Below are positions 1 through 64,000 of a stretch of DNA of 64,000 nucleotides, one piece after another. The stretch is from Thermohalobacter berrensis (GTDB taxonomy: Bacteria > Bacillota > Clostridia > Tissierellales > Thermohalobacteraceae). The DNA is taken from assembly GCF_003609645.1 (NCBI RefSeq), contig NZ_MCIB01000036.1:1-64000 (forward strand), written 5' to 3'. Within the stretch, counting starts at the first letter, position 1. The number at the start of each line of letters is the position of its first letter. The notes beneath the pieces were generated by a model. That model was given only the letters and a program-made list of their open reading frames with translations. It was not told the DNA's origin and searched no databases. Position numbers and translations under genes: made by a program.

Positions 1-1131
1 GTAGAACTTATAAACCTAAGTGCAGTTAAACAGGAAGGACTTATACTCATGGAACCTAAAGAAGTAAAAGTTTCTGTAAAAATATCTGGTAGAAGAAATG
101 ATATAATGGAAATAACAAAAGATAATGTTATTGCAAAGGCAGATTTAAGGGGATACTCAGAAGGGAAAAATAAAGTACCAATTGAGGTAATGTTGTCTAA
201 CAACAAAATTCAAATAGTAGATTTTTCTCCTAAACAAGTTTTGTTTAAATTTGATAGTATAGTAAAAAAACAAAAACCTATAATAGTTAATAAGATTGGA
301 GAGGTAGCTAATGGATATACATTAGGGAATACTGTATTAAAGCCATCTAGTATATATATAGAAGGACCTAGAAGTTTGGTAAATTCCGTAGAAAAAGTTA
401 TAGCTGAAGTAAACTTAAAAAATGCAACAGATGATATACAGCTAACTGTACCTTTAAAAGTAGTAGATGATAGAGGTAAAGAAATAACTCAAGTAGAAAT
501 TAGCCCTAATATTGTAGATGTAAATATTCCTGTATTGCGTATAAAAAATGTTTTAGTAAAACCACAAATTGTTGGAGAACCTTTTGAAGGATATAAAATA
601 ACTAGTACATTCGTTGAGCCTTCTATAGTCAAAATAAAAGGAAACAAAAAAATAATTCAAGATCTGATTTCTTTAAATACTGCACAAATAGATGTTAGTT
701 ATCTAAAGGAGAGTATTAAAAAGGAAGTACCATTAATAGTGCCCAAAGAGGTAGAAGTAGTAGGGGAAACAATTAATCCTGTTATAACAGTTAATATAGA
801 AAAAGTTGAAAGTAAAACCTTTGAATATAATAGGGAGGATTTAAAGTTAATAAATCTTAATCCAGAATTAAGTGTAGATAAAACTAAGTTTCCTGAAAAA
901 ATAAATGTAACTATTAAAGCTATAGAAAGTATTATTAATGAAATATCTAAAAATGATATAACACCTTATGTAGATTTATCGAATCTAGAGGAAGGAAATT
1001 ATAATGTAATAATAGAGGTAGATTCACCAGAATCTATAGAAGTAGTAAAAACTGAACCAGAACGTGTAGATATAACATTAAATAACACTAAAAGGGAAGA
1101 GGGTTATACAGAAAATAGTGAGGAGGAATAA
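1..1131 (+). CDS. cdaR: CdaR (YbbR-domain protein), 5' end outside window
   Basis: The reading frame is open from base 1, so the true start and the N-terminal membrane anchor lie upstream. What remains is about 376 residues of extracytoplasmic beta-rich YbbR repeats. The recurring pattern is a strand ending in a Pro-rich turn, then 'P..V.I.G' (for example PSSIYIEGP and PSIVKIKG), seen about four times. In Firmicutes CdaR binds and tunes the membrane diadenylate cyclase CdaA, which makes c-di-AMP; cdaA is expected just upstream but cannot be seen. The usual cdaA-cdaR-glmM order is broken here: the next gene is a sigma-54 activator starting 1 nt after the stop, and glmM lies about 21 kb away. 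The family call is confident from the repeats; the role is family knowledge. Confidence 0.88.
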
Positions 1132-1132
1132 A

Positions 1133-2854
1133 TTGAGGAAAGAATTAGAAGTAATATTAAACTCTACTCATGATGGTATGATTGCAGTAAATAAGGATGG
1201 TATAATCACTCTTTTTAACAAAGCTGCTGAAAAATTAACTGGTATTAATATGGATTATGCTTTAGGAAAGCCCGTAAAAGAAGTAATTCAAAATACGAGA
1301 CTTCCCTATATACTTAAAACTGGAGATTTAGAATTAAATAGACAACAGGACTTAGGAAATATAAAGATAATTACAAATAGAATGCCAGTTAAAGATGAAA
1401 AGGGTCAAATAATAGGTGCGGTGGCTGTATTTAGGGATATAACAGAAATACTTGATTTAGCGGCGGAAATAACAAATCTAAAAGAGATTCAAAGTATGTT
1501 AGAAGGGGTTTTTAACTCTACCCAAGATGCCATATCTGTTGTAGATAAAAAAGGAATAAATGTTATGATAAATCCAGCTTATACAGAATTAACTGGATTA
1601 AGCGAAGAAGATATAATAGGTCAGCCAGCTACTGCTGATATAGCTGAAGGTGAAAGTATTCACATGAAAGTTTTAAAAACTAAAAAGCCTGTAAAAAACG
1701 CTAGACTTAAGGTAGGTCCAAATAAAAGAGAAGTTTTAGCAACAGCTGCTCCCATAATGGTTGATGGAGAACTTAGAGGAAGTGTTGGGGTTCTTCATGA
1801 TGTATCAGAAATCATAAAGCTAAATAAAGAATTAAAAGAAGCTAAAAAGCTTATTAGGAAATTAGAAGCTAAATATACTTTTGATGATATAGTAGGAAAT
1901 AATGAATTAATTGATCTAGCCATAGAAAAAGCTAAGAAAGCAGCTACTACACCAGCTACTGTGATTTTAAGGGGAGAAAGTGGAACAGGAAAAGAGTTAT
2001 TTGCCCATGCTATACACAATGAAAGTGACAGAAAATTTAATCAGTTTGTTAGGGTTAATTGTGCAGCTATAAGTGAATCATTATTAGAGAGTGAACTTTT
2101 TGGATATGAAGAAGGGGCTTTTACTGGAGCTAAAAAAGGAGGAAAGAAAGGCTTATTTGAACAGGCAAATAGAGGAACTATTTTCTTAGACGAAATAGGT
2201 GAAATAAGTTTAAGTACTCAAGCTAAGCTCTTAAGAGTACTTCAAGAGAAGGAGATAGTTAGAGTAGGAGGTACTAAACCTATAAGTATAGATGTGAGGA
2301 TAATTGCAGCAACTAATATTGACCTTGAAAAAGCTGTTAAAGAGGGTAAATTTAGAGAGGATTTATACTATAGATTAAATGTCTTTCCAATATATATTCC
2401 TGCTTTAAGATATAGAAAAGATGATATTTATCCTCTTGTATTACATTTTATTAAGAAGTTTAATCAAGAATATGGAAGAAGTATAACTGAAATATCAGAA
2501 GGTGCATTAAGAATATTAAAAAAACATGATTGGCCAGGCAATGTTAGAGAGCTTGAAAATGTCATAGGAAGAGCAATAATAAATATGAAGCATAATGAAA
2601 CAGTCATAGAAGAAGAATATATACCTAAGATATACCACTACAGTGAAAAAAGCATTGATTTAAAAGATGATTTAGAAATAAATTTTGAAAGTAAAAACAT
2701 GAGTTTAAAAGATGTAATAAAAAATACTGAAAGACAGTTTATAAAAAATACTCTAAAAAGATTTGGATTTAATAAGACTAAAGCAGCAAAGGCTTTAGGA
2801 ATCTCAATAAGAAGTCTATACTATAAAATTGATAAATATGGTATTGAAGAATGA
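1133..2854 (+). CDS. Sigma-54-dependent activator, PAS-PAS-AAA+-Fis HTH
   Basis: About 573 residues. Two PAS domains (roughly residues 3-105 and 118-225) are joined by a coiled-coil linker to an AAA+ core (about 245-480) with Walker A GESGTGKE, the sigma-54 contact loop GAFTGA, Walker [10 protein letters not shown] and the [11 protein letters not shown] sensor region. A Fis-type helix-turn-helix ends the protein ([20 protein letters not shown]). I chose TTG at 1133 because AGGAGG at 1121-1126 sits 6 nt upstream; an in-frame GTG at 1118 would put that ribosome site inside the gene. The protein should remodel sigma-54 holoenzyme at the -24/-12 promoter at 3028. It resembles BkdR-type regulators of branched-chain acid operons, and its position next to buk-ptb-vor agrees. 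PAS domains suggest a small-molecule or redox signal, not identifiable from sequence. Confidence 0.93.
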
Positions 2855-2856
2855 CG

Positions 2857-2912
2857 TGCAAAAAGTTGCACATATGCAAAGAATTGCATGATTTTGCATG
2901 CAAAAAATTGCA
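2857..2912 (+). promoter_or_regulatory. Array of four TGCA-N6-TGCA sites (putative activator binding sites)
   Basis: Four copies of TGCA-N6-TGCA lie at 2857-2870, 2875-2888, 2885-2898 (overlapping the previous one) and 2899-2912. Three have near-palindromic centres of the form TGCAAA..(A/G)TTGCA. They start just after the activator's stop codon, about 145-200 bp upstream of the expected start of transcription, which is the usual place for sigma-54 upstream activating sequences. A dimeric Fis-type HTH would suit such inverted repeats. Assignment to the adjacent activator is inference. Confidence 0.7.
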
Positions 2913-3027
2913 AGAAAACAAAAGGATGCAGAAGTATGTCGAGGAAACTCAGATTTGTGTACTTGGAAATATTACGGTATAATAGATGTGGAGTGGATAA
3001 AAATTTTTTTGCTAGGGAATAATAAAG

Positions 3028-3044
3028 TTGGCATATTAATTGCA
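3028..3044 (+). promoter_or_regulatory. Sigma-54 (-24/-12) promoter of the buk-ptb-vor operon
   Basis: TTGGCATATTAATTGCA matches the sigma-54 consensus TGGCA-N6-TTGCA with the invariant GG and GC 10 bp apart (TGGCAT, 5 nt, TTGCA). Transcription should begin near 3056, about 30 nt before the buk start. It sits downstream of the TGCA-N6-TGCA array and next to the sigma-54 activator gene, so the three elements form one switch. Confidence 0.88.
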
Positions 3045-3084
3045 TATTAATATATAATGGAAACTAAAGATTGGGGGAGAGAAA

Positions 3085-4176
3085 ATGAATAGAGAAAATA
3101 TACTTGTGATAAATCCAGGTTCGACTTCAACAAAAGTAGCTATTTATAAAAATGGGGAAAAGGTTATCCTAAAAAAGATTGAACATAGTGCAGAAGAGTT
3201 AGAAAAGTTTGATAAAGTAGCAGACCAATATGACTATAGACTTAAATTAATCTTAGATTGGTTAAAAGAAGAAGGAATTAGTACATCATCATTAAGGGCA
3301 GTAGTTGGAAGAGGTGGACTTTTACGTCCAATGCCAGGTGGAACTTATTTAGTAACTGACAAAATGATTGAAGATTTAAAAATTGGTTACCAAGGAGAAC
3401 ATGCTTCAAATTTAGGTGGAATATTAGCAAAAGGAATTGCTGATAAAGAAGGAATAAAGGCATTTATAGTTGACCCAGTTGCAGTTGATGAGTTTGATGA
3501 TATAGCAAGGATATCAGGCATGCCAGAGATTAAGAGAAGATCGTTGTTACATGCATTAAATATAAAAGCAGTTTCTCACAGATTGGCAGAAGAAATGGAC
3601 AAGTCTTTAGAAGATTTAAACTTAATTGTAGCCCATTTAGGAGGGGGAATATCAGTAGCTCCTGTTAAGAAAGGAAAAATAGTAGATGTAAACAATGCTA
3701 ATGAAATGGGTCCATTCTCACCTGAAAGAACAGGTGGATTACCAGTAGGAGATTTAGCTAAAATGTGTTTTTCAGGTAAGTATACTTACAAGGAAATTAA
3801 GACAAAACTAAGAGGTAAAGGTGGTCTAGTAGGATATCTTGGAACTAATGATGCAAGAGAAGTAGAAGGTATGATTGAAAATGGAAATGAAAAGGCAAAA
3901 TTAGTATTTGAGGCTATGGGATATCAAATAGGTAAAGAAATTGGAGCAATGGCTACAGTATTATGTGGAGAGGTAGATAAAATAATTCTAACTGGAGGAT
4001 TAGCTCATTCTAAACGTTTAACTGATTTTATTACACATATGGTAAAACACATAGCCGAAGTAAAAATTTATCCAGGGGAAGATGAAATGGAAGCTCTTAA
4101 TGAGGGAGCTCTAAGAGTAATAAATGGTCAAGAAAAAGAAAAAATATACGAAGAAGAGGTGAAATTAGATGATTAG
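3085..4176 (+). CDS. buk: Butyrate kinase (first copy)
   Basis: 363 residues, the usual length for the ASKHA-fold butyrate kinase family. It converts acyl-phosphate plus ADP to the free acid plus ATP. Visible hallmarks are the N-terminal phosphate-1 motif [12 protein letters not shown], the GRGGLLRPMPGGTY segment, HLGGGIS, and the adenosine-site ILTGGLA near the C-terminus. GGGGAG at 3073 precedes the ATG. The gene's last 8 nt overlap the start of ptb, implying translational coupling. A paralogue lies on the other side of ptb. Acetate kinase is less likely given the length and the ptb partner. In this context the substrates may be isobutyryl-, isovaleryl- or butyryl-phosphate. Confidence 0.95.
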   Translation: MNRENILVINPGSTSTKVAIYKNGEKVILKKIEHSAEELEKFDKVADQYDYRLKLILDWLKEEGISTSSLRAVVGRGGLLRPMPGGTYLVTDKMIEDLKIGYQGEHASNLGGILAKGIADKEGIKAFIVDPVAVDEFDDIARISGMPEIKRRSLLHALNIKAVSHRLAEEMDKSLEDLNLIVAHLGGGISVAPVKKGKIVDVNNANEMGPFSPERTGGLPVGDLAKMCFSGKYTYKEIKTKLRGKGGLVGYLGTNDAREVEGMIENGNEKAKLVFEAMGYQIGKEIGAMATVLCGEVDKIILTGGLAHSKRLTDFITHMVKHIAEVKIYPGEDEMEALNEGALRVINGQEKEKIYEEEVKLDD

Positions 4177-5074
4177 AGGCTTTAAAGATGTTCTTAATTT
4201 AGCAAAGAAAAAAGGTCCAAAAACTATCTCTGTTGCAATGGCAAATGATAAAGAAGTTTTATTAGCAGTAAATGAAGCAAAAAAATTAGGAATTGCAGAT
4301 GCAATACTTGTAGGTGACAAGGATGAAATAGTAAATCTAGCAAAAGAGATAGATATGGATATTGACCAATTTGAAATAGTAGATGAAAAGGACTTAAAAG
4401 AAGGTTCTAGAAAAGCAGTTCAGTTAGTGAGTGAAGGTAAAGCCCATATGGTAATGAAAGGCCTAGTTGATACTTCCATTATTTTAAAGGCAGTTCTTGA
4501 TGAGGAAATAGGATTAAGAACAGGTAAATTGTTGAGCCATGTGGCTGTATTTGATTTAGAAACTTATGAAAAGATTTTACTTGTTACTGATGCTGCAATG
4601 AATATTGCTCCAAATCTTGAACAAAAGAAACAAATTATAGAAAACGCTGTTTATGTAGCTCATTCTTTAGATATTGAAGAGCCAAAGGTTGCGGTAGTAG
4701 GTGCAAAAGAAAAAGTTAATCCAAAGATGCCAGCAACTGTAGATGCACAAAAGCTTGAAGAAATGAATAAAAAAGGTGAAATCAAAGGTTGCATGGTAGG
4801 AGGACCTTTTGCTCTTGATAATGCAATTTCTAAAGAAGCTGCAAAACATAAGGGAATTGAACATCCTGTTGCTGGAGATGCAGATATAATATTAGTACCA
4901 TATATAGAAGCAGGAAACATATTCTATAAGTCATTAGTTTTCTTAGCTAAAGCTGAAAATGCAGGTGTAATAGTAGGTGCAAAAGCTCCTGTAATTCTAA
5001 CTTCAAGGGCTGATAGTGATAAAGCTAAATTAAATTCAATAGCATTAGGTGTACTTATGGCTTCAAACAAATAA
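4169..5074 (+). CDS. ptb: Phosphate butyryltransferase
   Basis: 301 residues, normal for the PTA_PTB family. It transfers acyl from acyl-CoA to phosphate, giving acyl-phosphate for the kinases on either side. The N-terminus (KKKGPKTISVAMANDKEVL) and the blocks MVMKGLVDT and HVAVFD are typical of Ptb rather than the larger Pta. Its ATG lies inside the end of buk, and the second buk begins 19 nt after its stop. The sandwich kinase-Ptb-kinase is unusual; one Ptb would have to feed both kinases. Chain-length specificity cannot be read from the sequence. Confidence 0.94.
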   Translation: MIRGFKDVLNLAKKKGPKTISVAMANDKEVLLAVNEAKKLGIADAILVGDKDEIVNLAKEIDMDIDQFEIVDEKDLKEGSRKAVQLVSEGKAHMVMKGLVDTSIILKAVLDEEIGLRTGKLLSHVAVFDLETYEKILLVTDAAMNIAPNLEQKKQIIENAVYVAHSLDIEEPKVAVVGAKEKVNPKMPATVDAQKLEEMNKKGEIKGCMVGGPFALDNAISKEAAKHKGIEHPVAGDADIILVPYIEAGNIFYKSLVFLAKAENAGVIVGAKAPVILTSRADSDKAKLNSIALGVLMASNK

Positions 5075-5092
5075 TCAAGGGAGGAATAAAGG

Positions 5093-6169
5093 ATGACTGA
5101 CGTATACAGAATACTTACAATCAACCCAGGTTCAACATCAACTAAGATAGCTATATTTGATAATGAAAAGCCGGTTTTAGAAGAAACTATAAGACACTCA
5201 ACAGAGGAAATATCAAAATATGAAAAAATTTATGATCAATACGAGTTTAGGAAAAACGTTATTTTGGAAACTCTAAATGATAAGGGAATTAATCTTACAA
5301 AATTAAATGCAGTAGTAGGTAGAGGTGGATTATTAAAGCCTATTCCTGGTGGAACATATAGTGTAAATGAAAAAATGATAGAAGACTTAAAAGTTGGAGT
5401 ATTAGGAGAACATGCTTCAAATCTTGGAGGAATTATAGCTAATGAAATCGCTTCACAACTTAATATACCTGCTTTTATAGTAGACCCTGTTGTTGTTGAT
5501 GAAATGGATGATATAGCAAGAATATCAGGAATGCCAGAGTTAGAAAGAAAAAGTATATTCCATGCTCTAAATCAGAAAGCAGTAGCTAGAAGAGCTGCAA
5601 AAGAACTTGGAAAAGCTTATGAAGATGTAAATCTAATTGTGGCTCATCTTGGTGGAGGAGTTTCAGTAGGTGCTCATAAAAATGGTAGAGTTGTTGATGT
5701 AAACAATGCTCTTGATGGTGAAGGACCATTCTCCCCAGAAAGAAGTGGAGGATTACCAGTAGGAGATTTAGCAAAAATGTGCTTCTCTGGTGAGTATACA
5801 TTAAAAGATATCAAGAAAAAGATTAAAGGTAATGGTGGACTTGTAGCATATTTAGGAACTAATGATGGTAGAGAAGTTGTAAAAATGATAGAAAATGGAG
5901 ATGAAAAAGCAGAACTTATATATAAGGCAATGGCATATCAAGTTTCAAAAGAAATTGGTAGTCTATCTGCTGTATTAAAAGGAAAAGTTGATGGAATAAT
6001 ATTAACTGGAGGAATTGCTTACGACAAAATGTTTACTGGCTGGGTAAAAGAAAGAGTTGAGTTTATAGCACCTATAATGATTTATCCAGGGGAAGATGAA
6101 ATGATAGCATTAGCAGAAGGTGGACTAAGAGTTCTAAGAGGAGAAGAAAAAGCAAAAGAATACAAGTAG
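5093..6169 (+). CDS. buk: Butyrate kinase (second copy)
   Basis: 358 residues, clearly paralogous to the kinase at 3085 along its whole length, with the same [33 protein letters not shown] and ILTGGIA blocks. The two copies differ throughout, so this is an old duplication, not a recent one. GGGAGG sits 9-10 nt before the ATG. Like the first copy it should make ATP from acyl-phosphate. Keeping two diverged kinases around one Ptb suggests different acyl preferences (for example straight- versus branched-chain), which is inference. An inverted repeat with AATTGACAA arms follows at 6174 before the next gene. Confidence 0.94.
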
Positions 6170-6173
6170 AATT

Positions 6174-6197
6174 AATTGACAACAATATTTGTCAATT
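6174..6197. repeat. Inverted repeat with AATTGACAA / TTGTCAATT arms
   Basis: Nine-base perfect arms with a 6-nt loop lie between the second buk and the P-loop gene. A similar palindrome with the same arm sequence occurs at 23751-23780 after glmM. There is no T-tract, so it is a weak terminator at best; it could be an mRNA-processing hairpin or a small dispersed repeat. Confidence 0.55.
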
Positions 6198-6213
6198 ATA
6201 AAGGGTGATATTT

Positions 6214-6888
6214 ATGTTAAATGATAATAGAATAAGGATTATTACTGGTCACTATGGTAGTGGAAAAACTGAGTTTTCAGTTAATTATGCTGTTAAGTTG
6301 GCTGAACAGGGCAAGAAAGTTGCAATAGCTGACTTAGATGTTGTTAATCCTTATTTTAGAACAAGAGAAAAAATAGATTTTCTTACAGAGAAAGGAATCA
6401 AAGTATTAGGTAGTTCTATAAAAGGTTTAGCAGCTGATGTGCCAGCTGTTTCACCTGAAATATTAGCACCAATTCAGGATAAAAGCTATCAATTAATTTT
6501 AGATGTTGGTGGAGATCCAATTGGAGCTAAAGCCCTTGGAAGATACCATAACTATTTTATAGAAGACGAATATGATATGTTCTTTGTACTGAATGCCAAT
6601 AGACCAGAAACTCAAACACCTGAAAAGGCTATACAATATCTTAAGGAAATTGAAACTGCTTCAAGGGCTAGAGTAACAGGTTTGATTAATAACACCCACC
6701 TGTTAAAAAGTACTACAGTTGATGAAGTCCTTAAAGGACAGAAGCTGGTAAAAGAGGTTTCAGAGAGATTAAATATACCAATAAAATATGTAGCCGCAAT
6801 AGAAAGTGTAGCAAGGGAACTACCAAAGGACATAGAAGGAGAAATACTTCCAATAAAAATGTATATGAGAGAAGAGTGGATGATGTAA
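6214..6888 (+). CDS. P-loop ATPase of the MinD/CobQ-like (SIMIBI) class
   Basis: 224 residues. A deviant-type Walker A, GHYGSGKTEFS, lies near residue 10, followed by KVAIADLDVVNPYFRTRE, the switch-like aspartate strand, and LILDVGGDP later on. These mark a MinD/ParA-type nucleotide-binding protein without a membrane-targeting helix. The ATG at 6214 is preferred over a GTG at 6205 because AAGGG at 6201-6205 then has normal spacing. It stands between butyrate kinase and the 2-oxoacid oxidoreductase genes on the same strand. Relatives of this class insert metal centres or sort proteins. A role in assembling or delivering cofactors to the iron-sulfur oxidoreductase is a guess from position only. 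Confidence 0.75.
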   Translation: MLNDNRIRIITGHYGSGKTEFSVNYAVKLAEQGKKVAIADLDVVNPYFRTREKIDFLTEKGIKVLGSSIKGLAADVPAVSPEILAPIQDKSYQLILDVGGDPIGAKALGRYHNYFIEDEYDMFFVLNANRPETQTPEKAIQYLKEIETASRARVTGLINNTHLLKSTTVDEVLKGQKLVKEVSERLNIPIKYVAAIESVARELPKDIEGEILPIKMYMREEWMM

Positions 6889-6994
6889 ATAAATATTAAC
6901 TTTAATAGTTGATATTTATTAAATAAAAGAAAATTACAAACCTAAAGTAAATAACTAAAAATTTTAGATTGTATTTAGAGGGAGGGTTGTAAAT

Positions 6995-7225
6995 ATGGCT
7001 AAGGCTAAAGGAAAAGTTATTTTTAAAGAAGATTTATGTAAAGGTTGTGAGTTATGTACAACAGCATGTCCAGTAAATATTGTAGTAATGGATAAGGATA
7101 GAATCAATATAAAAGGTTATCATCCAGCTACAGTAAAAGAAATGGACAAATGTATAGGTTGTGGAAACTGTGCAACAATTTGTCCAGATGTAGTTATTGA
7201 AGTAGAAAGAAAAATTGAAAAATAA
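6995..7225 (+). CDS. 2-oxoacid:ferredoxin oxidoreductase delta subunit (2x[4Fe-4S] ferredoxin)
   Basis: 76 residues with two ferredoxin clusters: CKGCELCTTACP near residue 14 and CIGCGNCATICP near residue 51, each CxxCxxCxxxCP. Such small ferredoxin-like subunits carry electrons from the thiamine-diphosphate site of four-subunit 2-oxoacid oxidoreductases to soluble ferredoxin. GGGAGGG precedes the ATG. It is the first gene of the delta-alpha-beta-gamma set that follows at 19 nt spacing. A weak hairpin lies in the 106-nt gap upstream (6891-6917), which may separate transcript levels from the kinase part. Confidence 0.93.
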   Translation: MAKAKGKVIFKEDLCKGCELCTTACPVNIVVMDKDRINIKGYHPATVKEMDKCIGCGNCATICPDVVIEVERKIEK

Positions 7226-7246
7226 ATTTCTAAGGAGGGAAGATAA

Positions 7247-8308
7247 ATGGGTAAAATCTTAATGAAAGGTAACGAAGCTATTGGTGCTGCAGCTATTAAA
7301 GCTGGTTGTAAATATTTCTTTGGTTATCCAATCACACCACAAAATGAGCTTCCTGAATATATGTCAAGGGAGTTACCAAAAGTTGGAGGAGTTTTCCTAC
7401 AAGCTGAATCAGAAGTTGCTGCTATTAACATGGTATATGGTGCAGCAGGAGCTGGTGCAAGAGTAATGACTTCTTCATCAAGTCCTGGTATAGCATTAAA
7501 ACAAGAGGGTATTTCATATATAGCAGGTGCAGAATTACCATGTGTAATTGTAAATATAGTTAGAGGAGGTCCAGGTCTAGGAGGTATCCAACCTGCACAG
7601 TCTGACTACTATCAAGCAACAAGAGGTGGAGGAAATGGAGACTATAGACACGTAGTTTATGCTCCAGCAACTCTACAAGAAACTGTTGATTTAGTAATGG
7701 AAGCATTTGATGTTGCTGATATGTATAGAATTCCAGTTATGGTAATTGGAGATGGAATGATAGGTCAGATGATGGAGCCAGTAGAATTTAAAGAGCCTAA
7801 GAAGAGAGAATTACCTCCAAAGGATTGGGCAACTGATGGAACAAAAGGTGAAAGAGAGCCAAATATCATAAACTCACTATTTATAGATCCTCAAGAACTA
7901 GAAGATCATGTATGGAAGTTAGAAAAGAAACATGAGCTAATTAAGCAAAATGAAACAAGATATGAAGAATATAACTTAGAAGATGCTGAGGTAGTAGTTG
8001 TTGCTTATGGTACTACTTCAAGAGTAGTTAAAAATGCTATAGCTAAATGTGAAGAAGAAGGAATTAAGGTAGGTCTTATCAGACCAATTACTTTATGGCC
8101 ATTCCCAGAAGAAGCATTTGATAAGATAAACGAAAATGCTAAGGGAGTTCTAACAGTTGAAATGAGTACAGGTCAGATGATAGATGACGTTAAGATAGCT
8201 GTAAAAGGAAAGCATCCTGTATACTTCCATGGAAGAACAGGTGGTATGGTTCCTGATCCAAGAGATATCGTAGCAGAAATTAAGAAAATCGCAGGAGGTG
8301 AAAAGTAA
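7247..8308 (+). CDS. vorB: 2-oxoacid:ferredoxin oxidoreductase alpha subunit (VorB type)
   Basis: 353 residues. It shows the pyrimidine-binding domain of 2-oxoacid:ferredoxin oxidoreductases (GNEAIGAAAIKAGCKYFFGY at the start, ITPQNE, then SSSSPGIALKQEG and VNIVRGGPGLGG) and a transketolase C-terminal-like domain after about residue 235 (VVVAYGTTSRVVKNAI). The sequence pattern and the four-gene layout fit the 3-methyl-2-oxobutanoate (VOR) class better than pyruvate oxidoreductase, which is usually one fused chain in Clostridia. It should decarboxylate 2-oxoacids to acyl-CoA and reduced ferredoxin. The 3' end overlaps the start of the beta subunit by 1 nt. Exact substrate range is inferred from the linked ptb-buk genes. 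Confidence 0.9.
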   Translation: MGKILMKGNEAIGAAAIKAGCKYFFGYPITPQNELPEYMSRELPKVGGVFLQAESEVAAINMVYGAAGAGARVMTSSSSPGIALKQEGISYIAGAELPCVIVNIVRGGPGLGGIQPAQSDYYQATRGGGNGDYRHVVYAPATLQETVDLVMEAFDVADMYRIPVMVIGDGMIGQMMEPVEFKEPKKRELPPKDWATDGTKGEREPNIINSLFIDPQELEDHVWKLEKKHELIKQNETRYEEYNLEDAEVVVVAYGTTSRVVKNAIAKCEEEGIKVGLIRPITLWPFPEEAFDKINENAKGVLTVEMSTGQMIDDVKIAVKGKHPVYFHGRTGGMVPDPRDIVAEIKKIAGGEK

Positions 8309-9057
8309 TGTCAACTAAGGTTTTTGAAAGAACTAAAGGGTTAACTAAAAAACCTTTCCACTATTGCCCAGGATGTACTCATGGTATTATCCATAGATTA
8401 GTAGGAGAGGTTTTAGAGGAGCTTGGAGTATTAGGTAAAGCAATTGGTGTTGCACCAGTTGGATGTTCAGTATTTGCTTATGATTACTTCAATTGTGATA
8501 TGCATGAAGCTGCACACGGTAGAGCTCCTGCGGTAGCTACTGGTATAAAAAGAGTTCATCCTGATAGTGTTGTATTTACTTATCAGGGAGATGGAGATTT
8601 AGCTTCGATAGGTACTGCAGAAATTGTACATGCCGCTCATCGTGGAGAAAAAATAACTACAATATTCGTTAATAATGCTATATATGGTATGACTGGTGGA
8701 CAGATGGCTCCTACAACTCTAATAGGACAAAAAGCTACTACTGCTCCACTAGGAAGAGATGAAGCTCATACAGGTAAACCGTTAAAAGTATCAGAAATGC
8801 TTTCAACTATAGATGGTGCTAAGTTTGTAGAAAGAGTATCAGTTCATAATGCTGCTAATATAAGAAAAGCTAAAAAAGCGATTAAGAAGGCTTTTGAGGT
8901 TCAATTAGCAGGAGAAGGATTCGGAATAGTAGAGGTATTATCTACTTGTCCTACAAACTGGGGTATGACTCCAACAGAATCACTTAAGTGGTTAGAAGAA
9001 AATATGATACCATACTATCCACTAGGAAACTTCAGAACACCTGAGGAGGTGAAGTAA
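8308..9057 (+). CDS. 2-oxoacid:ferredoxin oxidoreductase beta subunit (TPP-binding)
   Basis: 249 residues. CPGCTHGIIHRL lies at the N-terminus. The thiamine-diphosphate/Mg motif is GDGDLASIGTAEIVHAAHRG, with NNAIYGMTGGQMAPTT downstream, as expected for beta subunits of VOR/KOR enzymes. The start codon overlaps the last base of the alpha gene, and the gamma subunit follows after 1 nt, so all are translationally coupled. It binds thiamine diphosphate and with alpha forms the catalytic core. No missing key residue was seen. Confidence 0.92.
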   Translation: MSTKVFERTKGLTKKPFHYCPGCTHGIIHRLVGEVLEELGVLGKAIGVAPVGCSVFAYDYFNCDMHEAAHGRAPAVATGIKRVHPDSVVFTYQGDGDLASIGTAEIVHAAHRGEKITTIFVNNAIYGMTGGQMAPTTLIGQKATTAPLGRDEAHTGKPLKVSEMLSTIDGAKFVERVSVHNAANIRKAKKAIKKAFEVQLAGEGFGIVEVLSTCPTNWGMTPTESLKWLEENMIPYYPLGNFRTPEEVK

Positions 9058-9058
9058 A

Positions 9059-9598
9059 GTGGAAGAAAGAGTAGTAATGGCAGGATTCGGTGGTCAAGGT
9101 GTTATGTCAATGGGACAGCTATTAACATATGCTGGTATGATAGAAAATAAAAACGTTTCATGGCTTCCATCATATGGACCAGAAATGCGTGGAGGTACTG
9201 CAAACTGTAATGTTATAGTTTCAGATACTCCAGTTGGTTCACCTATAGTTACTGAAGCTACAGGGGCTATAGTTATGAATAGACCTTCATTAGATAAGTT
9301 TGAAAGTGAAATAGTTCAAGGTGGAAACCTATTAATAAATAGCTCTCTTATAGATAGAAAAGCTGAGAGAGAAGATATAAATGTTTATTATATACCTGCT
9401 AATGATATAGCAGTTGAGCTTGGAAACGGTAAAGTTGCAAATATGGTTATGTTAGGTGCATACTTAGAGTTAACAAAAGCTGTTAAAGTTGAATCAGTTG
9501 TAGAAGCATTAAAGAAGGTTTTCGGTGAGAGAAAAGCTCATTTAATTCCACTTAACGAAAAGGCTTTACAAAGAGGAGCTGAAATGGTTAAGAAGTAA
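9059..9598 (+). CDS. 2-oxoacid:ferredoxin oxidoreductase gamma subunit
   Basis: 179 residues. The gamma domain is shown by MAGFGGQGVMSMGQLL at the start and SYGPEMRGGTANCNVIVS near residue 42, the typical gamma signature. The start is GTG at 9059, preceded by GAGGAGGTGAAG inside the end of the beta gene. In the complex this subunit helps bind coenzyme A. It is the last gene of the buk-ptb-buk-ATPase-vor series and is followed by a strong terminator at 9612. Confidence 0.92.
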   Translation: MEERVVMAGFGGQGVMSMGQLLTYAGMIENKNVSWLPSYGPEMRGGTANCNVIVSDTPVGSPIVTEATGAIVMNRPSLDKFESEIVQGGNLLINSSLIDRKAEREDINVYYIPANDIAVELGNGKVANMVMLGAYLELTKAVKVESVVEALKKVFGERKAHLIPLNEKALQRGAEMVKK

Positions 9599-9611
9599 TC
9601 TTAACACATTT

Positions 9612-9642
9612 AGGCAAGGGAATTTTATCCCTTGCCTTTTTT
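9612..9642 (+). terminator. Rho-independent terminator of the buk-ptb-vor operon
   Basis: AGGCAAGGG pairs perfectly with CCCTTGCCT across an 8-nt loop and is followed by a run of T. It closes the operon that starts at the sigma-54 promoter. Confidence 0.93.
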
Positions 9643-9705
9643 ACATAGAATAGTATATTTGTCATAGTACTAAAATACTAGATAAAGCAGTAGTAAAAAT
9701 ATAGA

Positions 9706-9743
9706 GTTCCACTAGCCAAAGGGAGCTTTGTTGGATTTTTTTT
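9706..9743 (+). repeat. Dispersed GTTCC-CTAGC hairpin element, copy A
   Basis: Starts GTTCCACTAGCCAAAGGGAG, then CTTTG..GGA and a T-tract. It resembles the element at 46141 (GTTCCCCTAGCGGAAGCGAG, then ATTTGCTCGC and T-tract), and its hairpin part resembles 10867-10892. It lies in the 300-nt gene-free stretch 9643-9940, where I otherwise see nothing except AT-rich DNA and a GGGGCACCCC palindrome at 9910. It may work as a degenerate terminator. Confidence 0.5.
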
Positions 9744-9940
9744 ATGCAAAAAGCTATCTTTAGGAAATTAAAGGATAAGAAAAGATTAGACAGAAAATAA
9801 TAGCCTGAATGTTATATATATAATACATTAAAGTTTTTAGTAATTTTTAAGATAAAAACCATTTTACAATACAACAACTAAGTTAGTATAATGGGGGTGA
9901 AATAAAAAAGGGGCACCCCATAAGAAAAGAGGTTTTTAAG

Positions 9941-10822
9941 TTGCAGATTGTCAAAAAATTAAATACTAGTTCTTCAAGTTTTGGTGAGTATAGTAGTAAA
10001 ATTGCATTGATTTTTTTAGGTAATCTACTATGCTCAGTAGCTTTTAATGGTTTTTTCATACCAAACCACATGATTAGTGGTGGAGTAAGTGGCATAGCCA
10101 TGATGATTCATTACTTAACACAACTTCCAATCGGTCTAGTAGTCTTTGTAATAAATTTACCCATATTTATAGTTGGAGCTAAAACAATAGACAAAAAATT
10201 TGCTACATTTAGTTTTATTTCAATGTTAGCTCTTTCCTTTCTTCTAGAAATAACAAGGGGGATAGACCAGTATATACAGTTAAACGATATATTACTAGCA
10301 GCAATATTTGGTGGAATATTAAATGGATTAGGCTTGGGGTTAATGTTTAGAAATAGGGCTTCACAAGGTGGATTAGACATAATTGCAGCAATATTTAAGA
10401 AAAAGTATAATGTAAATGTTGGAACAGGATTATTAGGATTTAATACATTAGTTATTGGGGTTTCATCAACCTTATTTGGATTAGTACCAGCTATGTATAC
10501 ACTTATAGCATTATATATGGCATATAAGATACTAGATAGGGTTCAAGCAGGATTGGATACTAAAAAAAATGTAATAATTGTATCAGATAAATATGATGAA
10601 CTTGGAGAGGTAATACTAAAGAAATTAAAAAGAGGAGTAACCTTCCTACAAGGAGAAGGTGGATATAGTAAAAACAATAAAAAGGTAATATATTGCATAG
10701 TAACTTCAAGTCAAGTTAGTAAATTAAAGGAAATAGTTGATGAAATAGATCCATCAGCTTTTATGACAATTAATGATATAGAAGAGGTTAAGGGAAGAGG
10801 ATTTAAAAGTGTGGGCATCTAG
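9941..10822 (+). CDS. YitT family membrane protein (DUF161 + DUF2179)
   Basis: 293 residues. About five hydrophobic segments (roughly residues 20-190) carry the family hallmark FIPNHMISGGVSGIAMM near residue 30 and a second related GGILNGLGLGLMFRNRASQGGLD-type block. A cytoplasmic DUF2179 domain (about 205-290) ends the protein. The TTG start at 9941 has AGAGG 8 nt upstream. YitT proteins are widespread in Firmicutes and their transported substrate is not established. It stands alone between two terminators. Confidence 0.9.
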   Translation: MQIVKKLNTSSSSFGEYSSKIALIFLGNLLCSVAFNGFFIPNHMISGGVSGIAMMIHYLTQLPIGLVVFVINLPIFIVGAKTIDKKFATFSFISMLALSFLLEITRGIDQYIQLNDILLAAIFGGILNGLGLGLMFRNRASQGGLDIIAAIFKKKYNVNVGTGLLGFNTLVIGVSSTLFGLVPAMYTLIALYMAYKILDRVQAGLDTKKNVIIVSDKYDELGEVILKKLKRGVTFLQGEGGYSKNNKKVIYCIVTSSQVSKLKEIVDEIDPSAFMTINDIEEVKGRGFKSVGI

Positions 10823-10848
10823 GGCAAGCTGGCGACTTGCCCTTTTTT
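10822..10848 (+). terminator. Terminator after the yitT-like gene
   Basis: GGGCAAG pairs with CTTGCCC across a short loop and is followed by TTTTTT. The stem begins at the last base of the stop codon. Confidence 0.9.
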
Positions 10849-10866
10849 ATTGTATAATAAAGTATA

Positions 10867-10892
10867 ACAAAGCGAGCTTTGCTCGTTTTTTT
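10867..10892 (+). terminator. Second hairpin terminator, related to the dispersed GTTCC element
   Basis: CGAGC-TTT-GCTCG stem followed by seven T. The stem sequence matches the hairpin part of the element at 46141, suggesting a shortened copy of the same repeat. Confidence 0.7.
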
Positions 10893-10949
10893 ATTATACC
10901 ATAAAAATTGATAATTTTCAAAAAATTCAGCAAGAGGAGTTGAATATTA

Positions 10950-11192
10950 ATGAATAAAAGGGGAACAGGGGCAGTATTTTGTCTGATTTCAGCAATACTT
11001 TATAGTACTAGATATATTAGTGCAGCTATATTTGGGTCAGGTATAAGTACTTGGAATGAGAGATTGTTTAATGCAATGCTTAAGTATGTAGGAAATTCAT
11101 TAAAAGTATTTAGTATATTAGCTTTAATTATTGGATTAGTTTATTTAATATGGGGAGAATATGAAGAATTGAACAAGAATCAGGAGGGTTAG
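10950..11192 (+). CDS. Small two-helix membrane protein, unknown function
   Basis: 80 residues. A first hydrophobic stretch (about residues 8-28) and a second (about 52-68, FSILALIIGLVYLIW) suggest two membrane helices with a charged tail. AAGAGGAG lies 8-9 nt before the ATG. It ends 1 nt before the deformylase-like gene, so the two are probably co-translated. I do not recognise a family. Confidence 0.7.
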   Translation: MNKRGTGAVFCLISAILYSTRYISAAIFGSGISTWNERLFNAMLKYVGNSLKVFSILALIIGLVYLIWGEYEELNKNQEG

Positions 11193-11193
11193 T

Positions 11194-11700
11194 ATGGCTA
11201 TAAAAGATGTTTTAATGATAGGAAATCCTGAATTAAGAAAAAAATCAACAAGAATACAGGATTTTAATAATCAATTAGAAATTATAATACAAGACCTTAA
11301 AGATACTTTAACCTTTCTTCAGAAAACTAAAAAAATAGGTAGAGCATTAGCAGCTCCCCAGATAGGTTATAAAAAGAGGGTAATATATTATAAACTTACA
11401 AATAGGGAAATAATTATGGTTAATCCTGAAATTATAGAGAAGAGTAAGGAAATGTTTGAAGTTTGGGACAGCTGTTTTAGTTTTGATGTTGCTTTTTTTG
11501 TAAAAATTAAAAGACATAAAAAAATTAAGGTTAGATATCAAGATGAAAAAGGAAATGAAAAAATTGAAGAATTTAGTGATGATTTGTCAGAATTATTTCA
11601 GCATGAAATCGACCATCTCTATGGAATATTAGCAACTGACCACCTAGAAAATAATAAAAATATAATAATGAGAAGTGAATGGGAAAAGAGTAATACTTAA
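11194..11700 (+). CDS. Peptide deformylase-like protein
   Basis: 168 residues with the deformylase fold pattern. Motif I is seen as GRALAAPQIG near residue 49, motif III as FQHEIDHLYG near residue 136. Motif II, normally EGCLS with the metal-binding Cys, is changed to DSCFS near residue 91; the Cys is kept. The two His and the Glu of HExxH are intact, so metal binding is plausible. It could be an auxiliary deformylase or a divergent homologue with another substrate. AGGAGG precedes the ATG, which starts 1 nt after the upstream small membrane protein. A genome usually also has a canonical def elsewhere, not visible here. Confidence 0.82.
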   Translation: MAIKDVLMIGNPELRKKSTRIQDFNNQLEIIIQDLKDTLTFLQKTKKIGRALAAPQIGYKKRVIYYKLTNREIIMVNPEIIEKSKEMFEVWDSCFSFDVAFFVKIKRHKKIKVRYQDEKGNEKIEEFSDDLSELFQHEIDHLYGILATDHLENNKNIIMRSEWEKSNT

Positions 11701-11717
11701 AATTAAAGGGGGTGTTA

Positions 11718-12167
11718 ATGATTATTAATAATAAGTTTATAGTTAATGTTGAAGCTGCCATTTATCATAAGGATAAATGGCTTATTATTAAGAGGAGTGA
11801 GTTAGAGGAACATGCTCCTGGTACATATTCATTAATTGGTGGAAAAGTAGAGGTTATAGATAAATATGAAAATATTTTAGAGGAGAATTTAAAGAGGGAG
11901 ATTTTAGAAGAAGTAGGGATTGAAGTATATAATGATATTAAATATGTTCAGAGTAGGTATTTTAAGATAAAAGATGGTACACAAGTAATAGATGTAATTT
12001 TTTTATGCAAATATAAAAAAGGAGAACCTCAACCTATAGACAAAGGTGAAGTTTCATCAGTACATTGGATGAAATTATGTGATATATTAGAAAATAATAA
12101 ATCCCCTTTTTATTTAAAAGAAAGTCTAATAGAAGCAAATAAAGTAAAAGAAGGTTTGAGAACTTAA
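11718..12167 (+). CDS. NUDIX hydrolase
   Basis: 149 residues. The NUDIX box core REILEEVGIEV is seen near residue 58, preceded by GGKVEV. The spacing between the first Gly and RE is a few residues longer than in the usual box. I chose ATG at 11718 over GTG at 11712 because the AAAGGGGG ribosome site overlaps the GTG. NUDIX enzymes hydrolyse nucleoside diphosphates linked to another moiety; the substrate is not deducible. It belongs to a run of same-strand genes with short gaps (deformylase-like, NUDIX, lipase-like, S66 peptidase). Confidence 0.87.
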   Translation: MIINNKFIVNVEAAIYHKDKWLIIKRSELEEHAPGTYSLIGGKVEVIDKYENILEENLKREILEEVGIEVYNDIKYVQSRYFKIKDGTQVIDVIFLCKYKKGEPQPIDKGEVSSVHWMKLCDILENNKSPFYLKESLIEANKVKEGLRT

Positions 12168-12181
12168 TTAGGGGGTAGTGA

Positions 12182-12832
12182 ATGAAGAAGAAAGTAGTCT
12201 TAATACACGGGTATAATAAAAGTAGTAAAGACATGTTACCTTTAAAGAAAAATATGGAGAGATTAGGTTATGAGTGCATATTAGTAGATTTACCATTAAG
12301 GTTTAAAGAAGTTGATTATTGCACATCTGTTTTTGAAAAGAAAATAAAAGGCTTACTTAGAAATCTTAATAGTAATGAAAAAATTTCAATTATTGGGCAT
12401 AGTACAGGAGGCTTAATAATAAGGTATTATTTATCTAAAACAAAATATATAGATAAAATAGGTAGATGTGTGTTAATAGCAACACCTAATAAGGGAAGTC
12501 AATTAGCAGATATAGCCTCAAGATTTTCTAAAGTTTTTATAAATATTTTAAAAACATTAAAATCCCTAACAACTGAAGAAATAAAAAAACTAGGTATAAA
12601 GGAAGTAAAAAATGTTGAAATAGGCGCAATTGCAGGTAATAACAATAACTTACTATTAGGTAAATTATTGAAGGAAGAGAATGATGGTAGAGTTAGAGTA
12701 AGTTCAGTTAAATATAAAGGGCTAAAAGATTTTATTATTCTTCCCTATGGACATAAAGAGATTCATCATAAATTTAAAACTGCAAAATTAGTTGATAGCT
12801 TCATAAGAAATGGTAAGTTTTATGGGGATTAG
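12182..12832 (+). CDS. Alpha/beta hydrolase, lipase-like
   Basis: 216 residues. VVLIHGYNKSSKDM near the start gives the oxyanion-hole HG, and GHSTGGLIIRYYL near residue 74 gives the nucleophile elbow GxSxG with the catalytic Ser. ATPNKGSQLAD matches the bacterial triacylglycerol-lipase/EstA style, and GHKEIHHK near the C-terminus can supply the catalytic His. No signal peptide is seen, so it is probably cytoplasmic. The substrate is unknown. Confidence 0.85.
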   Translation: MKKKVVLIHGYNKSSKDMLPLKKNMERLGYECILVDLPLRFKEVDYCTSVFEKKIKGLLRNLNSNEKISIIGHSTGGLIIRYYLSKTKYIDKIGRCVLIATPNKGSQLADIASRFSKVFINILKTLKSLTTEEIKKLGIKEVKNVEIGAIAGNNNNLLLGKLLKEENDGRVRVSSVKYKGLKDFIILPYGHKEIHHKFKTAKLVDSFIRNGKFYGD

Positions 12833-12857
12833 TTTACATTAAAAGGAGAGATAATTT

Positions 12858-13886
12858 ATGATAAGATACCCTGAACCTTTAAAGGTTGGAGATACTATTG
12901 GAATAACAGCCCCATCTTCTGGGGTTACAGGTGTTATATCCTATAGACTTGATAATGCTATAAAACAGTTACAAGAATTGGGTTATAAAATAGTTGAAAC
13001 TGATTCTGTTCGTAGACAAAATAAGCTAACTAGTGCACCACCTAATATAAGAGCTAAAGAATTTACCTCACTATATTTAGATAGGGATGTAAAAGCTATA
13101 ATTCCTCCTTGGGGCGGGGAATTTTTAATGAGTATGCTTTCATACTTAGATTTTCAAAAACTAAAGGAAGCAGAACCCAAATGGATACTGGGTTTTTCAG
13201 ATACTAGCACCTTACTATTTACACTTACCTTAAATCTTAATATAGCTACAGCCCATGGTCCTAATGCACTTGATTTTGGAGGTACCCCTATTCATTACTC
13301 AGTTTTAGATTCGTTGAAAATTTTAAGTTTAGAAAATGGACAAAATTTCCAACAAAGGAGTATGGATAAATATCAAAAAGAATGGTTAGAGGTAACAAAA
13401 AATACCTTCCCACCATATAATTTAACGGAAAAGGTTGAATGGAAGGTATTAGGAAATGAAAAGGAAATAAAAATGGGAGGAAGGTTTATAGGAGGAAACT
13501 TAGATGTAATATGTAAATTAATAGGAACTCCATTTGCACCTGTTAGAAAATTTATTGATAAATATAAATCTGATGGTTTTATATGGTATTTCGAAAGTTG
13601 TGAAATGAACTCTACAGATATTTATAGAACATTATGGCAAATGAAACAAAATGGATGGTTTGAAGGATGTAATGGTTTTTTATTTGGAAGACCAGAAGGA
13701 TATAGTGATGTTGCCGATTTTACACTGGTAGATGCTTTAAAATATTCTTTATCTGACTTAGATATTCCTGTAGTTTATGATGTAGATATCGGACATATGC
13801 CACCACAGTTAACACTAATTAACGGTGCCTACGGAGAAGTTGCGGTTAAAAATGGAGAAGGGTTAGTAAAACAAACATTAAAATAA
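12858..13886 (+). CDS. S66 family peptidase (LD-carboxypeptidase / MccF-like)
   Basis: 342 residues, typical for the family. The start (PLKVGDTIGITAPSSG) is characteristic. The catalytic Ser sits in GFSDTSTLL near residue 114, the Glu in WYFESCEM, and the His in DVDIGHMPPQ near the C-terminus, so the Ser-Glu-His triad of S66 is complete. Members either trim muropeptides (LdcA) or inactivate microcin C-like nucleotide peptides (MccF). The fairly long middle region (about residues 160-210) is more like the MccF branch. No signal peptide. AAAGGAG precedes the ATG. Confidence 0.88.
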   Translation: MIRYPEPLKVGDTIGITAPSSGVTGVISYRLDNAIKQLQELGYKIVETDSVRRQNKLTSAPPNIRAKEFTSLYLDRDVKAIIPPWGGEFLMSMLSYLDFQKLKEAEPKWILGFSDTSTLLFTLTLNLNIATAHGPNALDFGGTPIHYSVLDSLKILSLENGQNFQQRSMDKYQKEWLEVTKNTFPPYNLTEKVEWKVLGNEKEIKMGGRFIGGNLDVICKLIGTPFAPVRKFIDKYKSDGFIWYFESCEMNSTDIYRTLWQMKQNGWFEGCNGFLFGRPEGYSDVADFTLVDALKYSLSDLDIPVVYDVDIGHMPPQLTLINGAYGEVAVKNGEGLVKQTLK

Positions 13887-13988
13887 TAATCACTAATTGT
13901 AATAAAAGCTACAAAAACCATTAAGTAATTTGATTTTAAATAGATAGGTTACTCTAGAAGATTAATTATACCATAGAGGTGAAAAAGT

Positions 13989-14297
13989 ATGGCATCTCAT
14001 AAAAACAAAAATAAGCTTAAAAATGAATTAAAAGAATTAAAGGAATGGCAGGATAATCAATTTAATCCTGGACATTATATAGGAACAGGAAGGGTACCTA
14101 ATCCTATAAAAAAATTAAGTAAATTTCCTATATTTCTAATAGTGTTATGTATATTTATATTAATTACACCACTATTATATATCTTAAAGTTAAAGAAATT
14201 TTCAGCTAGTAGTTTAATTTTACTAATATTTGGTGCCATTTTAGTCTATGGAGGTATAAAGAGAATTATAAACAAAAAATCTAATAAAAGTGCCTAA
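13989..14297 (+). CDS. Small membrane protein with charged N-terminus, unknown function
   Basis: 102 residues. The N-terminal 45 residues are hydrophilic and Lys/Asn-rich, with a PGHYIGTGRVPNP segment. Two hydrophobic stretches follow (about residues 47-66, PIFLIVLCIFILITPLLYIL, and 72-92), then a basic tail. AGAGGTG sits 7 nt before the ATG. A terminator follows at once. Similar short proteins with a GTGRVPNP-like motif occur in Clostridia, but I know no function. Confidence 0.7.
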   Translation: MASHKNKNKLKNELKELKEWQDNQFNPGHYIGTGRVPNPIKKLSKFPIFLIVLCIFILITPLLYILKLKKFSASSLILLIFGAILVYGGIKRIINKKSNKSA

Positions 14298-14327
14298 CAT
14301 ATATAGTTAAAGGCACTTTTATTTTTT
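14283..14327 (+). terminator. Terminator after the small membrane protein gene
   Basis: AATAAAAGTGCCT pairs with AGGCACTTTTATT and is followed by more T. It may act in both directions, because azlD ends at 14417 on the other strand. Confidence 0.88.
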
Positions 14328-14416
14328 GTAGGCGAAAATAATTATTTAGTTATAAAGGAGTTTTGTGTCCTATAGAGAAATTATTAGTAAGCTTTTATTT
14401 TTCAATAAAGTATAAA

Positions 14417-14722
14417 TTATAAAAACATTTGCCAAAACAAGACTCCAAAGATACCACTTATTATTACTAAAAGTAAATTAGCATTTAAAAAAGCTAAAAT
14501 TATAGCAATCAATCCACCAAATACTGCTGATTTTACATTACCGGTAGAAAATAAGATTTCAGGAAAAATAAGTGCACTTAAAACTGTGTAAGGTATAAAG
14601 CTTAAAAATCTTTTTAAAAAAGGTGGAGGCTCAGTTGAAGAAAGTAGTGCCATAGGAATAACTCTGGGTATATAAGTAACTATTGCCATTCCAATTACTA
14701 ATAAAAACAAACTATTCAACAC
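14417..14722 (-). CDS. azlD: AzlD, small subunit of branched-chain amino-acid exporter
   Basis: 101 residues, about four membrane helices. AIVTYIPRVIPMALL near the start is the AzlD signature. I place the start at GTG 14722, since AGGAGG lies 6 nt upstream inside the end of azlC; a longer ATG start would put that site within the gene. It overlaps azlC by 11 nt, so the two are coupled. AzlC-AzlD pairs export branched-chain amino acids or their analogues. This is of interest beside the branched-chain acid operon at 3-9.6 kb. Confidence 0.9.
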   Translation of the reverse strand: MLNSLFLLVIGMAIVTYIPRVIPMALLSSTEPPPFLKRFLSFIPYTVLSALIFPEILFSTGNVKSAVFGGLIAIILAFLNANLLLVIISGIFGVLFWQMFL

Positions 14723-15434
14723 TTTCAACCTCCTTTTCTTCAGGGAAAATAAGTACTCCAATAGCTGAAGCTAGAACTGTTGTTATAATAATTTTCCATC
14801 CCTTAGGAATTGAAGTTAAAACTGATGGTCCCCAATATAAAAGAGAGCTAATCCCTGCTGATAATAAAGAAATTATTACTATGGAACGAGATTTTTTAAA
14901 ACTAGGAACTAATAGACCAATAAACATTACATAAAGAGAAATTCCCATGCTAGTTTGTAATATTTCAGGAAGACTTTTACCTAGAAAAGTTCCTAATGCA
15001 GTACCAGAAACCCAAGCTATATAGGCGATAGTATTTATTCCAAATATAAAACCAGAACTTAGCTTTTCACTAGGACTTAAGGATATAAAAGAAAAAGTTT
15101 CATCTGTTATTCCAAAGGCTAACACAGGCATCCATTTTTGTGAAACAGTACCTTTAATACGCTGAGAGATAGAAGCAGTCATAAGGAAATGTCTTAAGTT
15201 TACAATGAATGTAGTTACAACTATCTGCAAATAACCTGTACCTAATGCTAAGAGATTTATTGCAACAAATTGACTGGCACCTGCAAATACAAGGGCAGAC
15301 ATCATAATACTAATATAATTAGGAACTCCTTGAGATTTTGCTATTAGACCAAAAGTAATGGCAATTGGTACATATCCAAGGGCTATTGGTAATCCCCTTT
15401 TCATTCCGGAAATAAAACTATTGGTGAATTTCAT
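14712..15434 (-). CDS. azlC: AzlC, large subunit of branched-chain amino-acid exporter
   Basis: 240 residues and roughly six to seven membrane helices. The N-terminal FISGMKRGLPIALGYVPIAI and MMSALVFAGASQFVAI are family signatures. ATG at 15434 with AGGGGG upstream is preferred over a start 19 codons further out, which lies in the promoter region. It faces the divergently transcribed XRE-cupin regulator at 15557, with two direct repeats between them. In Bacillus azlC is controlled by AzlB; here the control protein seems different. Confidence 0.93.
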   Translation of the reverse strand: MKFTNSFISGMKRGLPIALGYVPIAITFGLIAKSQGVPNYISIMMSALVFAGASQFVAINLLALGTGYLQIVVTTFIVNLRHFLMTASISQRIKGTVSQKWMPVLAFGITDETFSFISLSPSEKLSSGFIFGINTIAYIAWVSGTALGTFLGKSLPEILQTSMGISLYVMFIGLLVPSFKKSRSIVIISLLSAGISSLLYWGPSVLTSIPKGWKIIITTVLASAIGVLIFPEEKEVESVE

Positions 15435-15456
15435 TGATTTACCCCCTTTTAACCTG

Positions 15457-15488
15457 TATAATATAACGTATAATAATATAATATAACG
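15457..15488. promoter_or_regulatory. Direct repeat TATAATATAACG, two copies 20 bp apart (putative operator)
   Basis: TATAATATAACG occurs at 15457-15468 and again at 15477-15488, a spacing of 20 bp (about two helical turns) in the gap between azlC and the divergent XRE-cupin gene. This geometry suits two regulator dimers on one face of the DNA. Assignment to the neighbouring regulator is inference. Confidence 0.55.
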
Positions 15489-15556
15489 CATTTATTTTAT
15501 TATATATTATTAACCTATATCTTACAAGAAGGAATTTAATAGGGAGGATAATTTTA

Positions 15557-16108
15557 ATGGACAATTTTAATTTAAAAATTGGAAAAAAACTGAATCATTT
15601 AAGGAAAAAGAAGGGATATAGCTTAAGTGAGCTTGAAGAAATTTCGGGAATTAGTAAATCAATGTTAGGCCAAATAGAGAGGGGAGAATCAAATCCAACA
15701 ATTAAGACATTGTGGAAAATAGCTAAAAGTCTTAATGTTAATTTTTCTTTTTTTATAGATGAGGATACTTCTACAATAGGTAAAATAACTCCTGAAAGTA
15801 TAGTACCAATTAAAGAAAAAGAAAATATGTATAGAGTATATCCTTTAGTTCCATTTAATAAAGATAAGGGTTTCGAAATATACATGATAGAAATTGAACC
15901 TGGCTACTCATATAAAACAGGGCCACATAACATAGGAGTTGAGGAGTATGCTATAGTTTCTGAAGGAATATTAGAAGTGACAGTAGATGACGAAAAAATT
16001 ACAGCCAAAGAAGGAGAAATTATTTACTTTAAAGCAGATAAAACCCATATTTATTGCAACAAATCTAATTGTATGTTAAAGGCATATGTTTTAATATATT
16101 ATAGCTAA
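15557..16108 (+). CDS. XRE-family regulator with C-terminal cupin domain
   Basis: 183 residues. The helix-turn-helix (about residues 6-62) shows KIGKKLNHLRKKKGYSLSEL and SGISKSMLGQIERGESNPT, the classic XRE pattern. The C-terminal cupin_2 domain (about 110-180) shows GPHNIGVEEYAIVSEGILEV and KADKTHIYCN. Cupin-XRE proteins usually sense a small ligand. It is divergent from azlCD, so it probably represses or activates that exporter from the 20-bp direct repeats at 15457. AGGGAGG precedes the ATG. Confidence 0.9.
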   Translation: MDNFNLKIGKKLNHLRKKKGYSLSELEEISGISKSMLGQIERGESNPTIKTLWKIAKSLNVNFSFFIDEDTSTIGKITPESIVPIKEKENMYRVYPLVPFNKDKGFEIYMIEIEPGYSYKTGPHNIGVEEYAIVSEGILEVTVDDEKITAKEGEIIYFKADKTHIYCNKSNCMLKAYVLIYYS

Positions 16109-16172
16109 TAGTAAAATTTTTCATATAAACAGTGTAGCTTTAAATTAGGGTTATAGGTAGGTGTAAGTGTGA

Positions 16173-17012
16173 GTGTATAAGCTTGTTATATTAGTCATTA
16201 TAATTACTCTTTTTTATTTTTTGTACTATCAAAATAATAGTTTAGTTATAAGTAAATTACAAATAAATTCAAGGGATATACCCAATAGTTTTAACAAATG
16301 TAAAATAGTACATTTATCCGATTTGCATAACAAAAGGTTTGGTAATAATCAGAAAAAATTAGTAAAAGCTATAAAAGAGATAAACCCTGATTTTATAGTT
16401 TTTACAGGGGATTCAGTAGATAGCAGATTATATAATGAAAAACCAGCATTAACTTTATTAAGTCAAATTTTAGAAATCGCTCCAGTATATTATGTTACAG
16501 GTAACCATGAATGGAAGTCAGGAAGATACTATACATTAAAGGAAAAAATAAAAGAACTTGGTGTTAAAATTTTAGATAATAAATTCTCTAAGCTTCAAAA
16601 GGGAAATGATTATATATATATTATGGGAATAAGTGATCCTCAAAGATATTCTAAGAAAACAAGATATCAATTATTTAAAAATAAACTTATAAACATCACT
16701 AATAAAATTGATGAAGATAAGTATAAAATATTATTATGTCATAGACCTGAACTTTTACCACTATATACTTCTCAAAATATAAATTTAGTTTTTACAGGTC
16801 ATGCACATGGTGGACAAATAAGATTACCTATAATAGGTGGAGTTTTTGTTCCTAATCAAGGTTTTTTTCCAAAGTATACTTCTGGTATTTATAATGAAGA
16901 CAAGACTAAAATGGTTGTAAGTAGAGGGCTAGGAAATAGTAGTATTGCGCCACAAAGGCTATTTAATAGGCCAGAGATAATTGTATTAATACTAAATAAA
17001 CATAATAATTAA
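16173..17012 (+). CDS. Membrane-anchored metallophosphoesterase (YkuE-like)
   Basis: 279 residues. One N-terminal hydrophobic helix (about residues 3-20) is followed by the calcineurin-like fold: HLSDLHNKRFG, VFTGDSVD, TGNHEW, LCHRPE and FTGHAHGGQIRLP carry the expected metal ligands. The start is GTG at 16173; GGTAGGTG about 9 nt upstream is a modest ribosome site. Membrane-associated YkuE-type enzymes act outside on lipid or nucleotide phosphates; the substrate here is unknown. A HAD phosphatase gene follows after 22 nt. Confidence 0.88.
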   Translation: MYKLVILVIIITLFYFLYYQNNSLVISKLQINSRDIPNSFNKCKIVHLSDLHNKRFGNNQKKLVKAIKEINPDFIVFTGDSVDSRLYNEKPALTLLSQILEIAPVYYVTGNHEWKSGRYYTLKEKIKELGVKILDNKFSKLQKGNDYIYIMGISDPQRYSKKTRYQLFKNKLINITNKIDEDKYKILLCHRPELLPLYTSQNINLVFTGHAHGGQIRLPIIGGVFVPNQGFFPKYTSGIYNEDKTKMVVSRGLGNSSIAPQRLFNRPEIIVLILNKHNN

Positions 17013-17034
17013 GGAAATTAGAAAGGAGAATATT

Positions 17035-17664
17035 ATGTTTAAATATATTATTTGGGATTTTGATGGAACATTATATAATACCTATCCTGGATTAGCAAGA
17101 AGCTATTTAGCAGTATTAAAAGATAAATATGGTTTAGACTTTGAATATAAAAAAGTTTTTAACTGGTGTAAAGAATCCCTTAGTACTTGTGCAAAAAATC
17201 TAGCTAAAGAATTGAATATTGACAAAGATGAACTAAGAAGTAATTTTACTAAGTATTATAAAGAGAAAGGTGCACCAGTTGAGGAACCACCCTTTCATGG
17301 TGCAAGGGAAATCTGTAAGAAGATAATAGATAATGGTAGGGCAAATTTAATATTAACCCATAGAGACTATGATACATTAATTAGGTTGTTAGAAAAATAT
17401 AATATGAGAGGTTATTTTATTGAACTAGTAACAAGTACTGACAATTTTCCTAGAAAGCCAGATCCAAGTTCATTAAATTATTTATTAGAAAAATATAAAG
17501 TTTCAAAAGATGAAGCTTTACTAGTTGGTGATAGGGATTTAGATATACAAGCTGCTAGAAATGCAGGTATCAAATCCTGTTATTTTGATCCTAATGGTAA
17601 TAAACATCCAAATTCAGATTATCAAATTAAAAGTTTGTTTGAATTGGAAAAAATAATATTTTAA
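17035..17664 (+). CDS. HAD-superfamily hydrolase (phosphoglycolate phosphatase-like)
   Basis: 209 residues. HAD motif I is IWDFDGTLYNTYPG (nucleophile Asp and acid-base Asp), motif II is LTHRDYD, the motif III Lys is in PRKPDPSSL, and motif IV is LLVGDRDLDIQAARNAG. The alpha-helical cap between motifs I and II fits subclass I enzymes such as Gph/PgmB. The substrate cannot be set. GAAAGGAG precedes the ATG. Confidence 0.88.
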   Translation: MFKYIIWDFDGTLYNTYPGLARSYLAVLKDKYGLDFEYKKVFNWCKESLSTCAKNLAKELNIDKDELRSNFTKYYKEKGAPVEEPPFHGAREICKKIIDNGRANLILTHRDYDTLIRLLEKYNMRGYFIELVTSTDNFPRKPDPSSLNYLLEKYKVSKDEALLVGDRDLDIQAARNAGIKSCYFDPNGNKHPNSDYQIKSLFELEKIIF

Positions 17665-17790
17665 ACTAGAAAAACGAGAAGGAGATAATAAAATAGGATT
17701 TTTATGGTGTGATTTTGGGTTTAATAGAGATGGATTAAAAAAACAAGATATATTTATGAAGAAAGAATTATAAAACTAAGGAGGAAAACT

Positions 17791-18096
17791 ATGTCTGAAA
17801 AGCAAATAAAACATATTAAATATTTACTATTGGGTATTTTTATTTCTTTAGTAATAATTGCATTAAAGCCTGTGCCTAATATACAAATTCCAAGACAAAA
17901 CGTAAATATTCCATCAAATTCTTTTATAAATTTAGGAAATAATAAGATAGGTATTGTAGAAACCAATGATAACTCTGGAAACTATGGTAAAATTCTAATT
18001 TTTCAATTTGATAATAAAAATAATACTTTTAAATTAGTAGGGGAATTTAATTATTCAGATTATTATAGAAATCCTCAAAAATATGGGCTAGATTAA
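17791..18096 (+). CDS. Small membrane-anchored protein, unknown function
   Basis: 101 residues. One hydrophobic helix (about residues 12-30, YLLLGIFISLVIIAL) is followed by an extracytoplasmic-looking part rich in Asn and short strands, including GKILIFQFDNKNNTFKLVGE. TAAGGAGG lies 7 nt before the ATG. I recognise no family; short anchored proteins of this layout are common in Clostridia. Confidence 0.7.
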   Translation: MSEKQIKHIKYLLLGIFISLVIIALKPVPNIQIPRQNVNIPSNSFINLGNNKIGIVETNDNSGNYGKILIFQFDNKNNTFKLVGEFNYSDYYRNPQKYGLD

Positions 18097-18161
18097 TGAC
18101 TAATAGTTAGATAAAAATATTAAAAGCAGCATGAATACTATAATGAAGGGGGAATAACTTT

Positions 18162-19316
18162 ATGGACTTTGAAATAGAGCAACTAACAGACAAGGATTAT
18201 GAAGATGCAATTGATTTTATAAACATGGTTTTTAGTATGCATTATCATCCAATTAATTTTCCAGAGCTATTACCTACATATTATCAGCCAACTGATGAAC
18301 ATATGAGATGTCATTATGTTGTAAAACAAGATGGAAAGATACGTGCTTTAGTAGGAGTTTATCCAGGAAAGTTAAAGATTGGAGATGACTCTTTAAAAAT
18401 AGCAAGAATAGGTGCAGTATCAACCCATCCTAATACTAGAGATAGAGGTTTAATGCAATCACTTATGAATTATTCCATGGATTGTATTAAAAGTGAAGAA
18501 TATGATTTAGCCTATTTAGGTGGCTTAAGACATAGATATTCATATTTTGGATTTGAAAAATGTGGTTATAAGCTTATTTTTAAAATAAATAAACATAATT
18601 TAAAACATACTGATATAGAGAATAAGGGTTTTAAAATTAAAGAAATAAGTGAAGATTATAAAGAATTAATGGAAGAATTAAAATCTTTTCATGATAAACG
18701 CCCGATACATTTTGAAAGGTCTAAAGAAGACTTCTTTAAAATCTGTAAAAATTGGAATCATAAGCTTTATGTTGGTCTGAAAAAGGGAAAGCCTGTAGGA
18801 TATTTAGTTGCTAATCAAGATGAAAATCATATACACGAAATAGTTGCTGAAACAGAAGATATTACAATAGAGCTAATACATAAATTTACTTTAGAAAATA
18901 TTAATTACTCAATATCTGTTGACATAAATCCAATAGACTATTCCCTTGCAAATCGATTAGGAAACTTATGTGAAGAAGTAGAGATTAAGAATGTAAATAA
19001 CTGGTGTATTATTAATTGGGAGAGTGTTTTAAATAGCTTGTTAAAAGTAAAGAGTCAATATGTACCATTAATTGATGGAGAGATAATAATATCTATAGAA
19101 GATTATGGAAACATCAAAATAAATGTTAAAGATAATAATGTTAACTGTGAAAAAACAAAAGAAGAGGCTGACTTTAGATTAGATACTAAAACTCTAATGC
19201 GTATGTTTTTTGGACCAATTAAGCCATCACTAGTAAATAAAGTACCAAAAAAGGCACAAGTTCTGGAAAGTTGGTGTCCTTTACCACTGTACATAAGTAT
19301 GCAAGATTTTGCTTAA
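18162..19316 (+). CDS. GNAT acetyltransferase, Eis-like with SCP2-like C-terminus
   Basis: 384 residues. The N-terminal GNAT domain carries the acetyl-CoA loop in IGAVSTHPNTRDRGLMQSLM near residue 86-105 and a second YLGGLRHRYSYFGFEKCGY block. A second GNAT-like half (about 150-280) and a C-terminal SCP2-like domain (about 290-380, WESVLNSLL and DTKTLMRMFFG) follow, the three-part layout of Eis-type N-acetyltransferases. Substrates of such proteins range from aminoglycosides to protein lysines. AAGGGGG precedes the ATG and a terminator follows. Confidence 0.87.
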   Translation: MDFEIEQLTDKDYEDAIDFINMVFSMHYHPINFPELLPTYYQPTDEHMRCHYVVKQDGKIRALVGVYPGKLKIGDDSLKIARIGAVSTHPNTRDRGLMQSLMNYSMDCIKSEEYDLAYLGGLRHRYSYFGFEKCGYKLIFKINKHNLKHTDIENKGFKIKEISEDYKELMEELKSFHDKRPIHFERSKEDFFKICKNWNHKLYVGLKKGKPVGYLVANQDENHIHEIVAETEDITIELIHKFTLENINYSISVDINPIDYSLANRLGNLCEEVEIKNVNNWCIINWESVLNSLLKVKSQYVPLIDGEIIISIEDYGNIKINVKDNNVNCEKTKEEADFRLDTKTLMRMFFGPIKPSLVNKVPKKAQVLESWCPLPLYISMQDFA

Positions 19317-19322
19317 TATCAT

Positions 19323-19356
19323 AAACCAGTAGGTAAATCCTACTGGTTTATTTTTA
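19323..19356 (+). terminator. Terminator after the Eis-like gene
   Basis: AAACCAGTAGG and CCTACTGGTTT form an 11-bp perfect stem with a short loop, followed by ATTTTTA. Confidence 0.92.
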
Positions 19357-19464
19357 ATCTCTTTATATTGTTGTAGTTAAAGGTATAATTTTTGAATGTG
19401 CAGTAATCCAGTGTTATAATTTAGTTACAATAATCAAAAACAGGAAAAATGAAGGGTGGGATAT

Positions 19465-20016
19465 ATGAATAATAGTGTGAGGAAAGTAGAGGTTGTATCC
19501 TATAATTCAGATTGGGAAAATAAGTTTAAAGAAGAGGCTAAAGAGATAGAGAAGGTTTTAAGGGATATTTTAATTAATATTTATCATATTGGAAGCACAG
19601 CAATTCCTAATATAAAAGCAAAGCCAGTAATAGATATTTTAGTTGAAGTTGAGGATATTGATAAGGTCGATAAATATAATCAGGGAATGGAAAAGTTAGG
19701 TTATGAACCGATGGGGGAATATGGTATACCAAAAAGGCGTTTTTTTATTAAGGGAGGAAATAATAGAACACATCATGTACATATATTTCAAAGGGGAAAT
19801 GAAGAAATTGAAAGACATATTAATTTTAAGGAATATATGATAGCCCATCCTAATGAAGCAGAAAAATACTCAAAATTAAAAGAAGAATTAAGTAAAAAGT
19901 ACAAGTATGATATTGAAAGCTATGTAGAAGGAAAAAGCAAATTTATTAGAGAAATTGATAAGAAGGCTAAACTTTGGAAAGAAAAAGAATTAATAAAAAA
20001 TAGAGGTGAAGATTAA
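19465..20016 (+). CDS. GrpB / UPF0157 family nucleotidyltransferase-like protein
   Basis: 183 residues. VEVVSYNSDWENKFKEEA at the start, HIGSTAIPNIKAKPVIDILV near residue 38 and RTHHVHIF are diagnostic of GrpB proteins, which have a nucleotidyltransferase fold (the GS and two acidic residues form the site). ATG at 19465 is chosen over GTG at 19456, which overlaps the ribosome site GAAGGGTGGG. Its stop overlaps the start of the next gene by 1 nt. Function of the family is poorly known. Confidence 0.9.
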   Translation: MNNSVRKVEVVSYNSDWENKFKEEAKEIEKVLRDILINIYHIGSTAIPNIKAKPVIDILVEVEDIDKVDKYNQGMEKLGYEPMGEYGIPKRRFFIKGGNNRTHHVHIFQRGNEEIERHINFKEYMIAHPNEAEKYSKLKEELSKKYKYDIESYVEGKSKFIREIDKKAKLWKEKELIKNRGED

Positions 20017-20909
20017 TGAAACTAAAAGAATTAACTGAAAAGGTATCCTATATTAAAAATCCAGTTAATATTGGAGTAATTAAGTCCAATAATGGAGTGA
20101 TTCTAATAGATACTGGTCTAGATGATGATACTGGTAAGAAAATACTTAAAGTATTAGATAAAGCAGGAATGAATCCTGTTGCAATAATTAATACACACTC
20201 ACATGCTGACCATTGTGGTGGTAATTCCTATATAAAAAAGAATAAAGGGGTTAAAGTATATGCACCGGAGGTTGAAGCTGAGATAATTGGTAATCCATAT
20301 TTTGAACCTTTTTTTCTTTTTTCAGGAGCTGACCCTATTAAAGATTTAAAAAATAAGTTTTTAATGGCAAAACCAACAAAGGTTGATGAGATTATTGATA
20401 GAGAAAAAGAAATATTGACTGTTGATGGGGTAGAATTAAGGATTGCTTCACTTCCAGGACATTTTATTAATCAGATAGGAATTTTAGTTGATGATGTATT
20501 ATTTTGTGCAGATTCAGTATTTTCTGAAAAGATTTTAAACAAGCATAAAATACCTTTCCATGTGGATATAAATAAACAGAAAGAAACACTTGAGAAGTTA
20601 AAGAAGATAAAATGCAAATATTACATACCTGCCCATGGAGAATTAACAGATGATATAACCAATTTAGTTGATGTAAATATGAAGGCAATAAATAGTATAG
20701 AAGAGACATTATTGAAACTTCTATCTTCTAAAAAAACTACAGATGAGTTGTTAAATGGTATATTCAACTACTTAAGACTTAAGCTAAAGACATCTCAACA
20801 ATATTACCTTATGAGAACATCTATTATGGCATATTTAAGTCATTTGTATAATCATAAAAAAATTGAAATGAAAATTGAAAATAATATAGTATATTGGAAA
20901 AGAGCTTAA
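20016..20909 (+). CDS. MBL-fold metallo-hydrolase
   Basis: 297 residues. The metal motif NTHSHADHCGGN lies near residue 59-70, with LPGHFINQIG and a distal PAHGEL supplying further His ligands, so a two-metal site is complete. The C-terminal 70 residues (TTDELLNGIFNYLRLK) resemble the helical add-on of glyoxalase-II-like or RNase-Z-like MBL proteins. Start overlaps the grpB-like stop (1 nt), with AGAGGTGA upstream. Substrate unknown; glyoxalase-type thioesterase activity is one possibility. Confidence 0.88.
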   Translation: MKLKELTEKVSYIKNPVNIGVIKSNNGVILIDTGLDDDTGKKILKVLDKAGMNPVAIINTHSHADHCGGNSYIKKNKGVKVYAPEVEAEIIGNPYFEPFFLFSGADPIKDLKNKFLMAKPTKVDEIIDREKEILTVDGVELRIASLPGHFINQIGILVDDVLFCADSVFSEKILNKHKIPFHVDINKQKETLEKLKKIKCKYYIPAHGELTDDITNLVDVNMKAINSIEETLLKLLSSKKTTDELLNGIFNYLRLKLKTSQQYYLMRTSIMAYLSHLYNHKKIEMKIENNIVYWKRA

Positions 20910-20952
20910 AAATAATAAAGCTTGCATATTTTCTAAGGGGAGTGTAAGTTAT

Positions 20953-21441
20953 ATGAATGAATTAGTTTATAAACCAATAGGCATTATTAGATCACCTTTT
21001 ACAGAACCTAAAGGGACTCCTATACAACCTAGTGGCGCTATAGATATAGAAGGAAAAATAGAAGTTTTTCCAGAATATAAAGAAGGGTTAAAGGATATAG
21101 AAGGCTTTTCTCATATTATATTGTTGTATCATTTCCATTTGGTTAAAAAGTCAACTTTATTGGCTAAACCATTTATGGATGATAAAAAGCATGGTATCTT
21201 TGCAATAAGGGGTCCAAGCAGACCTAATCCCATAGGTCTTTCTATAGTTAGATTAGAAAAAGTTGAAGAAAATACACTTTACATAAAAGATGTAGATATT
21301 ATTGATGGGACTCCACTTTTAGATATAAAGCCCTATGTACCAAAATTTGATATAAAAGAGGTTAAGAAAATAGGATGGTTAGAAAAAAACGTACATAAGG
21401 TTACTTCTATGAAAGATGATGGAAGATTTGTTAATGAGTAA
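20953..21441 (+). CDS. trmO: TrmO-type tRNA methyltransferase (TsaA/UPF0066)
   Basis: 162 residues. The N-terminus YKPIGIIRSPFTEPKGTPIQ and later GFSHIILLYHFH, FAIRGPSRPNPIGLSIVRL are signatures of the UPF0066 beta-barrel family. In E. coli TrmO methylates N6-threonylcarbamoyladenosine at position 37 of certain tRNAs using S-adenosylmethionine. The C-terminal extension of the E. coli protein is absent, as is usual for Firmicute forms. AAGGGGAG lies upstream. Some short homologues may have other methylation roles. Confidence 0.87.
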   Translation: MNELVYKPIGIIRSPFTEPKGTPIQPSGAIDIEGKIEVFPEYKEGLKDIEGFSHIILLYHFHLVKKSTLLAKPFMDDKKHGIFAIRGPSRPNPIGLSIVRLEKVEENTLYIKDVDIIDGTPLLDIKPYVPKFDIKEVKKIGWLEKNVHKVTSMKDDGRFVNE

Positions 21442-21458
21442 AAGTTAGAGGTGAAATT

Positions 21459-22172
21459 ATGGACTATATAAAAGCAATTAAAGAAGAATTAAGCCAATAT
21501 ATTGAACCTGAAAAGGCTGAGTATTTACCAAAGTTTTTTAAGGCATATCCTGGTGGATATGGAGAAGGAGATAAATTTATAGGTGTTAGAGTACCAAATC
21601 AAAGAAAGATAGCAAGAAAGTATTATAAAAAAATTTCATTAAAGGAAGTAGAAATGCTTTTACAAGAATCTATACACGAATATCGCTTTACTGCACTTAT
21701 TATTCTAGTGAATAAATTTCAAAAGATAAAAAAAGAAGAAGAAAAAAAGGAAATTGTAGATTTATATCTAAACAATATTTTATATGTAAATAACTGGGAC
21801 TTAGTTGATACCTCTGCAGATAAAATCTTAGGTGCTTATTTGTTTGATAAGGATAAAAGTCTATTATATGACCTAGCACAATCTGATAACCTTTGGAAAC
21901 AGAGGATAGCTATAATTTCAACATTTTATTTTATAAAAAACCATCAATTTGAAGATACTTTAAAATTAGCTAAGGTACTACTTAATCATGAACATGACCT
22001 AATACATAAGGCTGTAGGTTGGATGCTTAGAGAAATTGGAAAAAGGGATTTTAATGTAGAATTTAATTTTCTAAAGGAGCATTATAATAAAATGCCTAGG
22101 ACAATGTTAAGGTATGCAATAGAAAAATTTGAACCTGAGTTAAGAAAAAAGTTCCTTAAGGGCTTAATATAA
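21459..22172 (+). CDS. DNA alkylation repair protein (AlkD-like)
   Basis: 237 residues, all-helical with HEAT-like repeats. YLPKFFKAYPGGYGEGDKFIGVRVPN near the start and NNWDLVDTSADKILG near residue 110 are typical of the AlkD/DUF proteins, and WKQRIAIISTFYFIKN continues the repeat array. AlkD excises bulky or cationic alkylated bases without base flipping. AGAGGTGA precedes the ATG; the gene lies 17 nt after trmO, so they may be co-transcribed. Confidence 0.9.
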   Translation: MDYIKAIKEELSQYIEPEKAEYLPKFFKAYPGGYGEGDKFIGVRVPNQRKIARKYYKKISLKEVEMLLQESIHEYRFTALIILVNKFQKIKKEEEKKEIVDLYLNNILYVNNWDLVDTSADKILGAYLFDKDKSLLYDLAQSDNLWKQRIAIISTFYFIKNHQFEDTLKLAKVLLNHEHDLIHKAVGWMLREIGKRDFNVEFNFLKEHYNKMPRTMLRYAIEKFEPELRKKFLKGLI

Positions 22173-22387
22173 AATAATATATAGACTAAAAATTGAAATA
22201 AAGGGACACTAAACTAATAACAATATACGAATATATATAATAGAGTAAATATATGAATATATATATAGGTATTTAAAAATGGCACTATTACTTAACAAAA
22301 AGAGTTAAATGATTATATTTCCAGAAGATTGTGGACAAGCACAAAATATGGTATCATAAAGTAGAATATTATATGGGAGGTATATTG

Positions 22388-23734
22388 ATGGGGAAATTGT
22401 TTGGAACTGATGGAGTAAGAGGAATTGCAAACAGTGAATTAACTGCTGAACTAGCTTTTAAACTAGGTAGGGCAGGAGCATATGTACTAGCTAAGGATAA
22501 GAAAGATGCAAAAATTGTTGTAGGAAAGGATACTAGAATATCTGGAGATATGTTAGAAGCTGCCCTTATTGCAGGAATATGTTCAATAGGAGTTGATGTT
22601 TTAGTAGTTGGAGTTGTTCCAACACCAGCAGTAGCCTACCTTACAAGGGCATATAATGCTGATGCTGGAGTTGTAATTTCTGCATCCCACAATCCTGTAG
22701 AATATAATGGTATTAAATTCTTTAATTCTAAGGGTTATAAACTAAATGATGACCTAGAAAAAGAAATAGAGGATATTATACTAGAAAATAAAGAAATAGA
22801 TTTTAATCCTACAGGAAAGGATGTAGGTAAAAGGATTGAAGTTAAAGATGCCGTTAAAAACTATGTAAACTTTTTAAAAGATACTATTGATGTGGATTTT
22901 AAAGGCTTAAAAGTGGCATTAGATACAGGAAATGGAGCAGCATATGAAGCAGCACCAATCATATTCAAAGAACTAGGTGCAGAGGTTGAAATAATAAATA
23001 ATTGTCCAAATGGTACAAATATAAATGTTGAATGTGGTTCGACATATCCTGAAAAGGCTCAAGAATTAGTATTAGAAACAGGTGCAGATATAGGATTGTC
23101 CTTTGATGGAGATGCAGATAGATTAATAGCTGTTGATGAAAGAGGAAATGTTGTTGATGGCGACCATATTATGGCAGTATGTGGTACAGAGTTAAAGAAG
23201 AAGGGTAAATTAAAAGGTAATAAAGTGGTTGCTACTGTAATGAGTAATATGGGATTAGATATATGCCTTAAAGAACATGATATAGATATTGTAAAAACAA
23301 AAGTTGGAGATAGATATGTGTTAGAAGAGATGAAGGATAGTGGATACATTTTAGGAGGAGAACAATCAGGCCACATAATATTTTTAGAGCATAATACAAC
23401 AGGTGATGGACTTTTAACTGCATTACAATTGACAGCAGTGTTAAAAGAAAGTGGTAAAAAACTTTCTGAATTAGCAAGTATTATGACTCAACTTCCACAA
23501 GTATTAGTAAATGCTAAGGTTGATAATAGCAAGAAGAAAAAATATTTAGAAGATGATATAATAAAAGAGGAGATACAGAAACTTGAAAAGAAATTTGAAG
23601 GGGAAGGTAGAGTATTTATAAGACCTTCGGGAACAGAGCCTCTTGTACGTGTAATGATAGAAGGTAAAGATAAAGAAGAAATAAAAGAATTAGCTCAAAA
23701 TTTAGCAAAGCTTATAGAAGAAAGATTACAGTAA
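22388..23734 (+). CDS. glmM: Phosphoglucosamine mutase GlmM
   Basis: 448 residues, the normal size. [12 protein letters not shown] begins the protein; the phosphoserine loop is [12 protein letters not shown] near residue 100; the metal loop is DGDADR near residue 240; GEQSGH is the sugar loop; [12 protein letters not shown] is the phosphate-binding domain. It turns glucosamine-6-phosphate into glucosamine-1-phosphate for peptidoglycan. I use ATG 22388 with GGGAGG 7 nt upstream; the longer frame from 22331 adds 19 unconserved residues. glmS follows after the ribozyme, keeping amino-sugar synthesis together, but cdaR is 21 kb away. The 215-nt gap before it shows nothing but AT-rich DNA. Confidence 0.97.
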
Positions 23735-23750
23735 TACAATTAACAATGTA

Positions 23751-23780
23751 CAATTGACAATTTTAACTTATTGTCAATTG
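23751..23780. repeat. Inverted repeat CAATTGACAA / TTGTCAATTG
   Basis: Ten-base perfect arms around a 10-nt loop lie 17 nt after glmM. The arm core is the same AATTGACAA as at 6174. No T-tract follows, so it may be a processing hairpin or a small dispersed palindrome. Confidence 0.6.
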
Positions 23781-23864
23781 TTGATTATAAATCATAAATT
23801 TTATGGAGGTGGTGCTTATAAGAAAATGGGGAGACAACTAAATAACAACTGAATATAGCAAATT

Positions 23865-24018
23865 AAAGCGCCAGGACTTAAAGGTATTAAGCCTTTAAGT
23901 TGACGAGGGACGGGGCTTATCGAGTATTCGGCGGATGGCCCTGGGGTATTGCCACTACCCTTAAAGATTCCACAAAACCCGTAAGCGATTACGGGGACAA
24001 AGGGAGTCGGGTGGTATT
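23865..24018 (+). ncRNA. glmS ribozyme (glucosamine-6-phosphate-activated)
   Basis: The 5' core AAAGCGCCAGGACT places the self-cleavage site between A23867 and G23868. The P2 hairpin, GTTGACGAGGGACGGGG-like core strand, and the later CCCGTAAGCGATTACGGG hairpin ending in GGGAGTCGGGTGGTATT follow the known order of the class. It lies about 80 nt before glmS. When glucosamine-6-phosphate is plentiful the RNA cleaves itself and the downstream message is degraded, giving feedback on GlmS. Confidence 0.95.
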
Positions 24019-24096
24019 AAATTTTCCATTTTTTGAATTAGAAAATAATCGTAATGTAATATAAATATATAAATTTGACTGGAAGGAGTAAGGAAA

Positions 24097-25923
24097 ATGT
24101 GCGGAATAGTTGGTTATATAGGAGATAGAATAGCTACTGATATATTATTAGAAGGATTAGAAAAACTTGAGTATAGAGGATATGATTCTGCTGGAGTAGC
24201 AGTTTTAAACAATGGACAACTTAATGTAAAGAAATGCAAAGGAAGACTTTCAGTATTAAAAGAAAAACTTAATGGTAATAAAATAGATGGAACAATAGGT
24301 ATAGGTCATACTAGATGGGCAACTCACGGGGAACCATCAGATGTAAACTCACACCCTCATACTGATACTACAGGAAATATAGCTGTAGTTCATAATGGAA
24401 TTATTGAAAATTATCTAGAAATTAAAGAAGAATTACAGGAAAAGGGATATAACTTTGTTTCAGATACAGATACTGAGGTTATTTCACATTTAGTTCATTC
24501 TTACTATGAAGGAGATTTAATTGATGCAGTAAGAAAAGCAGTTTCAAGATTAGAGGGAGCCTATGCATTAGGCGTTATAAGTAAAGAAAATCCAGACAAA
24601 TTAGTTGCTGTAAGAAAAGATAGTCCACTAATAGTTGGTTTAGGTGAAAAGGAAAACTTTATAGCATCAGATATACCAGCAATATTAAAGCATACTAGAA
24701 AAGTATATATCCTAGAAGACGGAGAAATGGCAATAGTAGAAAAAGATAAGGTATCAATCATGAAAACTGACGGAACACCAGTTGAAAAGGAAGTATATGT
24801 GGTAAACTGGGACGTTGAAGCTGCAGAAAAAGGCGGATACGACCATTTTATGCTTAAGGAAATATATGAACAGCCAAAGGCAATTAAAGATACTATATCT
24901 CCTAGAGTAACAAAAGATGGGAAAATTAAACTTGATGATGTTAGCTTAACTAAGGAAGATATAGATAAATTTAATAAAGTATATGTAGTGGCTTGTGGAA
25001 CTGCATATCATGCAGGTTTAATAAGCAAAACATTGATAGAAAGATATTTAAATATACCAGTGGTTGTTGATATTGCATCTGAATTTAGATATGGTGAACC
25101 ATTAATTGATGAAAATACTCTTATGATAGTTGTTAGTCAGTCAGGAGAAACTGCAGATACACTTGCAGCTTTAAAACTAGCTAAAGAAAAAGGAGCAAGG
25201 GTTTTAGCAGTAACAAATGTAGTAGGAAGCTCAATATCAAGAGAAGCAGATGATGTATTATATACGTGGGCAGGGCCTGAAATTGCTGTTGCATCAACAA
25301 AAGCACATACTACTCAACTTGTTTTATTAGCTTTAGTTTCACTTTATATGGCTGAGAAGAAAGGAACAATATCAAAGGAAAAATATGATGAAATAATTAA
25401 AGAAATAGTAGAGCTTCCTAGAAAAGCTCAATCAATATTAGATAATACAGATTTAATTGAAGAAATTACAGAAAAGATATATAAAAATGAACATGTATTC
25501 TACATTGGTAGAGGAATGGATTATGATGTATCAAGGGAAGCTTCGTTAAAATTAAAAGAAATATCCTATGCTCACTCAGAAGCACTTCCAGCAGGTGAGT
25601 TAAAACATGGAACACTTGCTTTAATAGAAGATGGTACTCCAGTTATAGCAACTATTACTCAAAGTAAAACATATGAAAAGGCACTTAGCAATATAAAAGA
25701 AGTAAAAGCAAGAGGAGCTTACGTTATAGCAGTTACACAAGAGGAACACAAAGAAATAGAAAAATATGTTGATAGTGTTCTATATATTCCAGATGTAATA
25801 GATGAATTAACTTCTGTATTAGCAGTTATACCTCTTCAATTATTAGCTTACTATGTAGCTGTTAATAGAGGTTGTAGTATTGATAAGCCAAGGAACTTGG
25901 CTAAATCAGTTACAGTTGAATAA
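24097..25923 (+). CDS. glmS: Glutamine-fructose-6-phosphate aminotransferase GlmS
   Basis: 608 residues. The N-terminal nucleophile Cys follows Met (MCGIVGYIGDR), starting a glutaminase domain (to about residue 240, with HTRWATHGEPSD and HNGIIENY). Two SIS sugar-isomerase domains follow (SQSGETADTLAALKLAKEKG and the HSEALPAGELKHG block), ending in PRNLAKSVTVE. It makes glucosamine-6-phosphate from fructose-6-phosphate and glutamine. AAGGAG is 9 nt upstream. Control by the ribozyme at 23865 is expected; a terminator follows. Confidence 0.98.
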   Translation: MCGIVGYIGDRIATDILLEGLEKLEYRGYDSAGVAVLNNGQLNVKKCKGRLSVLKEKLNGNKIDGTIGIGHTRWATHGEPSDVNSHPHTDTTGNIAVVHNGIIENYLEIKEELQEKGYNFVSDTDTEVISHLVHSYYEGDLIDAVRKAVSRLEGAYALGVISKENPDKLVAVRKDSPLIVGLGEKENFIASDIPAILKHTRKVYILEDGEMAIVEKDKVSIMKTDGTPVEKEVYVVNWDVEAAEKGGYDHFMLKEIYEQPKAIKDTISPRVTKDGKIKLDDVSLTKEDIDKFNKVYVVACGTAYHAGLISKTLIERYLNIPVVVDIASEFRYGEPLIDENTLMIVVSQSGETADTLAALKLAKEKGARVLAVTNVVGSSISREADDVLYTWAGPEIAVASTKAHTTQLVLLALVSLYMAEKKGTISKEKYDEIIKEIVELPRKAQSILDNTDLIEEITEKIYKNEHVFYIGRGMDYDVSREASLKLKEISYAHSEALPAGELKHGTLALIEDGTPVIATITQSKTYEKALSNIKEVKARGAYVIAVTQEEHKEIEKYVDSVLYIPDVIDELTSVLAVIPLQLLAYYVAVNRGCSIDKPRNLAKSVTVE

Positions 25924-25927
25924 AAGG

Positions 25928-25966
25928 AAAGCACCTAGATTTATTCTAGGTGCTTTTATTTTTTTG
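25928..25966 (+). terminator. Terminator after glmS
   Basis: AAGCACCTAGA and TCTAGGTGCTT form an 11-bp stem around a short loop, followed by TTATTTTTTT. Confidence 0.93.
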
Positions 25967-25988
25967 TAGTTTTTTATTTTAATTTAAA

Positions 25989-26013
25989 AATGTCACCATT
26001 TAATCGTGACATT
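25989..26013. promoter_or_regulatory. Upstream operator AATGTCAC-N9-GTGACATT
   Basis: Eight-base perfect inverted repeat centred about 30 bp upstream of the -35 box of the first PTS gene. The TGTCAC/GTGACA half-sites recur at 26094-26115, and a single one (TGTCAC) at 27608. It is a likely MtlR activator site; the assignment is inference. Confidence 0.6.
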
Positions 26014-26030
26014 TGCAGTTTATCTATTCC

Positions 26031-26059
26031 TTGAAAACGTTGAAATTTCAACATATAAT
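26031..26059 (+). promoter_or_regulatory. Promoter of the first PTS gene, with GTTGAAATTTCAAC in the spacer
   Basis: TTGAAA (26031-26036) and TATAAT (26054-26059) are 17 bp apart, a good sigma-A promoter. The spacer holds a perfect 14-bp palindrome, GTTGAAATTTCAAC, at 26039-26052, which could be a repressor or catabolite-control site distinct from the TGTCAC repeats. Confidence 0.75.
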
Positions 26060-26093
26060 TTAATTATCAGAAAATAAAAAATATTAACAAAAA

Positions 26094-26115
26094 TGTCACT
26101 AACTAATTAGTGACA
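26094..26115. promoter_or_regulatory. Downstream operator TGTCACTAA-N4-TTAGTGACA
   Basis: Nine-base perfect arms with a 4-nt centre, between the transcription start (about 26066) and the PTS ribosome site. It shares half-sites with 25989-26013. Because it is in the leader it might also form an RNA hairpin. Confidence 0.6.
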
Positions 26116-26136
26116 AAATAAAAAAGGAGGGACAAT

Positions 26137-27549
26137 ATGAGTACAAATCTAAGAGCAGAAAAAACGGTTTCTCAAGAAGGAGTAAGGGTAAAGATACAGA
26201 GATTTGGAAGATTCTTAAGTGGAATGGTTATGCCAAATATAGGAGCATTCATTGCTTGGGGATTGATTACAGCTTTATTTATACCAACAGGTTGGGTACC
26301 AAATGAAAAACTTTCCAGTCTAGTAGGACCAATGATATTATACCTATTACCACTACTTATAGGATATACAGGAGGAAAGCTTGTATCAGGAATAAGAGGA
26401 GGAGTAATAGGAGCAGTAGCAACAATGGGAGTAGTAGTTGGAGTAGATATCCCAATGTTTATTGGAGCAATGATAATGGGACCATTGGGAGGATATGTAA
26501 TAAAGAAATTTGATAAAGCAATAGAAGGAAAAATACCCGAAGGGTTTGAGATGTTAATAAATAATTTTTCAGCAGGAATTATGGGTATGGTATTAGCAAT
26601 ATTAGCATACTTAGGAATAGGACCATTAGTATTAGGATTAAATAATGCCTTAAAGGCAGGGGTAGAGGTAATAGTAAATGCAGGATTATTACCACTAGCA
26701 TCATTATTTATTGAACCAGGAAAGATATTATTTCTAAACAATGCAATAAACCATGGAGTATTAAGTCCATTAGGATTACAGGAAGCAAAGGAGATAGGAA
26801 AATCAATCTTCTTCTTATTAGAGACAAATCCAGGACCAGGACTAGGAATATTATTAGCATACTGGGTATTTAGTAAGGGTATGTCAAAACAGTCAGCACC
26901 GGGAGCAATAATAATTCACTTTTTAGGAGGAATTCATGAAATATATTTCCCATATGTGTTAATGAAGCCAATATTAGTACTAGCAGTAATAGCAGGAGGA
27001 GCAAGTGGAGTATTTACATTTAGCATATTAGGAGCAGGGTTAGTGGCAACACCATCACCAGGAAGTATATTTGCATTACTAGCAATGACACCAAAGGGAG
27101 GATTTATACCAGTAATATTAGGTGTAATAGTATCAGCAACAGTATCATTCTTAGTAGCATCCTTCTTCATTAAGAGATCAGGAACAGAAGAAGACCTAGA
27201 TAAGGCAAAGGAAAGGGTAAAAGAATTAAAAAATAAAAAGGAAGATAAGAAAATAGAGATAAAGAAAGCAGATAATGTAAATAAAATAGTATTTGCATGT
27301 GATGCAGGAATGGGTTCAAGTGCAATGGGAGCATCAAGATTAAGAAATAGGATAAATAAAAATGGATTAGATATAGAGGTAGTAAATAGTTCAATAGAAG
27401 AAATACCAAGTGATGCAGATATAGTAATAAGTCATAAGAGTTTAACAGAGAGGGCAAAAGTGGTAGCCCCTAACGCTGAACATATTTCAATAGATGACTT
27501 TATAAATAGTCCGGTATATGATGAATTGATTGATAGATTAAAAAAATAA
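26137..27549 (+). CDS. Mannitol-type PTS transporter, EIICB (copy 1, no EIIA)
   Basis: 470 residues. The EIIC domain (about residues 15-345, eight or so helices) begins [20 protein letters not shown] and includes NHGVLSPLG and [13 protein letters not shown], the conserved GIHE loop of mannitol permeases. The EIIB domain (about 385-470) carries the phosphorylated Cys in [19 protein letters not shown] is absent, so phosphate must come from another protein, such as the EIIA of copy 2. The nucleotide sequence from 26170 to about 27534 is nearly the same as 29950-31314, with about 14 differences by eye, all but one silent. It has its own promoter and terminator. The sugar is probably a hexitol. 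Confidence 0.9.
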
Positions 27550-27553
27550 ACAT

Positions 27554-27595
27554 AAAGGAAAACAGCAAGAAAAGGTTCTTGCTGTTTTCCTTTTT
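27554..27595 (+). terminator. Terminator after PTS copy 1
   Basis: AAAGGAAAACAGCAAGAA pairs with TTCTTGCTGTTTTCCTTT over a 4-nt loop and ends in T, an 18-bp stem. It isolates copy 1 from the regulator operon. Confidence 0.94.
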
Positions 27596-27646
27596 AAAAT
27601 TTAATAATGTCACTATTTATAACAGACAAATAGAATTATCTTTTCA

Positions 27647-27686
27647 TTGAATTACTGAAAAGAACGGTGTTACAATAAAAGTAACA
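27647..27686 (+). promoter_or_regulatory. Promoter of the regulator operon with overlapping TGTTAC-N7-GTAACA
   Basis: TTGAAT (27647) and TACAAT (27671) are 18 bp apart. The inverted repeat TGTTAC-N7-GTAACA at 27668-27686 covers the -10 box and resembles the TGTCAC/GTGACA sites upstream of PTS copy 1. This suggests autoregulation by MtlR; inference. Confidence 0.5.
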
Positions 27687-27758
27687 AAGATATATTATTT
27701 AAAAATGTCGTTAATCTTTATAGAGAGCTGCTTTTAATTAAGTAGGAGGTGTATTCAA

Positions 27759-29879
27759 ATTAACCTTAAGTTAAGCTCTAGGGCAAAATCTATTCTTTTA
27801 ATGTTGGCTGATGCATCAGATACTTTGACAATTAAGGAAATAGCAAAAAAAATTGGAGTAAGTTCTAGAACTATATTAAGGGAAATGCCTAAAATAGAGA
27901 AATGGATTAAGGAAAATGGATTTAAGCTTATAAAAAAACCAGGAGTAGGATTGCAATTAGATGAAACTTTAGAGAATAGAGCTCGAATGAAGGAATTATT
28001 AAAGCAAGAAAATATAGAGAAAAGTTATACTCCTCAAGAAAGACAATTCATATTAATTAATGAATTATTAAAGATGAAAGAACCAGTTAAATTATATTAC
28101 TTTAAATCTATGTTTAATGTTACTAGTGGTACCATAACTAAAGATTTGGATAAAATTGAAGGCTGGTTTGAAAAACATAACTTAAAATTAATTCGAAAAC
28201 CTGGATTTGGGGTTTATGTAGAAGGAAAGGAAGAAGACTTTAGACAAGCTTTAATTGACTTATTATATGAAAATTTAGATATAGACCAATTAATTCATAT
28301 TTTAAATAAAAAAGTAGAGGGTTCAATAGATACTCAAAACAAAATAGAAGTAAATGTCCGTAATAGACTATTTAACTTAATAGATAAACAGACAACTATG
28401 AAGATTGAAGATATAGTACAAAGTATAGAAAATAAAATGGGACGAAAATTAACAGATAGTGCATTTGTGGGTTTAGTAGTTCATCTTGCTTTAGCAGTAC
28501 AGAGGATAAAAAATAACGAAAAAATTATAATAAATAAAGAAATTTTAGAGGAATTAAAATCAACAAGTGAATTTAACTTTGCAAAACTATTAGCTGAAAA
28601 AATTACAGAAACTTTTAAAGTTAATATACCAGAAGATGAAATAGGATATATTACAATGCATTTAAGGGGAGCTAAAATATATAATTCGGACAAGATTGAA
28701 GAAGAAGTTATTCAAAAATTTGAATTAATTAAAATTGCTAAAGAAATGTTAAAAGTTGTAGAGAATGAAACAGGATATATTTTAAGATACAATGATAGGC
28801 TTTTATTAGATTTAGTAACTCATCTTATACCAGCAATAAATCGTCTAAAATTAAATCTAAGTATAAGAAATCCTTTACTTGAAGAAATAAAGGAAAACTA
28901 TCCAGAAATATTTGAGATTAGTACTAAAAGTGCCAAAGTTTTAGAAGAAAAATATAATGTAAAAATACCTGAATCAGAAATAGGATATATAGCTATGCAT
29001 TTAGGTGCAGTAATTGAAGGGAATGTTTCTCAGAAAGAAGCACTATATAATGTAGTAGTTGTCTGTGCAAGTGGTATAGGAACCTCAAAAATGTTAGCTG
29101 CTAGATTAGAAAGAGAATTTAAAAGTATAAAAATTATAGATGTTGTATCAAATATTGAATTAGACAATAATTGGCTAAGTGATAATAATATCGAATTAAT
29201 AATATCGACAACTAACATAGAAAATGAACAAGTTGATACAGTGGTAGTAACTCCCTTTCTTACTGATGAAGATAAACTCAAAATAGAAGGAAAATTAAGA
29301 AAAGTTGACAAGATCAGAAAAATGCGAAAAAAACCTCGTAAATCTAAACCTAAGTCAACTTCTAGTTTTAAAAACAACATGAAATTAATAAGGGAATATA
29401 GTGATTCAATATTACAACTTTTAAATAACTTTTATTTCAAGGATAATGTTTGTGTTAATAGCATAGAAGAACTGATTGAATTTGTTAGCCAACTTATGAT
29501 TGAAGAAGACCATAAAAAGGTATTAGCTGATAAACTAAAGGCGAGAGAAAAACAAGGACACACTATTCTAAAAGATAAAAAAATAATATTATTACACTGC
29601 CGTTCAAAAGTAGTAAAAGAAATAAGTTGTGGGGTTGTAAAGCTAAAAAATAAAATTAATAATAATTTAACTAATCAAGAAATCAGTACAGCTTTAATAC
29701 TAATTGCACCAAAGGAAAGTAGTAAAGCAAGTTTAGAAGTAATAAGTGAAATTAGTAGAGCTTTAGTTGAAAATGAGTATCTAACTGAAATATTAATATC
29801 TAAGGGTAAAGATGAAATTTACGAAGAATTTAGTAAATTATTAAATAATTTTTATTCAGCTAAAGCTAGAAACATCTAA
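27759..29879 (+). CDS. mtlR: MtlR-type PTS regulator (HTH, two PRDs, EIIB- and EIIA-like domains), ATT start
   Basis: About 706 residues if translation starts at ATT 27759. Domains in order: two winged HTH (about 1-165), PRD1 (about 200-310) and PRD2 (about 320-420, with AMHLGAV), an EIIB-like domain with Cys in VVVCASGIGTSKMLAARLE (about 425-510), and an EIIA-like domain (about 560-700, with ILLHCRSKVV). Phosphorylation of these sites by the PTS normally sets activity. The first ATG, 27801, has no ribosome site, whereas AGGAGG at 27744-27749 points to ATT 27759. The added NLKLSSRAKSILLMLADAS is what family N-termini look like. It is followed 43 nt later by the second PTS gene. Confidence 0.9.
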   Translation: MNLKLSSRAKSILLMLADASDTLTIKEIAKKIGVSSRTILREMPKIEKWIKENGFKLIKKPGVGLQLDETLENRARMKELLKQENIEKSYTPQERQFILINELLKMKEPVKLYYFKSMFNVTSGTITKDLDKIEGWFEKHNLKLIRKPGFGVYVEGKEEDFRQALIDLLYENLDIDQLIHILNKKVEGSIDTQNKIEVNVRNRLFNLIDKQTTMKIEDIVQSIENKMGRKLTDSAFVGLVVHLALAVQRIKNNEKIIINKEILEELKSTSEFNFAKLLAEKITETFKVNIPEDEIGYITMHLRGAKIYNSDKIEEEVIQKFELIKIAKEMLKVVENETGYILRYNDRLLLDLVTHLIPAINRLKLNLSIRNPLLEEIKENYPEIFEISTKSAKVLEEKYNVKIPESEIGYIAMHLGAVIEGNVSQKEALYNVVVVCASGIGTSKMLAARLEREFKSIKIIDVVSNIELDNNWLSDNNIELIISTTNIENEQVDTVVVTPFLTDEDKLKIEGKLRKVDKIRKMRKKPRKSKPKSTSSFKNNMKLIREYSDSILQLLNNFYFKDNVCVNSIEELIEFVSQLMIEEDHKKVLADKLKAREKQGHTILKDKKIILLHCRSKVVKEISCGVVKLKNKINNNLTNQEISTALILIAPKESSKASLEVISEISRALVENEYLTEILISKGKDEIYEEFSKLLNNFYSAKARNI

Positions 29880-29922
29880 ATATTGCAAGTATTCAGAAAC
29901 ATATTAAATGGGAGGAATAACA

Positions 29923-31800
29923 ATGAAGACAGATGTTGTTAACCAAACTTCTCAAGAAGGAGTAAGGGTAAAGATACAGAGATTTGGAAGATTCTTAAGT
30001 GGAATGGTTATGCCAAATATAGGAGCATTCATTGCTTGGGGATTGATTACAGCTTTATTTATACCAACAGGTTGGGTACCAAATGAAAAACTTTCCAGTC
30101 TAGTAGGACCAATGATATTATACCTATTACCACTACTTATAGGATATACAGGAGGAAAGCTTGTATCAGGAATAAGAGGAGGAGTAATAGGAGCAGTAGC
30201 AACAATGGGAGTAGTAGTTGGAGTAGATATCCCAATGTTTATTGGAGCAATGATAATGGGACCATTAGGAGGATATGTAATAAAGAAATTTGATAAAGCA
30301 ATAGAAGGAAAAATACCCGAAGGGTTTGAGATGTTAATAAATAATTTTTCAGCAGGAATTATGGGTATGGTATTAGCAATATTAGCATACTTAGGAATAG
30401 GACCATTAGTATTAGGATTAAATAATGCCTTAAAGGCAGGGGTAGAGGTAATAGTAAATGCAGGATTATTACCACTAGCATCATTATTTATTGAACCAGG
30501 AAAGATATTATTTCTAAACAATGCAATAAACCATGGAGTATTAAGTCCATTAGGATTACAGGAAGCAAAGGAGATAGGAAAATCAATCTTCTTCTTATTA
30601 GAGACAAATCCAGGACCAGGACTAGGAATATTATTAGCATATTGGGTATTTAGTAAGGGTATGTCAAAACAATCAGCACCAGGAGCAATAATAATCCACT
30701 TTTTAGGAGGAATTCACGAAATATATTTCCCATATGTGTTAATGAAGCCAATATTAGTACTAGCAGTAATAGCAGGAGGAGCAAGTGGAGTATTTACATT
30801 TAGCATATTAGGAGCAGGATTAGTGGCAACACCATCACCAGGAAGTATATTTGCATTACTAGCAATGACACCAAAGGGAGGATTTATACCAGTAATATTA
30901 GGTGTAATAGTATCAGCAACAGTATCATTCTTAGTAGCATCCTTCTTCATTAAGAGATCAGGAACAGAAGAAGACCTAGATAAGGCAAAGGAAAGGGTAA
31001 AAGAATTAAAAAATAAAAAGGAAGATAAAAAAGTAGAGATAAAGAAAGCAGATAATGTAAATAAAATAGTATTTGCATGTGATGCAGGAATGGGTTCAAG
31101 TGCAATGGGAGCATCAAGATTAAGAAATAGGATAAATAAAAATGGATTAGATATAGAAGTTGTAAATAGTTCCATAGAAGAAATACCAAGTGATGCAGAT
31201 ATAGTAATAAGTCATAAGAGTTTAACAGAGAGGGCAAAAGTAGTAGCCCCTAATGCTGAACATATTTCAATAGATGACTTTATAAATAGTCCGGTATATG
31301 ATGAATTGATTAGTAAATTGAAAAGAAATAAGGGGGGAGAAACTGATAATACAGATAAAAAAGAAAGTGATAACAATGTATTAAAGAAAGAAAATATAAA
31401 ATTACAACTTGAGAGTGTAGATAAGTATGAAGCAATTAAAATAGCTGGTCAGTTACTTGTAGATGGTGGATATGTAAGTTCAGATTATATAGATGATATG
31501 AAAGAAAGGGAAGAGAAACTAACAACATATATAGGAAAGGGAATTGCAATTCCACATGGTACGGAATCTTCAAAAGAAAATGTAAATAAATCTGGAATTG
31601 TAGTATTACAGTTTCCTAATGGAGTTGATTTTGGTGATGGAAATACTGCTTACTTAGTAATAGGGATAGCTGGTAAAGGAAAAGAGCATTTACAAATACT
31701 GTCAAATCTGGCGACTGTGTTAGATGATAATGATATCGTACAAAAGCTTGTAAAGACAAATAATGTAGATACAGTATATGAAGTATTTACATCTAACTAG
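29923..31800 (+). CDS. mtlA: Mannitol-type PTS transporter, EIICBA fusion (copy 2)
   Basis: 625 residues. EIIC and EIIB match copy 1 in nearly every residue (one Ile to Val change seen in the linker, DKKVEIKK). After residue 465 a linker leads to an EIIA domain with the phosphorylated His in [11 protein letters not shown]. So this copy is a complete EIICBA and could also supply EIIA to copy 1. I use ATG 29923, with GGGAGGAA 8 nt upstream; an ATG at 29908 lies on that ribosome site. It is in the mtlR-EII-pfkB-dehydrogenase operon. The last shared bases are near 31314; beyond this the sequences differ completely. Confidence 0.93.
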
Positions 31801-31826
31801 AAATAAAAAGGTTTGGAGGAATGAAT

Positions 31827-32756
31827 ATGATTACTACAATTACATTAAATCCAGCTATAGATAAAACTATTACAACAAATGAATTTAATATTGGCTCTGT
31901 AAACAGGGTTACATCTACTAGGGTAGATGCTGCAGGAAAAGGAATAAATGTTTCAAAGGTAATAAAGGCATTAGGTGGAGAAAGTAAGGCAATAGGCATT
32001 TTTGCTGGTAATTCAGGTGAGTTTATAAAACAAGAATTAGATAAATTAGGTATTCAAAACGACTTTATAATGGTTAATGGAGAAACAAGAACAAATATAA
32101 AAGTTGTAGATATTAAAAATCAAGTTACAACTGAAATAAATGAAAAGGGGCCATTTATTGAAGATAAAGACCTAAGAAGGATAAAGGAAAAAATAGTTGA
32201 TATTATACCTGAAGATTCAGTAGCAGTTTTTTCGGGAAGTGTTCCTCAAAATGTTGATATAGATATATATAAATTTTTAATAGAAAAAGCAAAGGAAAAG
32301 GGAGTAAAGTGCATATTAGATACTTCTAAAAAATTATTAAGTGAGGGTATAAAAGCAGGACCATATTTAGTAAAACCAAATATTCATGAGTTAGAAGAAT
32401 TATTTGGTAAGAGACTAGATAGTTACAAGAAAGTTGTAGATGTAACAAAAGATATTTTCAAATATGGAATAGAATATATTGTTGTTTCACTTGGTAAAGA
32501 TGGTTCCTTGTTTATAACTAAAGATAAGGCCGCATTAGTAGAAGGAATGAAGGTTGATGTTAAGAGTACAGTAGGGGCAGGAGATTCAATGGTTGCTGCA
32601 TTAGCTTTAGCTATAGATAAAAATTATCCATTTGAAGGGATTATAAAACTAGCGTCAGCAACTAGTACTGCTAGTGTAATGACTGAGGGAACACAACCGG
32701 GAAGTATTGAAACTATAAGAAGCTTAGAAAACAAAGTAAAATTTAAATACATTTAA
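31827..32756 (+). CDS. fruK: 1-phosphofructokinase (PfkB family)
   Basis: 309 residues. MITTITLNPAIDKTI is the typical FruK start. GKGINVSKVIKALGG (substrate and lid) and the ATP/catalytic motif STVGAGDSMVAALALAI with the catalytic Asp are present. ATG 31827 is chosen over 31821, which is 1 nt from the GGAGG. The enzyme makes fructose-1,6-bisphosphate from fructose-1-phosphate. Its place between a mannitol-type PTS and a dehydrogenase is unusual because the classic mannitol route gives fructose-6-phosphate. Tagatose-6-phosphate kinase activity is the main alternative. Confidence 0.9.
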   Translation: MITTITLNPAIDKTITTNEFNIGSVNRVTSTRVDAAGKGINVSKVIKALGGESKAIGIFAGNSGEFIKQELDKLGIQNDFIMVNGETRTNIKVVDIKNQVTTEINEKGPFIEDKDLRRIKEKIVDIIPEDSVAVFSGSVPQNVDIDIYKFLIEKAKEKGVKCILDTSKKLLSEGIKAGPYLVKPNIHELEELFGKRLDSYKKVVDVTKDIFKYGIEYIVVSLGKDGSLFITKDKAALVEGMKVDVKSTVGAGDSMVAALALAIDKNYPFEGIIKLASATSTASVMTEGTQPGSIETIRSLENKVKFKYI

Positions 32757-32787
32757 TAGAAAAATAATAAAAAGGGGAGAGGTAAAT

Positions 32788-34050
32788 ATGAAAACAAGGG
32801 CAGTAAGATTATATGCCAAAAATGATTTAAGACTAGAAGAATTTGAGTTACCAGAAATAAAAGAAGATGAAATATTAGCAAAAGTAGTATCAAATAGTAT
32901 ATGTATGTCAACATATAAGGCTGTTATACAAGGTACAAAACATAAGAGGGTACCTGAAGATATTGCAGAAAATCCAATTATTACTGGCCATGAATTTGCA
33001 GGTGAAATAGTAAAGGTAGGAGCTAAATGGAAAGATCAATTTAAAGAAGGTAGTAAATTTGCATTACAGCCGGCTTTAAACTATAAAGGAAAACCATATT
33101 CTCCAGGGTATTCATATAAATATTTTGGAGGAAATGCAACATATATTATAATTCCTAATGAAGTAATGGAACTTGGATGCTTATTAAATTATGATGGAGA
33201 TGCTTTTTATGAAGCATCATTAGCAGAACCTATGTCCTGTATAATAGGAGCTTTCCATGCAAACTACCACACTAAGGCTGGAGTGTATGAACATTTTATG
33301 GATGTAAAAGAAGGAGGAAACATGGCATTACTTGGAGCTGCAGGACCAATGGGGCTAGGAGCTATTGACTATGCAATTCACCGTGATAGGAAACCAAAAA
33401 TGCTAGTTGTAACAGATATTGACGAAGAAAGATTAGAAAGGGCACGCTCAATTTTAACTGAAGAAGATGCTAGAAAAAATGGAGTAGAACTAAAGTATGT
33501 AAATACTAAAGATATAGATAATGTAAGTGAATATTTACGCTCACTTACAGGTGGAGAAGGATATGATGATGTATTTGTCTATGCTCCAGTGGAACCACTT
33601 ATAGAAGATGCAGATAAAATATTAGCCAAAGATGGATGTCTAAACTTTTTTGCAGGGCCAACTGATAAAAACTTTTCTGCAGAACTAAACTTCTATAATG
33701 TACACTATGCTTCAACACATATAGTAGGAACAAGTGGAGGAAACACAGATGATTTAAAGGAATCTTTGGAAATGACAAGTAAAGGATTAATTAATCCAGC
33801 CGTTATGATTACACATGTTGGAGGCTTAAACAGTGTTAAAGATACAACACTTAATTTGCCTAATATCCCTGGGGGTAAAAAATTAATATATACACATGTT
33901 GATATGGAATTAACTGCTATAGAGGATTTTGAAGAAAAGGGAAAAACTGATGACTTCTTTGCAGAACTTGCACAAATTGTTAAGAAAAATAATGGACTAT
34001 GGTCGTTAGAAGCAGAAAGATTCTTATTAGAAAATAAAAGTATAAAGTAG
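32788..34050 (+). CDS. Zinc-dependent dehydrogenase, L-sorbose-1-phosphate reductase (SorE)-like
   Basis: 420 residues of the medium-chain dehydrogenase type. Catalytic zinc ligands are suggested by SICMSTYK (Cys near 38), ITGHEFAGE (His-Glu near 67) and LAEPMSC (Glu). The four-Cys structural zinc lobe is missing. The Rossmann motif appears as ALLGAAGPMGLGAIDYAI, with VVTDIDEERL after it. Sequence style is closest to what I recall of SorE, which interconverts sorbose-1-phosphate and glucitol-6-phosphate. With a mannitol-type PTS and 1-phosphofructokinase next to it, it may oxidise mannitol-1-phosphate at C2. AGGGGAGAGG-like site upstream; last gene of the operon. Confidence 0.72.
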   Translation: MKTRAVRLYAKNDLRLEEFELPEIKEDEILAKVVSNSICMSTYKAVIQGTKHKRVPEDIAENPIITGHEFAGEIVKVGAKWKDQFKEGSKFALQPALNYKGKPYSPGYSYKYFGGNATYIIIPNEVMELGCLLNYDGDAFYEASLAEPMSCIIGAFHANYHTKAGVYEHFMDVKEGGNMALLGAAGPMGLGAIDYAIHRDRKPKMLVVTDIDEERLERARSILTEEDARKNGVELKYVNTKDIDNVSEYLRSLTGGEGYDDVFVYAPVEPLIEDADKILAKDGCLNFFAGPTDKNFSAELNFYNVHYASTHIVGTSGGNTDDLKESLEMTSKGLINPAVMITHVGGLNSVKDTTLNLPNIPGGKKLIYTHVDMELTAIEDFEEKGKTDDFFAELAQIVKKNNGLWSLEAERFLLENKSIK

Positions 34051-34069
34051 AATAACAATAAAGTATTAT

Positions 34070-34112
34070 AAGTCAGGGGACTGGTTAGATCCGGTCCCCT
34101 GACTTGTTTTTT
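34070..34112 (+). terminator. Terminator of the PTS-fruK-dehydrogenase operon
   Basis: AAGTCAGGGGAC and GTCCCCTGACTT form a 12-bp perfect stem, then GTTTTTT. Confidence 0.94.
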
Positions 34113-34192
34113 ATCAAACTTAATCATTTGAATAATTATATTTTAAATAGAAAAAATATTAAAGATATTAGAAATATAGAAAGGTGATTTCA

Positions 34193-34891
34193 TTGGAAGA
34201 ATATCTTATCATATTATTTAGAATAATTACTATTATGCTTCTTTTATTATTTGTAACTTTATTTATAATGGGAAAAAGACCAATTGGTGAGTTGCCAGTA
34301 TTTGATTTTTTATCAATTGTTGTCATGGGATCAGTTGTTGGTGCTGATATTGCAGATCCTAGAATCAAACATCTTCCTACTGCTTTTGCAGTAGTTGTTT
34401 TGGCATTTTTTCAAAGAATTATTAGCATACTTATTCTTAAAAATAAAAAAGCAAAGAAGTTACTAACATTTGAACCTACAATAATTATAAAGGATGGAAA
34501 ACTTATTTATAAAAATATTAAAAAAATAAATTATGCAATAGATGATATTCTAATGATGTTAAGGGAAAATGGAATTTTTGATATTAGTAAAGTTCAATAC
34601 GGTATTATTGAGCCTAGTGGTAATTTGTCTATTCTAAAAAAAGTTCAAAATGAGACTGTTACTATTAATGACATGAACATACAACCAAAATCCGGTAACT
34701 TGGCGTTAACTGTTATTTTAGATGGAGAATTGCAAGAAAAGAATATTAACTTGCTAAACACAACAAAACAGGACATATTAGAGAAAATGAAAACCAAAGG
34801 TTTTAATAGTTATAAAGAAATTTTTTATGCATCTATGGATTTTCAAGGGAATTTAAATATTTCAACTTATAAAGAAGGAGTAGATATATAG
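34193..34891 (+). CDS. DUF421 (YetF-like) membrane protein
   Basis: 232 residues. Three N-terminal hydrophobic helices (about 5-90), containing MGKRPIGELPVFDFLSIVVM, are followed by two copies of the soluble DUF421 alpha/beta domain (PTIIIKDGKLIYKNIKK, then VQYGIIEPSGNLSIL). TTG 34193 is preferred because AAAGGTG sits upstream; GTG 34184 is on that site. It is one of three DUF421 genes in the window (also 57363 and the broken one at 58068). Function is not known; some relatives are linked to spore or membrane traits. Confidence 0.88.
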   Translation: MEEYLIILFRIITIMLLLLFVTLFIMGKRPIGELPVFDFLSIVVMGSVVGADIADPRIKHLPTAFAVVVLAFFQRIISILILKNKKAKKLLTFEPTIIIKDGKLIYKNIKKINYAIDDILMMLRENGIFDISKVQYGIIEPSGNLSILKKVQNETVTINDMNIQPKSGNLALTVILDGELQEKNINLLNTTKQDILEKMKTKGFNSYKEIFYASMDFQGNLNISTYKEGVDI

Positions 34892-34919
34892 CAATTTAAT
34901 ATATTGTATTTAAAGAAAT

Positions 34920-34960
34920 AACTGAGTTAGGATAAAATTCCCTGACTTAGTTATTTTTTT
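34920..34960 (+). terminator. Terminator after the DUF421 gene
   Basis: AACTGAGTTAGG pairs with CCTGACTTAGTT (12 bp with two G-U pairs), followed by ATTTTTTT. Confidence 0.85.
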
Positions 34961-35103
34961 ATTTCAATAGTATATAAATTTAACCATAAAGGGATTTATA
35001 AATAATTGTAGAATTATTAAATTAAAATGGTAAATTACCTAATAAAGAAGGTTTGAAAAGTTAATAACTAAGCTTAATTAAATAATTGAAGGGAATTTTT
35101 AGT

Positions 35104-36045
35104 ATGTTTAAGTATGATGAAAGTCAAATAAAAGAGATTATTAAAGGAATAACTAAAAAAGATATAAATATAAAACCTATAGGTAATCATCATCTTAAAA
35201 GGCATTTAGTCTACTATGTAGAAGATACAAATGGTAATAATTGTGTTTTTAAATTGTACTGTAAAAAGAATAGATGTAATAGGGAAATTGCTTGCTTGAA
35301 GCTACTTGCTAATTACGATGTTGCCTGTCCAAAATTAATTGATTATGGAGTTTTAGAGGATGGAACTGAATGGGTATTACTAGAACATATAAAAGGTGAA
35401 GTATTAGAAAAGGTATTAAATACAATATCTGAAAAGGATTTATGTTATATATATGAACAAATGGGAGAAGAATTAGGGAAAATTCATAGTATAGGTACTT
35501 TTAAGTATTTTGGTAATTGGGATGAAAATTGCAATAGTATTGATAAGTATACAGATTACTATTCCTTTTTTAAAAAGAGATTAGCAAGTGTATTAAAGGA
35601 ATTACTTACACAGGATTTACCTAACAAGGAATTGCATAGAAAAGGAGCAGACCTATTAATAAGTAGATTAAGCATATTAAAAGATAATATAGAGCCGAGG
35701 CTTTGTCATAATGATTTTGATGAAAGAAATGTTATGGTTTATAAAAATCAAAATAAATGGAGGTTAGAAGCAATAATTGATTTTGAACAAGGCTTACCTT
35801 GTGACAAAGATAAAGAATTAATTAATTTATATTTTAGCTTACTTGATAGAAACATAAGATATGCTAAAGCTTTTAGAAAAGGATACCAAAAGTATCTGAA
35901 GATTGATGATGAAAGAATAATTAAAAAAAGAGATTTTTATAGATTATATACTGGTTTAAATATATGTAGTTGGGCAAATAAACGAGCACCAGATTATTAT
36001 AAAGTAGGATTAAAATTAATCAAGGAATATATTGAAAATAGTTAG
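35104..36045 (+). CDS. Aminoglycoside-phosphotransferase-fold (APH) kinase
   Basis: 313 residues. Catalytic loop LCHNDFDERNVMV (HxDxxxxN) near residue 205 and the metal site IIDFEQG near 230 are intact; the invariant N-lobe Lys may be in CVFKLYCKK near residue 45. Such kinases phosphorylate antibiotics, sugars (methylthioribose, fructosamine) or choline. The first ATG with a proper site is 35104; TTG 35086 precedes the ribosome site. Its 3' end overlaps a small membrane-protein frame at 36032. Substrate unknown. Confidence 0.85.
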   Translation: MFKYDESQIKEIIKGITKKDINIKPIGNHHLKRHLVYYVEDTNGNNCVFKLYCKKNRCNREIACLKLLANYDVACPKLIDYGVLEDGTEWVLLEHIKGEVLEKVLNTISEKDLCYIYEQMGEELGKIHSIGTFKYFGNWDENCNSIDKYTDYYSFFKKRLASVLKELLTQDLPNKELHRKGADLLISRLSILKDNIEPRLCHNDFDERNVMVYKNQNKWRLEAIIDFEQGLPCDKDKELINLYFSLLDRNIRYAKAFRKGYQKYLKIDDERIIKKRDFYRLYTGLNICSWANKRAPDYYKVGLKLIKEYIENS

Positions 36046-36148
36046 GAATTTAGGTTTAAAATTTGTATGGATTATTTTGACAGTTGTAGCTGTTTTAATG
36101 GCTGTTACAATTTTTATGAGTTTAAAAGATACAAAAGGTCAGGTTTAA
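36032..36148 (+). CDS. Putative 38-residue single-helix membrane protein
   Basis: TTG at 36032 has AAGGAA 5 nt upstream. It encodes 38 residues: a short basic start (KIVRNLGLK), one long hydrophobic helix (FVWIILTVVAVLMAVTIFM) and a polar tail (SLKDTKGQV). The frame overlaps the last 14 nt of the APH-like gene, and its stop lies in the stem of the following terminator. The balanced helix and ribosome site make it credible, but the length makes it uncertain. Confidence 0.5.
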   Translation: MKIVRNLGLKFVWIILTVVAVLMAVTIFMSLKDTKGQV

Positions 36149-36168
36149 AATTTTGAACCTGACCTTTT
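36133..36168. terminator. Terminator between convergent genes
   Basis: AAAAGGTCAGGTT pairs perfectly with AACCTGACCTTTT across a 10-nt loop. Symmetric A and T flanks allow use from both strands (APH-like gene and fetB). Confidence 0.9.
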
Positions 36169-36171
36169 CAT

Positions 36172-36957
36172 TTATTCATCAAGTATTAATTGACTTTGGT
36201 CATTAAAAAAGGTTCTATATCCTAATTGAACAAATAATATTACTGTTAAAGAAACACTGCCAAGGATTCCAAGCATAATAGCTATTTGATATTCAATTGC
36301 AGTAACAGGTGATATTCCAGATAGTATTTGACCTGTCATCATTCCTGGCAAAAACACTATTCCCATTCCAATCATTGAGTTAATAGTTGGAAGTATGGCA
36401 GAATCAAATGCATTATTAACGATTTTCTTTGAGGCCATTTTAGGTGTTGCACCAAGCATTAAAGCTGACTCAATAAGATGTTTTTGTGAATTCATTCCAT
36501 CTACTAGCCTACTTACACCAAGGGATATACCAGTCATTGAATTACCAATTAACATTCCTGCAATAGGAATAAAGTATCTAGGATCATACCAAGGGTTAAT
36601 ATTAATAACTACTAGTAAGAAATACAGGATACTTGATAAAGTGCCTAATATCATTGATATAGCAATAATTTTTTTAATTCTATTAGAGAGTTTAACCTTA
36701 ACTCTTTTAAAAATATTATGTATAGCGAAAATTTCCATAATTATTATAATAAGTATCGTATATAATGGATTTTTATTATTAAGTACATAAACAAGAATAT
36801 AACCTGTCAAAATTAATTGAAGTGTCATTCGTAAAGTAGAAATTAAAATCTCTTTTTCTCTAGCAATTCCCCTAAATTTTACTATAAATAATAAAATTAC
36901 TATAAAGACATAGGCTAAAGCCATTTGATATATTTGTAGATTAATTATTGAATTCAT
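36172..36957 (-). CDS. fetB: FetB-type ABC permease (UPF0014)
   Basis: 261 residues with about seven membrane helices. The block IPIAGMLIGNSMTGISLGVSRL followed by ALMLGATPKMASKKIV and GMGIVFLPGMMTGQILSG is typical of FetB/YbbM permeases. E. coli FetAB exports iron and helps against peroxide. AGGAGGTGTAAGC precedes the ATG. It lies 13 nt downstream of the ATPase gene in a three-gene operon led by a PadR-type regulator. The metal is inferred from family knowledge. Confidence 0.88.
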   Translation of the reverse strand: MNSIINLQIYQMALAYVFIVILLFIVKFRGIAREKEILISTLRMTLQLILTGYILVYVLNNKNPLYTILIIIIMEIFAIHNIFKRVKVKLSNRIKKIIAISMILGTLSSILYFLLVVININPWYDPRYFIPIAGMLIGNSMTGISLGVSRLVDGMNSQKHLIESALMLGATPKMASKKIVNNAFDSAILPTINSMIGMGIVFLPGMMTGQILSGISPVTAIEYQIAIMLGILGSVSLTVILFVQLGYRTFFNDQSQLILDE

Positions 36958-36970
36958 GCTTACACCTCCT

Positions 36971-37597
36971 TTAATTGATTATTTTTCCCTTTTTAACTTC
37001 AATAATATTATCTCCAAAATCTTTAGCAACCTTTTTTGAATGGGTTACCATTATAAGTGTTTTGTTATTAGATTTTGTATATTCAACTAGCTTTTTAATA
37101 ATTATTTCCTCGGTTTCATCATCTAATGCAGAAGAGGGTTCATCCAACAAAAACACCTCTGGATTTAAAAGTAAAATTCGCCCTAGGGCTAGCCTCTGCT
37201 TTTCACCACCGGATAGCTTCTGGGCATTTTCATTTAACTTCTTATTTAAGTTTATAAACTCCAATATTTCAGTTAGCTTGTTATCAGATACTATTGGTTT
37301 TTCAGCAAATTTTAAACCTATAAGTAAATTATCTTTTATACTACCATTAAAAATAGCAGGTGATTGTGGTAACATAACAACATTTCGTCTGTGTGCAATA
37401 GAATCTATTTGACTTAATGGTTTATTTTTATAATATATTTCTCCACTATCATAACTTATTATCTTATTTAATAACTTTAAAAGTGTAGTTTTCCCACTGC
37501 CACTTTCACCTACAATGCAAGTAACTTTATATTCTGGTATAATCAGATTTTCAATATTGAGAATATCTTTATATTTTACTTCTTTTAAATGGAACAC
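36971..37597 (-). CDS. fetA: FetA-type ABC ATPase
   Basis: 208 residues. Walker A is GESGSGKTTLLKLLN near residue 33, the Q-loop is MLPQSPAIF, the signature is LSGGEKQRLALGR, Walker B is EVFLLDEPSSALD, and the H-loop is MVTHSKK. It is short, as usual for FetA/YbbL. The gene sits between padR-like and fetB, separated by 17 and 13 nt. It would drive export through FetB. Confidence 0.9.
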   Translation of the reverse strand: MFHLKEVKYKDILNIENLIIPEYKVTCIVGESGSGKTTLLKLLNKIISYDSGEIYYKNKPLSQIDSIAHRRNVVMLPQSPAIFNGSIKDNLLIGLKFAEKPIVSDNKLTEILEFINLNKKLNENAQKLSGGEKQRLALGRILLLNPEVFLLDEPSSALDDETEEIIIKKLVEYTKSNNKTLIMVTHSKKVAKDFGDNIIEVKKGKIIN

Positions 37598-37614
37598 AAA
37601 AAAACCCCCTTTAA

Positions 37615-37923
37615 CTAATCCTTGATTTCATTAAAAAGTTCTAACGCCTTTACTTTTGCTTCTTCTAAAACTTTTAGACCATTATCAGTAATTTTATAAT
37701 ACTTTCTAACTTTACCATCAACTATTCTTTTTTCTTTTTCTAATAGACCATTTGATTCAAGCCTATGTAGTAGAGGATAAAGGGTACCTGGACTAATATC
37801 ATAACCATGCTCTTGAAGTTCTTCTATCATCCAAGAACCATAAAAAGGTTCTTCTTTTGCATGATGTAATATATGAATCTGAATAAATCCTAAAAATAAT
37901 TTCCTGAGAATTTTGTTTTTCAT
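37615..37923 (-). CDS. PadR-family transcriptional regulator
   Basis: 102 residues. The winged HTH reads EEPFYGSWMIEELQEHGYDI, SPGTLYPLLHRLESNGLLEKEKR and RKYYKITDNGLKVLEEAK, a plain PadR pattern with a short C-terminal helix for dimerisation. ATG 37923 has AGGGGTG upstream. It starts the padR-fetA-fetB operon and a palindrome at 37954 fits as its operator, so the exporter may respond to an unknown ligand rather than to Fur. Confidence 0.9.
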   Translation of the reverse strand: MKNKILRKLFLGFIQIHILHHAKEEPFYGSWMIEELQEHGYDISPGTLYPLLHRLESNGLLEKEKRIVDGKVRKYYKITDNGLKVLEEAKVKALELFNEIKD

Positions 37924-37953
37924 TACAAACACCCCTAATGAAAACTAAATACG

Positions 37954-37970
37954 ATATCGAATTTCGATAT
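37954..37970. promoter_or_regulatory. Palindromic operator ATATCGAA-T-TTCGATAT
   Basis: Eight-base perfect arms around one base lie 31 bp upstream of the PadR start. Its position in the promoter region and its dyad symmetry suit autoregulation by the PadR dimer. Confidence 0.6.
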
Positions 37971-38017
37971 AATTCTATCAATATTTATCATATTCTGCAA
38001 GAAGTTTTATTAAAAAA

Positions 38018-38054
38018 TAAAAGGTATCTACAAAGTTGGTAGATACCTTTTATG
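38018..38054 (-). terminator. Terminator downstream of the small winged-helix gene
   Basis: AAAAGGTATCTAC and GTAGATACCTTTT form a 13-bp stem. On the minus strand it is followed by TTTTTT. It separates the winged-helix gene from the padR operon. Confidence 0.88.
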
Positions 38055-38064
38055 TAAGTAAGTT

Positions 38065-38244
38065 TTATTCATTAATAGCATAATAACATCTTTTAGGAGA
38101 TATTACCTTTTCTTCTTTCTTTAAGGCTTTTATAGCTTTACTTACTTCCTTTTTATCTATTCCTGTAGCTTCAGCTATTTCAGCTGTTTTTAATGGCTTG
38201 TCTGAATTTTTTAATGCATCTAAAACTGCTTCATTAGTGTTCAT
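38065..38244 (-). CDS. Small winged-helix DNA-binding protein
   Basis: 59 residues. NEAVLDALKNSDKPLKTAEI, then ATGIDKKEVSKAIKALKKEE and VISPKRCYYAIN are three helices and a wing, like a MarR/TrmB minimal winged helix. The start is set by GGAGGG 6-7 nt before ATG 38244; a longer frame exists but the site lies inside it. Proteins of this size are found singly in many Clostridia; targets unknown. The 278 nt upstream to 38522 is AT-rich, with nothing I can identify. Confidence 0.8.
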   Translation of the reverse strand: MNTNEAVLDALKNSDKPLKTAEIAEATGIDKKEVSKAIKALKKEEKVISPKRCYYAINE

Positions 38245-38522
38245 CATAATCCCTCCTATATTATTTATTTTCCATTTTAATTTATACCAATTTTTTTTGA
38301 AATCTAACATTATTTTGCAAAAAATTGATAAAATGTTTAAGGATTTAAAAAAGTTAATAAATTGTGAGATATAATAGAATAAAACTTTTATTTTGAAATA
38401 AAAAATAAATCAACTTTTATTAATAAAGAGTAACTTTAAATTATAAGATTTTATAACAACTGTTTGACTAATAATTTAATTAAAATCCAAAATTAAAAAA
38501 TAAAATGCAGGGGGAGATTATT

Positions 38523-39533
38523 TTGAATGAAAGATATGTAAAACAAATATTGTTTGACAAAATAGGTAAAAAAGGACAAGAAACTCTTAAAACCTCAAAA
38601 GTGGTTATTGTGGGAGCTGGAGCATTGGGATCGGTTATAGCTAATAATTTAGTAAGGGCTGGAGTTGGACATATAACAATAGTCGATAGAGACTATTTAG
38701 AATTAAGTAATCTCCAAAGACAGGTTTTATACAGGGAAGAAGATGTTAGAAAAAAACTTCCCAAAGCTGAAGCAGCTATAAAACATTTAAAAGATATTAA
38801 TTCGGAAGTTACATTAAAGGCGGTTATTGAAGATTTTAATCCAAGGACTTACAAAGATATAATTAAGGGAGCTGATATCATATTAGATGGTACTGATAAT
38901 TTTACAACTAGATTTTTAATAAATGATATAGCTATTAAAAACAATATACCATGGATATATGGTGGAGCTGTAGCGGATACGGGAATGACTATGAATATAA
39001 TTCCAGGTAAAACACCATGCTTAAGGTGTTTAATGAATGATGCTCCTTTCGCAGGTCATACACAAACATGTGATACTTTAGGAATTTTAAATTCTACCAC
39101 AGGTATTATAGGGAATATTCAGTCTTTAGAAGCTATAAAAATTTTATTAAAGGATGACAATTTTTTTAAAGGGCTTTTAACAATAAGTTTATGGCCGTTA
39201 GAATGGGATGTAATAAGGGTGGAATTTAAAGAAAATTGCCCTTCTTGCCATCAAAGAAGGTTTAAATTTTTAAACAATAAATTACCCACTACAAGTTTTC
39301 TTTGTGGAAAAAATGCTATACAAATAATTCCACATAAGAAAAAGAATTTAGATATAAAAGAAATGGCGGAAGTTTTAGAAAGGGTCGGAAAAGTAGAGTA
39401 CAATAAGTTTTTGTTACGTTTAAAAATAAAAAACTTTATCTTAACTATTTTTCCTGACGGCAGAGTTATAGTAAAAGGAACAGAAAATCCAATAGAGGCT
39501 AAAAGTCTATATGCTAAGTATATTGGAGAATAG
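38523..39533 (+). CDS. ThiF/MoeB/HesA-family adenylyltransferase
   Basis: 336 residues. The E1-like nucleotide site VVIVGAGALGSVIANNL, DRDYLELSNLQRQVLY and the DGTDNFTTRFLIND block are all present. Two Cys pairs (CLRCL near residue 167 and CPSCH near 240) form the structural zinc site. TTG 38523 fits GGGGGAG 7 nt upstream and gives the usual NERYVKQILF start. The last 80 residues are an extension typical of Bacillus/Clostridia MoeB-ThiF proteins. It adenylates the C-terminus of a sulfur-carrier protein (ThiS or MoaD), but no such partner gene is in the window, so the pathway is open. Confidence 0.88.
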   Translation: MNERYVKQILFDKIGKKGQETLKTSKVVIVGAGALGSVIANNLVRAGVGHITIVDRDYLELSNLQRQVLYREEDVRKKLPKAEAAIKHLKDINSEVTLKAVIEDFNPRTYKDIIKGADIILDGTDNFTTRFLINDIAIKNNIPWIYGGAVADTGMTMNIIPGKTPCLRCLMNDAPFAGHTQTCDTLGILNSTTGIIGNIQSLEAIKILLKDDNFFKGLLTISLWPLEWDVIRVEFKENCPSCHQRRFKFLNNKLPTTSFLCGKNAIQIIPHKKKNLDIKEMAEVLERVGKVEYNKFLLRLKIKNFILTIFPDGRVIVKGTENPIEAKSLYAKYIGE

Positions 39534-39625
39534 ATATTTGAGAAATATTGGTTCAAATCTTATAAGTTAATATACAAAAAGTGTTATACCTTATCCATAA
39601 TAAATATATATAGTTAAAAGAATAT

Positions 39626-39647
39626 AAAGCAGCCCAAAGGCTGCTTT
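39626..39647. terminator. Hairpin between convergent genes
   Basis: AAAGCAGCC-CAAA-GGCTGCTTT is a 9-bp perfect stem without a clear T run on either strand. Probably a weak bidirectional terminator. Confidence 0.6.
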
Positions 39648-39667
39648 GTATAAATGTGTTTATTTTT

Positions 39668-39844
39668 TTATTTATCTAAGTTAAGTTCTTCACTAACTTC
39701 CATGTTAACATTAACTAGAGGTTCATTATTAGGACCATAGATTATTTTTCTAGGAATATCGAATTTTTCTTCTTTTGCTTCCCTTCTTATTCTATTAGCA
39801 AAAGTATCTTTTGTGTTAGGAAGAACATGCTTATCTTTGTTCAT
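39668..39844 (-). CDS. Small conserved-looking protein of 58 residues, unknown function
   Basis: The sequence is highly charged (MNKDKHVLPNTKDTFANRIR at the start, PRKIIYGPNNEPLVNV later) and has no membrane helix. AGAGGTGG lies 5 nt before ATG 39844. A longer frame upstream to 40096 runs across the promoter and start of the DUF2148 gene and is probably chance. It is divergent from the DUF2148 gene. I do not recognise it. Confidence 0.7.
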   Translation of the reverse strand: MNKDKHVLPNTKDTFANRIRREAKEEKFDIPRKIIYGPNNEPLVNVNMEVSEELNLDK

Positions 39845-40004
39845 TGAACCACCTCTACTAATAGTATATGAATAGATAATATTAATTAGTCTTCTATTTT
39901 TTATGTAAATTACCAAAGTTATTTTTTGTAAAAAATTTATAGTTTTAAAATTAAAATATAATATTGTAAAATATATATGAAAACTTAAAAAGGGGGACTT
40001 CAAT

Positions 40005-40535
40005 ATGATATATAGAAGTGATGAAGCAGAGAAAAAAGCACTTATAAGCACTGCTGAAAAAATGTGTGTTGCTGCACGTACTGCTCCAAAGGGCAAAGGA
40101 ATTGATAATATTGTTACTGCAATATTGACAGATAATGATAAAGAAAAATTGGCTGAAAAAATGGAGGAAATAGCTGAAAGGGAAAATGTGGGCTTTTTTG
40201 CCAGAGATGCAGAAAATGTAAGACAGGCCTCTGTAATTGTATTAATAGGAACTAAGTTAAAATCAAGAGGTGTTCCATACTGCGGATTTTGTGGATTTGA
40301 AAATTGTGAGGGTAAGAACCAAAATGGAGGAATTTGCGCATTTGATGTAGGTGACTTAGGGATAGCTATAGGTTCTGCTGTAAGTATATCAGCTAATGAT
40401 AGAGCAGATAATCGAATAATGTTTAGCGCAGGAAAGGCTGCTATAGAATTAAATTTATTAGGAGAAGATGTAGAAATAGTCTATGGAATTCCTTTATCTG
40501 CTAAAGGTAAAAATATCTTTTTCGATAGGAAGTAA
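40005..40535 (+). CDS. DUF2148 domain protein (ferredoxin-like Cys-rich)
   Basis: 176 residues. The N-terminal MCVAARTAPKGKGIDNIVTA and the middle Cys cluster YCGFCGFENCEGK followed by GGICAFDVGDLGIAIGSAVS define the DUF2148 family. The four closely spaced Cys may hold an iron-sulfur cluster. Such proteins resemble nitroreductase-fold enzymes in part. AAAGGGGGA precedes the ATG. No clear partner gene; function unknown. Confidence 0.85.
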   Translation: MIYRSDEAEKKALISTAEKMCVAARTAPKGKGIDNIVTAILTDNDKEKLAEKMEEIAERENVGFFARDAENVRQASVIVLIGTKLKSRGVPYCGFCGFENCEGKNQNGGICAFDVGDLGIAIGSAVSISANDRADNRIMFSAGKAAIELNLLGEDVEIVYGIPLSAKGKNIFFDRK

Positions 40536-40573
40536 TTATAATAACTTTGTTAAAACATGCACTTTTTTTAAAA

Positions 40574-40622
40574 TAGTAGAATAAATTAGCTGTATACAGT
40601 TAATTTATTCTGCTATTTTTTA
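40574..40622 (+). terminator. Terminator after the DUF2148 gene
   Basis: TAGTAGAATAAATTA pairs with TAATTTATTCTGCTA with one mismatch, followed by TTTTTT. Confidence 0.85.
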
Positions 40623-40660
40623 TTATAAAGTAATTATTAATCTTTAAAAGGGGAGCTAAA

Positions 40661-41437
40661 ATGCTTTTTGGGATATTACTCATTATTACTAGTATAGTTG
40701 TAACCTTTTTGACTATTGGTAAAACACCAGTACTGTGGGAAGGTTATGTGTTAATAACTTTAAGAAATAACGTGGGTGAGGTATCTGCTACTATAATTAT
40801 GATAGTTTTGTCTTTCGTAGTATTTATGATAGGATTCTATAAAGTTTCTTCATTTTATATATCAAATAATAAAAAGAGTAAGAAACAGTTATTAAGGGAG
40901 ATTAAATTAGATTATGAAAAGGGAAATTTAGAAGAATGTGAAGAAAAGGTTTTAGCTTTTTTAAAAAGTGAGCCAAGTAATGAGCATGTTTGGATATTTC
41001 TAGGTAATATATATTTTTTAATGGATAGAGATGAAGATTCAGAAAAGGCCTTTTTAAAAGTCATTTCTATAAATCCCTATTCAAGTAAGGCTTATAATGG
41101 ACTTGGTGTATTATACAGAAAACTTGAAGAATATGATAAAGCAATAGAGTATTGTAATAAAGCTTTAAATATAAATCCTAGGGATGTTTTGGCATATTGT
41201 AATATGGCTTTAACTGAATTACAAAGATATAAAGATGACAAGGCTTTAGAATATATAAAAATAGCACATAAAATTGCCCCCGATAATTTAGATGTACTTT
41301 CAACCCTTGCAATTGTTTACCATTATAATAATATGATTGAAAGAAGAGATAGAATAATGAAAATATTAAAGGAAAAATCATATCCTGAGATGGAGTATTT
41401 GTATCAAATATTTAAGGACAAGATGTCTTGGAGATAA
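40661..41437 (+). CDS. Membrane-anchored tetratricopeptide-repeat protein
   Basis: 258 residues. Two hydrophobic helices (about residues 2-20 and 44-66) are followed by about four TPR units (from residue 75 to 245), for example AYNGLGVLYRKLEEYDKAIE and CNKALNINPRDVLAYCNMAL. TPR arrays mediate protein contacts; the partner is unknown. AAAGGGGAG is 7 nt upstream of the ATG. Confidence 0.85.
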   Translation: MLFGILLIITSIVVTFLTIGKTPVLWEGYVLITLRNNVGEVSATIIMIVLSFVVFMIGFYKVSSFYISNNKKSKKQLLREIKLDYEKGNLEECEEKVLAFLKSEPSNEHVWIFLGNIYFLMDRDEDSEKAFLKVISINPYSSKAYNGLGVLYRKLEEYDKAIEYCNKALNINPRDVLAYCNMALTELQRYKDDKALEYIKIAHKIAPDNLDVLSTLAIVYHYNNMIERRDRIMKILKEKSYPEMEYLYQIFKDKMSWR

Positions 41438-41479
41438 CAAATATAAGCTGATGGCATATGACATCAGCTTATATTTGTT
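41436..41479. terminator. Convergent bidirectional terminator
   Basis: AACAAATATAAGCTGATG pairs with CATCAGCTTATATTTGTT, an 18-bp perfect stem around 8 nt. It touches the stop codons of both convergent genes. Confidence 0.88.
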
Positions 41480-41981
41480 ATGTGGCATTAACAACTTTTA
41501 TAATTAAATCAAAAATAACATCTGATACTTTTAAATATAAAGAACAATAAACTAATGAGAAAGAATATATAAGGCATACTTGGACTAGCAGTATTCCAGG
41601 TATAGAGAATCCAAATACTTGAATGCCTATTATGAAGTTTAATATAGATAAAGATAGGGTTAAAGTTAATGCTGATAAAATAGATACAATAACTTTATTA
41701 CTAGTATGACACCTAAATATTCCTAGGGAAATCCCTAAAGCCCCATTGGTAAAAAGGAAAAAAATAGCTTCGTGAAAACTTACCAAAAGAACAAGAAAAA
41801 AAGTCGTTATATAGGCAATTAAACCGAGTTTTGGACTTAATCGACTTATAAAATATATAGGGAATGCACTAAATATTGTCATAAAAATAAATATTTCTCC
41901 TAATATAGCTGGAATTATCTGAAATACTGCAGCTAGACAAGTAAGAATACCTCCATATGTTAAAAACTTTGTTCTTACCAT
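41478..41981 (-). CDS. Integral membrane protein, about five helices, unknown function
   Basis: 167 residues, strongly hydrophobic, with about five helices (for example ILTCLAAVFQIIPAILG and LGLIAYITTFFLVLLVSF). The N-terminal helix pair and 165-residue size resemble substrate-binding (S) subunits of ECF transporters or YybS-like proteins, but I see no diagnostic motif. AGGGGTG lies upstream of the ATG. It is convergent with the TPR gene. Confidence 0.65.
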   Translation of the reverse strand: MVRTKFLTYGGILTCLAAVFQIIPAILGEIFIFMTIFSAFPIYFISRLSPKLGLIAYITTFFLVLLVSFHEAIFFLFTNGALGISLGIFRCHTSNKVIVSILSALTLTLSLSILNFIIGIQVFGFSIPGILLVQVCLIYSFSLVYCSLYLKVSDVIFDLIIKVVNAT

Positions 41982-42117
41982 ATGTTCACCCCTTAACTTC
42001 TTTTTATATAGTTATGTTACATATATTCTAAATGGGAATTTATAAAGACTTATGAGATACACGAATTATAATGATTTTGAATATATTAATATAAAAAATT
42101 AATTGAAGGTGAATAAT

Positions 42118-43461
42118 GTGGAAAAGGAAAAAAAAGATCTATTAGAGGTTAAAAGAAAGTTAGACCCTGAAGACATTAATTTACCAGAAGGATATGAAAT
42201 TGAAGTCTTTAAAGAAGGCCTAACAACACCAATTAACATAATATTTACAGATGAAGACGAAATGCTTGTTGCAGATGCTGGAGTTACTTCAGGAAATGGA
42301 AAAGTTTTAAAATTAACCTCCCATGGTTTTGAGGTAATAGCTGAAGGATTTAATCCTCCACTTACTGGAATAACCTATCATGAAGGGAATATTTATGTTT
42401 CTCATAGGGGTTACATTACTATAATTAAGCCAGATGGTACTAAAGAAAACATTATAGAAGGACTTCCAAGTTGGGGAGATCATCATAACAATAGAGTAGT
42501 TTTTGGACATGATGGAAAAATGTATTTTGGTCAAGGTACAGCTACAAATTCGGGAGTAGTGGGAATGGATAATTCATCATGGGTAAAAAGGCATCCTTTT
42601 TTTCATGATTATCCTGGCTCTACAGTTATGCTTCTAGGAAAAAATTATAAAACAGAAAATTTCCTTACAAAGGCACAAAGGGATTCAGCATGCACTGGTA
42701 GTTATTCGCCTTTTGGAGTACCATCATATAGTGGAGAAATAGTAAAGGGTGTTGTAAAAGCAAGTGGAAGTGTATTAAGGGCAAATCCAGATGGTTCAGA
42801 TTTAGAATTAGTAGCATGGGGGTTAAGAAACCCCTTTAGAATGAAATTTGATAGAAATGGTTGTTTATTTTCAACTGACCATGGAATGGATGTTAGGGGT
42901 AGTAGGCCAGTTGCTAACTCACCTGATTCCTTTTATGTTATAAAGTATGGAGCATGGTATGGTTGGCCAGATTACACAGGGGGATTACCAGTAACTTTAC
43001 CGATATTTAAGCCAGAGAATGAGCCACAACCTTCATTCCTATTAGCTCAACATCCAATGGAGCCACCAAAACCTTTAGCAATTTTTGAACCTCATTCTGC
43101 TATTATGGGATTTGATTTTAATTATAATCCTCTATTTGGAGAGGTTGGTGATGTTTATATAGCGGAATTTGGAAGTGAAGCCCCTAGAACTACAGGTGGT
43201 AAACCAATGCCTTATGTTGGACATAGGATTTCTAAGATAGATATGGAAACTGGAAAAGTAAGTACATTTGCAATAAATAAGTCATTTGGAGCAGCTTCAT
43301 ATACAGATGGAGGAGGATTAGAAAGACCTATTGATGTGGTCTTTGGTCCAGATGATTGTATGTATGTAGCGGATTTTGGTATGATGGATCACGACCATGC
43401 AAATGGCTATCATGGATTTATACCAAATACAGGAGTAATATGGAGAATAACTAAAAAGTAA
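42118..43461 (+). CDS. Sugar-dehydrogenase-like beta-propeller (GSDH/PQQ family)
   Basis: 447 residues. Propeller repeats include the typical VAWGLRNPFRMKFDRNG, STDHGMDVRGSRPV, YGWPDYTGG and the late GHRISKIDMETGKV and DVVFGPDDCMYVADFG blocks of the glucose/sorbosone dehydrogenase family. GTG 42118 is favoured because GAAGGTGA at 42105-42112 sits 5-6 nt upstream; TTG 42103 precedes that site. There is no signal peptide, so it should be cytoplasmic, unlike most PQQ enzymes. Whether it binds PQQ is doubtful in an anaerobe; a lactonase-like or structural role is possible. Confidence 0.8.
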   Translation: MEKEKKDLLEVKRKLDPEDINLPEGYEIEVFKEGLTTPINIIFTDEDEMLVADAGVTSGNGKVLKLTSHGFEVIAEGFNPPLTGITYHEGNIYVSHRGYITIIKPDGTKENIIEGLPSWGDHHNNRVVFGHDGKMYFGQGTATNSGVVGMDNSSWVKRHPFFHDYPGSTVMLLGKNYKTENFLTKAQRDSACTGSYSPFGVPSYSGEIVKGVVKASGSVLRANPDGSDLELVAWGLRNPFRMKFDRNGCLFSTDHGMDVRGSRPVANSPDSFYVIKYGAWYGWPDYTGGLPVTLPIFKPENEPQPSFLLAQHPMEPPKPLAIFEPHSAIMGFDFNYNPLFGEVGDVYIAEFGSEAPRTTGGKPMPYVGHRISKIDMETGKVSTFAINKSFGAASYTDGGGLERPIDVVFGPDDCMYVADFGMMDHDHANGYHGFIPNTGVIWRITKK

Positions 43462-43483
43462 TTATTTTTTGGTTACAAAATAT

Positions 43484-43514
43484 GCATTCGCTAAAAATAG
43501 CGAATGTTTTTTTG
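43484..43514 (+). terminator. Terminator after the propeller gene
   Basis: CATTCGCTA and TAGCGAATG form a 9-bp stem with AAAA loop, followed by TTTTTTT. Confidence 0.92.
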
Positions 43515-43609
43515 TAAAAAAAGATGATTTATAGAATATAATTAATAGTAAAAATATGTTAATAAATGTGTATAAACTGTTAATCTCAGACCCTTTTTTA
43601 AAAAACTTA

Positions 43610-43638
43610 TTGACAAATAAAAAACGATTATATATAAT
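43610..43638 (+). promoter_or_regulatory. Sigma-A promoter of the feoAB operon
   Basis: TTGACA (43610-43615) and TATAAT (43633-43638) are 17 bp apart, both full consensus. Transcription should start near 43645, leaving a 120-nt leader with two Fur-like boxes. Confidence 0.9.
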
Positions 43639-43647
43639 AAGGATAGA

Positions 43648-43666
43648 GAAAATGATAATTGTTTTC
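43648..43666. promoter_or_regulatory. Fur box 1
   Basis: GAAAATGATAATTGTTTTC resembles the 19-bp Fur consensus at about 14 positions. It covers about +4 to +22 of the feo promoter, where bound Fe-Fur would block transcription. Confidence 0.7.
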
Positions 43667-43723
43667 AATAGACGGATGAAATTTAAATCAGCATACATAA
43701 AAGTAATTTTTTTAGCTGATGTT

Positions 43724-43742
43724 GATAATGATTCTCATTACT
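43724..43742. promoter_or_regulatory. Fur box 2
   Basis: GATAATGATTCTCATTACT matches the Fur consensus at about 14 of 19 positions, including the GATAATGAT left arm. It lies 22 bp before the feoA start, giving a second site for iron repression. Confidence 0.75.
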
Positions 43743-43764
43743 AAAATATTTGGGAGGTAATAGT

Positions 43765-43986
43765 ATGACATTAGCAGATGTTAAAAGAGGAGATAAATTC
43801 CAAATAACTTATATACCAGATGAAAAAACAAGAGCATTTGCCTTAAGATTTGGGATATCTGAGGGTGCTACTGTGTCTTGTGCTGAAAAGGTACCAGGAG
43901 GACCTGTAATTGTAAAGAGAAATCTTCAAGAAATTGCTGTTGGTAGAAACTTAGCAAATAAAATAAAAATAAAAAACATTGGATAA
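43765..43986 (+). CDS. feoA: FeoA, SH3-like cytosolic partner of FeoB
   Basis: 73 residues. MTLADVKRGDKFQITYIPDE, LRFGISEGATVSCAEKVPGG and GPVIVKRNLQEIAVGRNLA are the FeoA SH3-like domain. ATG 43765 has GGGAGGT 6-7 nt upstream. It is first in the Fur-box operon and lies 35 nt before feoB. Confidence 0.94.
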   Translation: MTLADVKRGDKFQITYIPDEKTRAFALRFGISEGATVSCAEKVPGGPVIVKRNLQEIAVGRNLANKIKIKNIG

Positions 43987-44021
43987 AAACTAGATGAACA
44001 AAAGATTAAGGAGGTAAAAGT

Positions 44022-45875
44022 ATGGATTGCTGTAATATAAGCCATAAGATAGATATACCTGAAAATTCTAAAAAAGTCGTTCTAGCAGGAAATCCTAATG
44101 TAGGGAAGTCAATTTTCTTTAACTCATTTACAGGTATATATGTAGATGTATCTAATTATCCAGGTACTACTTTAGATATTAGTACAGGAAAATTTGGAGA
44201 TTACTATGTAATAGATACACCAGGGGTATACGGAGTTTCATCGTTTAATGATGAAGAAATTGTTGCAAGGGATGTTATAGCTTCAGCTGATATTGTAGTA
44301 AACATAGTAGATGCAGTTCATTTAGAGCGTGACCTTTTCCTAACACAACAAATTATTGATATGGGTATACCAGTAATTGTTGCATTAAACATGATGGATG
44401 ATGCTAAGAAAAATGGATTAGATATTAATGTTTCAAAACTTAGTAAAGAACTAGGTGTACCGGTAATTCCTACTGTTGCACCAAAAGGTGAAGGCTTAGA
44501 AGAAGTTAAAAAGTCCATTAATAAAGCTAAGATAGGAAATAGTAGTTTAACCCTTACAGAAGAATTAGAAGATATTAAGAAAAAGGCGGGTAATCAACCT
44601 GAAGCATTACTAATCCTTGAAGGGGATCCTCACGTAACTGAAAAATATGGATTAAAACCAATAAATCATAGGGAAAAAATTTATAAGGACAGAAGAGAAA
44701 GAGTAAATAAAATTGTTGATAATGTAGTAAAAGAAACAACAGAGGGAACAAACTTTAAAACTACATTAGGTAGAATGATGGTTAACCCTATAACAGGTAT
44801 TCCTATGTTATTGTTAGCCCTATATGGATTATATGAATTTGTAGGTGTTTTTGTTGCACAGACAGTTGTAGGTATTACAGAAGAAACAATATTTTTAGAA
44901 ATGTATGAGCCTTTTATTAGAAGGGTAGTTGGAAATGTAGTAGAACCATCTTCATTATTTGGACAACTACTAATAGGTGAATTTGGATTACTTACTATGG
45001 CAATTACTTATACATTTGGATTATTATTACCTTTAGTTATTGGTTTCTACTTATTCTTATCAATATTAGAAGACTCAGGCTATATGCCTCGTATTGCTGC
45101 TTTGGTAGATAGAGTTCTAACTTCATTAGGCTTAAACGGAAGGGCAATTATTCCAATGTTATTAGGTTTTGGTTGTGTTACAATGGCTACAATAACAACA
45201 CGCTTATTAGGGTCTAAGAGGGAAAAAATAATTGCAGTATTCCTATTAGGTTTAGCAATACCTTGTTCAGCTCAGTTAGGTGTAATCGCAGGATTAATAG
45301 CACCTTTAGGGGCTAAATTCTTCATTATTTATGTTGCAGCAATATTTATAATCTATGTATTAGTAGGAACATTATTAAACAAGGTAATGCCAGGGGAAAC
45401 AACTGATTTATTAATAGATTTACCACCATTAAGATTACCAAGGGTTAGCAACGTATTAAGAAAAACATATATAAAGTCTAAGTCATTTATTAAAGAGGCA
45501 GGTCCTATATTTGCTATAGGAGCAATAGTAATAACATTAATGCAAGAGTTTGGAATGTTAACTGCTATTCAGAATGCAGTAGCACCAATTACTGTAGGCT
45601 GGCTAGAATTACCTAAAGAAGCTGCAACAGCCTTCATAATGGGTATAGTTAGACGTGACTTTGGTGCAGCTGGATTAACAGATTTAGCAATGACTCCAGC
45701 TCAAACAGTAGTATCACTAGTTACAATTACATTATTTGTACCTTGTATTGCAGCTATGATGATTATGATAAAAGAAAGAAGCTGGAAGGAAGCTCTAGCA
45801 ATTTGGTTTGGAAGTTGGATAATTGCATTTGTTGCAGGTGGTGTTGTAGCGAAAATACTGCCATTATTAGCCTAG
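44022..45875 (+). CDS. feoB: Ferrous iron transporter FeoB
   Basis: 617 residues. The G domain shows GNPNVGKSIFFNS (G1), DTPGVYG (G3) and ALNMMDDAK (G4, NxxD-like). The GDI-like region follows and then the transport domain from about residue 250 with two Gate motifs (LGFGCVTMATITTR and VPCIAAMMIM), and the Cys in ALVDRVLTS-LGLN region. It is a GTP-coupled Fe(II) importer in the membrane. The protein is shorter than E. coli FeoB (about 770), normal for Clostridia. AAGGAGG precedes the ATG. A zinc-ribbon gene follows after 11 nt. Confidence 0.96.
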   Translation: MDCCNISHKIDIPENSKKVVLAGNPNVGKSIFFNSFTGIYVDVSNYPGTTLDISTGKFGDYYVIDTPGVYGVSSFNDEEIVARDVIASADIVVNIVDAVHLERDLFLTQQIIDMGIPVIVALNMMDDAKKNGLDINVSKLSKELGVPVIPTVAPKGEGLEEVKKSINKAKIGNSSLTLTEELEDIKKKAGNQPEALLILEGDPHVTEKYGLKPINHREKIYKDRRERVNKIVDNVVKETTEGTNFKTTLGRMMVNPITGIPMLLLALYGLYEFVGVFVAQTVVGITEETIFLEMYEPFIRRVVGNVVEPSSLFGQLLIGEFGLLTMAITYTFGLLLPLVIGFYLFLSILEDSGYMPRIAALVDRVLTSLGLNGRAIIPMLLGFGCVTMATITTRLLGSKREKIIAVFLLGLAIPCSAQLGVIAGLIAPLGAKFFIIYVAAIFIIYVLVGTLLNKVMPGETTDLLIDLPPLRLPRVSNVLRKTYIKSKSFIKEAGPIFAIGAIVITLMQEFGMLTAIQNAVAPITVGWLELPKEAATAFIMGIVRRDFGAAGLTDLAMTPAQTVVSLVTITLFVPCIAAMMIMIKERSWKEALAIWFGSWIIAFVAGGVVAKILPLLA

Positions 45876-45886
45876 AAGGTGATTAA

Positions 45887-46030
45887 ATGAAATGTAATCA
45901 AAAGGAAAAAAAGAGGATATGTCCCCAATGTGGTTTTGAAATAAAAGACTTAGAAGCTATTAGATGTCCCCGATGTTTTAAAATTCTATTAAAAAGCTGT
46001 TCCGAATGTGATGGCTGTACATTTAAATAG
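45887..46030 (+). CDS. 47-residue zinc-ribbon protein in the feo operon
   Basis: The 47 residues hold eight Cys in paired form: CN.., CPQCGFEI, CPRCFKIL, CSECDGC. The two CPxC knuckles make a zinc ribbon likely. AGAAGGTGA lies 6 nt before ATG 45887, and it starts 11 nt after feoB with a terminator just after it, so it is the third gene of the feo operon. It is not FeoC by sequence (no winged helix). It may act as a redox or metal partner of FeoB; inference. Confidence 0.72.
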   Translation: MKCNQKEKKRICPQCGFEIKDLEAIRCPRCFKILLKSCSECDGCTFK

Positions 46031-46066
46031 GAAAGGTGGCTGATTTTTCAGCCACCTTTCCTATTT
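46031..46066 (+). terminator. Terminator of the feo operon
   Basis: GAAAGGTGGCTGA and TCAGCCACCTTTC form a 13-bp stem with a short loop, followed by CTATTTA. Confidence 0.88.
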
Positions 46067-46140
46067 ATATATAAACTTTTATTGTCTAAGAAAGTATATT
46101 TAAACAAATTGATGAAATAAAGATAAATAATATATTTAAG

Positions 46141-46175
46141 GTTCCCCTAGCGGAAGCGAGATTTGCTCGCTTTTT
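46141..46175 (+). repeat. Dispersed GTTCC-CTAGC hairpin element, copy B
   Basis: Starts GTTCCCCTAGCGGAAGCGAG, then ATTTGCTCGC and TTTTT. Contains the AGCGAG/CTCGCT stem (6 bp) with T-tract. See the related copies at 9706 and 10867. It lies in the gap before the NhaC gene. Confidence 0.6.
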
Positions 46176-46281
46176 AAATAAGAAATTTCCTAGATTAAAT
46201 TTTAACTATTGTAAGTTTTCTAAAATATTATACAATAATAATGAATTTTAAATGCATAATTAATATTCTAGAGGTGATTTA

Positions 46282-47634
46282 GTGGACTTAATATTAGGAT
46301 TAATTTTAATATTTTCCTTACTATTATACGGCTCCTATAAAGGAACTTTTTTAGCTTACCTATTGATAGCAGGATTATTTATATTATATTTAGTAGGAAT
46401 AAAACGGGGGTTTAAATTTAAAGAATTAGTTAAATTTAGTATAAATGGATCTAAAAAAGCATTACTTATTGTTAGAATATTTATGCTTATAGGGGCAATT
46501 ATTTCTGTTTGGATGGCTTCAGGAACTATCCCTTTCATTGTATATCATGGATTAGAAATGATTAATTTTAATTATTTTATTCTTTCTGCCTTTATATTAA
46601 GTGCAATAGTTTCATTGCTTTTAGGAACTGCCTTTGGTGTTGTAGGTACAATTGGGGTTGTACTTATGATTATGGCCAAAACGGGAGATATAAATCTCAG
46701 TCTAGTAGGTGGTGCAATTATATCTGGTGCCTATTTTGGAGATAGATGTTCTCCAATGTCATCTAGTGCCATGTTAGTAGCTACACTTACTGAAACAAAA
46801 ATTTATAGAAATATCAAATTAATGTTTAAAACAACTATTATACCTTTAATAATAACTCTAATAGCCTTTATTATTTTATCATTAGAAAATCCTCTTATAA
46901 TTAAGGGTAATATGATTAGTTCCGAGATAATAAATATTTTTAATATTGACATTATTGTACTTATCCCAGTTGTAGTTATAATTTTTTTGATTTTATTGAG
47001 AATAGATATTAAAATATCAATGTTTATAAGTATTTTATCAGGTATTATTATAGCTGTTTTTGTACAAAATAGAAGTATTTTAGATGTAATAAAGTATATT
47101 ATATTTGGATTTAGTCTAGAAGAAGCTGCGCAGCTTCAGGCAATATTAAAAGGTGGCGGAGTTGTTTCTATGTTAAAGGCCTCTATTATTGTACTTATTT
47201 CTACAGCATATGCAGGTATATTTGAAGGTACTAATTTATTAAAGGAATTAGAAGGGTTTATATATAAGGTTAGTAATAAATATGGAGTTTTTGCGGCAAT
47301 ATTATTTACTAGTATAATAACATCTTCTTTTGGTTGTACACAGACCCTTGCTATTATACTCACCTATCAACTTTTAAAGAAGATATATGATGAAAGAGGG
47401 TTAAATAAATATGACCTGGCTATTGATATTGAAAATACAGTAGTAGTTATGGCAGCTCTAATTCCTTGGAATGTTGCAGGAGCAATACCAGCAGCTACCC
47501 TATCAATAGATTCAAGTTTTATTCCATATAGTTTTTACCTTTATTTTTTACCTAGTATAACTTTATTAAGTAACAAGCTTTTATTTAAACTTAAAAAAAT
47601 AAAGCATATCCAGTTACCTAAAATTAGGCATTAA
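46282..47634 (+). CDS. nhaC: Na+/H+ antiporter, NhaC family
   Basis: 450 residues and about eleven helices. VGGAIISGAYFGDRCSPMSS near residue 143-162 is the conserved NhaC family block; later FGCTQTLAIILTYQL and IENTVVVMAALIPWNVAGAIP support it. It exchanges sodium or an organic cation (some members take malate or tyrosine) for protons. The start is GTG 46282 with AGAGGTGA upstream. It stands alone between the repeat element and a terminator. Confidence 0.88.
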   Translation: MDLILGLILIFSLLLYGSYKGTFLAYLLIAGLFILYLVGIKRGFKFKELVKFSINGSKKALLIVRIFMLIGAIISVWMASGTIPFIVYHGLEMINFNYFILSAFILSAIVSLLLGTAFGVVGTIGVVLMIMAKTGDINLSLVGGAIISGAYFGDRCSPMSSSAMLVATLTETKIYRNIKLMFKTTIIPLIITLIAFIILSLENPLIIKGNMISSEIINIFNIDIIVLIPVVVIIFLILLRIDIKISMFISILSGIIIAVFVQNRSILDVIKYIIFGFSLEEAAQLQAILKGGGVVSMLKASIIVLISTAYAGIFEGTNLLKELEGFIYKVSNKYGVFAAILFTSIITSSFGCTQTLAIILTYQLLKKIYDERGLNKYDLAIDIENTVVVMAALIPWNVAGAIPAATLSIDSSFIPYSFYLYFLPSITLLSNKLLFKLKKIKHIQLPKIRH

Positions 47635-47668
47635 AAAAGATGGTCTTACAATAGACCATCTTTTTTAA
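47631..47668 (+). terminator. Terminator after nhaC
   Basis: TTAAAAAAGATGGTC pairs with GACCATCTTTTTTAA across an 8-nt loop; symmetric and strong. Confidence 0.93.
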
Positions 47669-47766
47669 TGCTTATAATCCCTCTACTTCTCAGAATAATC
47701 AATTATACATTCGAGCATAATAGAATTGAATTTAAATTATCTTTTTTCCAGAAAGAGGGTGAGTTT

Positions 47767-48297
47767 GTGGGAATAAGGATTGAAAAGCATGAGGAAGAAA
47801 ATTTTAAAAAGTTAGACCAAGTGATTGAGAAATACAAAGAAGAGGAAGGTATGCTAATTAGGATTTTACAAAAGGCTCAGGATATTTTTGGCTATTTACC
47901 AATGAAAGTTCAATCATACATATCGGAAAGGTTAGATATCCCAATTTCTACGGTAAACGGTATAGTGACTTTCTATTCTTTGTTTTATCAAGAACCACAA
48001 GGTAAATATACAATAAGTGTGTGTACAGGAACTGCATGTTATGTAAAGGGAGCACATGAAGTTTTAGATGCTATAAAGGATGAATTGCAAATAAAAGAAG
48101 GGGAAACTACCATGGATAAACTTTTTACTTTAAAAACAACTAGATGTATTGGTGCCTGTGGTCTAGCACCTGTTATTACGATAAATGATGATGTTTACGG
48201 AAGACTAACTCCAGCTGATATACCATCAATTTTATATAAGTATATTAAAACCCATAAGAAGGCTCATGTTCCAGAGAAAGAGGAGGTGAAAAATTGA
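47767..48297 (+). CDS. HydC, NuoE-like subunit of trimeric [FeFe] hydrogenase
   Basis: 176 residues. After a short charged N-terminus it has the NuoE helical part (LIRILQKAQDIFGYLP) and a thioredoxin-like [2Fe-2S] domain with CTGTACYVKGA and CIGACGLAP supplying the four Cys. GTG 47767 is chosen, with AGAGGGTGA 6 nt upstream; 33 codons in front of it look unlike the family and fall near the nhaC terminator. First gene of a hydCBA set; 3' end overlaps the next start by 4 nt. It passes electrons between NADH and the hydrogenase. Confidence 0.92.
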   Translation: MGIRIEKHEEENFKKLDQVIEKYKEEEGMLIRILQKAQDIFGYLPMKVQSYISERLDIPISTVNGIVTFYSLFYQEPQGKYTISVCTGTACYVKGAHEVLDAIKDELQIKEGETTMDKLFTLKTTRCIGACGLAPVITINDDVYGRLTPADIPSILYKYIKTHKKAHVPEKEEVKN

Positions 48298-50192
48298 AAT
48301 TACAGCAGTTAAACTCTAAAGATGATTTAGTAAGAGTAAGAGAAGAAACCTATAATAATATGAAGTTGCGTTTTAAAGAAGAAAATGTAGAAAAGGAGAT
48401 AAATAAATATCACATATTAGTTTGTACAGGGGCTGGATGTATTTCCTCAAGAAGTAATTCAGTACATAAAAAATTAGATAAAGAAATAAAAAAGAGAAAA
48501 CTACAAGAAAAAGTAAAAGTATTTAAAACAGGTTGTTTTGGTTTATGCAAATTAGGTCCTATAGTGGTAGTTCATCCAGATAGAACCTTTTATACAAAGG
48601 TAGATCCTAAAGATGTTGATGAAATACTAGAAATGCATATAGAAAAAGGTCAACCAGTGGAGAGACTATTTTATAGGTCACCTAAAACAAATGAAGTTCA
48701 AAAAACAATAGATGAAGTAGATTTTTTTGATTATCAAAACCGTATAGCACTTAGAAATTGTGGAGTAATAAACCCAGAGGATATAACTGAATATATAGCA
48801 ATGGATGGATATATGGCTTTAGCTGATATTTTGGTAAATAAAACAGATCCTAAAGTTATAATTGAAGAAATTAAACAGTCTGGTTTACGAGGAAGAGGAG
48901 GGGGAGGATTTTTAACAGGAAAAAAATGGGAGTATGCATCTGCATATGAAAGTGATAAAAAATTTGTACTTTGCAATGCTGATGAAGGTGACCCTGGGGC
49001 ATTTATGGACCGTTCAATATTAGAAGGAGATCCCCATAGTGTAATAGAGGCTATGATTATAGCTGGATACTGTATAGGTGCACATAAGGGATATATATAT
49101 GTAAGGGCTGAATATGAGGCAGCATTAAATAGAATTGAAAAAGCTTTAGACCAAGCTAAAAAAATGGGACTTTTAGGAAAAAATATACTTGGATCTTCAT
49201 TTGACTTTGATTTAGACATAAGATTAGGAGCTGGAGCTTTTGTATGTGGAGAGGAAACAGCCCTTATCCAATCAACTATGGGTTTAAGGGGTGAACCAAG
49301 ACCAAGACCACCTTTCCCTGCAGAAGTTGGGCTTTGGGAACAACCTACATTAAACAATAATGTTGAAACATATGCTAATATTCCAATAATTTTAAGAAAA
49401 GGAGCAGATTGGTATTCAAGTATTGGAACGGAGGGAAGTAAAGGTACAAAGGTCTTTGCTTTAGCTGGCCAAATTAACAATACAGGATTAATTGAAGTAC
49501 CTATGGGAACAAAGTTAAAGACAATAATATATGATATTGGCGGTGGAATTCACGATAACAAGGAATTTAAGGCCCTTCAAACAGGAGGACCTTCAGGGGG
49601 TTGTATACCATCTGACTTATTAACTACAGAAGTAGATTATGAATCATTAGCAGACATAGGCTCAATGATGGGCTCTGGTGGAATGATTGTTATGGATCAG
49701 ACGGATTGCATGGTTGATATAGCACGATTTTATTTAGAGTTTGCCCATGATGAATCATGTGGAAAATGTGTTCCATGTAGGGTAGGTACCAAGCGACTGT
49801 TAGAAATTCTCCAAAAGATTACAAGTGGAAAAGGAGAAATGGAAGATTTAGAAATACTAGAAAATCTATGCTATGACATTAAGGATTCTTCATTGTGTGG
49901 TTTAGGACAGACAGCCCCAAATCCAGTACTAAGTACCTTACAATACTTTAGAGATGAATATATAACACATGTAAAGGAAAAGAGATGTCCTGCAAAGGTA
50001 TGTAATGAACTATTAAAAGTAGTAATTTCTGAAGAAAAATGTGTTGCATGTGGGATTTGTGCAAGGGTGTGTCCTGTAAATGCTATTACAGGAGAGCATA
50101 AAAAACCTCCATTTAAAATCCATCAGGATGTTTGTATTAAATGTGGGGCTTGTGTTCAAAAATGTCCTGTAGACGCTATATATAAGGAATAA
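48294..50192 (+). CDS. HydB, NuoF-like NADH-binding subunit of [FeFe] hydrogenase
   Basis: 632 residues. The N-terminal thioredoxin-like [2Fe-2S] domain has CTGAGCISSR and CFGLCKLGP (about residues 35-95). The FMN/NADH part shows GLRGRGGGGFLTGKKWEYA near 200 and GAGAFVCGEETALI near 315. The [4Fe-4S] motif is SCGKCVPCRVGTKR with SLCGLG (about 490-550), and two ferredoxin clusters end it (CVACGICARVCP and CIKCGACVQKCP). This is the HydB layout of electron-bifurcating hydrogenases. TTG 48294 has AGGAGG 7 nt before it. Confidence 0.95.
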   Translation: MKLQQLNSKDDLVRVREETYNNMKLRFKEENVEKEINKYHILVCTGAGCISSRSNSVHKKLDKEIKKRKLQEKVKVFKTGCFGLCKLGPIVVVHPDRTFYTKVDPKDVDEILEMHIEKGQPVERLFYRSPKTNEVQKTIDEVDFFDYQNRIALRNCGVINPEDITEYIAMDGYMALADILVNKTDPKVIIEEIKQSGLRGRGGGGFLTGKKWEYASAYESDKKFVLCNADEGDPGAFMDRSILEGDPHSVIEAMIIAGYCIGAHKGYIYVRAEYEAALNRIEKALDQAKKMGLLGKNILGSSFDFDLDIRLGAGAFVCGEETALIQSTMGLRGEPRPRPPFPAEVGLWEQPTLNNNVETYANIPIILRKGADWYSSIGTEGSKGTKVFALAGQINNTGLIEVPMGTKLKTIIYDIGGGIHDNKEFKALQTGGPSGGCIPSDLLTTEVDYESLADIGSMMGSGGMIVMDQTDCMVDIARFYLEFAHDESCGKCVPCRVGTKRLLEILQKITSGKGEMEDLEILENLCYDIKDSSLCGLGQTAPNPVLSTLQYFRDEYITHVKEKRCPAKVCNELLKVVISEEKCVACGICARVCPVNAITGEHKKPPFKIHQDVCIKCGACVQKCPVDAIYKE

Positions 50193-50205
50193 GGGTGGTG
50201 ATATA

Positions 50206-52047
50206 ATGGAGAACATACCTGAGAAAGAAGAAAATAAAATATATGAAAATGAAGAAAAAGTAACTATAACTATAGATGGAAGAGATTATGAAGTTCCAAA
50301 GGGTTTAACAGTATTAGAGGCTGCAAGGATGGTAAATATAGAAATTCCAAGTTTATGTTATTTAAAGGACATTAATGAGATTGGAACTTGCAGGGTTTGT
50401 GTTGTGGAAGTAGAAGGTTCTAGAACATTACAACCTTCATGTGTATATCCTGTTAGAGAGGGGTTAAGAGTTAGAACAAATACTGAAAGGGTAAGAAGGG
50501 CAAGAAGAACAGCAGTAAGTCTATTGCTTTCTAATCATCATAGAGAATGTACTACATGTGTTGCTAACTTAAATTGTGAATTACAGAATGTAGCAGCAGA
50601 TTTAGGAATTAGAAATATACCCTTTACAGGTGAAAAAGTGGATTATGGTGTCCATAATAATAATCCTGCAATTCAAAGAGATTACAATAAATGTATAAAC
50701 TGTAGACGCTGTATGGCAATATGTAACAAAATTCAGGAATGCTACGTTTATTCTCCAATCAATAGAGGTTTTGATACACTTATTGCACCAGCTTTTCAAA
50801 AGGACTTATCTGAAGTTAGCTGTATTATGTGTGGCCAATGTGTTCTAGCTTGTCCTACTGGCTCTTTAGCTGAAAAAGAGCATATTAATGAAGTTCTTGA
50901 AGCAATATCAGACCCAAATAAACATGTAATTGCGCAGACAGCTCCTTCTATTCAGGTTACTATAGGTGAGCCCTTTGGAATGCCTGTTGGTTCATTTGTT
51001 GCTGGTAAATTAGTTGCTGCACTTAAACGTATAGGATTTGATAAAGTTTTTGCAACAGATGTTACTGCAGACCTTACAATTATGGAGGAAAGTGAAGAAC
51101 TATTACATAGATTATTTCATGAACCAGACAAACTTCCACTATTATCTTCCTGTTGCCCTGGATGGGTAAAATATGCAGAACACTTCTTCCCTGAGTTTCT
51201 TCCTAATTTGTCTAGTACTAAATCTCCCCATGAAATGTGTGGTGCTTTATCAAAGACATGGTATGCACAGAAATATGGAATTGATCCAGATAAAATAGTA
51301 AATGTAGCAATAATGCCTTGTACTGCTAAAAAATATGAGGTTGCTAGACCAGAAATGGAATCAGATGGATATAGGAATGTTGATTATGTATTAACAACTA
51401 GAGAATTGACCAGAATGATTAGAGAAACAGGTTTAGATTTCCCTAACCTACCAGAAGAAGAATATGATGAACCCTTTGATCAATATAGTGGTGCAGGAAT
51501 GATATTTGGAGCTACTGGTGGACTTTTCGAAGCTGTATTACGTACAGTTCATGAAAAAATTACTGGTGATAAAATGGAAGTACCAGATTATACTGATGAA
51601 CATGTTCAAAGTGGCTTAAAATATGGAAGAGTAACTATAGGAGATAAAACCCTTAATATTGCAATTGCACATGGAACAGGAAATGCAAAAAGGGCATTAG
51701 ATAGAATGAAAAGGGGAGAATGGAAAATCCACTTTATGGAAGTTATGGCATGTCCAGGAGGCTGTGTAGGTGGAGGAGGTCAGCCTATATTAGGTAGTAG
51801 AGATCATAAATTTATATCATTAAGTTATCGTCATAATAGAGCAGATGCACTATTTAATGTTGAAAAGGGTAAAAAGATTAGGCGTTCCCATGAAAATCCA
51901 AGGGTAAGACAAATTTATGAAGAGTTTTTAGGTCATCCTGCCTCAGAAAAGGCAAATAAATATCTTCATACTTCATATATTCCTAGGGGAAGACATCCTT
52001 ATTTAGTAGATGAAAAACATTATAAAGGATATAATGAAAAAGATTAA
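50206..52047 (+). CDS. hydA: HydA, catalytic subunit of [FeFe] hydrogenase
   Basis: 613 residues. In order: plant-type [2Fe-2S] (CYLKDINEIGTCRVC), a His-Cys cluster (HHRECTTCVANLNC), two [4Fe-4S] sites (CINCRRCMAIC and CIMCGQCVLACP), then the H-cluster domain with L1 LLSSCCPGWVKY, L2 MPCTAKKYE and L3 MEVMACPGGCVGGGGQP, and a small C-terminal subunit-like part. The L1 Thr common elsewhere is Ser here. With HydB and HydC it should bifurcate electrons from NADH and reduced ferredoxin to hydrogen, which would use the ferredoxin made by the VOR enzymes. GGTGGTG precedes the ATG. Confidence 0.97.
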   Translation: MENIPEKEENKIYENEEKVTITIDGRDYEVPKGLTVLEAARMVNIEIPSLCYLKDINEIGTCRVCVVEVEGSRTLQPSCVYPVREGLRVRTNTERVRRARRTAVSLLLSNHHRECTTCVANLNCELQNVAADLGIRNIPFTGEKVDYGVHNNNPAIQRDYNKCINCRRCMAICNKIQECYVYSPINRGFDTLIAPAFQKDLSEVSCIMCGQCVLACPTGSLAEKEHINEVLEAISDPNKHVIAQTAPSIQVTIGEPFGMPVGSFVAGKLVAALKRIGFDKVFATDVTADLTIMEESEELLHRLFHEPDKLPLLSSCCPGWVKYAEHFFPEFLPNLSSTKSPHEMCGALSKTWYAQKYGIDPDKIVNVAIMPCTAKKYEVARPEMESDGYRNVDYVLTTRELTRMIRETGLDFPNLPEEEYDEPFDQYSGAGMIFGATGGLFEAVLRTVHEKITGDKMEVPDYTDEHVQSGLKYGRVTIGDKTLNIAIAHGTGNAKRALDRMKRGEWKIHFMEVMACPGGCVGGGGQPILGSRDHKFISLSYRHNRADALFNVEKGKKIRRSHENPRVRQIYEEFLGHPASEKANKYLHTSYIPRGRHPYLVDEKHYKGYNEKD

Positions 52048-52078
52048 ACTGAAGGATTGTACCTTCAGTTTAATCTTT
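52042..52078. terminator. Bidirectional terminator between hydA and the P-type ATPase
   Basis: AGATTAAACTGAAGG pairs with CCTTCAGTTTAATCT around a 7-nt loop, a 15-bp stem. It includes both stop codons. Confidence 0.9.
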
Positions 52079-54157
52079 AATAAATGTAGCCCTTATAGAA
52101 TTTAAAATAGCTATTACTGCAACCCCTACATCAGCAAAAACTGCTGCCCACATAGTCGCCATACCTAAGGCTCCAAGGATTAATACTAATATTTTTATAC
52201 CTAAAGCAAATACTATGTTTTGCCATACTATTTTTTTTGTTTTTTTAGAAATTTTTATTGCATCTGCTAGTTTGCTTATCTCATCTGTCATAATAACTAC
52301 ATCAGCTGCTTCAATGGCTGCATCTGAACCTAAACCTCCCATAGCTATGCCAATATCTGACCTAGCTAGAACAGGGGCATCATTTATACCATCACCAACA
52401 AATATAGTGTTACCCTTTTTATTTTTTTGAATAAGTTCAAATTTTTCTACTTTTTCATGGGGTAGCAGTTCAGCAAAAACCTTATCTATTCCAAGTTTTT
52501 CTCCTATTTTTTCGGCAACTAGTTTATTATCGCCAGTAAGCATTGATAAGTTTTTAATTCCCAATTTTTTAAGCTTACTTATCCCTTTTGACGTATCTGT
52601 CTTTAGCTCATCGGATATAACTATATAGCCCTCAAAATTTCCATCAATCGCAACATAAGCAACAGTACCATCAACATCTACTGTATTAAAGTCTATCTCA
52701 TTTATAGTCATTAATTTAGAATTACCTATAAGGATTTCCCTGTCTTCAATAATAGCTTTTATACCTTGACCAGATATTTCTTTGTAGTCTTTAACTAACT
52801 TTTCATTAATTTCATCATCATAGGCCTTTAATATAGAAATTGCAATAGGATGGTTAGAATAACTTTCCGCATATGCTGCATACTTTAACAACTCTCTTTC
52901 TGTCAAGCTACCTAAGGTTTGAATATTTGTAACTTTAAAAATTCCTTTAGTTAATGTTCCTGTTTTATCAAATACAATGGTATCTACATTAGTTAAAGCT
53001 TCGAGATAACTTCCACCTTTAACTAATATACCATTTTTTGATGCACCACCTATTCCTCCAAAGAAGCCTAAAGGTATAGATATTACAAGGGCACATGGAC
53101 ATGAAACTACCAGAAATATGGAAGCCCTATAAATCCATTCAGCCAATGATTCCTTTAAAATAATAGGTGGTAATATTGCAATAAAAAGTGCTAAAAATAC
53201 AACTACAGGTGTATAATATCTTGCAAATTTCGTTATAAACTTTTCTGTTGGAGCTTTCTTACTACTTGCTTTTTGGACAAGTTCTAATATTTTAGATACA
53301 GTTGATTCACTAAATTCTTTTGTAACCTTTACAGTTAATAGACCATTCTGGTTTATTGAACCACTTAAAACCTCATCTCCTTTTACCACTTTTCTTGGTA
53401 GAGATTCACCAGTTAATACAGATGTATCAATCATAGACTCTCCTGATATTACTTCACCATCTAGAGGAACTCTTTCACCTGGTTTTATTACAATGGTATC
53501 TCCAATTTTCACATTGTCTGGAGAAACCCTCAATATTGTTTGATCTGTTTTTAAATTTGCAAAGTCTGGCCTAATATTTAATAGGGATTTTATTGATTTT
53601 CTTGAACGATTAACAGCAAGGTCTTCGAAAATCATACCAATATTATAAAAGAGCATAACTGCTACTGCTTCAGGATATTCTTTAATAATAAATGCCGCTA
53701 TAGTAGCAATGGTCATTAAAAAGTTTTCATCAAATACTTGTCCTTTTGAAATGTTTCTTAGAGCACTTAATAATACCTTTCTACCTACTAAAAGATAACT
53801 TATTAAATAAAAGGTTATTTCAATATTAAATTTAAAATCAAATATTAAAACTGTAAAAAAGAGAATAGTACTTATACCAAGCTCAATAAGCTTACTTTTG
53901 TTAATGTTACTTTCGGTGATATTAGTTTCTTTAGATTTAACTATAACATTTACATGGGGTTCAATACTTTGTACTATTTTAGTTATCTTTTCTAGTATTT
54001 CTTTATCATCTAAATTAGACCTTTGTTCAATAGTTAAATTTTTATTTACGAAATCTATATTAGCTTTTTTGATTCCATCAATTAATCTTATTTTTCTTTC
54101 CATTTTTTTTGCACAATTGGCACAACCAAGGCCTTCTAATATAAACTCTTTTTCCAT
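52070..54157 (-). CDS. cadA: Heavy-metal (Zn/Cd/Pb) exporting P1B-ATPase, CadA/ZntA-like
   Basis: 695 residues. One N-terminal HMA metal domain (LEGLGCANCAKKM), membrane helices, SGESMIDTSVLTGESLP, the CPC ion site in VVSCPCALVISIP, phosphorylation site FDKTGTLTKG, SNHPIA (HP locus), MLTGDN and FVGDGINDAPVLARS. CPC with this HMA and the adjacent ArsR sensor points to Zn(II)/Cd(II)/Pb(II) rather than copper. GGGGGA precedes the ATG. It lies 34 nt downstream of the sensor gene. Confidence 0.94.
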   Translation of the reverse strand: MEKEFILEGLGCANCAKKMERKIRLIDGIKKANIDFVNKNLTIEQRSNLDDKEILEKITKIVQSIEPHVNVIVKSKETNITESNINKSKLIELGISTILFFTVLIFDFKFNIEITFYLISYLLVGRKVLLSALRNISKGQVFDENFLMTIATIAAFIIKEYPEAVAVMLFYNIGMIFEDLAVNRSRKSIKSLLNIRPDFANLKTDQTILRVSPDNVKIGDTIVIKPGERVPLDGEVISGESMIDTSVLTGESLPRKVVKGDEVLSGSINQNGLLTVKVTKEFSESTVSKILELVQKASSKKAPTEKFITKFARYYTPVVVFLALFIAILPPIILKESLAEWIYRASIFLVVSCPCALVISIPLGFFGGIGGASKNGILVKGGSYLEALTNVDTIVFDKTGTLTKGIFKVTNIQTLGSLTERELLKYAAYAESYSNHPIAISILKAYDDEINEKLVKDYKEISGQGIKAIIEDREILIGNSKLMTINEIDFNTVDVDGTVAYVAIDGNFEGYIVISDELKTDTSKGISKLKKLGIKNLSMLTGDNKLVAEKIGEKLGIDKVFAELLPHEKVEKFELIQKNKKGNTIFVGDGINDAPVLARSDIGIAMGGLGSDAAIEAADVVIMTDEISKLADAIKISKKTKKIVWQNIVFALGIKILVLILGALGMATMWAAVFADVGVAVIAILNSIRATFIKD

Positions 54158-54191
54158 TTATATTTCCCCCTTTATACAAGGACTCATAAAT

Positions 54192-54545
54192 TTAGTTGTG
54201 AATTATATGGTTAAATCCTTGGTCAAATACTTTTTTTACATGGTCATCATCAAGGGAATAATAAACAACTTTACCTTCTTTTCTATATTTAACTAGTCTT
54301 GCTTGCTTTAATATTCTTAACTGATGGGATATAGCTGATTGTTTCATCCCAAGTAGGGCAGCAATATCACAAACACACATTTCAGATTCAAATAAAGCAC
54401 AGATTATTTTAATTCGAGTAGTGTCACCAAAGACTTTAAAAAATTCAGCTAATTCATATAGTTTTTCTTCTTCAGGCATTTTTTTCTTAACTTTTTCAAC
54501 TATATCGTTATGGATTATACTACAATCACAAGTATCTTTACCCAT
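54192..54545 (-). CDS. ArsR/SmtB-family metal sensor, CadC/CzrA-like
   Basis: 117 residues. The winged HTH reads FFKVFGDTTRIKIICALFES, CVCDIAALLGMKQSAISHQL and RLVKYRKEGKVVYYSLDDDH. Both known metal sites seem present: an alpha3N-type site with CDC near the N-terminus plus ECVCD-type CxC (residues about 5-8 and 57-59), and an alpha5 site DDH-x10-HxxH at the C-terminal helix. It should leave its operator at 54568 when Zn, Cd or Pb bind. AGGAGG precedes the ATG. First gene of the operon. Confidence 0.93.
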   Translation of the reverse strand: MGKDTCDCSIIHNDIVEKVKKKMPEEEKLYELAEFFKVFGDTTRIKIICALFESEMCVCDIAALLGMKQSAISHQLRILKQARLVKYRKEGKVVYYSLDDDHVKKVFDQGFNHIIHN

Positions 54546-54567
54546 TATAATCCTCCTTTATACTAAT

Positions 54568-54587
54568 ATATGAGCATATATTCATAT
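54568..54587. promoter_or_regulatory. ArsR-type operator ATATGA-N8-TCATAT
   Basis: The imperfect inverted repeat ATATGA-N8-TCATAT, 23 bp upstream of the sensor's start, has the classic arrangement for SmtB/CadC/CzrA operators (12-2-12-like with TGA/TCA). Confidence 0.82.
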
Positions 54588-54749
54588 GTTCTACTACATT
54601 ATACAATGAATAATAAAATAATTCAATATTAATGTTGATAAATAAATTTTACATAAAAGTAATGTAAGCGTGTAAATACCAATGTTTTGTGATATAATAG
54701 AACTAATGTTCTTGTGTATGGAAGATATAAAAACTGGAGGAAGCAAAAG

Positions 54750-55337
54750 ATGAAAGGCAAAACACATATGATGCTAGGAGTTGCCTCAGGAATTACAGTA
54801 GCATTGAACTTTTCCGCAGATAATGCTGGTATTTTAGTAGGTTCAGCAATTATTGGGTCTATAATCCCTGACATAGATCATCCTAGAAGTACTTTTAATC
54901 AAAAGGTTTTATTAATAAAAAATAAAATATATAAGGCTATTATATATTCTATTATTGGAATTATATTTTTACATTTTTTTATAGAAACTAATGAAAAATC
55001 TTTAGGAATTTTGGGGACTGCTCTTATTTTAACAGGAGTTTCTAATCATAGAGGATTTACACATAGCTTATTAGGTATATTTCTGTATTCAACGGTGATT
55101 AAAATGTTAGCTACAAAATATAATATTAATGATGCTTATTTAGGGTTTGTAATAGGGTATATGAGTCATCTTATAGCAGATTATTTTACTAGAGGTGGAA
55201 TAAGGATATTTTATCCTTTTGGAAAAGCAATATCTTCGCCTTTAAAAATAAAAGCTGGAGGAAAATTTGAAGAGCTATTATTTATTAGTGCTGCTCTATA
55301 CTCACTATATAGATTTTACCAAATTATCAAAATATGA
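54750..55337 (+). CDS. YdjM-type membrane-bound metal-dependent hydrolase
   Basis: 195 residues. KGKTHMMLGVASG (His), IPDIDHPRSTF, HRGFTHSLLG and MSHLIADYFTRGGIRIFYP contribute the His and Asp ligands seen in YdjM/DUF457 proteins, with about four helices. ATG 54750 has TGGAGG 9 nt upstream. Roles in the family are unclear, with links to membrane stress and phospholipid hydrolysis. It stands alone downstream of a bare promoter region. Confidence 0.87.
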   Translation: MKGKTHMMLGVASGITVALNFSADNAGILVGSAIIGSIIPDIDHPRSTFNQKVLLIKNKIYKAIIYSIIGIIFLHFFIETNEKSLGILGTALILTGVSNHRGFTHSLLGIFLYSTVIKMLATKYNINDAYLGFVIGYMSHLIADYFTRGGIRIFYPFGKAISSPLKIKAGGKFEELLFISAALYSLYRFYQIIKI

Positions 55338-55374
55338 TTAAAATATTATAAAATAGAACTAGGAGGTGAAAGTA

Positions 55375-55773
55375 TTGATTCAATATTTAGATGTAAGGAC
55401 AAGTGGAAGGACAGAGCTTATCGATATAACTCCTAAAATTAATGAAATAGTTTTAAATTCAGGCATTAAAAATGGAATATGCTATATATTTGTACCCCAC
55501 ACTACTGCTGCAGTTACTATTAATGAAAATTCCGACCCATATGTAAAAAGTGATATGATAAAAGAACTAAATAAAATAGTACCCTTTGATGATAATTACA
55601 AACATATGGAAGGCAATTCAGCTGCTCACATTAAAGCAAGTATTATAGGTTCATCTGAAACTATTATTATACATAATGGAAAGTTATTATTGGGAACATG
55701 GCAAGGTATATATTTTTGTGAATTTGATGGCCCTAGAAGTAGAAAGGTTGCTATAAAGATTATAGAAGATTAA
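55375..55773 (+). CDS. YjbQ / UPF0047 family protein
   Basis: 132 residues. VPHTTAAVTINENSDPYV near residue 45, ENSAAHIKASIIG-like GNSAAHIKAS, and LLLGTWQGIYFCEFDGPRSR near the C-terminus are the UPF0047 signature. Some have been shown to have thiamin-phosphate-like synthase activity. TTG 55375 is chosen, with AGGAGG 8 nt upstream; GTG 55366 overlaps this site. A glycerate kinase gene follows after 19 nt. Confidence 0.9.
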   Translation: MIQYLDVRTSGRTELIDITPKINEIVLNSGIKNGICYIFVPHTTAAVTINENSDPYVKSDMIKELNKIVPFDDNYKHMEGNSAAHIKASIIGSSETIIIHNGKLLLGTWQGIYFCEFDGPRSRKVAIKIIED

Positions 55774-55792
55774 TTATCAGGGGGAAATTGAT

Positions 55793-56953
55793 TTGAAAAT
55801 TGTAGTTGCTACAGATTCATTTAAAGGAAGTTTAAGTGCTTTGGAAGTTGTAAACAGTGTAGTAAAGGGGATAAAAAAGGTGTTTAATAATGCTGAAGTA
55901 ATAAAAATTCCTATGGCAGATGGAGGAGAGGGAACAGTAAAATCTTTAGTAGATGCTACCGAAGGAGAAATTGTATATGAAGAAGTTACAGGACCATTAG
56001 GTGATAAAGTAAGTGCTTTTTATGGAATATTGGGAGATAAAAAGACTGCGGTCATAGAAATGGCTGCAGCTTCAGGATTACCATTGGTTCCTAAGGATAA
56101 GAGAAATCCTATGATAACTACAACATATGGGACAGGTGAACTTATAAAATCAGCATTAGATAAAGGATGTAGAGAATTTGTTATAGGAATTGGTGGAAGT
56201 GCTACCAATGATGGTGGTGCGGGTATGGCTCAAGCATTAGGAATAAAACTTTTAGATAAAAAAGGAAAAGAAATTCCCTTTGGTGGTGGCTCACTAAAAT
56301 ATCTTGATAAGATTGATATGAGTAAGGTAGATAGGAGAATAGAAGAATCTAATTTCGTAGTTGCTTGTGATGTAGATAATCCCCTATGTGGTCCAAAGGG
56401 TGCTTCTTATGTTTATGGTCCACAAAAAGGGGCTACAGAAGAAATGGTCTTTAAGTTAGATGAAGGACTTAAACGTTTTGCAGAAATAATTAAGAGGGAT
56501 TTAGATAAAGAGGTTGAAACTATTAAAGGCGCTGGGGCAGCAGGTGGTCTAGGGGCAGGTTTACTAGCTTTTTTAGATGCAAAATTAAAGCCAGGAATAG
56601 ATATAGTTATAGAAAGGACTAGATTTAGGGAAAAGGTAAAAGATGCAGATTTTATAATAACAGGTGAAGGAAAAATGGATAGTCAGACTATATATGGCAA
56701 AACTCCAAATGGCGTAGCAAGGATTGCAAGGGAATATAATATACCAGTAATAGGGATTGCAGGTTATATATCAGATGATGCAGAAATTAATCATGATTAC
56801 GGAATAGATTCAATGTTTTCAATTATTAACTATCCCATTAATTTAGAAGAGGCTTTAAATAAAGAAAAGGCAAGTTTTTTAATAGAGAAGAATATAGAAG
56901 AGATATCTAGATTAATAAAAATTATAGTAGAAAAAATCACAACAAAAAATTGA
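55793..56953 (+). CDS. Glycerate kinase (GarK/GlxK class)
   Basis: 386 residues. The N-terminus (KIVVATDSFKGSLSALEVV) and PMADGGEGTVKSL are typical of the GlxK family; GIGGSATNDGGAGMAQALG and GAGAAGGLGAGLLAFL are further signatures, with TGEGKMDSQT at the C-terminal part. It phosphorylates D-glycerate, usually at the 2-OH in this class. TTG 55793 has GGGGGA upstream. Its stop is inside a terminator-like hairpin. Confidence 0.94.
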   Translation: MKIVVATDSFKGSLSALEVVNSVVKGIKKVFNNAEVIKIPMADGGEGTVKSLVDATEGEIVYEEVTGPLGDKVSAFYGILGDKKTAVIEMAAASGLPLVPKDKRNPMITTTYGTGELIKSALDKGCREFVIGIGGSATNDGGAGMAQALGIKLLDKKGKEIPFGGGSLKYLDKIDMSKVDRRIEESNFVVACDVDNPLCGPKGASYVYGPQKGATEEMVFKLDEGLKRFAEIIKRDLDKEVETIKGAGAAGGLGAGLLAFLDAKLKPGIDIVIERTRFREKVKDADFIITGEGKMDSQTIYGKTPNGVARIAREYNIPVIGIAGYISDDAEINHDYGIDSMFSIINYPINLEEALNKEKASFLIEKNIEEISRLIKIIVEKITTKN

Positions 56954-56982
56954 GACAGGAACCGGGTTTCTGTCTCAATTTT
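56946..56982 (+). terminator. Hairpin at the end of the glycerate kinase gene
   Basis: AAAATTGAGACAG pairs with CTGTCTCAATTTT (13 bp) and includes the stop codon. The tail is TTTT only, so it may allow some read-through to the VOC gene. Confidence 0.8.
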
Positions 56983-56997
56983 AAAGGAGGAATGGTA

Positions 56998-57354
56998 ATG
57001 GATATATGGGAAGGAATAATTACTTTTTTAGGAACAAAAAATCTAGATAAAACAGATTATTTCTACAATAAAATTTTAGGACTACCTTTATATAAAGACC
57101 AAGGTAAATGCAAAATTTACGAGGTACCAGATGGAGGCAAACTAGGCTTTTGTACTCACATATCTATAGTAAAGCAAGGAAAAAGCCCTATTATTACTTT
57201 GCTTGTAGAAGATGTAGATAGAATATACACTAAATTAACTAAAGTAGGTTTTCACCCTAATCCCCCTAAAAAGAAGGAACAGTTTAATATTTATCATTTT
57301 TTCATGGAAGATCCTAATGGATATACATTAGAAATACAGAAGTTTATAGATTAA
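56998..57354 (+). CDS. VOC (glyoxalase/bleomycin-resistance fold) protein
   Basis: 118 residues in two beta-alpha-beta-beta-beta units: IITFLGTKNLDKTDYFYNKI and later YHFFMEDPNGYTLEIQKF, where Glu in LEIQ is a usual metal ligand. ATG 56998 is used; 56992 is only 1 nt from AGGAGG. The family includes dioxygenases, isomerases and antibiotic binders, so no function can be set. Confidence 0.85.
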   Translation: MDIWEGIITFLGTKNLDKTDYFYNKILGLPLYKDQGKCKIYEVPDGGKLGFCTHISIVKQGKSPIITLLVEDVDRIYTKLTKVGFHPNPPKKKEQFNIYHFFMEDPNGYTLEIQKFID

Positions 57355-57362
57355 TTATAGTT

Positions 57363-58046
57363 TTACTTATAATCATCCCTAGAATCTACATATAAATTAC
57401 CAGATGTATCAATCTGAGCTAAAGCCACATCTTTAATATTCTCAACATTATGGGTTTTAATTTGTTCTTTTAACCAGCTTTTTGTTATACCTAGTTTCTT
57501 TATATTTTCTTCTATTATTTTTCCATCTTTTATAACATCTAAAGGAAGTTGTTGATAACCTACAGGTATGTTCATATCCTTAGGTGTAACAGGTTGGTTT
57601 TCTTTTCTAAGTAATATACTTATTTTTCCCTCTGGTTCCATTACAGCAAATTCAACATCACTAACATTAAAAACCTTTTTTTCCCTTAATTTTTTCATAA
57701 GATTATCTGTTGAGAGTCTCATTTTTCTTAAATTATTTTCCATTACTTTACCATTTGAAATAACAACTGTAGGTTCTCCTTCAAATATTTTTCTTGCAGT
57801 TATAGATTTTAGCGAAGCATATCCCATAAGATAGGTTAAGGCGAAGTATCCCAAAAGTGGACCAACATAATATAATGGATTTGTTCTAGTATCTGAAGCT
57901 AATCCACCAGCTAACGTACCCATAGCTGCAGCAGTAGCTAGGTTATAATATGTTATTCTTCCCATTTCTTTTTTGCCAATTATTCTTAAAATTGCCCAAA
58001 GAAGTATAAAGGATCCAACTATGCGGAAAAACATATTATCTAACAT
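57363..58046 (-). CDS. DUF421 (YetF-like) membrane protein, intact copy
   Basis: 227 residues. Three helices (about 5-85, with IIGKKEMGRITYYNLATAAA) are followed by the DUF421 soluble part (PTVVISNGKVMENNLRKMR and VEFAVMEPEGKISIL, ending in the second unit IDTSGNLYVD). AGGAGACAT precedes ATG 58046. It is 21 nt downstream of the broken DUF421 gene and shares its orientation, as in common Firmicute DUF421/DUF4363 clusters. Confidence 0.9.
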   Translation of the reverse strand: MLDNMFFRIVGSFILLWAILRIIGKKEMGRITYYNLATAAAMGTLAGGLASDTRTNPLYYVGPLLGYFALTYLMGYASLKSITARKIFEGEPTVVISNGKVMENNLRKMRLSTDNLMKKLREKKVFNVSDVEFAVMEPEGKISILLRKENQPVTPKDMNIPVGYQQLPLDVIKDGKIIEENIKKLGITKSWLKEQIKTHNVENIKDVALAQIDTSGNLYVDSRDDYK

Positions 58047-58067
58047 ATTATGTCTCCTTTCAACCTA

Positions 58068-58759
58068 CTAGTATATGTAAGGTAACTTTACATTTTTATC
58101 CCTTTTATCAACGTAAAGTTGTCCTGTAGAATCTACCTGTGCTAAAAGTACATCTTCAATTTTTTCAACATTAAAGGCTTTTAATTGTGTCATAAGCCAT
58201 TTTTTATCTTTGTTTAAATACTTTAAATTTTCATCATTTAATTTGCCATCAATAATAATGGGAAAACTTAATACTGTGGGGCTTGGAGTTATAGCTAAAT
58301 CACTAGGTTGAACAGGTCTTGCTTGAGCTTTTGGAATAACAGAAAGCTCCCCGTTTGGCTCTAAAATAGCATATTCTACATCTGCTACTTTTTGGTATCC
58401 CTTTTGTCTTAATTCCGATATAAGTAAAGGGATATTCATTCTTACCTTTTTTAACTCTTTTTTTAATATTTTTCCCTTTGCTATAAGAATAACAGGTTTT
58501 GCATCGATATTGTAAAAAAATTTTTTAATGCAAGGTTACCAATAATGTAACCAGTGATAGTTATGGTTGCAACTCCAACAGTTGCTTTGGAAGGTATTTT
58601 ATAAACTAAGGGTTCTGCAGCAACCGTTGTTAATAGCATCATTCCTGCTAAATCATAAGCAGTCATTTCAGCAACTGACTTTTTTCCTATTGCTCTTACG
58701 GCTGTCCATGAAACTAAAAACATTATAACAGCACGCACCATATAAACAACTATTTCCAT
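58068..58759 (-). pseudogene. Frameshifted DUF421 gene
   Basis: Two frames together encode one DUF421 protein. The 5' part (58759 to about 58510) carries MEIVVYMVRAVIMFLVSWTA and three helices; it leaves the family frame at an A6T7 tract near 58513-58525 (minus strand). Adding one T restores FYNIDAKPVILIAKGKILKK and joins directly to the rest of the domain, to 58068. It was broken by one base in a homopolymer, so real loss, phase variation, polymerase slippage and sequencing error all fit. The downstream part alone would start at ATG near 58439. GGAGG precedes the start. Confidence 0.85.
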
Positions 58760-58770
58760 ATAAATTCCTC

Positions 58771-59142
58771 CTATGGTTCAGGTACTAACCTATTAATGTT
58801 TTCCCATAAATCTTTTGCAGATTTTACACTAGTTAAAACAGTAGGTAAATCCTCTGCTTCAGTACCACCTATAATATCACTTAAAAGGTTTTCAAATGTA
58901 GAGAAATCCTCTTCAGCATAATTAAGCATAATTAATGGTTTATATCTTTTCCATTTATTTTTTATCTCTTTACTAATTTCTGCAGCTTTATCCCATTCCT
59001 CATTTTTACTATAATTTTCGATTTGATTCAGACTAGATTCTAGAGAACCTTTAGGAAATATAGATTCTTTTATAATGAAATAGCTAGTAAATAGTGCAGC
59101 AATTAAAACTATTAGTATGAATCCTAATAACTTATTATTCAA
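58771..59142 (-). CDS. DUF4363 family protein
   Basis: 123 residues. One N-terminal helix (about residues 5-23) is followed by an extracytoplasmic helical domain with NYSKNEEWDKAAEISKEIKN and YAEEDFSTFENLLSDIIGG. DUF4363 genes normally precede DUF421 genes in Firmicutes, as here. TTG 59142 has AGAGGTGA 5 nt upstream; the ATG at 59169 lacks a site. Function unknown. Confidence 0.82.
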   Translation of the reverse strand: MNNKLLGFILIVLIAALFTSYFIIKESIFPKGSLESSLNQIENYSKNEEWDKAAEISKEIKNKWKRYKPLIMLNYAEEDFSTFENLLSDIIGGTEAEDLPTVLTSVKSAKDLWENINRLVPEP

Positions 59143-59327
59143 ATTATCACCTCTTACAATGGCTTTCATTTTATTAGTATAACCAGATGTTAGGATAAAA
59201 ATTAGTTAAGGTCTATTAAAACAATATGAGATAATAATAGGTTTACAAATTGACAAACTTTATAATATAATAACTATATAAATACAAACATTAATCAAAA
59301 ACGTTTAGGGGATGGAGGGATGGAAGT

Positions 59328-60092
59328 ATGAACAATATTAATGAGATATTTTGGAATGCTACAGTTGAAGAAATAAAACAAGGATATGTTTATGATATTA
59401 AAAAGGAAAAATATATTTGTTTAATATGTGGAAAAAGCTTTACAGAAGGGATTATATATAAAAATAATGATACTCTTTGTGAGGCTAGAATGGCAATAAA
59501 GATGCATATATCTAAAGAACATGGACCAGTTTTTAATTATCTTATAAACATGAATAAAAAGTATACTGGTTTAACAGAAATCCAAAAAGAGCTTTTAGAT
59601 TACTTTTATAAGGGATTATCAGATAAGGAAATTGTGAAGGCTAGAGGGGGAGGCAGTACTTCAACTATAAGGAATCACCGCTTTAAATTAAAAGAAAGGG
59701 AAAAACAAGCAAAAATCTTTCTAGCATTAATGGGATTATTAAATGAAAACAATAAAAGTGAAACTAATGATAAGTTTATAGATATTCATAAGGGGGCTAC
59801 TATGGTGGATAATAGATATGAAATTACCGAAAAAGAAAAGGAAAAAATAATAAAAACTTATTTTGAAGAAAATGGAAGTCTTAATGTATTTCCTAGTAAA
59901 GAAAAAAGGAAAATTGTTGTACTTCAACATATAGTTAAGAATTTTAAAAATGATAAAAAATATACTGAAAAAGAAGTAAATAGAATTTTAAAAAGAATAT
60001 TTGAAGATTATGTTACTTTAAGAAGATATCTCATAGAATATGGCTTTATGGAAAGAAGTAGAGATTGTAAATATTATTGGATAAAAAATTAA
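59328..60092 (+). CDS. DUF2087-domain transcriptional regulator with N-terminal zinc-finger-like part
   Basis: 254 residues. The N-terminal CLICGK with later C and HISKEHG make a zinc-finger-like unit (about residues 35-67). A LuxR-like HTH follows (about 80-125, LTEIQKELLDYFYKGLSDKE and STIRNHRFKLKE). The C-terminal DUF2087 domain has FPSKEKRKIVVLQHIVKNF, YTEKEVNRILKRI and YVTLRRYLIEYGFM. ATG 59328 has GGGATGGAGGGATGG-like purines upstream. It ends in a 55-bp palindrome. Targets unknown. Confidence 0.85.
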   Translation: MNNINEIFWNATVEEIKQGYVYDIKKEKYICLICGKSFTEGIIYKNNDTLCEARMAIKMHISKEHGPVFNYLINMNKKYTGLTEIQKELLDYFYKGLSDKEIVKARGGGSTSTIRNHRFKLKEREKQAKIFLALMGLLNENNKSETNDKFIDIHKGATMVDNRYEITEKEKEKIIKTYFEENGSLNVFPSKEKRKIVVLQHIVKNFKNDKKYTEKEVNRILKRIFEDYVTLRRYLIEYGFMERSRDCKYYWIKN

Positions 60093-60137
60093 AAAATGAA
60101 ACGCGAACCCGGTTCGCGTTTCATTTTTTAATTTTTT
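60083..60137. terminator. 55-bp perfect palindrome acting as bidirectional terminator
   Basis: Arms of 27 bases (AAAAAATT...GCGAACC and its complement) around one C. The core is GAAACGCGAACC-C-GGTTCGCGTTTC. Both convergent genes end inside it, and A and T tracts flank both sides. The high-GC core contrasts with the region. Confidence 0.9.
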
Positions 60138-60312
60138 ATTCCCACTTTGGTTCATGGAATTTACTTTTTTCTAATCTTTTCCCTTCATCTTCTGACACTA
60201 TATATGCAGATATACCTAATCTTTCATATTCTTTTACTTTCTTAATAGCCTCTTCTCTAGGCATTGGGTCTGAAAGAACATTGTCAGTTCTTACAATAAA
60301 TTTCTTTTCCAT
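60136..60312 (-). CDS. Small conserved-looking protein of 58 residues, unknown function
   Basis: The minus strand encodes 58 residues starting MEKKFIVRTDNVLSDPMPRE and ending KFHEPKWE, with GGGAGG 7 nt before ATG 60312. It is charged and likely soluble, with one predicted helix (EEAIKKVKEYERLG) and a strand (ISAYIVSED). A frame on the plus strand here is only a shadow. I recall similar short proteins in Clostridia without known function. Confidence 0.75.
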   Translation of the reverse strand: MEKKFIVRTDNVLSDPMPREEAIKKVKEYERLGISAYIVSEDEGKRLEKSKFHEPKWE

Positions 60313-60583
60313 TAGAAAACCTCCCTAAACAGTCTAGTATTATTATCCCATTTTAATTAGATATTTATGAATTGTATGATTAGAAGTTATTAAATATAAG
60401 CTTATGTATAAATATACACAATACAACAAAAAGGAAAAGTGTAAAGATTTGTTAATTTATAAATTGCAAAGTATATATATTCTAAAATTTAAGAAAATTA
60501 TACCTAAATTTAATTAAAGTATGAATAAATTTACTTATTATTTAGAATGAAATAAAAAAATATATGAATTTTTAAAAAAAATC

Positions 60584-60612
60584 TTGCAAAAATATACTAA
60601 ACAATATATAAT
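60584..60612 (+). promoter_or_regulatory. Promoter of the polar amino-acid ABC transporter operon
   Basis: TTGCAA (60584-60589) and TATAAT (60607-60612) are 17 bp apart. The rest of the 336-nt gene-free stretch 60313-60648 is AT-rich and shows no riboswitch or T-box features that I can recognise. Confidence 0.75.
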
Positions 60613-60648
60613 ATGAATTAATAAAATTATGAAAGGGGAAGTGAATGG

Positions 60649-61452
60649 ATGTTTAAAGCAAAAAAATACTCGACAGCTATTATTTTGATTTTATTAACGG
60701 TACTTATGGTTTTTACAGGTTGTTCGAATAAGTCAACCTTAGCTCAAATTAAGGAAAAAGGTAAGTTAATCATTGGAACCAGTGCAGGGTATCCACCATA
60801 TGAATTTCATGAGGAAATTAATGGGAAAGATGAGATTGTTGGTTTTGATATTTCTATAGCAGAAGAAATAGCAAAGGATCTTGGAGTAGAATTAGAGATT
60901 AAAGATATGAAATTTGAAGGTCTTTTATCTGCCTTAAATTCCGGCAAGGTGGATATTGTAATTGCAGCAATGACTCCAACGGAAGAGAGAAAGAAAAGTG
61001 TTGATTTTTCAAAGGTATACTATACAGCCGTTCAAGGTGTAATAGTTAGAGCAGAAGATAAAGAAAAATATAATACTTTAGATGATCTTAAAGGAAAGGT
61101 TATAGGAGTTCAAAAGGGTACAATTCAAGAGCAAATGGCAAGAGAACAGATTGAAAATCCGCAGATAAAGGCTCTTAATAAGATACCAGATATTATATTA
61201 CAATTACAAAATGGTAAAGTTGATGCTGTATTAGTTGAGAAGGTTGTAGGAGAGGCATATGCAAATAAAAATGAAGAGTTGGCAGTATCCAATATAACAC
61301 TTCAAGCTGAAAATGATGGTACAGCAATTGCTATTAAAAAGGGTTCTCCCAAACTTGTAGGTGCAATAAATAAAACCCTTGATAGATTAATGAAAAATAA
61401 TGATATAGAGAAATTTTTTATAGAAGCTGTAAAATTAGCGGAGGATAACTAA
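60649..61452 (+). CDS. Polar amino-acid ABC transporter, substrate-binding lipoprotein
   Basis: 267 residues. A lipoprotein signal peptide ends in FTGCSNKST (Cys near residue 25). GKLIIGTSAGYPPYEFHEE, GFDISIAEEIAKDLG and KVDIVIAAMTPTEERKKSVDFS are the SBP_bac_3 signature for polar amino acids (Gln/His/Arg-type). GAAAGGGGAAG lies upstream. A hairpin after the stop probably makes this message more abundant than the permease message. Confidence 0.93.
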   Translation: MFKAKKYSTAIILILLTVLMVFTGCSNKSTLAQIKEKGKLIIGTSAGYPPYEFHEEINGKDEIVGFDISIAEEIAKDLGVELEIKDMKFEGLLSALNSGKVDIVIAAMTPTEERKKSVDFSKVYYTAVQGVIVRAEDKEKYNTLDDLKGKVIGVQKGTIQEQMAREQIENPQIKALNKIPDIILQLQNGKVDAVLVEKVVGEAYANKNEELAVSNITLQAENDGTAIAIKKGSPKLVGAINKTLDRLMKNNDIEKFFIEAVKLAEDN

Positions 61453-61480
61453 AAAGATAGGGAGAATCCCCTATCTTTTA
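61451..61480 (+). terminator. Intercistronic hairpin after the binding-protein gene
   Basis: AAAAGATAGGG pairs with CCCTATCTTTT. The T run is short, suggesting partial termination or mRNA protection, common between binding-protein and permease genes. Confidence 0.8.
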
Positions 61481-61540
61481 AAAAATATTCATTAACAACT
61501 ATTGCTAATGATTAAATTGTAAGCAAGGAGGGCAGTTAAA

Positions 61541-62191
61541 TTGGATTTTTCTTTTTTAAGTAAGTATTATATGTTCTTTTTAATCGGAGTTAGAAATACA
61601 ATTCTACTTGCAGCTTTTTCTGTTTTTTTTGGAACAATATTAGGTGTTTTTCTTGCTCTTATGAAGATATGTAAAAATAAATTTTTAAAGTCAATAGCTT
61701 CAGCATATATAGAGTTTATAAGAGGAACTCCATTGTTAGTCCAATTACTTATTATATATTTTGGACTTCCATTTAATATACCAGAAATTCCTGCTGGTGT
61801 AATAGCATTATCATTAAATAGTGGGGCTTATATTGCTGAGATAATACGTGCTGGTATAGAAGCAGTAGACTATGGACAAATGGAAGCTGCTAGGTCATTG
61901 GGAATGCCATATAGTATGGCTATGAAATATATAATTATTCCTCAAGCCTTTAAAAATATTCTACCTGCTTTAGGAAACGAGTTTATAACAATTATAAAGG
62001 AGTCAGCTATAGTTTCAGTAATAGGTGTGCCAGAACTTATGTATAATGCTGATACTGTTAGGGGTAATACATTTAGAGCATTTGCACCTTTAATTATTGC
62101 CGCTATGCTTTATTTTGTACTTACTTTCACTCTTTCAAAGGTGCTTAGAATGGCTGAGAGGAGGTTGAAGGCTAGTGATCAAGGTGTCTAA
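61541..62191 (+). CDS. Polar amino-acid ABC transporter, permease
   Basis: 216 residues with about five helices. The HisM-type motif is seen as [40 protein letters not shown] and [20 protein letters not shown] (the EAA loop that docks the ATPase). TTG 61541 has AAGGAGGG 8 nt upstream. It overlaps the ATPase start by 17 nt. Confidence 0.93.
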
Positions 62192-62900
62192 TCTAAATAA
62201 AAAATTTGGTCAATTACATGTGTTAAAAAATATAAATGTAGAAATAGAAAAGGGTGAAGTAGTGGTAATAATAGGACCTAGTGGTTCTGGGAAAAGCACT
62301 TTTTTAAGGTGTCTTAACCTTTTAGAATATCCAACAAGCGGTGAAGTGATTTTTGAAGGAATTCCAATCACTAGTAAGGAAAATAATATAGATAAACTTA
62401 GACAAAAAATGGGGATGGTTTTTCAACAATTTAACCTATTTCCACATATGAATGTTATAGATAATATTACTTTGGCTCCAATAAAGGTAAAAGGGATGAG
62501 TAAAGAAGAGGGAGAAAAAACTGCTTTACAATTATTAAAGATGGTTGGGTTACAAGATAAGGCATATAGTTACCCTAAACAGCTTTCAGGTGGACAAAAG
62601 CAAAGAATAGCTATTGCTAGAGCTTTAGCTATGTCGCCTGATGTAATGTTGTTTGATGAGCCAACCTCGGCCTTAGACCCAGAAATGGTAGGAGAGGTAT
62701 TGTATGTAATGAGGCAGTTAGCCTCTAAAGGGATGACTATGGTAATTGTTACTCATGAAATGGGTTTTGCAAAAGAAGTTGCTGATAGAGTAATTTTTAT
62801 GGATGATGGAAAAATTTTAGAACAAGGAACTCCTAAAAATATTTTTTTGAATCCACAACATGTAAGAACTAAAGATTTCTTAGGGAAAATTTTAATGTAA
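62175..62900 (+). CDS. Polar amino-acid ABC transporter, ATPase
   Basis: 241 residues. Walker A is [16 protein letters not shown], the Q-loop is [12 protein letters not shown], the signature is [15 protein letters not shown], Walker B is [14 protein letters not shown] and the H-loop is IVTHEM, as in GlnQ/HisP. The start is GTG 62175 with GAGGAGGTTGAAGG upstream inside the permease gene. Operon partner of the two genes before. With glnA downstream, glutamine is a possible substrate; inference. Confidence 0.94.
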
Positions 62901-62961
62901 AGTTGATAGCTCAGGTATTACAGGAAAAAAGGAAGTGCAATTATCTATAATAAAAGTTATT

Positions 62962-63189
62962 TTAGGTTAAATAAGCTTTTATTTCTTCGTACAATTCATC
63001 AGGTGTATCAGTTTGAATTAATTCGCCATCTACTAAAGCATAAGGAGATGCAGCACAATCATCACAGAATCCTAAACATGCCTGTATTTCCACATTTGCA
63101 TTTACTAATTCACTCTCTATTTTTTCAGCTACCTTATCAGTGCCATGGGAAAAGTTGTGTTCACAGAATTGTATATTAAATGTTTTCAT
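62962..63189 (-). CDS. YuzB/DUF1450-like small Cys protein
   Basis: 75 residues. CEHNFSHG at the start and CLGFCDDCAASPYALVDGEL near residue 38 are the family pattern, with four Cys that could bind a [2Fe-2S] or metal. AGGAGGG precedes the ATG. It is convergent with the ABC operon and divergent from glnA. Function unknown. Confidence 0.88.
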   Translation of the reverse strand: MKTFNIQFCEHNFSHGTDKVAEKIESELVNANVEIQACLGFCDDCAASPYALVDGELIQTDTPDELYEEIKAYLT

Positions 63190-63283
63190 ATTAACCCTCC
63201 TTATAGAATTACTTATAATTAGTATATTACAATAGTGTGGTTATATACTGAATTATGTGAATGTATTCTAAAATAAAAAAGTA

Positions 63284-63315
63284 TTGACTTTTATGTAGCT
63301 ATATGCTAGTATAAT
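63284..63315 (+). promoter_or_regulatory. Putative glnA promoter
   Basis: TATAAT (63310-63315) is a perfect -10. A TTGACT at 63284 is 20 bp away, longer than ideal, so the promoter may depend on an activator or an alternative -35. Confidence 0.55.
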
Positions 63316-63344
63316 TTTGTACAAAACTGAAAAATACAATGTAT

Positions 63345-63410
63345 GTAGGCAATGGCGTCTACTTCAATGGGGTAATTATACCCTTTTGCAGTAGGCGCTT
63401 TTTATTTTTT
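63345..63410 (+). promoter_or_regulatory. glnA leader: antiterminator hairpin with AATGGC hexaloop and overlapping terminator
   Basis: GTAGGC-AATGGC-GTCTAC (63345-63362) folds as a 6-bp hairpin with a hexaloop whose first base is A and fourth is G, the conserved ANTAR-target pattern. The right arm GCGTCTACT (63355-63363) can instead pair with AGTAGGCGC (63390-63398), enclosing an inner GGGTA/TACCC hairpin and followed by T5AT6, a terminator. The two folds exclude each other. An ANTAR protein that stabilises the first fold would let transcription reach glnA. No ANTAR gene is in the window. Confidence 0.72.
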
Positions 63411-63437
63411 GAAAACTACTATTTAGGAGGTTTTAAA

Positions 63438-64000
63438 ATGCAAAAAAAGTACAGTAAAGATGAAGTGTTACAAAAAGCTAAAGATCTAGGGGTTGAATTT
63501 ATTCACTTACAATTCACAGATATTTTTGGTGTAATGAAAAGCGTTGCAATTACGATTGAACAGTTAGAGAAGGCATTAAATGGAGAAATAACTTTTGATG
63601 GTTCTTCTATTGATGGTTTTGTAAGAATTGAAGAATCTGATATGTACTTAAAGCCTGATCCTTCAACATTTGTTATATTTCCATGGGCTACACAAGTTAA
63701 AGAAGCAAGACTTATATGTGATGTTTATGATAAAGATGGAAAACCATTTGATGGTTGTCCGAGAAATACATTAAAAAGAATATTAAAAGAAGCAGAAGAA
63801 ATGGGTTATACTTTTAATGTAGGTCCAGAGTGTGAATTTTTCCTTTTCCATACTGATGAAAAAGGAAATCCTTCACTAGTTACTCACGATAATGCTGGTT
63901 ACTTTGATCTTGCTCCAGTAGATTTAGGTGAAAGTGCCAGAAGAGATATGGTTCTAACACTTAAGCAAATGGGATTTGAAATAGAGGCTTCACATCATGA
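63438..64000 (+). CDS. glnA: Glutamine synthetase type I, 3' end outside window
   Basis: The first 187 codons are present. [30 protein letters not shown] (near residue 50), [10 protein letters not shown] and GPECEFFLF with the metal-binding Glu residues are type I GlnA motifs. AGGAGG is 9 nt before ATG 63438. It makes glutamine from glutamate, ammonia and ATP; feeds GlmS. Expression is probably controlled by the leader at 63345. No break seen in the visible part. Confidence 0.97.

Follow-up and report, generated by a model that had tools for sequence, protein, structure and literature searches.

Judged from their sequences, the mannitol operons of the anaerobe Thermohalobacter berrensis and of many of its relatives carry, in place of the gene for the mannitol-1-phosphate dehydrogenase MtlD, the genes for a non-homologous zinc dehydrogenase (DH) and for the 1-phosphofructokinase FruK. 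The operon was found in a stretch of 64,000 nucleotides (contig NZ_MCIB01000036.1), which is called the window. Mannitol is probably degraded via mannitol-1-phosphate and fructose-1-phosphate, formed by the DH, to fructose-1,6-bisphosphate, formed by FruK. The basis of this route is the gene content, the operon order, the absence of MtlD together with its non-homologous replacement, the co-occurrence of FruK, the transporter family, and an operator motif shared in some of the loci. In the proposed route, mannitol would be taken up as mannitol-1-phosphate by an MtlA-type PTS. The zinc DH, a member of the MDR family, would perform an NAD-linked oxidation of C2, the carbinol next to the phosphate, and because mannitol is symmetrical this oxidation can yield D-fructose-1-phosphate. 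FruK would phosphorylate it to fructose-1,6-bisphosphate, which would enter glycolysis, and fructose-6-phosphate and 6-phosphofructokinase would be skipped. MtlD oxidizes C5 of mannitol-1-phosphate, and the product is fructose-6-phosphate.

The stereochemical argument of an initial annotation of this DNA holds on paper. According to the established configurations, mannitol-1-phosphate and glucitol-6-phosphate have the same first three centers when counted from the phosphate end, and therefore an oxidation next to the phosphate would convert the former to D-fructose-1-phosphate and the latter to L-sorbose-1-phosphate. The bypass of 6-phosphofructokinase that had also been claimed applies to the proposed route, but it is limited to this route because the genome retains an intact PfkA-family gene.

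The five open reading frames of the operon at 26137-34050 are all on the plus strand (Table 1), and the intergenic gaps are 28 bp (MtlR-EIICBA), 20 bp (EIICBA-FruK) and 31 bp (FruK-DH). Open reading frames and family profiles verified that a mannitol-type PTS, a PfkB-family kinase and a zinc dehydrogenase are encoded in one operon. The EIICBA, PfkB and dehydrogenase genes had been listed before, but the second PTS gene, for EIICB, and the gene for MtlR had not. The MtlR was named from its domain make-up and position, and it missed the cut-off of every curated model. The EIICB gene and the EIICBA gene are 98.6% identical at the DNA level over 1383 bp. The promoter-like site is one of 51 in the region, compared to 45.7 expected. 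The operator-like motif had two matches in the window versus none in 100 shuffles, and the repeat with the 10-nucleotide spacer is the sole site of that form in the genome with at most one mismatch.

Table 1. Features of the operon and its flanks (positions in the window).
Feature	Position	Strand	Basis
Terminator-like hairpin preceding the operon	25927-25957		hairpin search
Operator-like inverted repeat TGTCAC-N9-GTGACA, preceding the promoter-like site	25991..26011	+	motif search
Sigma-70-like promoter TTGAAA-17-TATAAT, 11/12	26031..26059	+	consensus match only
Operator-like inverted repeat TGTCAC-N10-GTGACA	26094..26115	not assigned	motif search
Mannitol PTS EIICB, 470 aa	26137..27549	+	ORF, TIGR00851, Pfam
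MtlR-type PRD regulator	27801..29879	+	HTH_11, Mga, two PRD, EIIB-like, EIIA_2
Mannitol PTS EIICBA, 630 aa	29908..31800	+	ORF, TIGR00851, Pfam
1-Phosphofructokinase FruK, 311 aa	31821..32756	+	TIGR03828
YggP/SorE-type zinc MDR dehydrogenase (DH), 420 aa; proposed mannitol-1-phosphate 2-dehydrogenase	32788..34050	+	sequence, tree, fold prediction
Terminator-like hairpin, 17 pairs and T tail, at the operon end	34068..34107	+	hairpin search

It is very improbable that the operon has decayed or persists as a remnant devoid of a catabolic role. Broken frames (PPi-PFK, MtlR) do occur in a second, cmt-like cluster of the genome, but the five genes of the window are intact and close-packed, have promoter- and terminator-like signals at the ends, and the DH-FruK-mtl gene order recurs in Clostridia and Halanaerobiales.

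The initial annotation had stated that the operon is devoid of MtlD and had suggested a search of genomes for the gene triple and for the absence of mtlD. The domain PF08125 (Mannitol_dh_C), which is typical for MtlD, is absent from the window DH, and a search of the 100% complete T. berrensis genome yielded no match, while the same search produced matches in seven of 14 control genomes. Among the 398 genomes that were sampled, mtlA was present in 43, and the threshold for a DH match was E <= 1e-40. In 30 of the 31 mtlA genomes without a DH match an MtlD-sized PF08125 frame was present beside mtlA, and in the sole exception (G298) the mtlA scores under the family cut-off. In contrast, an MtlD-sized frame was found in none of the 11 genomes with the DH in the mtl locus; their PF08125 matches were confined to open frames of 485-622 aa, which we take to be the size of uronate reductases. 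This contrast had a Fisher p value of 2.8e-9, uncorrected for kinship. In one genome (G341) the DH gene is distant from mtlA, and MtlD is still encoded beside mtlA. A further genome (G231) was counted outside the 43 because its mtlA is off the contig; its DH locus carries FruK, and its PF08125 match has 508 aa.

The window DH contains the Pfam domains ADH_N and ADH_zinc_N and passed no NCBIfam cut-off among its matches. It is 58% identical to YggP of Escherichia coli versus 50% to SorE of Klebsiella. In a tree of 115 rows, a group of 40 mtl-linked DHs with a support of 99 included the window DH and YggP (L062), and the three SorE-type rows formed a separate group, also with a support of 99; it is a quick tree with SH-aLRT support only, and the SorE-type rows are on long branches. 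For the family in the wider sense the designation "SorE-like" was correct; within it, the protein is closer to YggP, and by its sequence it is a member of the YggP group and not a SorE proper. A mannitol-type EII is encoded nearby in 38 of the 40 rows. For two members of the group (L059, L060) an FBP-aldolase-family gene adjoins the DH gene, and the fetched stretch is devoid of a mannitol PTS. Of at least 593 relatives, the named DH loci represent the 80 best and are not a random sample. One locus with a DH split into two short frames (L150) was excluded from the DH counts, and its FruK (L217) and EIIC were kept in the respective trees; duplicate rows (L052 = L123, L054 = L134) were retained in the DH and EIIC trees.

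Nine residues were invariant in an alignment (A1) that included YggP and SorE, namely C39, H68, E69, E147, D210, H52, K53, K364 and K365. The first four are presumably the residues of the MDR zinc site, and D210 is the residue that we would expect for the use of NAD. The predicted fold is that of an MDR protein (mean pLDDT 89.6), with residues 291-311 poorly modelled, and the fold matches in the PDB were zinc alcohol and polyol dehydrogenases with Z values of about 31-33. The fold searches confirm that the DH is an MDR protein, and not its substrate or regiochemistry; SorE, YggP and galactitol-1-phosphate dehydrogenase were not named among the 50 matches listed per fold search. It is from the sequences that we infer the substrate, the regiochemistry, the cofactor and the product of the DH.

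Both PTS proteins of the window belong to the mannitol EIIC family TIGR00851 (EIICB 554 bits and EIICBA 553 bits versus a cut-off of 468), and the EIICBA shares 57% identity with MtlA of E. coli over 606 aa. Six changes of the partner label (MtlD or DH) are needed on the EIIC tree, and four of them are forced, so that MtlD and DH must have been exchanged at least four times; a starred group of 49 rows comprised 33 DH rows and 16 MtlD rows. For a pairs test, the same tree offered only four independent pairs on starred branches, in two to three of which FruK followed the DH, and never the reverse (p 0.25-0.5). The operator-like inverted repeat was found 20-148 bp upstream of the EIIC start in DH-type loci (L096, L099, L130, L161) as well as in MtlD-type loci (L179, L181, L185, L190, L206), so that, with the window included, there are five repeat-bearing loci of each type, four of the MtlD-type loci being from one family group. 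Because of the swaps on the EIIC tree and the operator common to some DH and MtlD operons, the sugar of the operon is most likely mannitol.

SorE reacts at the carbon adjacent to the phosphate, with glucitol-6-phosphate and L-sorbose-1-phosphate as its substrate pair. The window DH is a homologous zinc MDR protein that shares the invariant residues. Because of the homology, the operon might serve another hexitol, above all D-glucitol: glucitol-6-phosphate would be oxidized to L-sorbose-1-phosphate by the reversed SorE reaction, and FruK would produce L-sorbose-1,6-bisphosphate. This is improbable, since the EIIC is of the mannitol family and intermixed with MtlD-linked EIICs on the tree, and the aldolase product would be L-glyceraldehyde-3-phosphate, a poor glycolytic substrate. 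In addition, SorE proper groups apart and is encoded together with an SDR protein and a mannose-family PTS (EIIA/B/C/D in the examined loci), without a mannitol EII or FruK, in contrast to the mannitol EIICB and EIICBA of the window.

The kinase of the window had been described as 1-phosphofructokinase-like, and its score of 338 bits with the equivalog model TIGR03828 (cut-off 292) agrees with this; the scores with the LacC (172 bits) and Pfk-2 (165 bits) models are far lower. An SDR protein of the sorbitol-6-phosphate dehydrogenase type is encoded near the DH homolog in 51 of the 115 tree rows, in some together with an FGGY kinase, which would fit a pentitol or a rarer hexitol (arabitol, altritol) entering via an MtlA-like PTS, with a DH and a PfkB kinase of shifted specificity. 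The kinase score, far from LacC and Pfk-2, and the grouping of the relatives of the window FruK beside FruKs of fru operons make such a substrate hardly to be expected.

FruK adjoins the DH in 26 of the 38 mtl-linked DH rows, including the window, whereas it was found in none of 75 loci with a DH homolog and no mannitol PTS nearby (19 of these had less than 3 kb flank on one side), and in none of 32 control mtlA loci, 31 of the MtlD type and one without MtlD. With respect to both MtlD and FruK, the genome search thus came out in favor of the initial annotation. The DH might instead be a non-homologous mannitol-1-phosphate 5-dehydrogenase producing fructose-6-phosphate, with FruK serving another purpose, e.g., fructose entering as fructose-1-phosphate via the same PTS. 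It occupies the place of MtlD, the genome has the PfkA-family gene mentioned above, and neither FruK nor YggC adjoins the DH in nine mtl-linked rows, which represent seven distinct proteins because of the duplicates. However, this is unlikely: a FruK for MtlA-borne fructose would be expected also in the MtlD-type control loci, the T. berrensis genome already contains a complete canonical fru operon, and the carbon adjoining the phosphate is where the characterized SorE relatives act. The fructose-1-phosphate interpretation of the initial annotation is thus supported by the sequences, and the reaction itself is what we infer from them.

Seven genomes with a DH without adjacent FruK (G197, G363, G071, G296, G380, G416, G419) contain an above-cut-off FruK elsewhere, the best match in G071 and G296 reading over one TAA. 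All 22 in-cluster FruKs that were checked (6 + 16; those of L098, L100, L101 and L102 were left out) scored above the 1-phosphofructokinase cut-off. YggC was found in none of the 25 FruK-bearing fetched loci, and FruK was beside the DH in none of the three YggC loci. The FruK of the window shares 60% identity with that of the fru operon in its own genome and 35-50% with six other mtl-linked FruKs. A recent duplication within the genome, which had been suspected from these values, was rejected, as the window FruK is placed among the mtl-linked FruKs on the tree. On this tree, from which duplicates were left out, four label changes were found, two of them forced by starred branches, and the FruK L217 grouped with fru-operon FruK with a support of 100. 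By this tree, FruK was recruited into DH-mtl operons at least twice; by appearance, only L217 and L055, which is on a long branch, are separate recruitments.

Canonical mtlA-mtlR-mtlF-mtlD operons agree with the operon of the window in the EIIC family, MtlR, EIIA and the arrangement of the genes, and some of the loci also have the operator motif in common, but FruK and DH are encoded here where the canonical operons encode MtlD. With the fruR-fruK-fruA operons the operon of the window has in common a FruK homolog and the step from fructose-1-phosphate to fructose-1,6-bisphosphate, but the fructose-1-phosphate stems from fructose uptake there and would stem from mannitol-1-phosphate here. In the E. 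coli cluster cmtBA-yggP-yggF-fumE-yggC (NC_000913) a mannitol-type EII likewise adjoins a DH of the same supported group, YggP, which is annotated as a putative dehydrogenase. This cluster differs from the operon of the window in that YggC, of the P-loop kinase family, and the bisphosphatase YggF take the place of FruK, and E. coli also has mtlAD. It is possible, but doubtful, that all mtl-linked DHs including YggP are mannitol-1-phosphate 2-dehydrogenases of a widespread second mannitol pathway that was repeatedly swapped with MtlD, with YggC as an independent fructose-1-phosphate kinase where FruK is missing and YggF handling fructose-1,6-bisphosphate in E. coli. If so, the cryptic E. coli cmt/ygg cluster would gain a function.

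If the proposed route is correct, many Clostridia and Halanaerobiales would degrade mannitol via fructose-1-phosphate, skipping fructose-6-phosphate and 6-phosphofructokinase, and the control of mannitol flux and its prediction from genomes would change. A concrete reaction is hereby proposed for the DH group including YggP, for which no assigned function was found, and the operons would represent a clear case of a catabolic enzyme that was replaced non-homologously together with a downstream kinase.

In the part of the open-access literature that was searched, no description of mannitol-1-phosphate oxidation to fructose-1-phosphate or of a YggP function was found, nor a paper on Geosporobacter and mannitol. 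According to the accessible part of one paper (PMC11519228), haloarchaeal mannitol degradation also involves an MDR-family mannitol dehydrogenase, and fructose-1-phosphate is named 24 times, but an ABC transporter is used and unphosphorylated mannitol is oxidized to fructose, without a PTS or a mannitol-1-phosphate step. Soehngenia longivitae (L134), which belongs to the mtl-linked DH rows without adjacent FruK or YggC and whose genome is devoid of PF08125, was reported to be mannitol-negative, and also glucose- and fructose-negative, in the accessible part of its description (PMC7763609). Mannitol supports growth of Halanaerobium polyolivorans, whereas sorbitol, dulcitol and L-sorbose do not, and the accessible part of the description of this species names only the mtlD step to fructose-6-phosphate (PMC10536098). 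This growth pattern was dropped as a proof of the DH substrate because a true, canonical MtlD is encoded in a second mtl-type cluster of the same genome. The retention of MtlD in E. coli and H. polyolivorans, the nine rows without FruK or YggC, with the mannitol-negative S. longivitae among them, the small number of independent pairs on the EIIC tree, and the group members L059 and L060 were noted as counterpoints to the route. Defluviitalea phaphyphila grows on mannitol, and the legend of a pathway figure, in the accessible part of the paper, lists a mannitol-1-phosphate dehydrogenase together with a 1-phosphofructokinase (PMC4818487).

Searches of the window for open reading frames and for protein families and domains revealed five intact genes, encoding an EIICB, an MtlR-type regulator, an EIICBA, the 1-phosphofructokinase FruK and the zinc dehydrogenase DH (420 aa). 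The initial annotation had placed a mannitol-type PTS (EIICBA), a PfkB kinase and DH in one operon, and it was verified that all genes are intact, on the forward strand and close-packed, with gaps of 28, 20 and 31 bp between the last four (MtlR-type regulator to DH). The promoter-like site is bracketed by two inverted repeats (TGTCAC-N9/10-GTGACA), the second of which (the N10 form) is the sole match in the own genome within one mismatch. The kinase had been regarded as 1-phosphofructokinase-like; in agreement with this, FruK exceeded the curated 1-phosphofructokinase cut-off in the family-model search and was far from LacC and Pfk-2. DH reached no curated NCBIfam cut-off among its matches. 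The EIICB and EIICBA genes of the window share 98.6% DNA identity over 1383 bp, and an EIIC pair of Petrocella (locus L130) shares 99.3% over 993 bp, while the Geosporobacter pairs are only about 69% identical. It is proposed that EIIC has been doubled repeatedly and that the near-identical pairs arose recently, by duplication or gene conversion.

Coordinates of the operon, its genes and its putative signals in the window
Feature	Positions	Strand	Evidence or location
Operon	26137-34050	+	ORFs, NCBIfam/Pfam matches
EIICB	26137-27549	+	
EIICBA	29908-31800	+	
FruK	31821-32756	+	
DH	32788-34050	+	
Promoter-like site	26031-26059		upstream of EIICB
Terminator-like hairpin	25927-25957		before operon
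Terminator-like hairpin	34068-34107		after operon

DH had been called SorE-like. The homology stands (50% identity to Klebsiella SorE), but DH groups with E. coli YggP (58% identity) and apart from SorE. In a tree of 115 rows, built with a quick method and SH-aLRT support alone, all 38 DHs linked to mannitol PTS (mtl) genes, YggP among them, fell into a group of 40 rows (SH-aLRT 99), and the three SorE-type rows formed a separate group (SH-aLRT 99). The predicted fold is MDR, and residues C39, H68, E69, E147, D210, H52, K53, K364 and K365, which from general MDR knowledge we take to serve zinc, NAD and phosphate binding, are invariant in the alignment with YggP and SorE. The other two rows of the group, L059 and L060, stem from other contexts: DH adjoins an FBP-aldolase-family gene, in L059 also near an FGGY-kinase-like gene, and no mannitol PTS was found beside it; these DHs have perhaps shifted to another substrate. 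At the non-mtl loci (L034-L048, L053, L103-L174) an SDR of the sorbitol-6-phosphate dehydrogenase family is a recurrent companion of the DH homologues, in some cases together with a rhamnulokinase-like FGGY kinase or with a 2-oxoacid dehydrogenase complex and LipA/LipB (identified in L034); these loci perhaps represent an unrecognised polyol or deoxy-sugar pathway.

The reported absence of MtlD was confirmed, as a domain search of the own genome (100% complete) did not find Mannitol_dh_C (PF08125). In a sample of 398 genomes from the phylum, the mannitol EIIC family was found in 43 and DH in 30 (E <= 1e-40), and DH lay within the mtl locus in 11 of the 43 mtlA genomes, all of which were searched for PF08125. 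An MtlD-sized frame was present in none of the 11 genomes whose mtl locus contains DH, but adjoined mtlA in 30 of the 31 mtlA genomes lacking a DH match, all but G298 (Fisher p = 2.8e-9, shared ancestry ignored). The PF08125 matches present in the 11 genomes lay in open frames of 485-622 aa, a size typical of uronate reductases. In G341 DH is located away from the mtl locus, and MtlD is retained beside mtlA. In a second set, the 24 genomes behind the named mtl-linked DH loci (from the best 80 of at least 593 relatives; G414 = G363, G417 = G197), two have an MtlD-sized frame, of 396 aa in H. polyolivorans and of 374 aa (open frame) in G412, absence being weak evidence in several that are small metagenome assemblies. 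In G412 a 368-aa ORF with 27% identity to MtlD adjoins a fructose-type PTS. In L044 (G202:C29) the neighbour of DH is a 422-aa ORF, which coincides in position with a Mannitol_dh_C match in an open frame of 425 aa; the fetched stretch contained no recognised mannitol PTS.

FruK co-occurs with DH, not with MtlD. The triple of PTS, FruK and DH turned out to be recurrent: FruK adjoins DH in 26 of the 38 full-length mtl-linked rows, the window counted, while YggC takes its place in three and nine have mtl genes with neither kinase. FruK was found in no fetched stretch of the 32 control mtlA loci (G341 and the 31 mtlA genomes lacking a DH match), in 31 of which mtlD lies 3′ of the PTS genes. It was likewise found beside none of 75 DH homologues without a nearby mannitol PTS (51 SDR-type, 23 other, 1 mannose PTS), 19 of which had one flank shorter than 3 kb. 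All 22 in-cluster FruKs examined exceeded the 1-phosphofructokinase cut-off, and in G234, G003, G231 and G133 the mtl-cluster FruK is the sole match; seven DH genomes without an adjacent FruK (G197, G363, G071, G296, G380, G416, G419) have one above the cut-off elsewhere. In the FruK tree 25 of 27 mtl-linked FruKs grouped together beside fru-operon FruKs, the other two lying apart, with four label changes, two of them forced by starred branches. In Anaerospora hongkongensis (L150), a mannitol-type locus has a DeoR regulator and FruK followed by a DH that is broken into two short frames, which reflects either a split gene or a sequencing error.

Three observations lead us to think that the substrate of the operon is mannitol. 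In a tree built from 75 EIICs, six changes of partner label (DH or MtlD) are required, four forced by starred branches, and the two types are most closely mixed in a starred 11-row fork, with six DH and five MtlD rows. Over 606 aa the window EIICBA shares 57% identity with E. coli MtlA. In MtlD-type loci (L179, L181, L185, L190, L206; four of the five come from one family group) and also in DH-type loci (L096, L099, L130, L161 and the window), the inverted repeat of the window lies 20-148 bp 5′ of EIIC. The exact motif occurs in 12 of 250 loci, three times not before an EIIC (L029, L031, L060), and most loci of both types are devoid of it. A pairs test yielded four independent pairs on starred branches, too few for significance; FruK followed DH in two to three, and the association was never opposite in direction.

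SorE interconverts L-sorbose-1-phosphate and glucitol-6-phosphate, acting next to the phosphate, and glucitol-6-phosphate and mannitol-1-phosphate have the same first three centres from the phosphate end and differ only at the fourth. By a SorE-type reaction DH would convert mannitol-1-phosphate to D-fructose-1-phosphate (F1P), which FruK would phosphorylate to fructose-1,6-bisphosphate, and we regard this route as quite probable. The product of MtlD is fructose-6-phosphate (F6P), for which FruK is not needed, matching the co-occurrence of FruK with DH and not with MtlD. Against the route speak the DH loci without FruK, and also E. coli, in which YggP is clustered with YggC and YggF without FruK, and MtlD is encoded elsewhere. 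Furthermore, S. longivitae is reported as mannitol-negative, a point against the route, but also as glucose- and fructose-negative (PMC7763609). H. polyolivorans is mannitol-positive, which its description ascribes to mtlD giving F6P (PMC10536098); its genome carries both the MtlD and the DH system, so its phenotype is no support for the route. Its canonical MtlD cluster ends in an ATP-type PfkA gene and its DH cluster has FruK, one case that fits the F1P route. No F1P route for mannitol was found in the open-access literature searched, and the novelty would be this pathway step in an otherwise known type of mannitol PTS operon. The H. polyolivorans cluster L237 (G409:C51), with an Rpe/allulose-epimerase-like gene, 6-phospho-3-hexuloisomerase, MtlD, EIIA, a mannitol-type EIICB and PfkA, perhaps serves the use of a rarer hexitol.

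The own genome also carries an intact PfkA-family gene and a canonical fru operon with a separate FruK. ADH_zinc_N was found in four proteins, two of them DH and its homologue on contig C6. The latter (66% identity) belongs to a second, cmt/ygg-like cluster (L031, G000:C6:14000-30000) with PPi-PFK, MtlR, EIIA, a YggC kinase and EIICB, which looks decayed because the PFK match crosses stop codons and MtlR is broken into two frames. A further locus (L075, G000:C34:18000-36000) contains EIIA/EIIB/EIIC, galactitol-like by sequence reading alone, together with a third PfkB (33% identity to the window FruK) and a PHP-like gene; a gene of the latter kind is also 3′ of yggC in a Photobacterium cmt-like cluster (L065). 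No EI-sized ORF follows DH in the window (ORFs >= 90 aa, which a short HPr could escape). An HPr-like gene (HARP motif) is near DH in 16 of 25 loci with FruK and in 5 of 9 mtl loci without it, located downstream in, e.g., L049, L051, L100, L119 and L130, and family models confirmed EI as well as HPr in L100.
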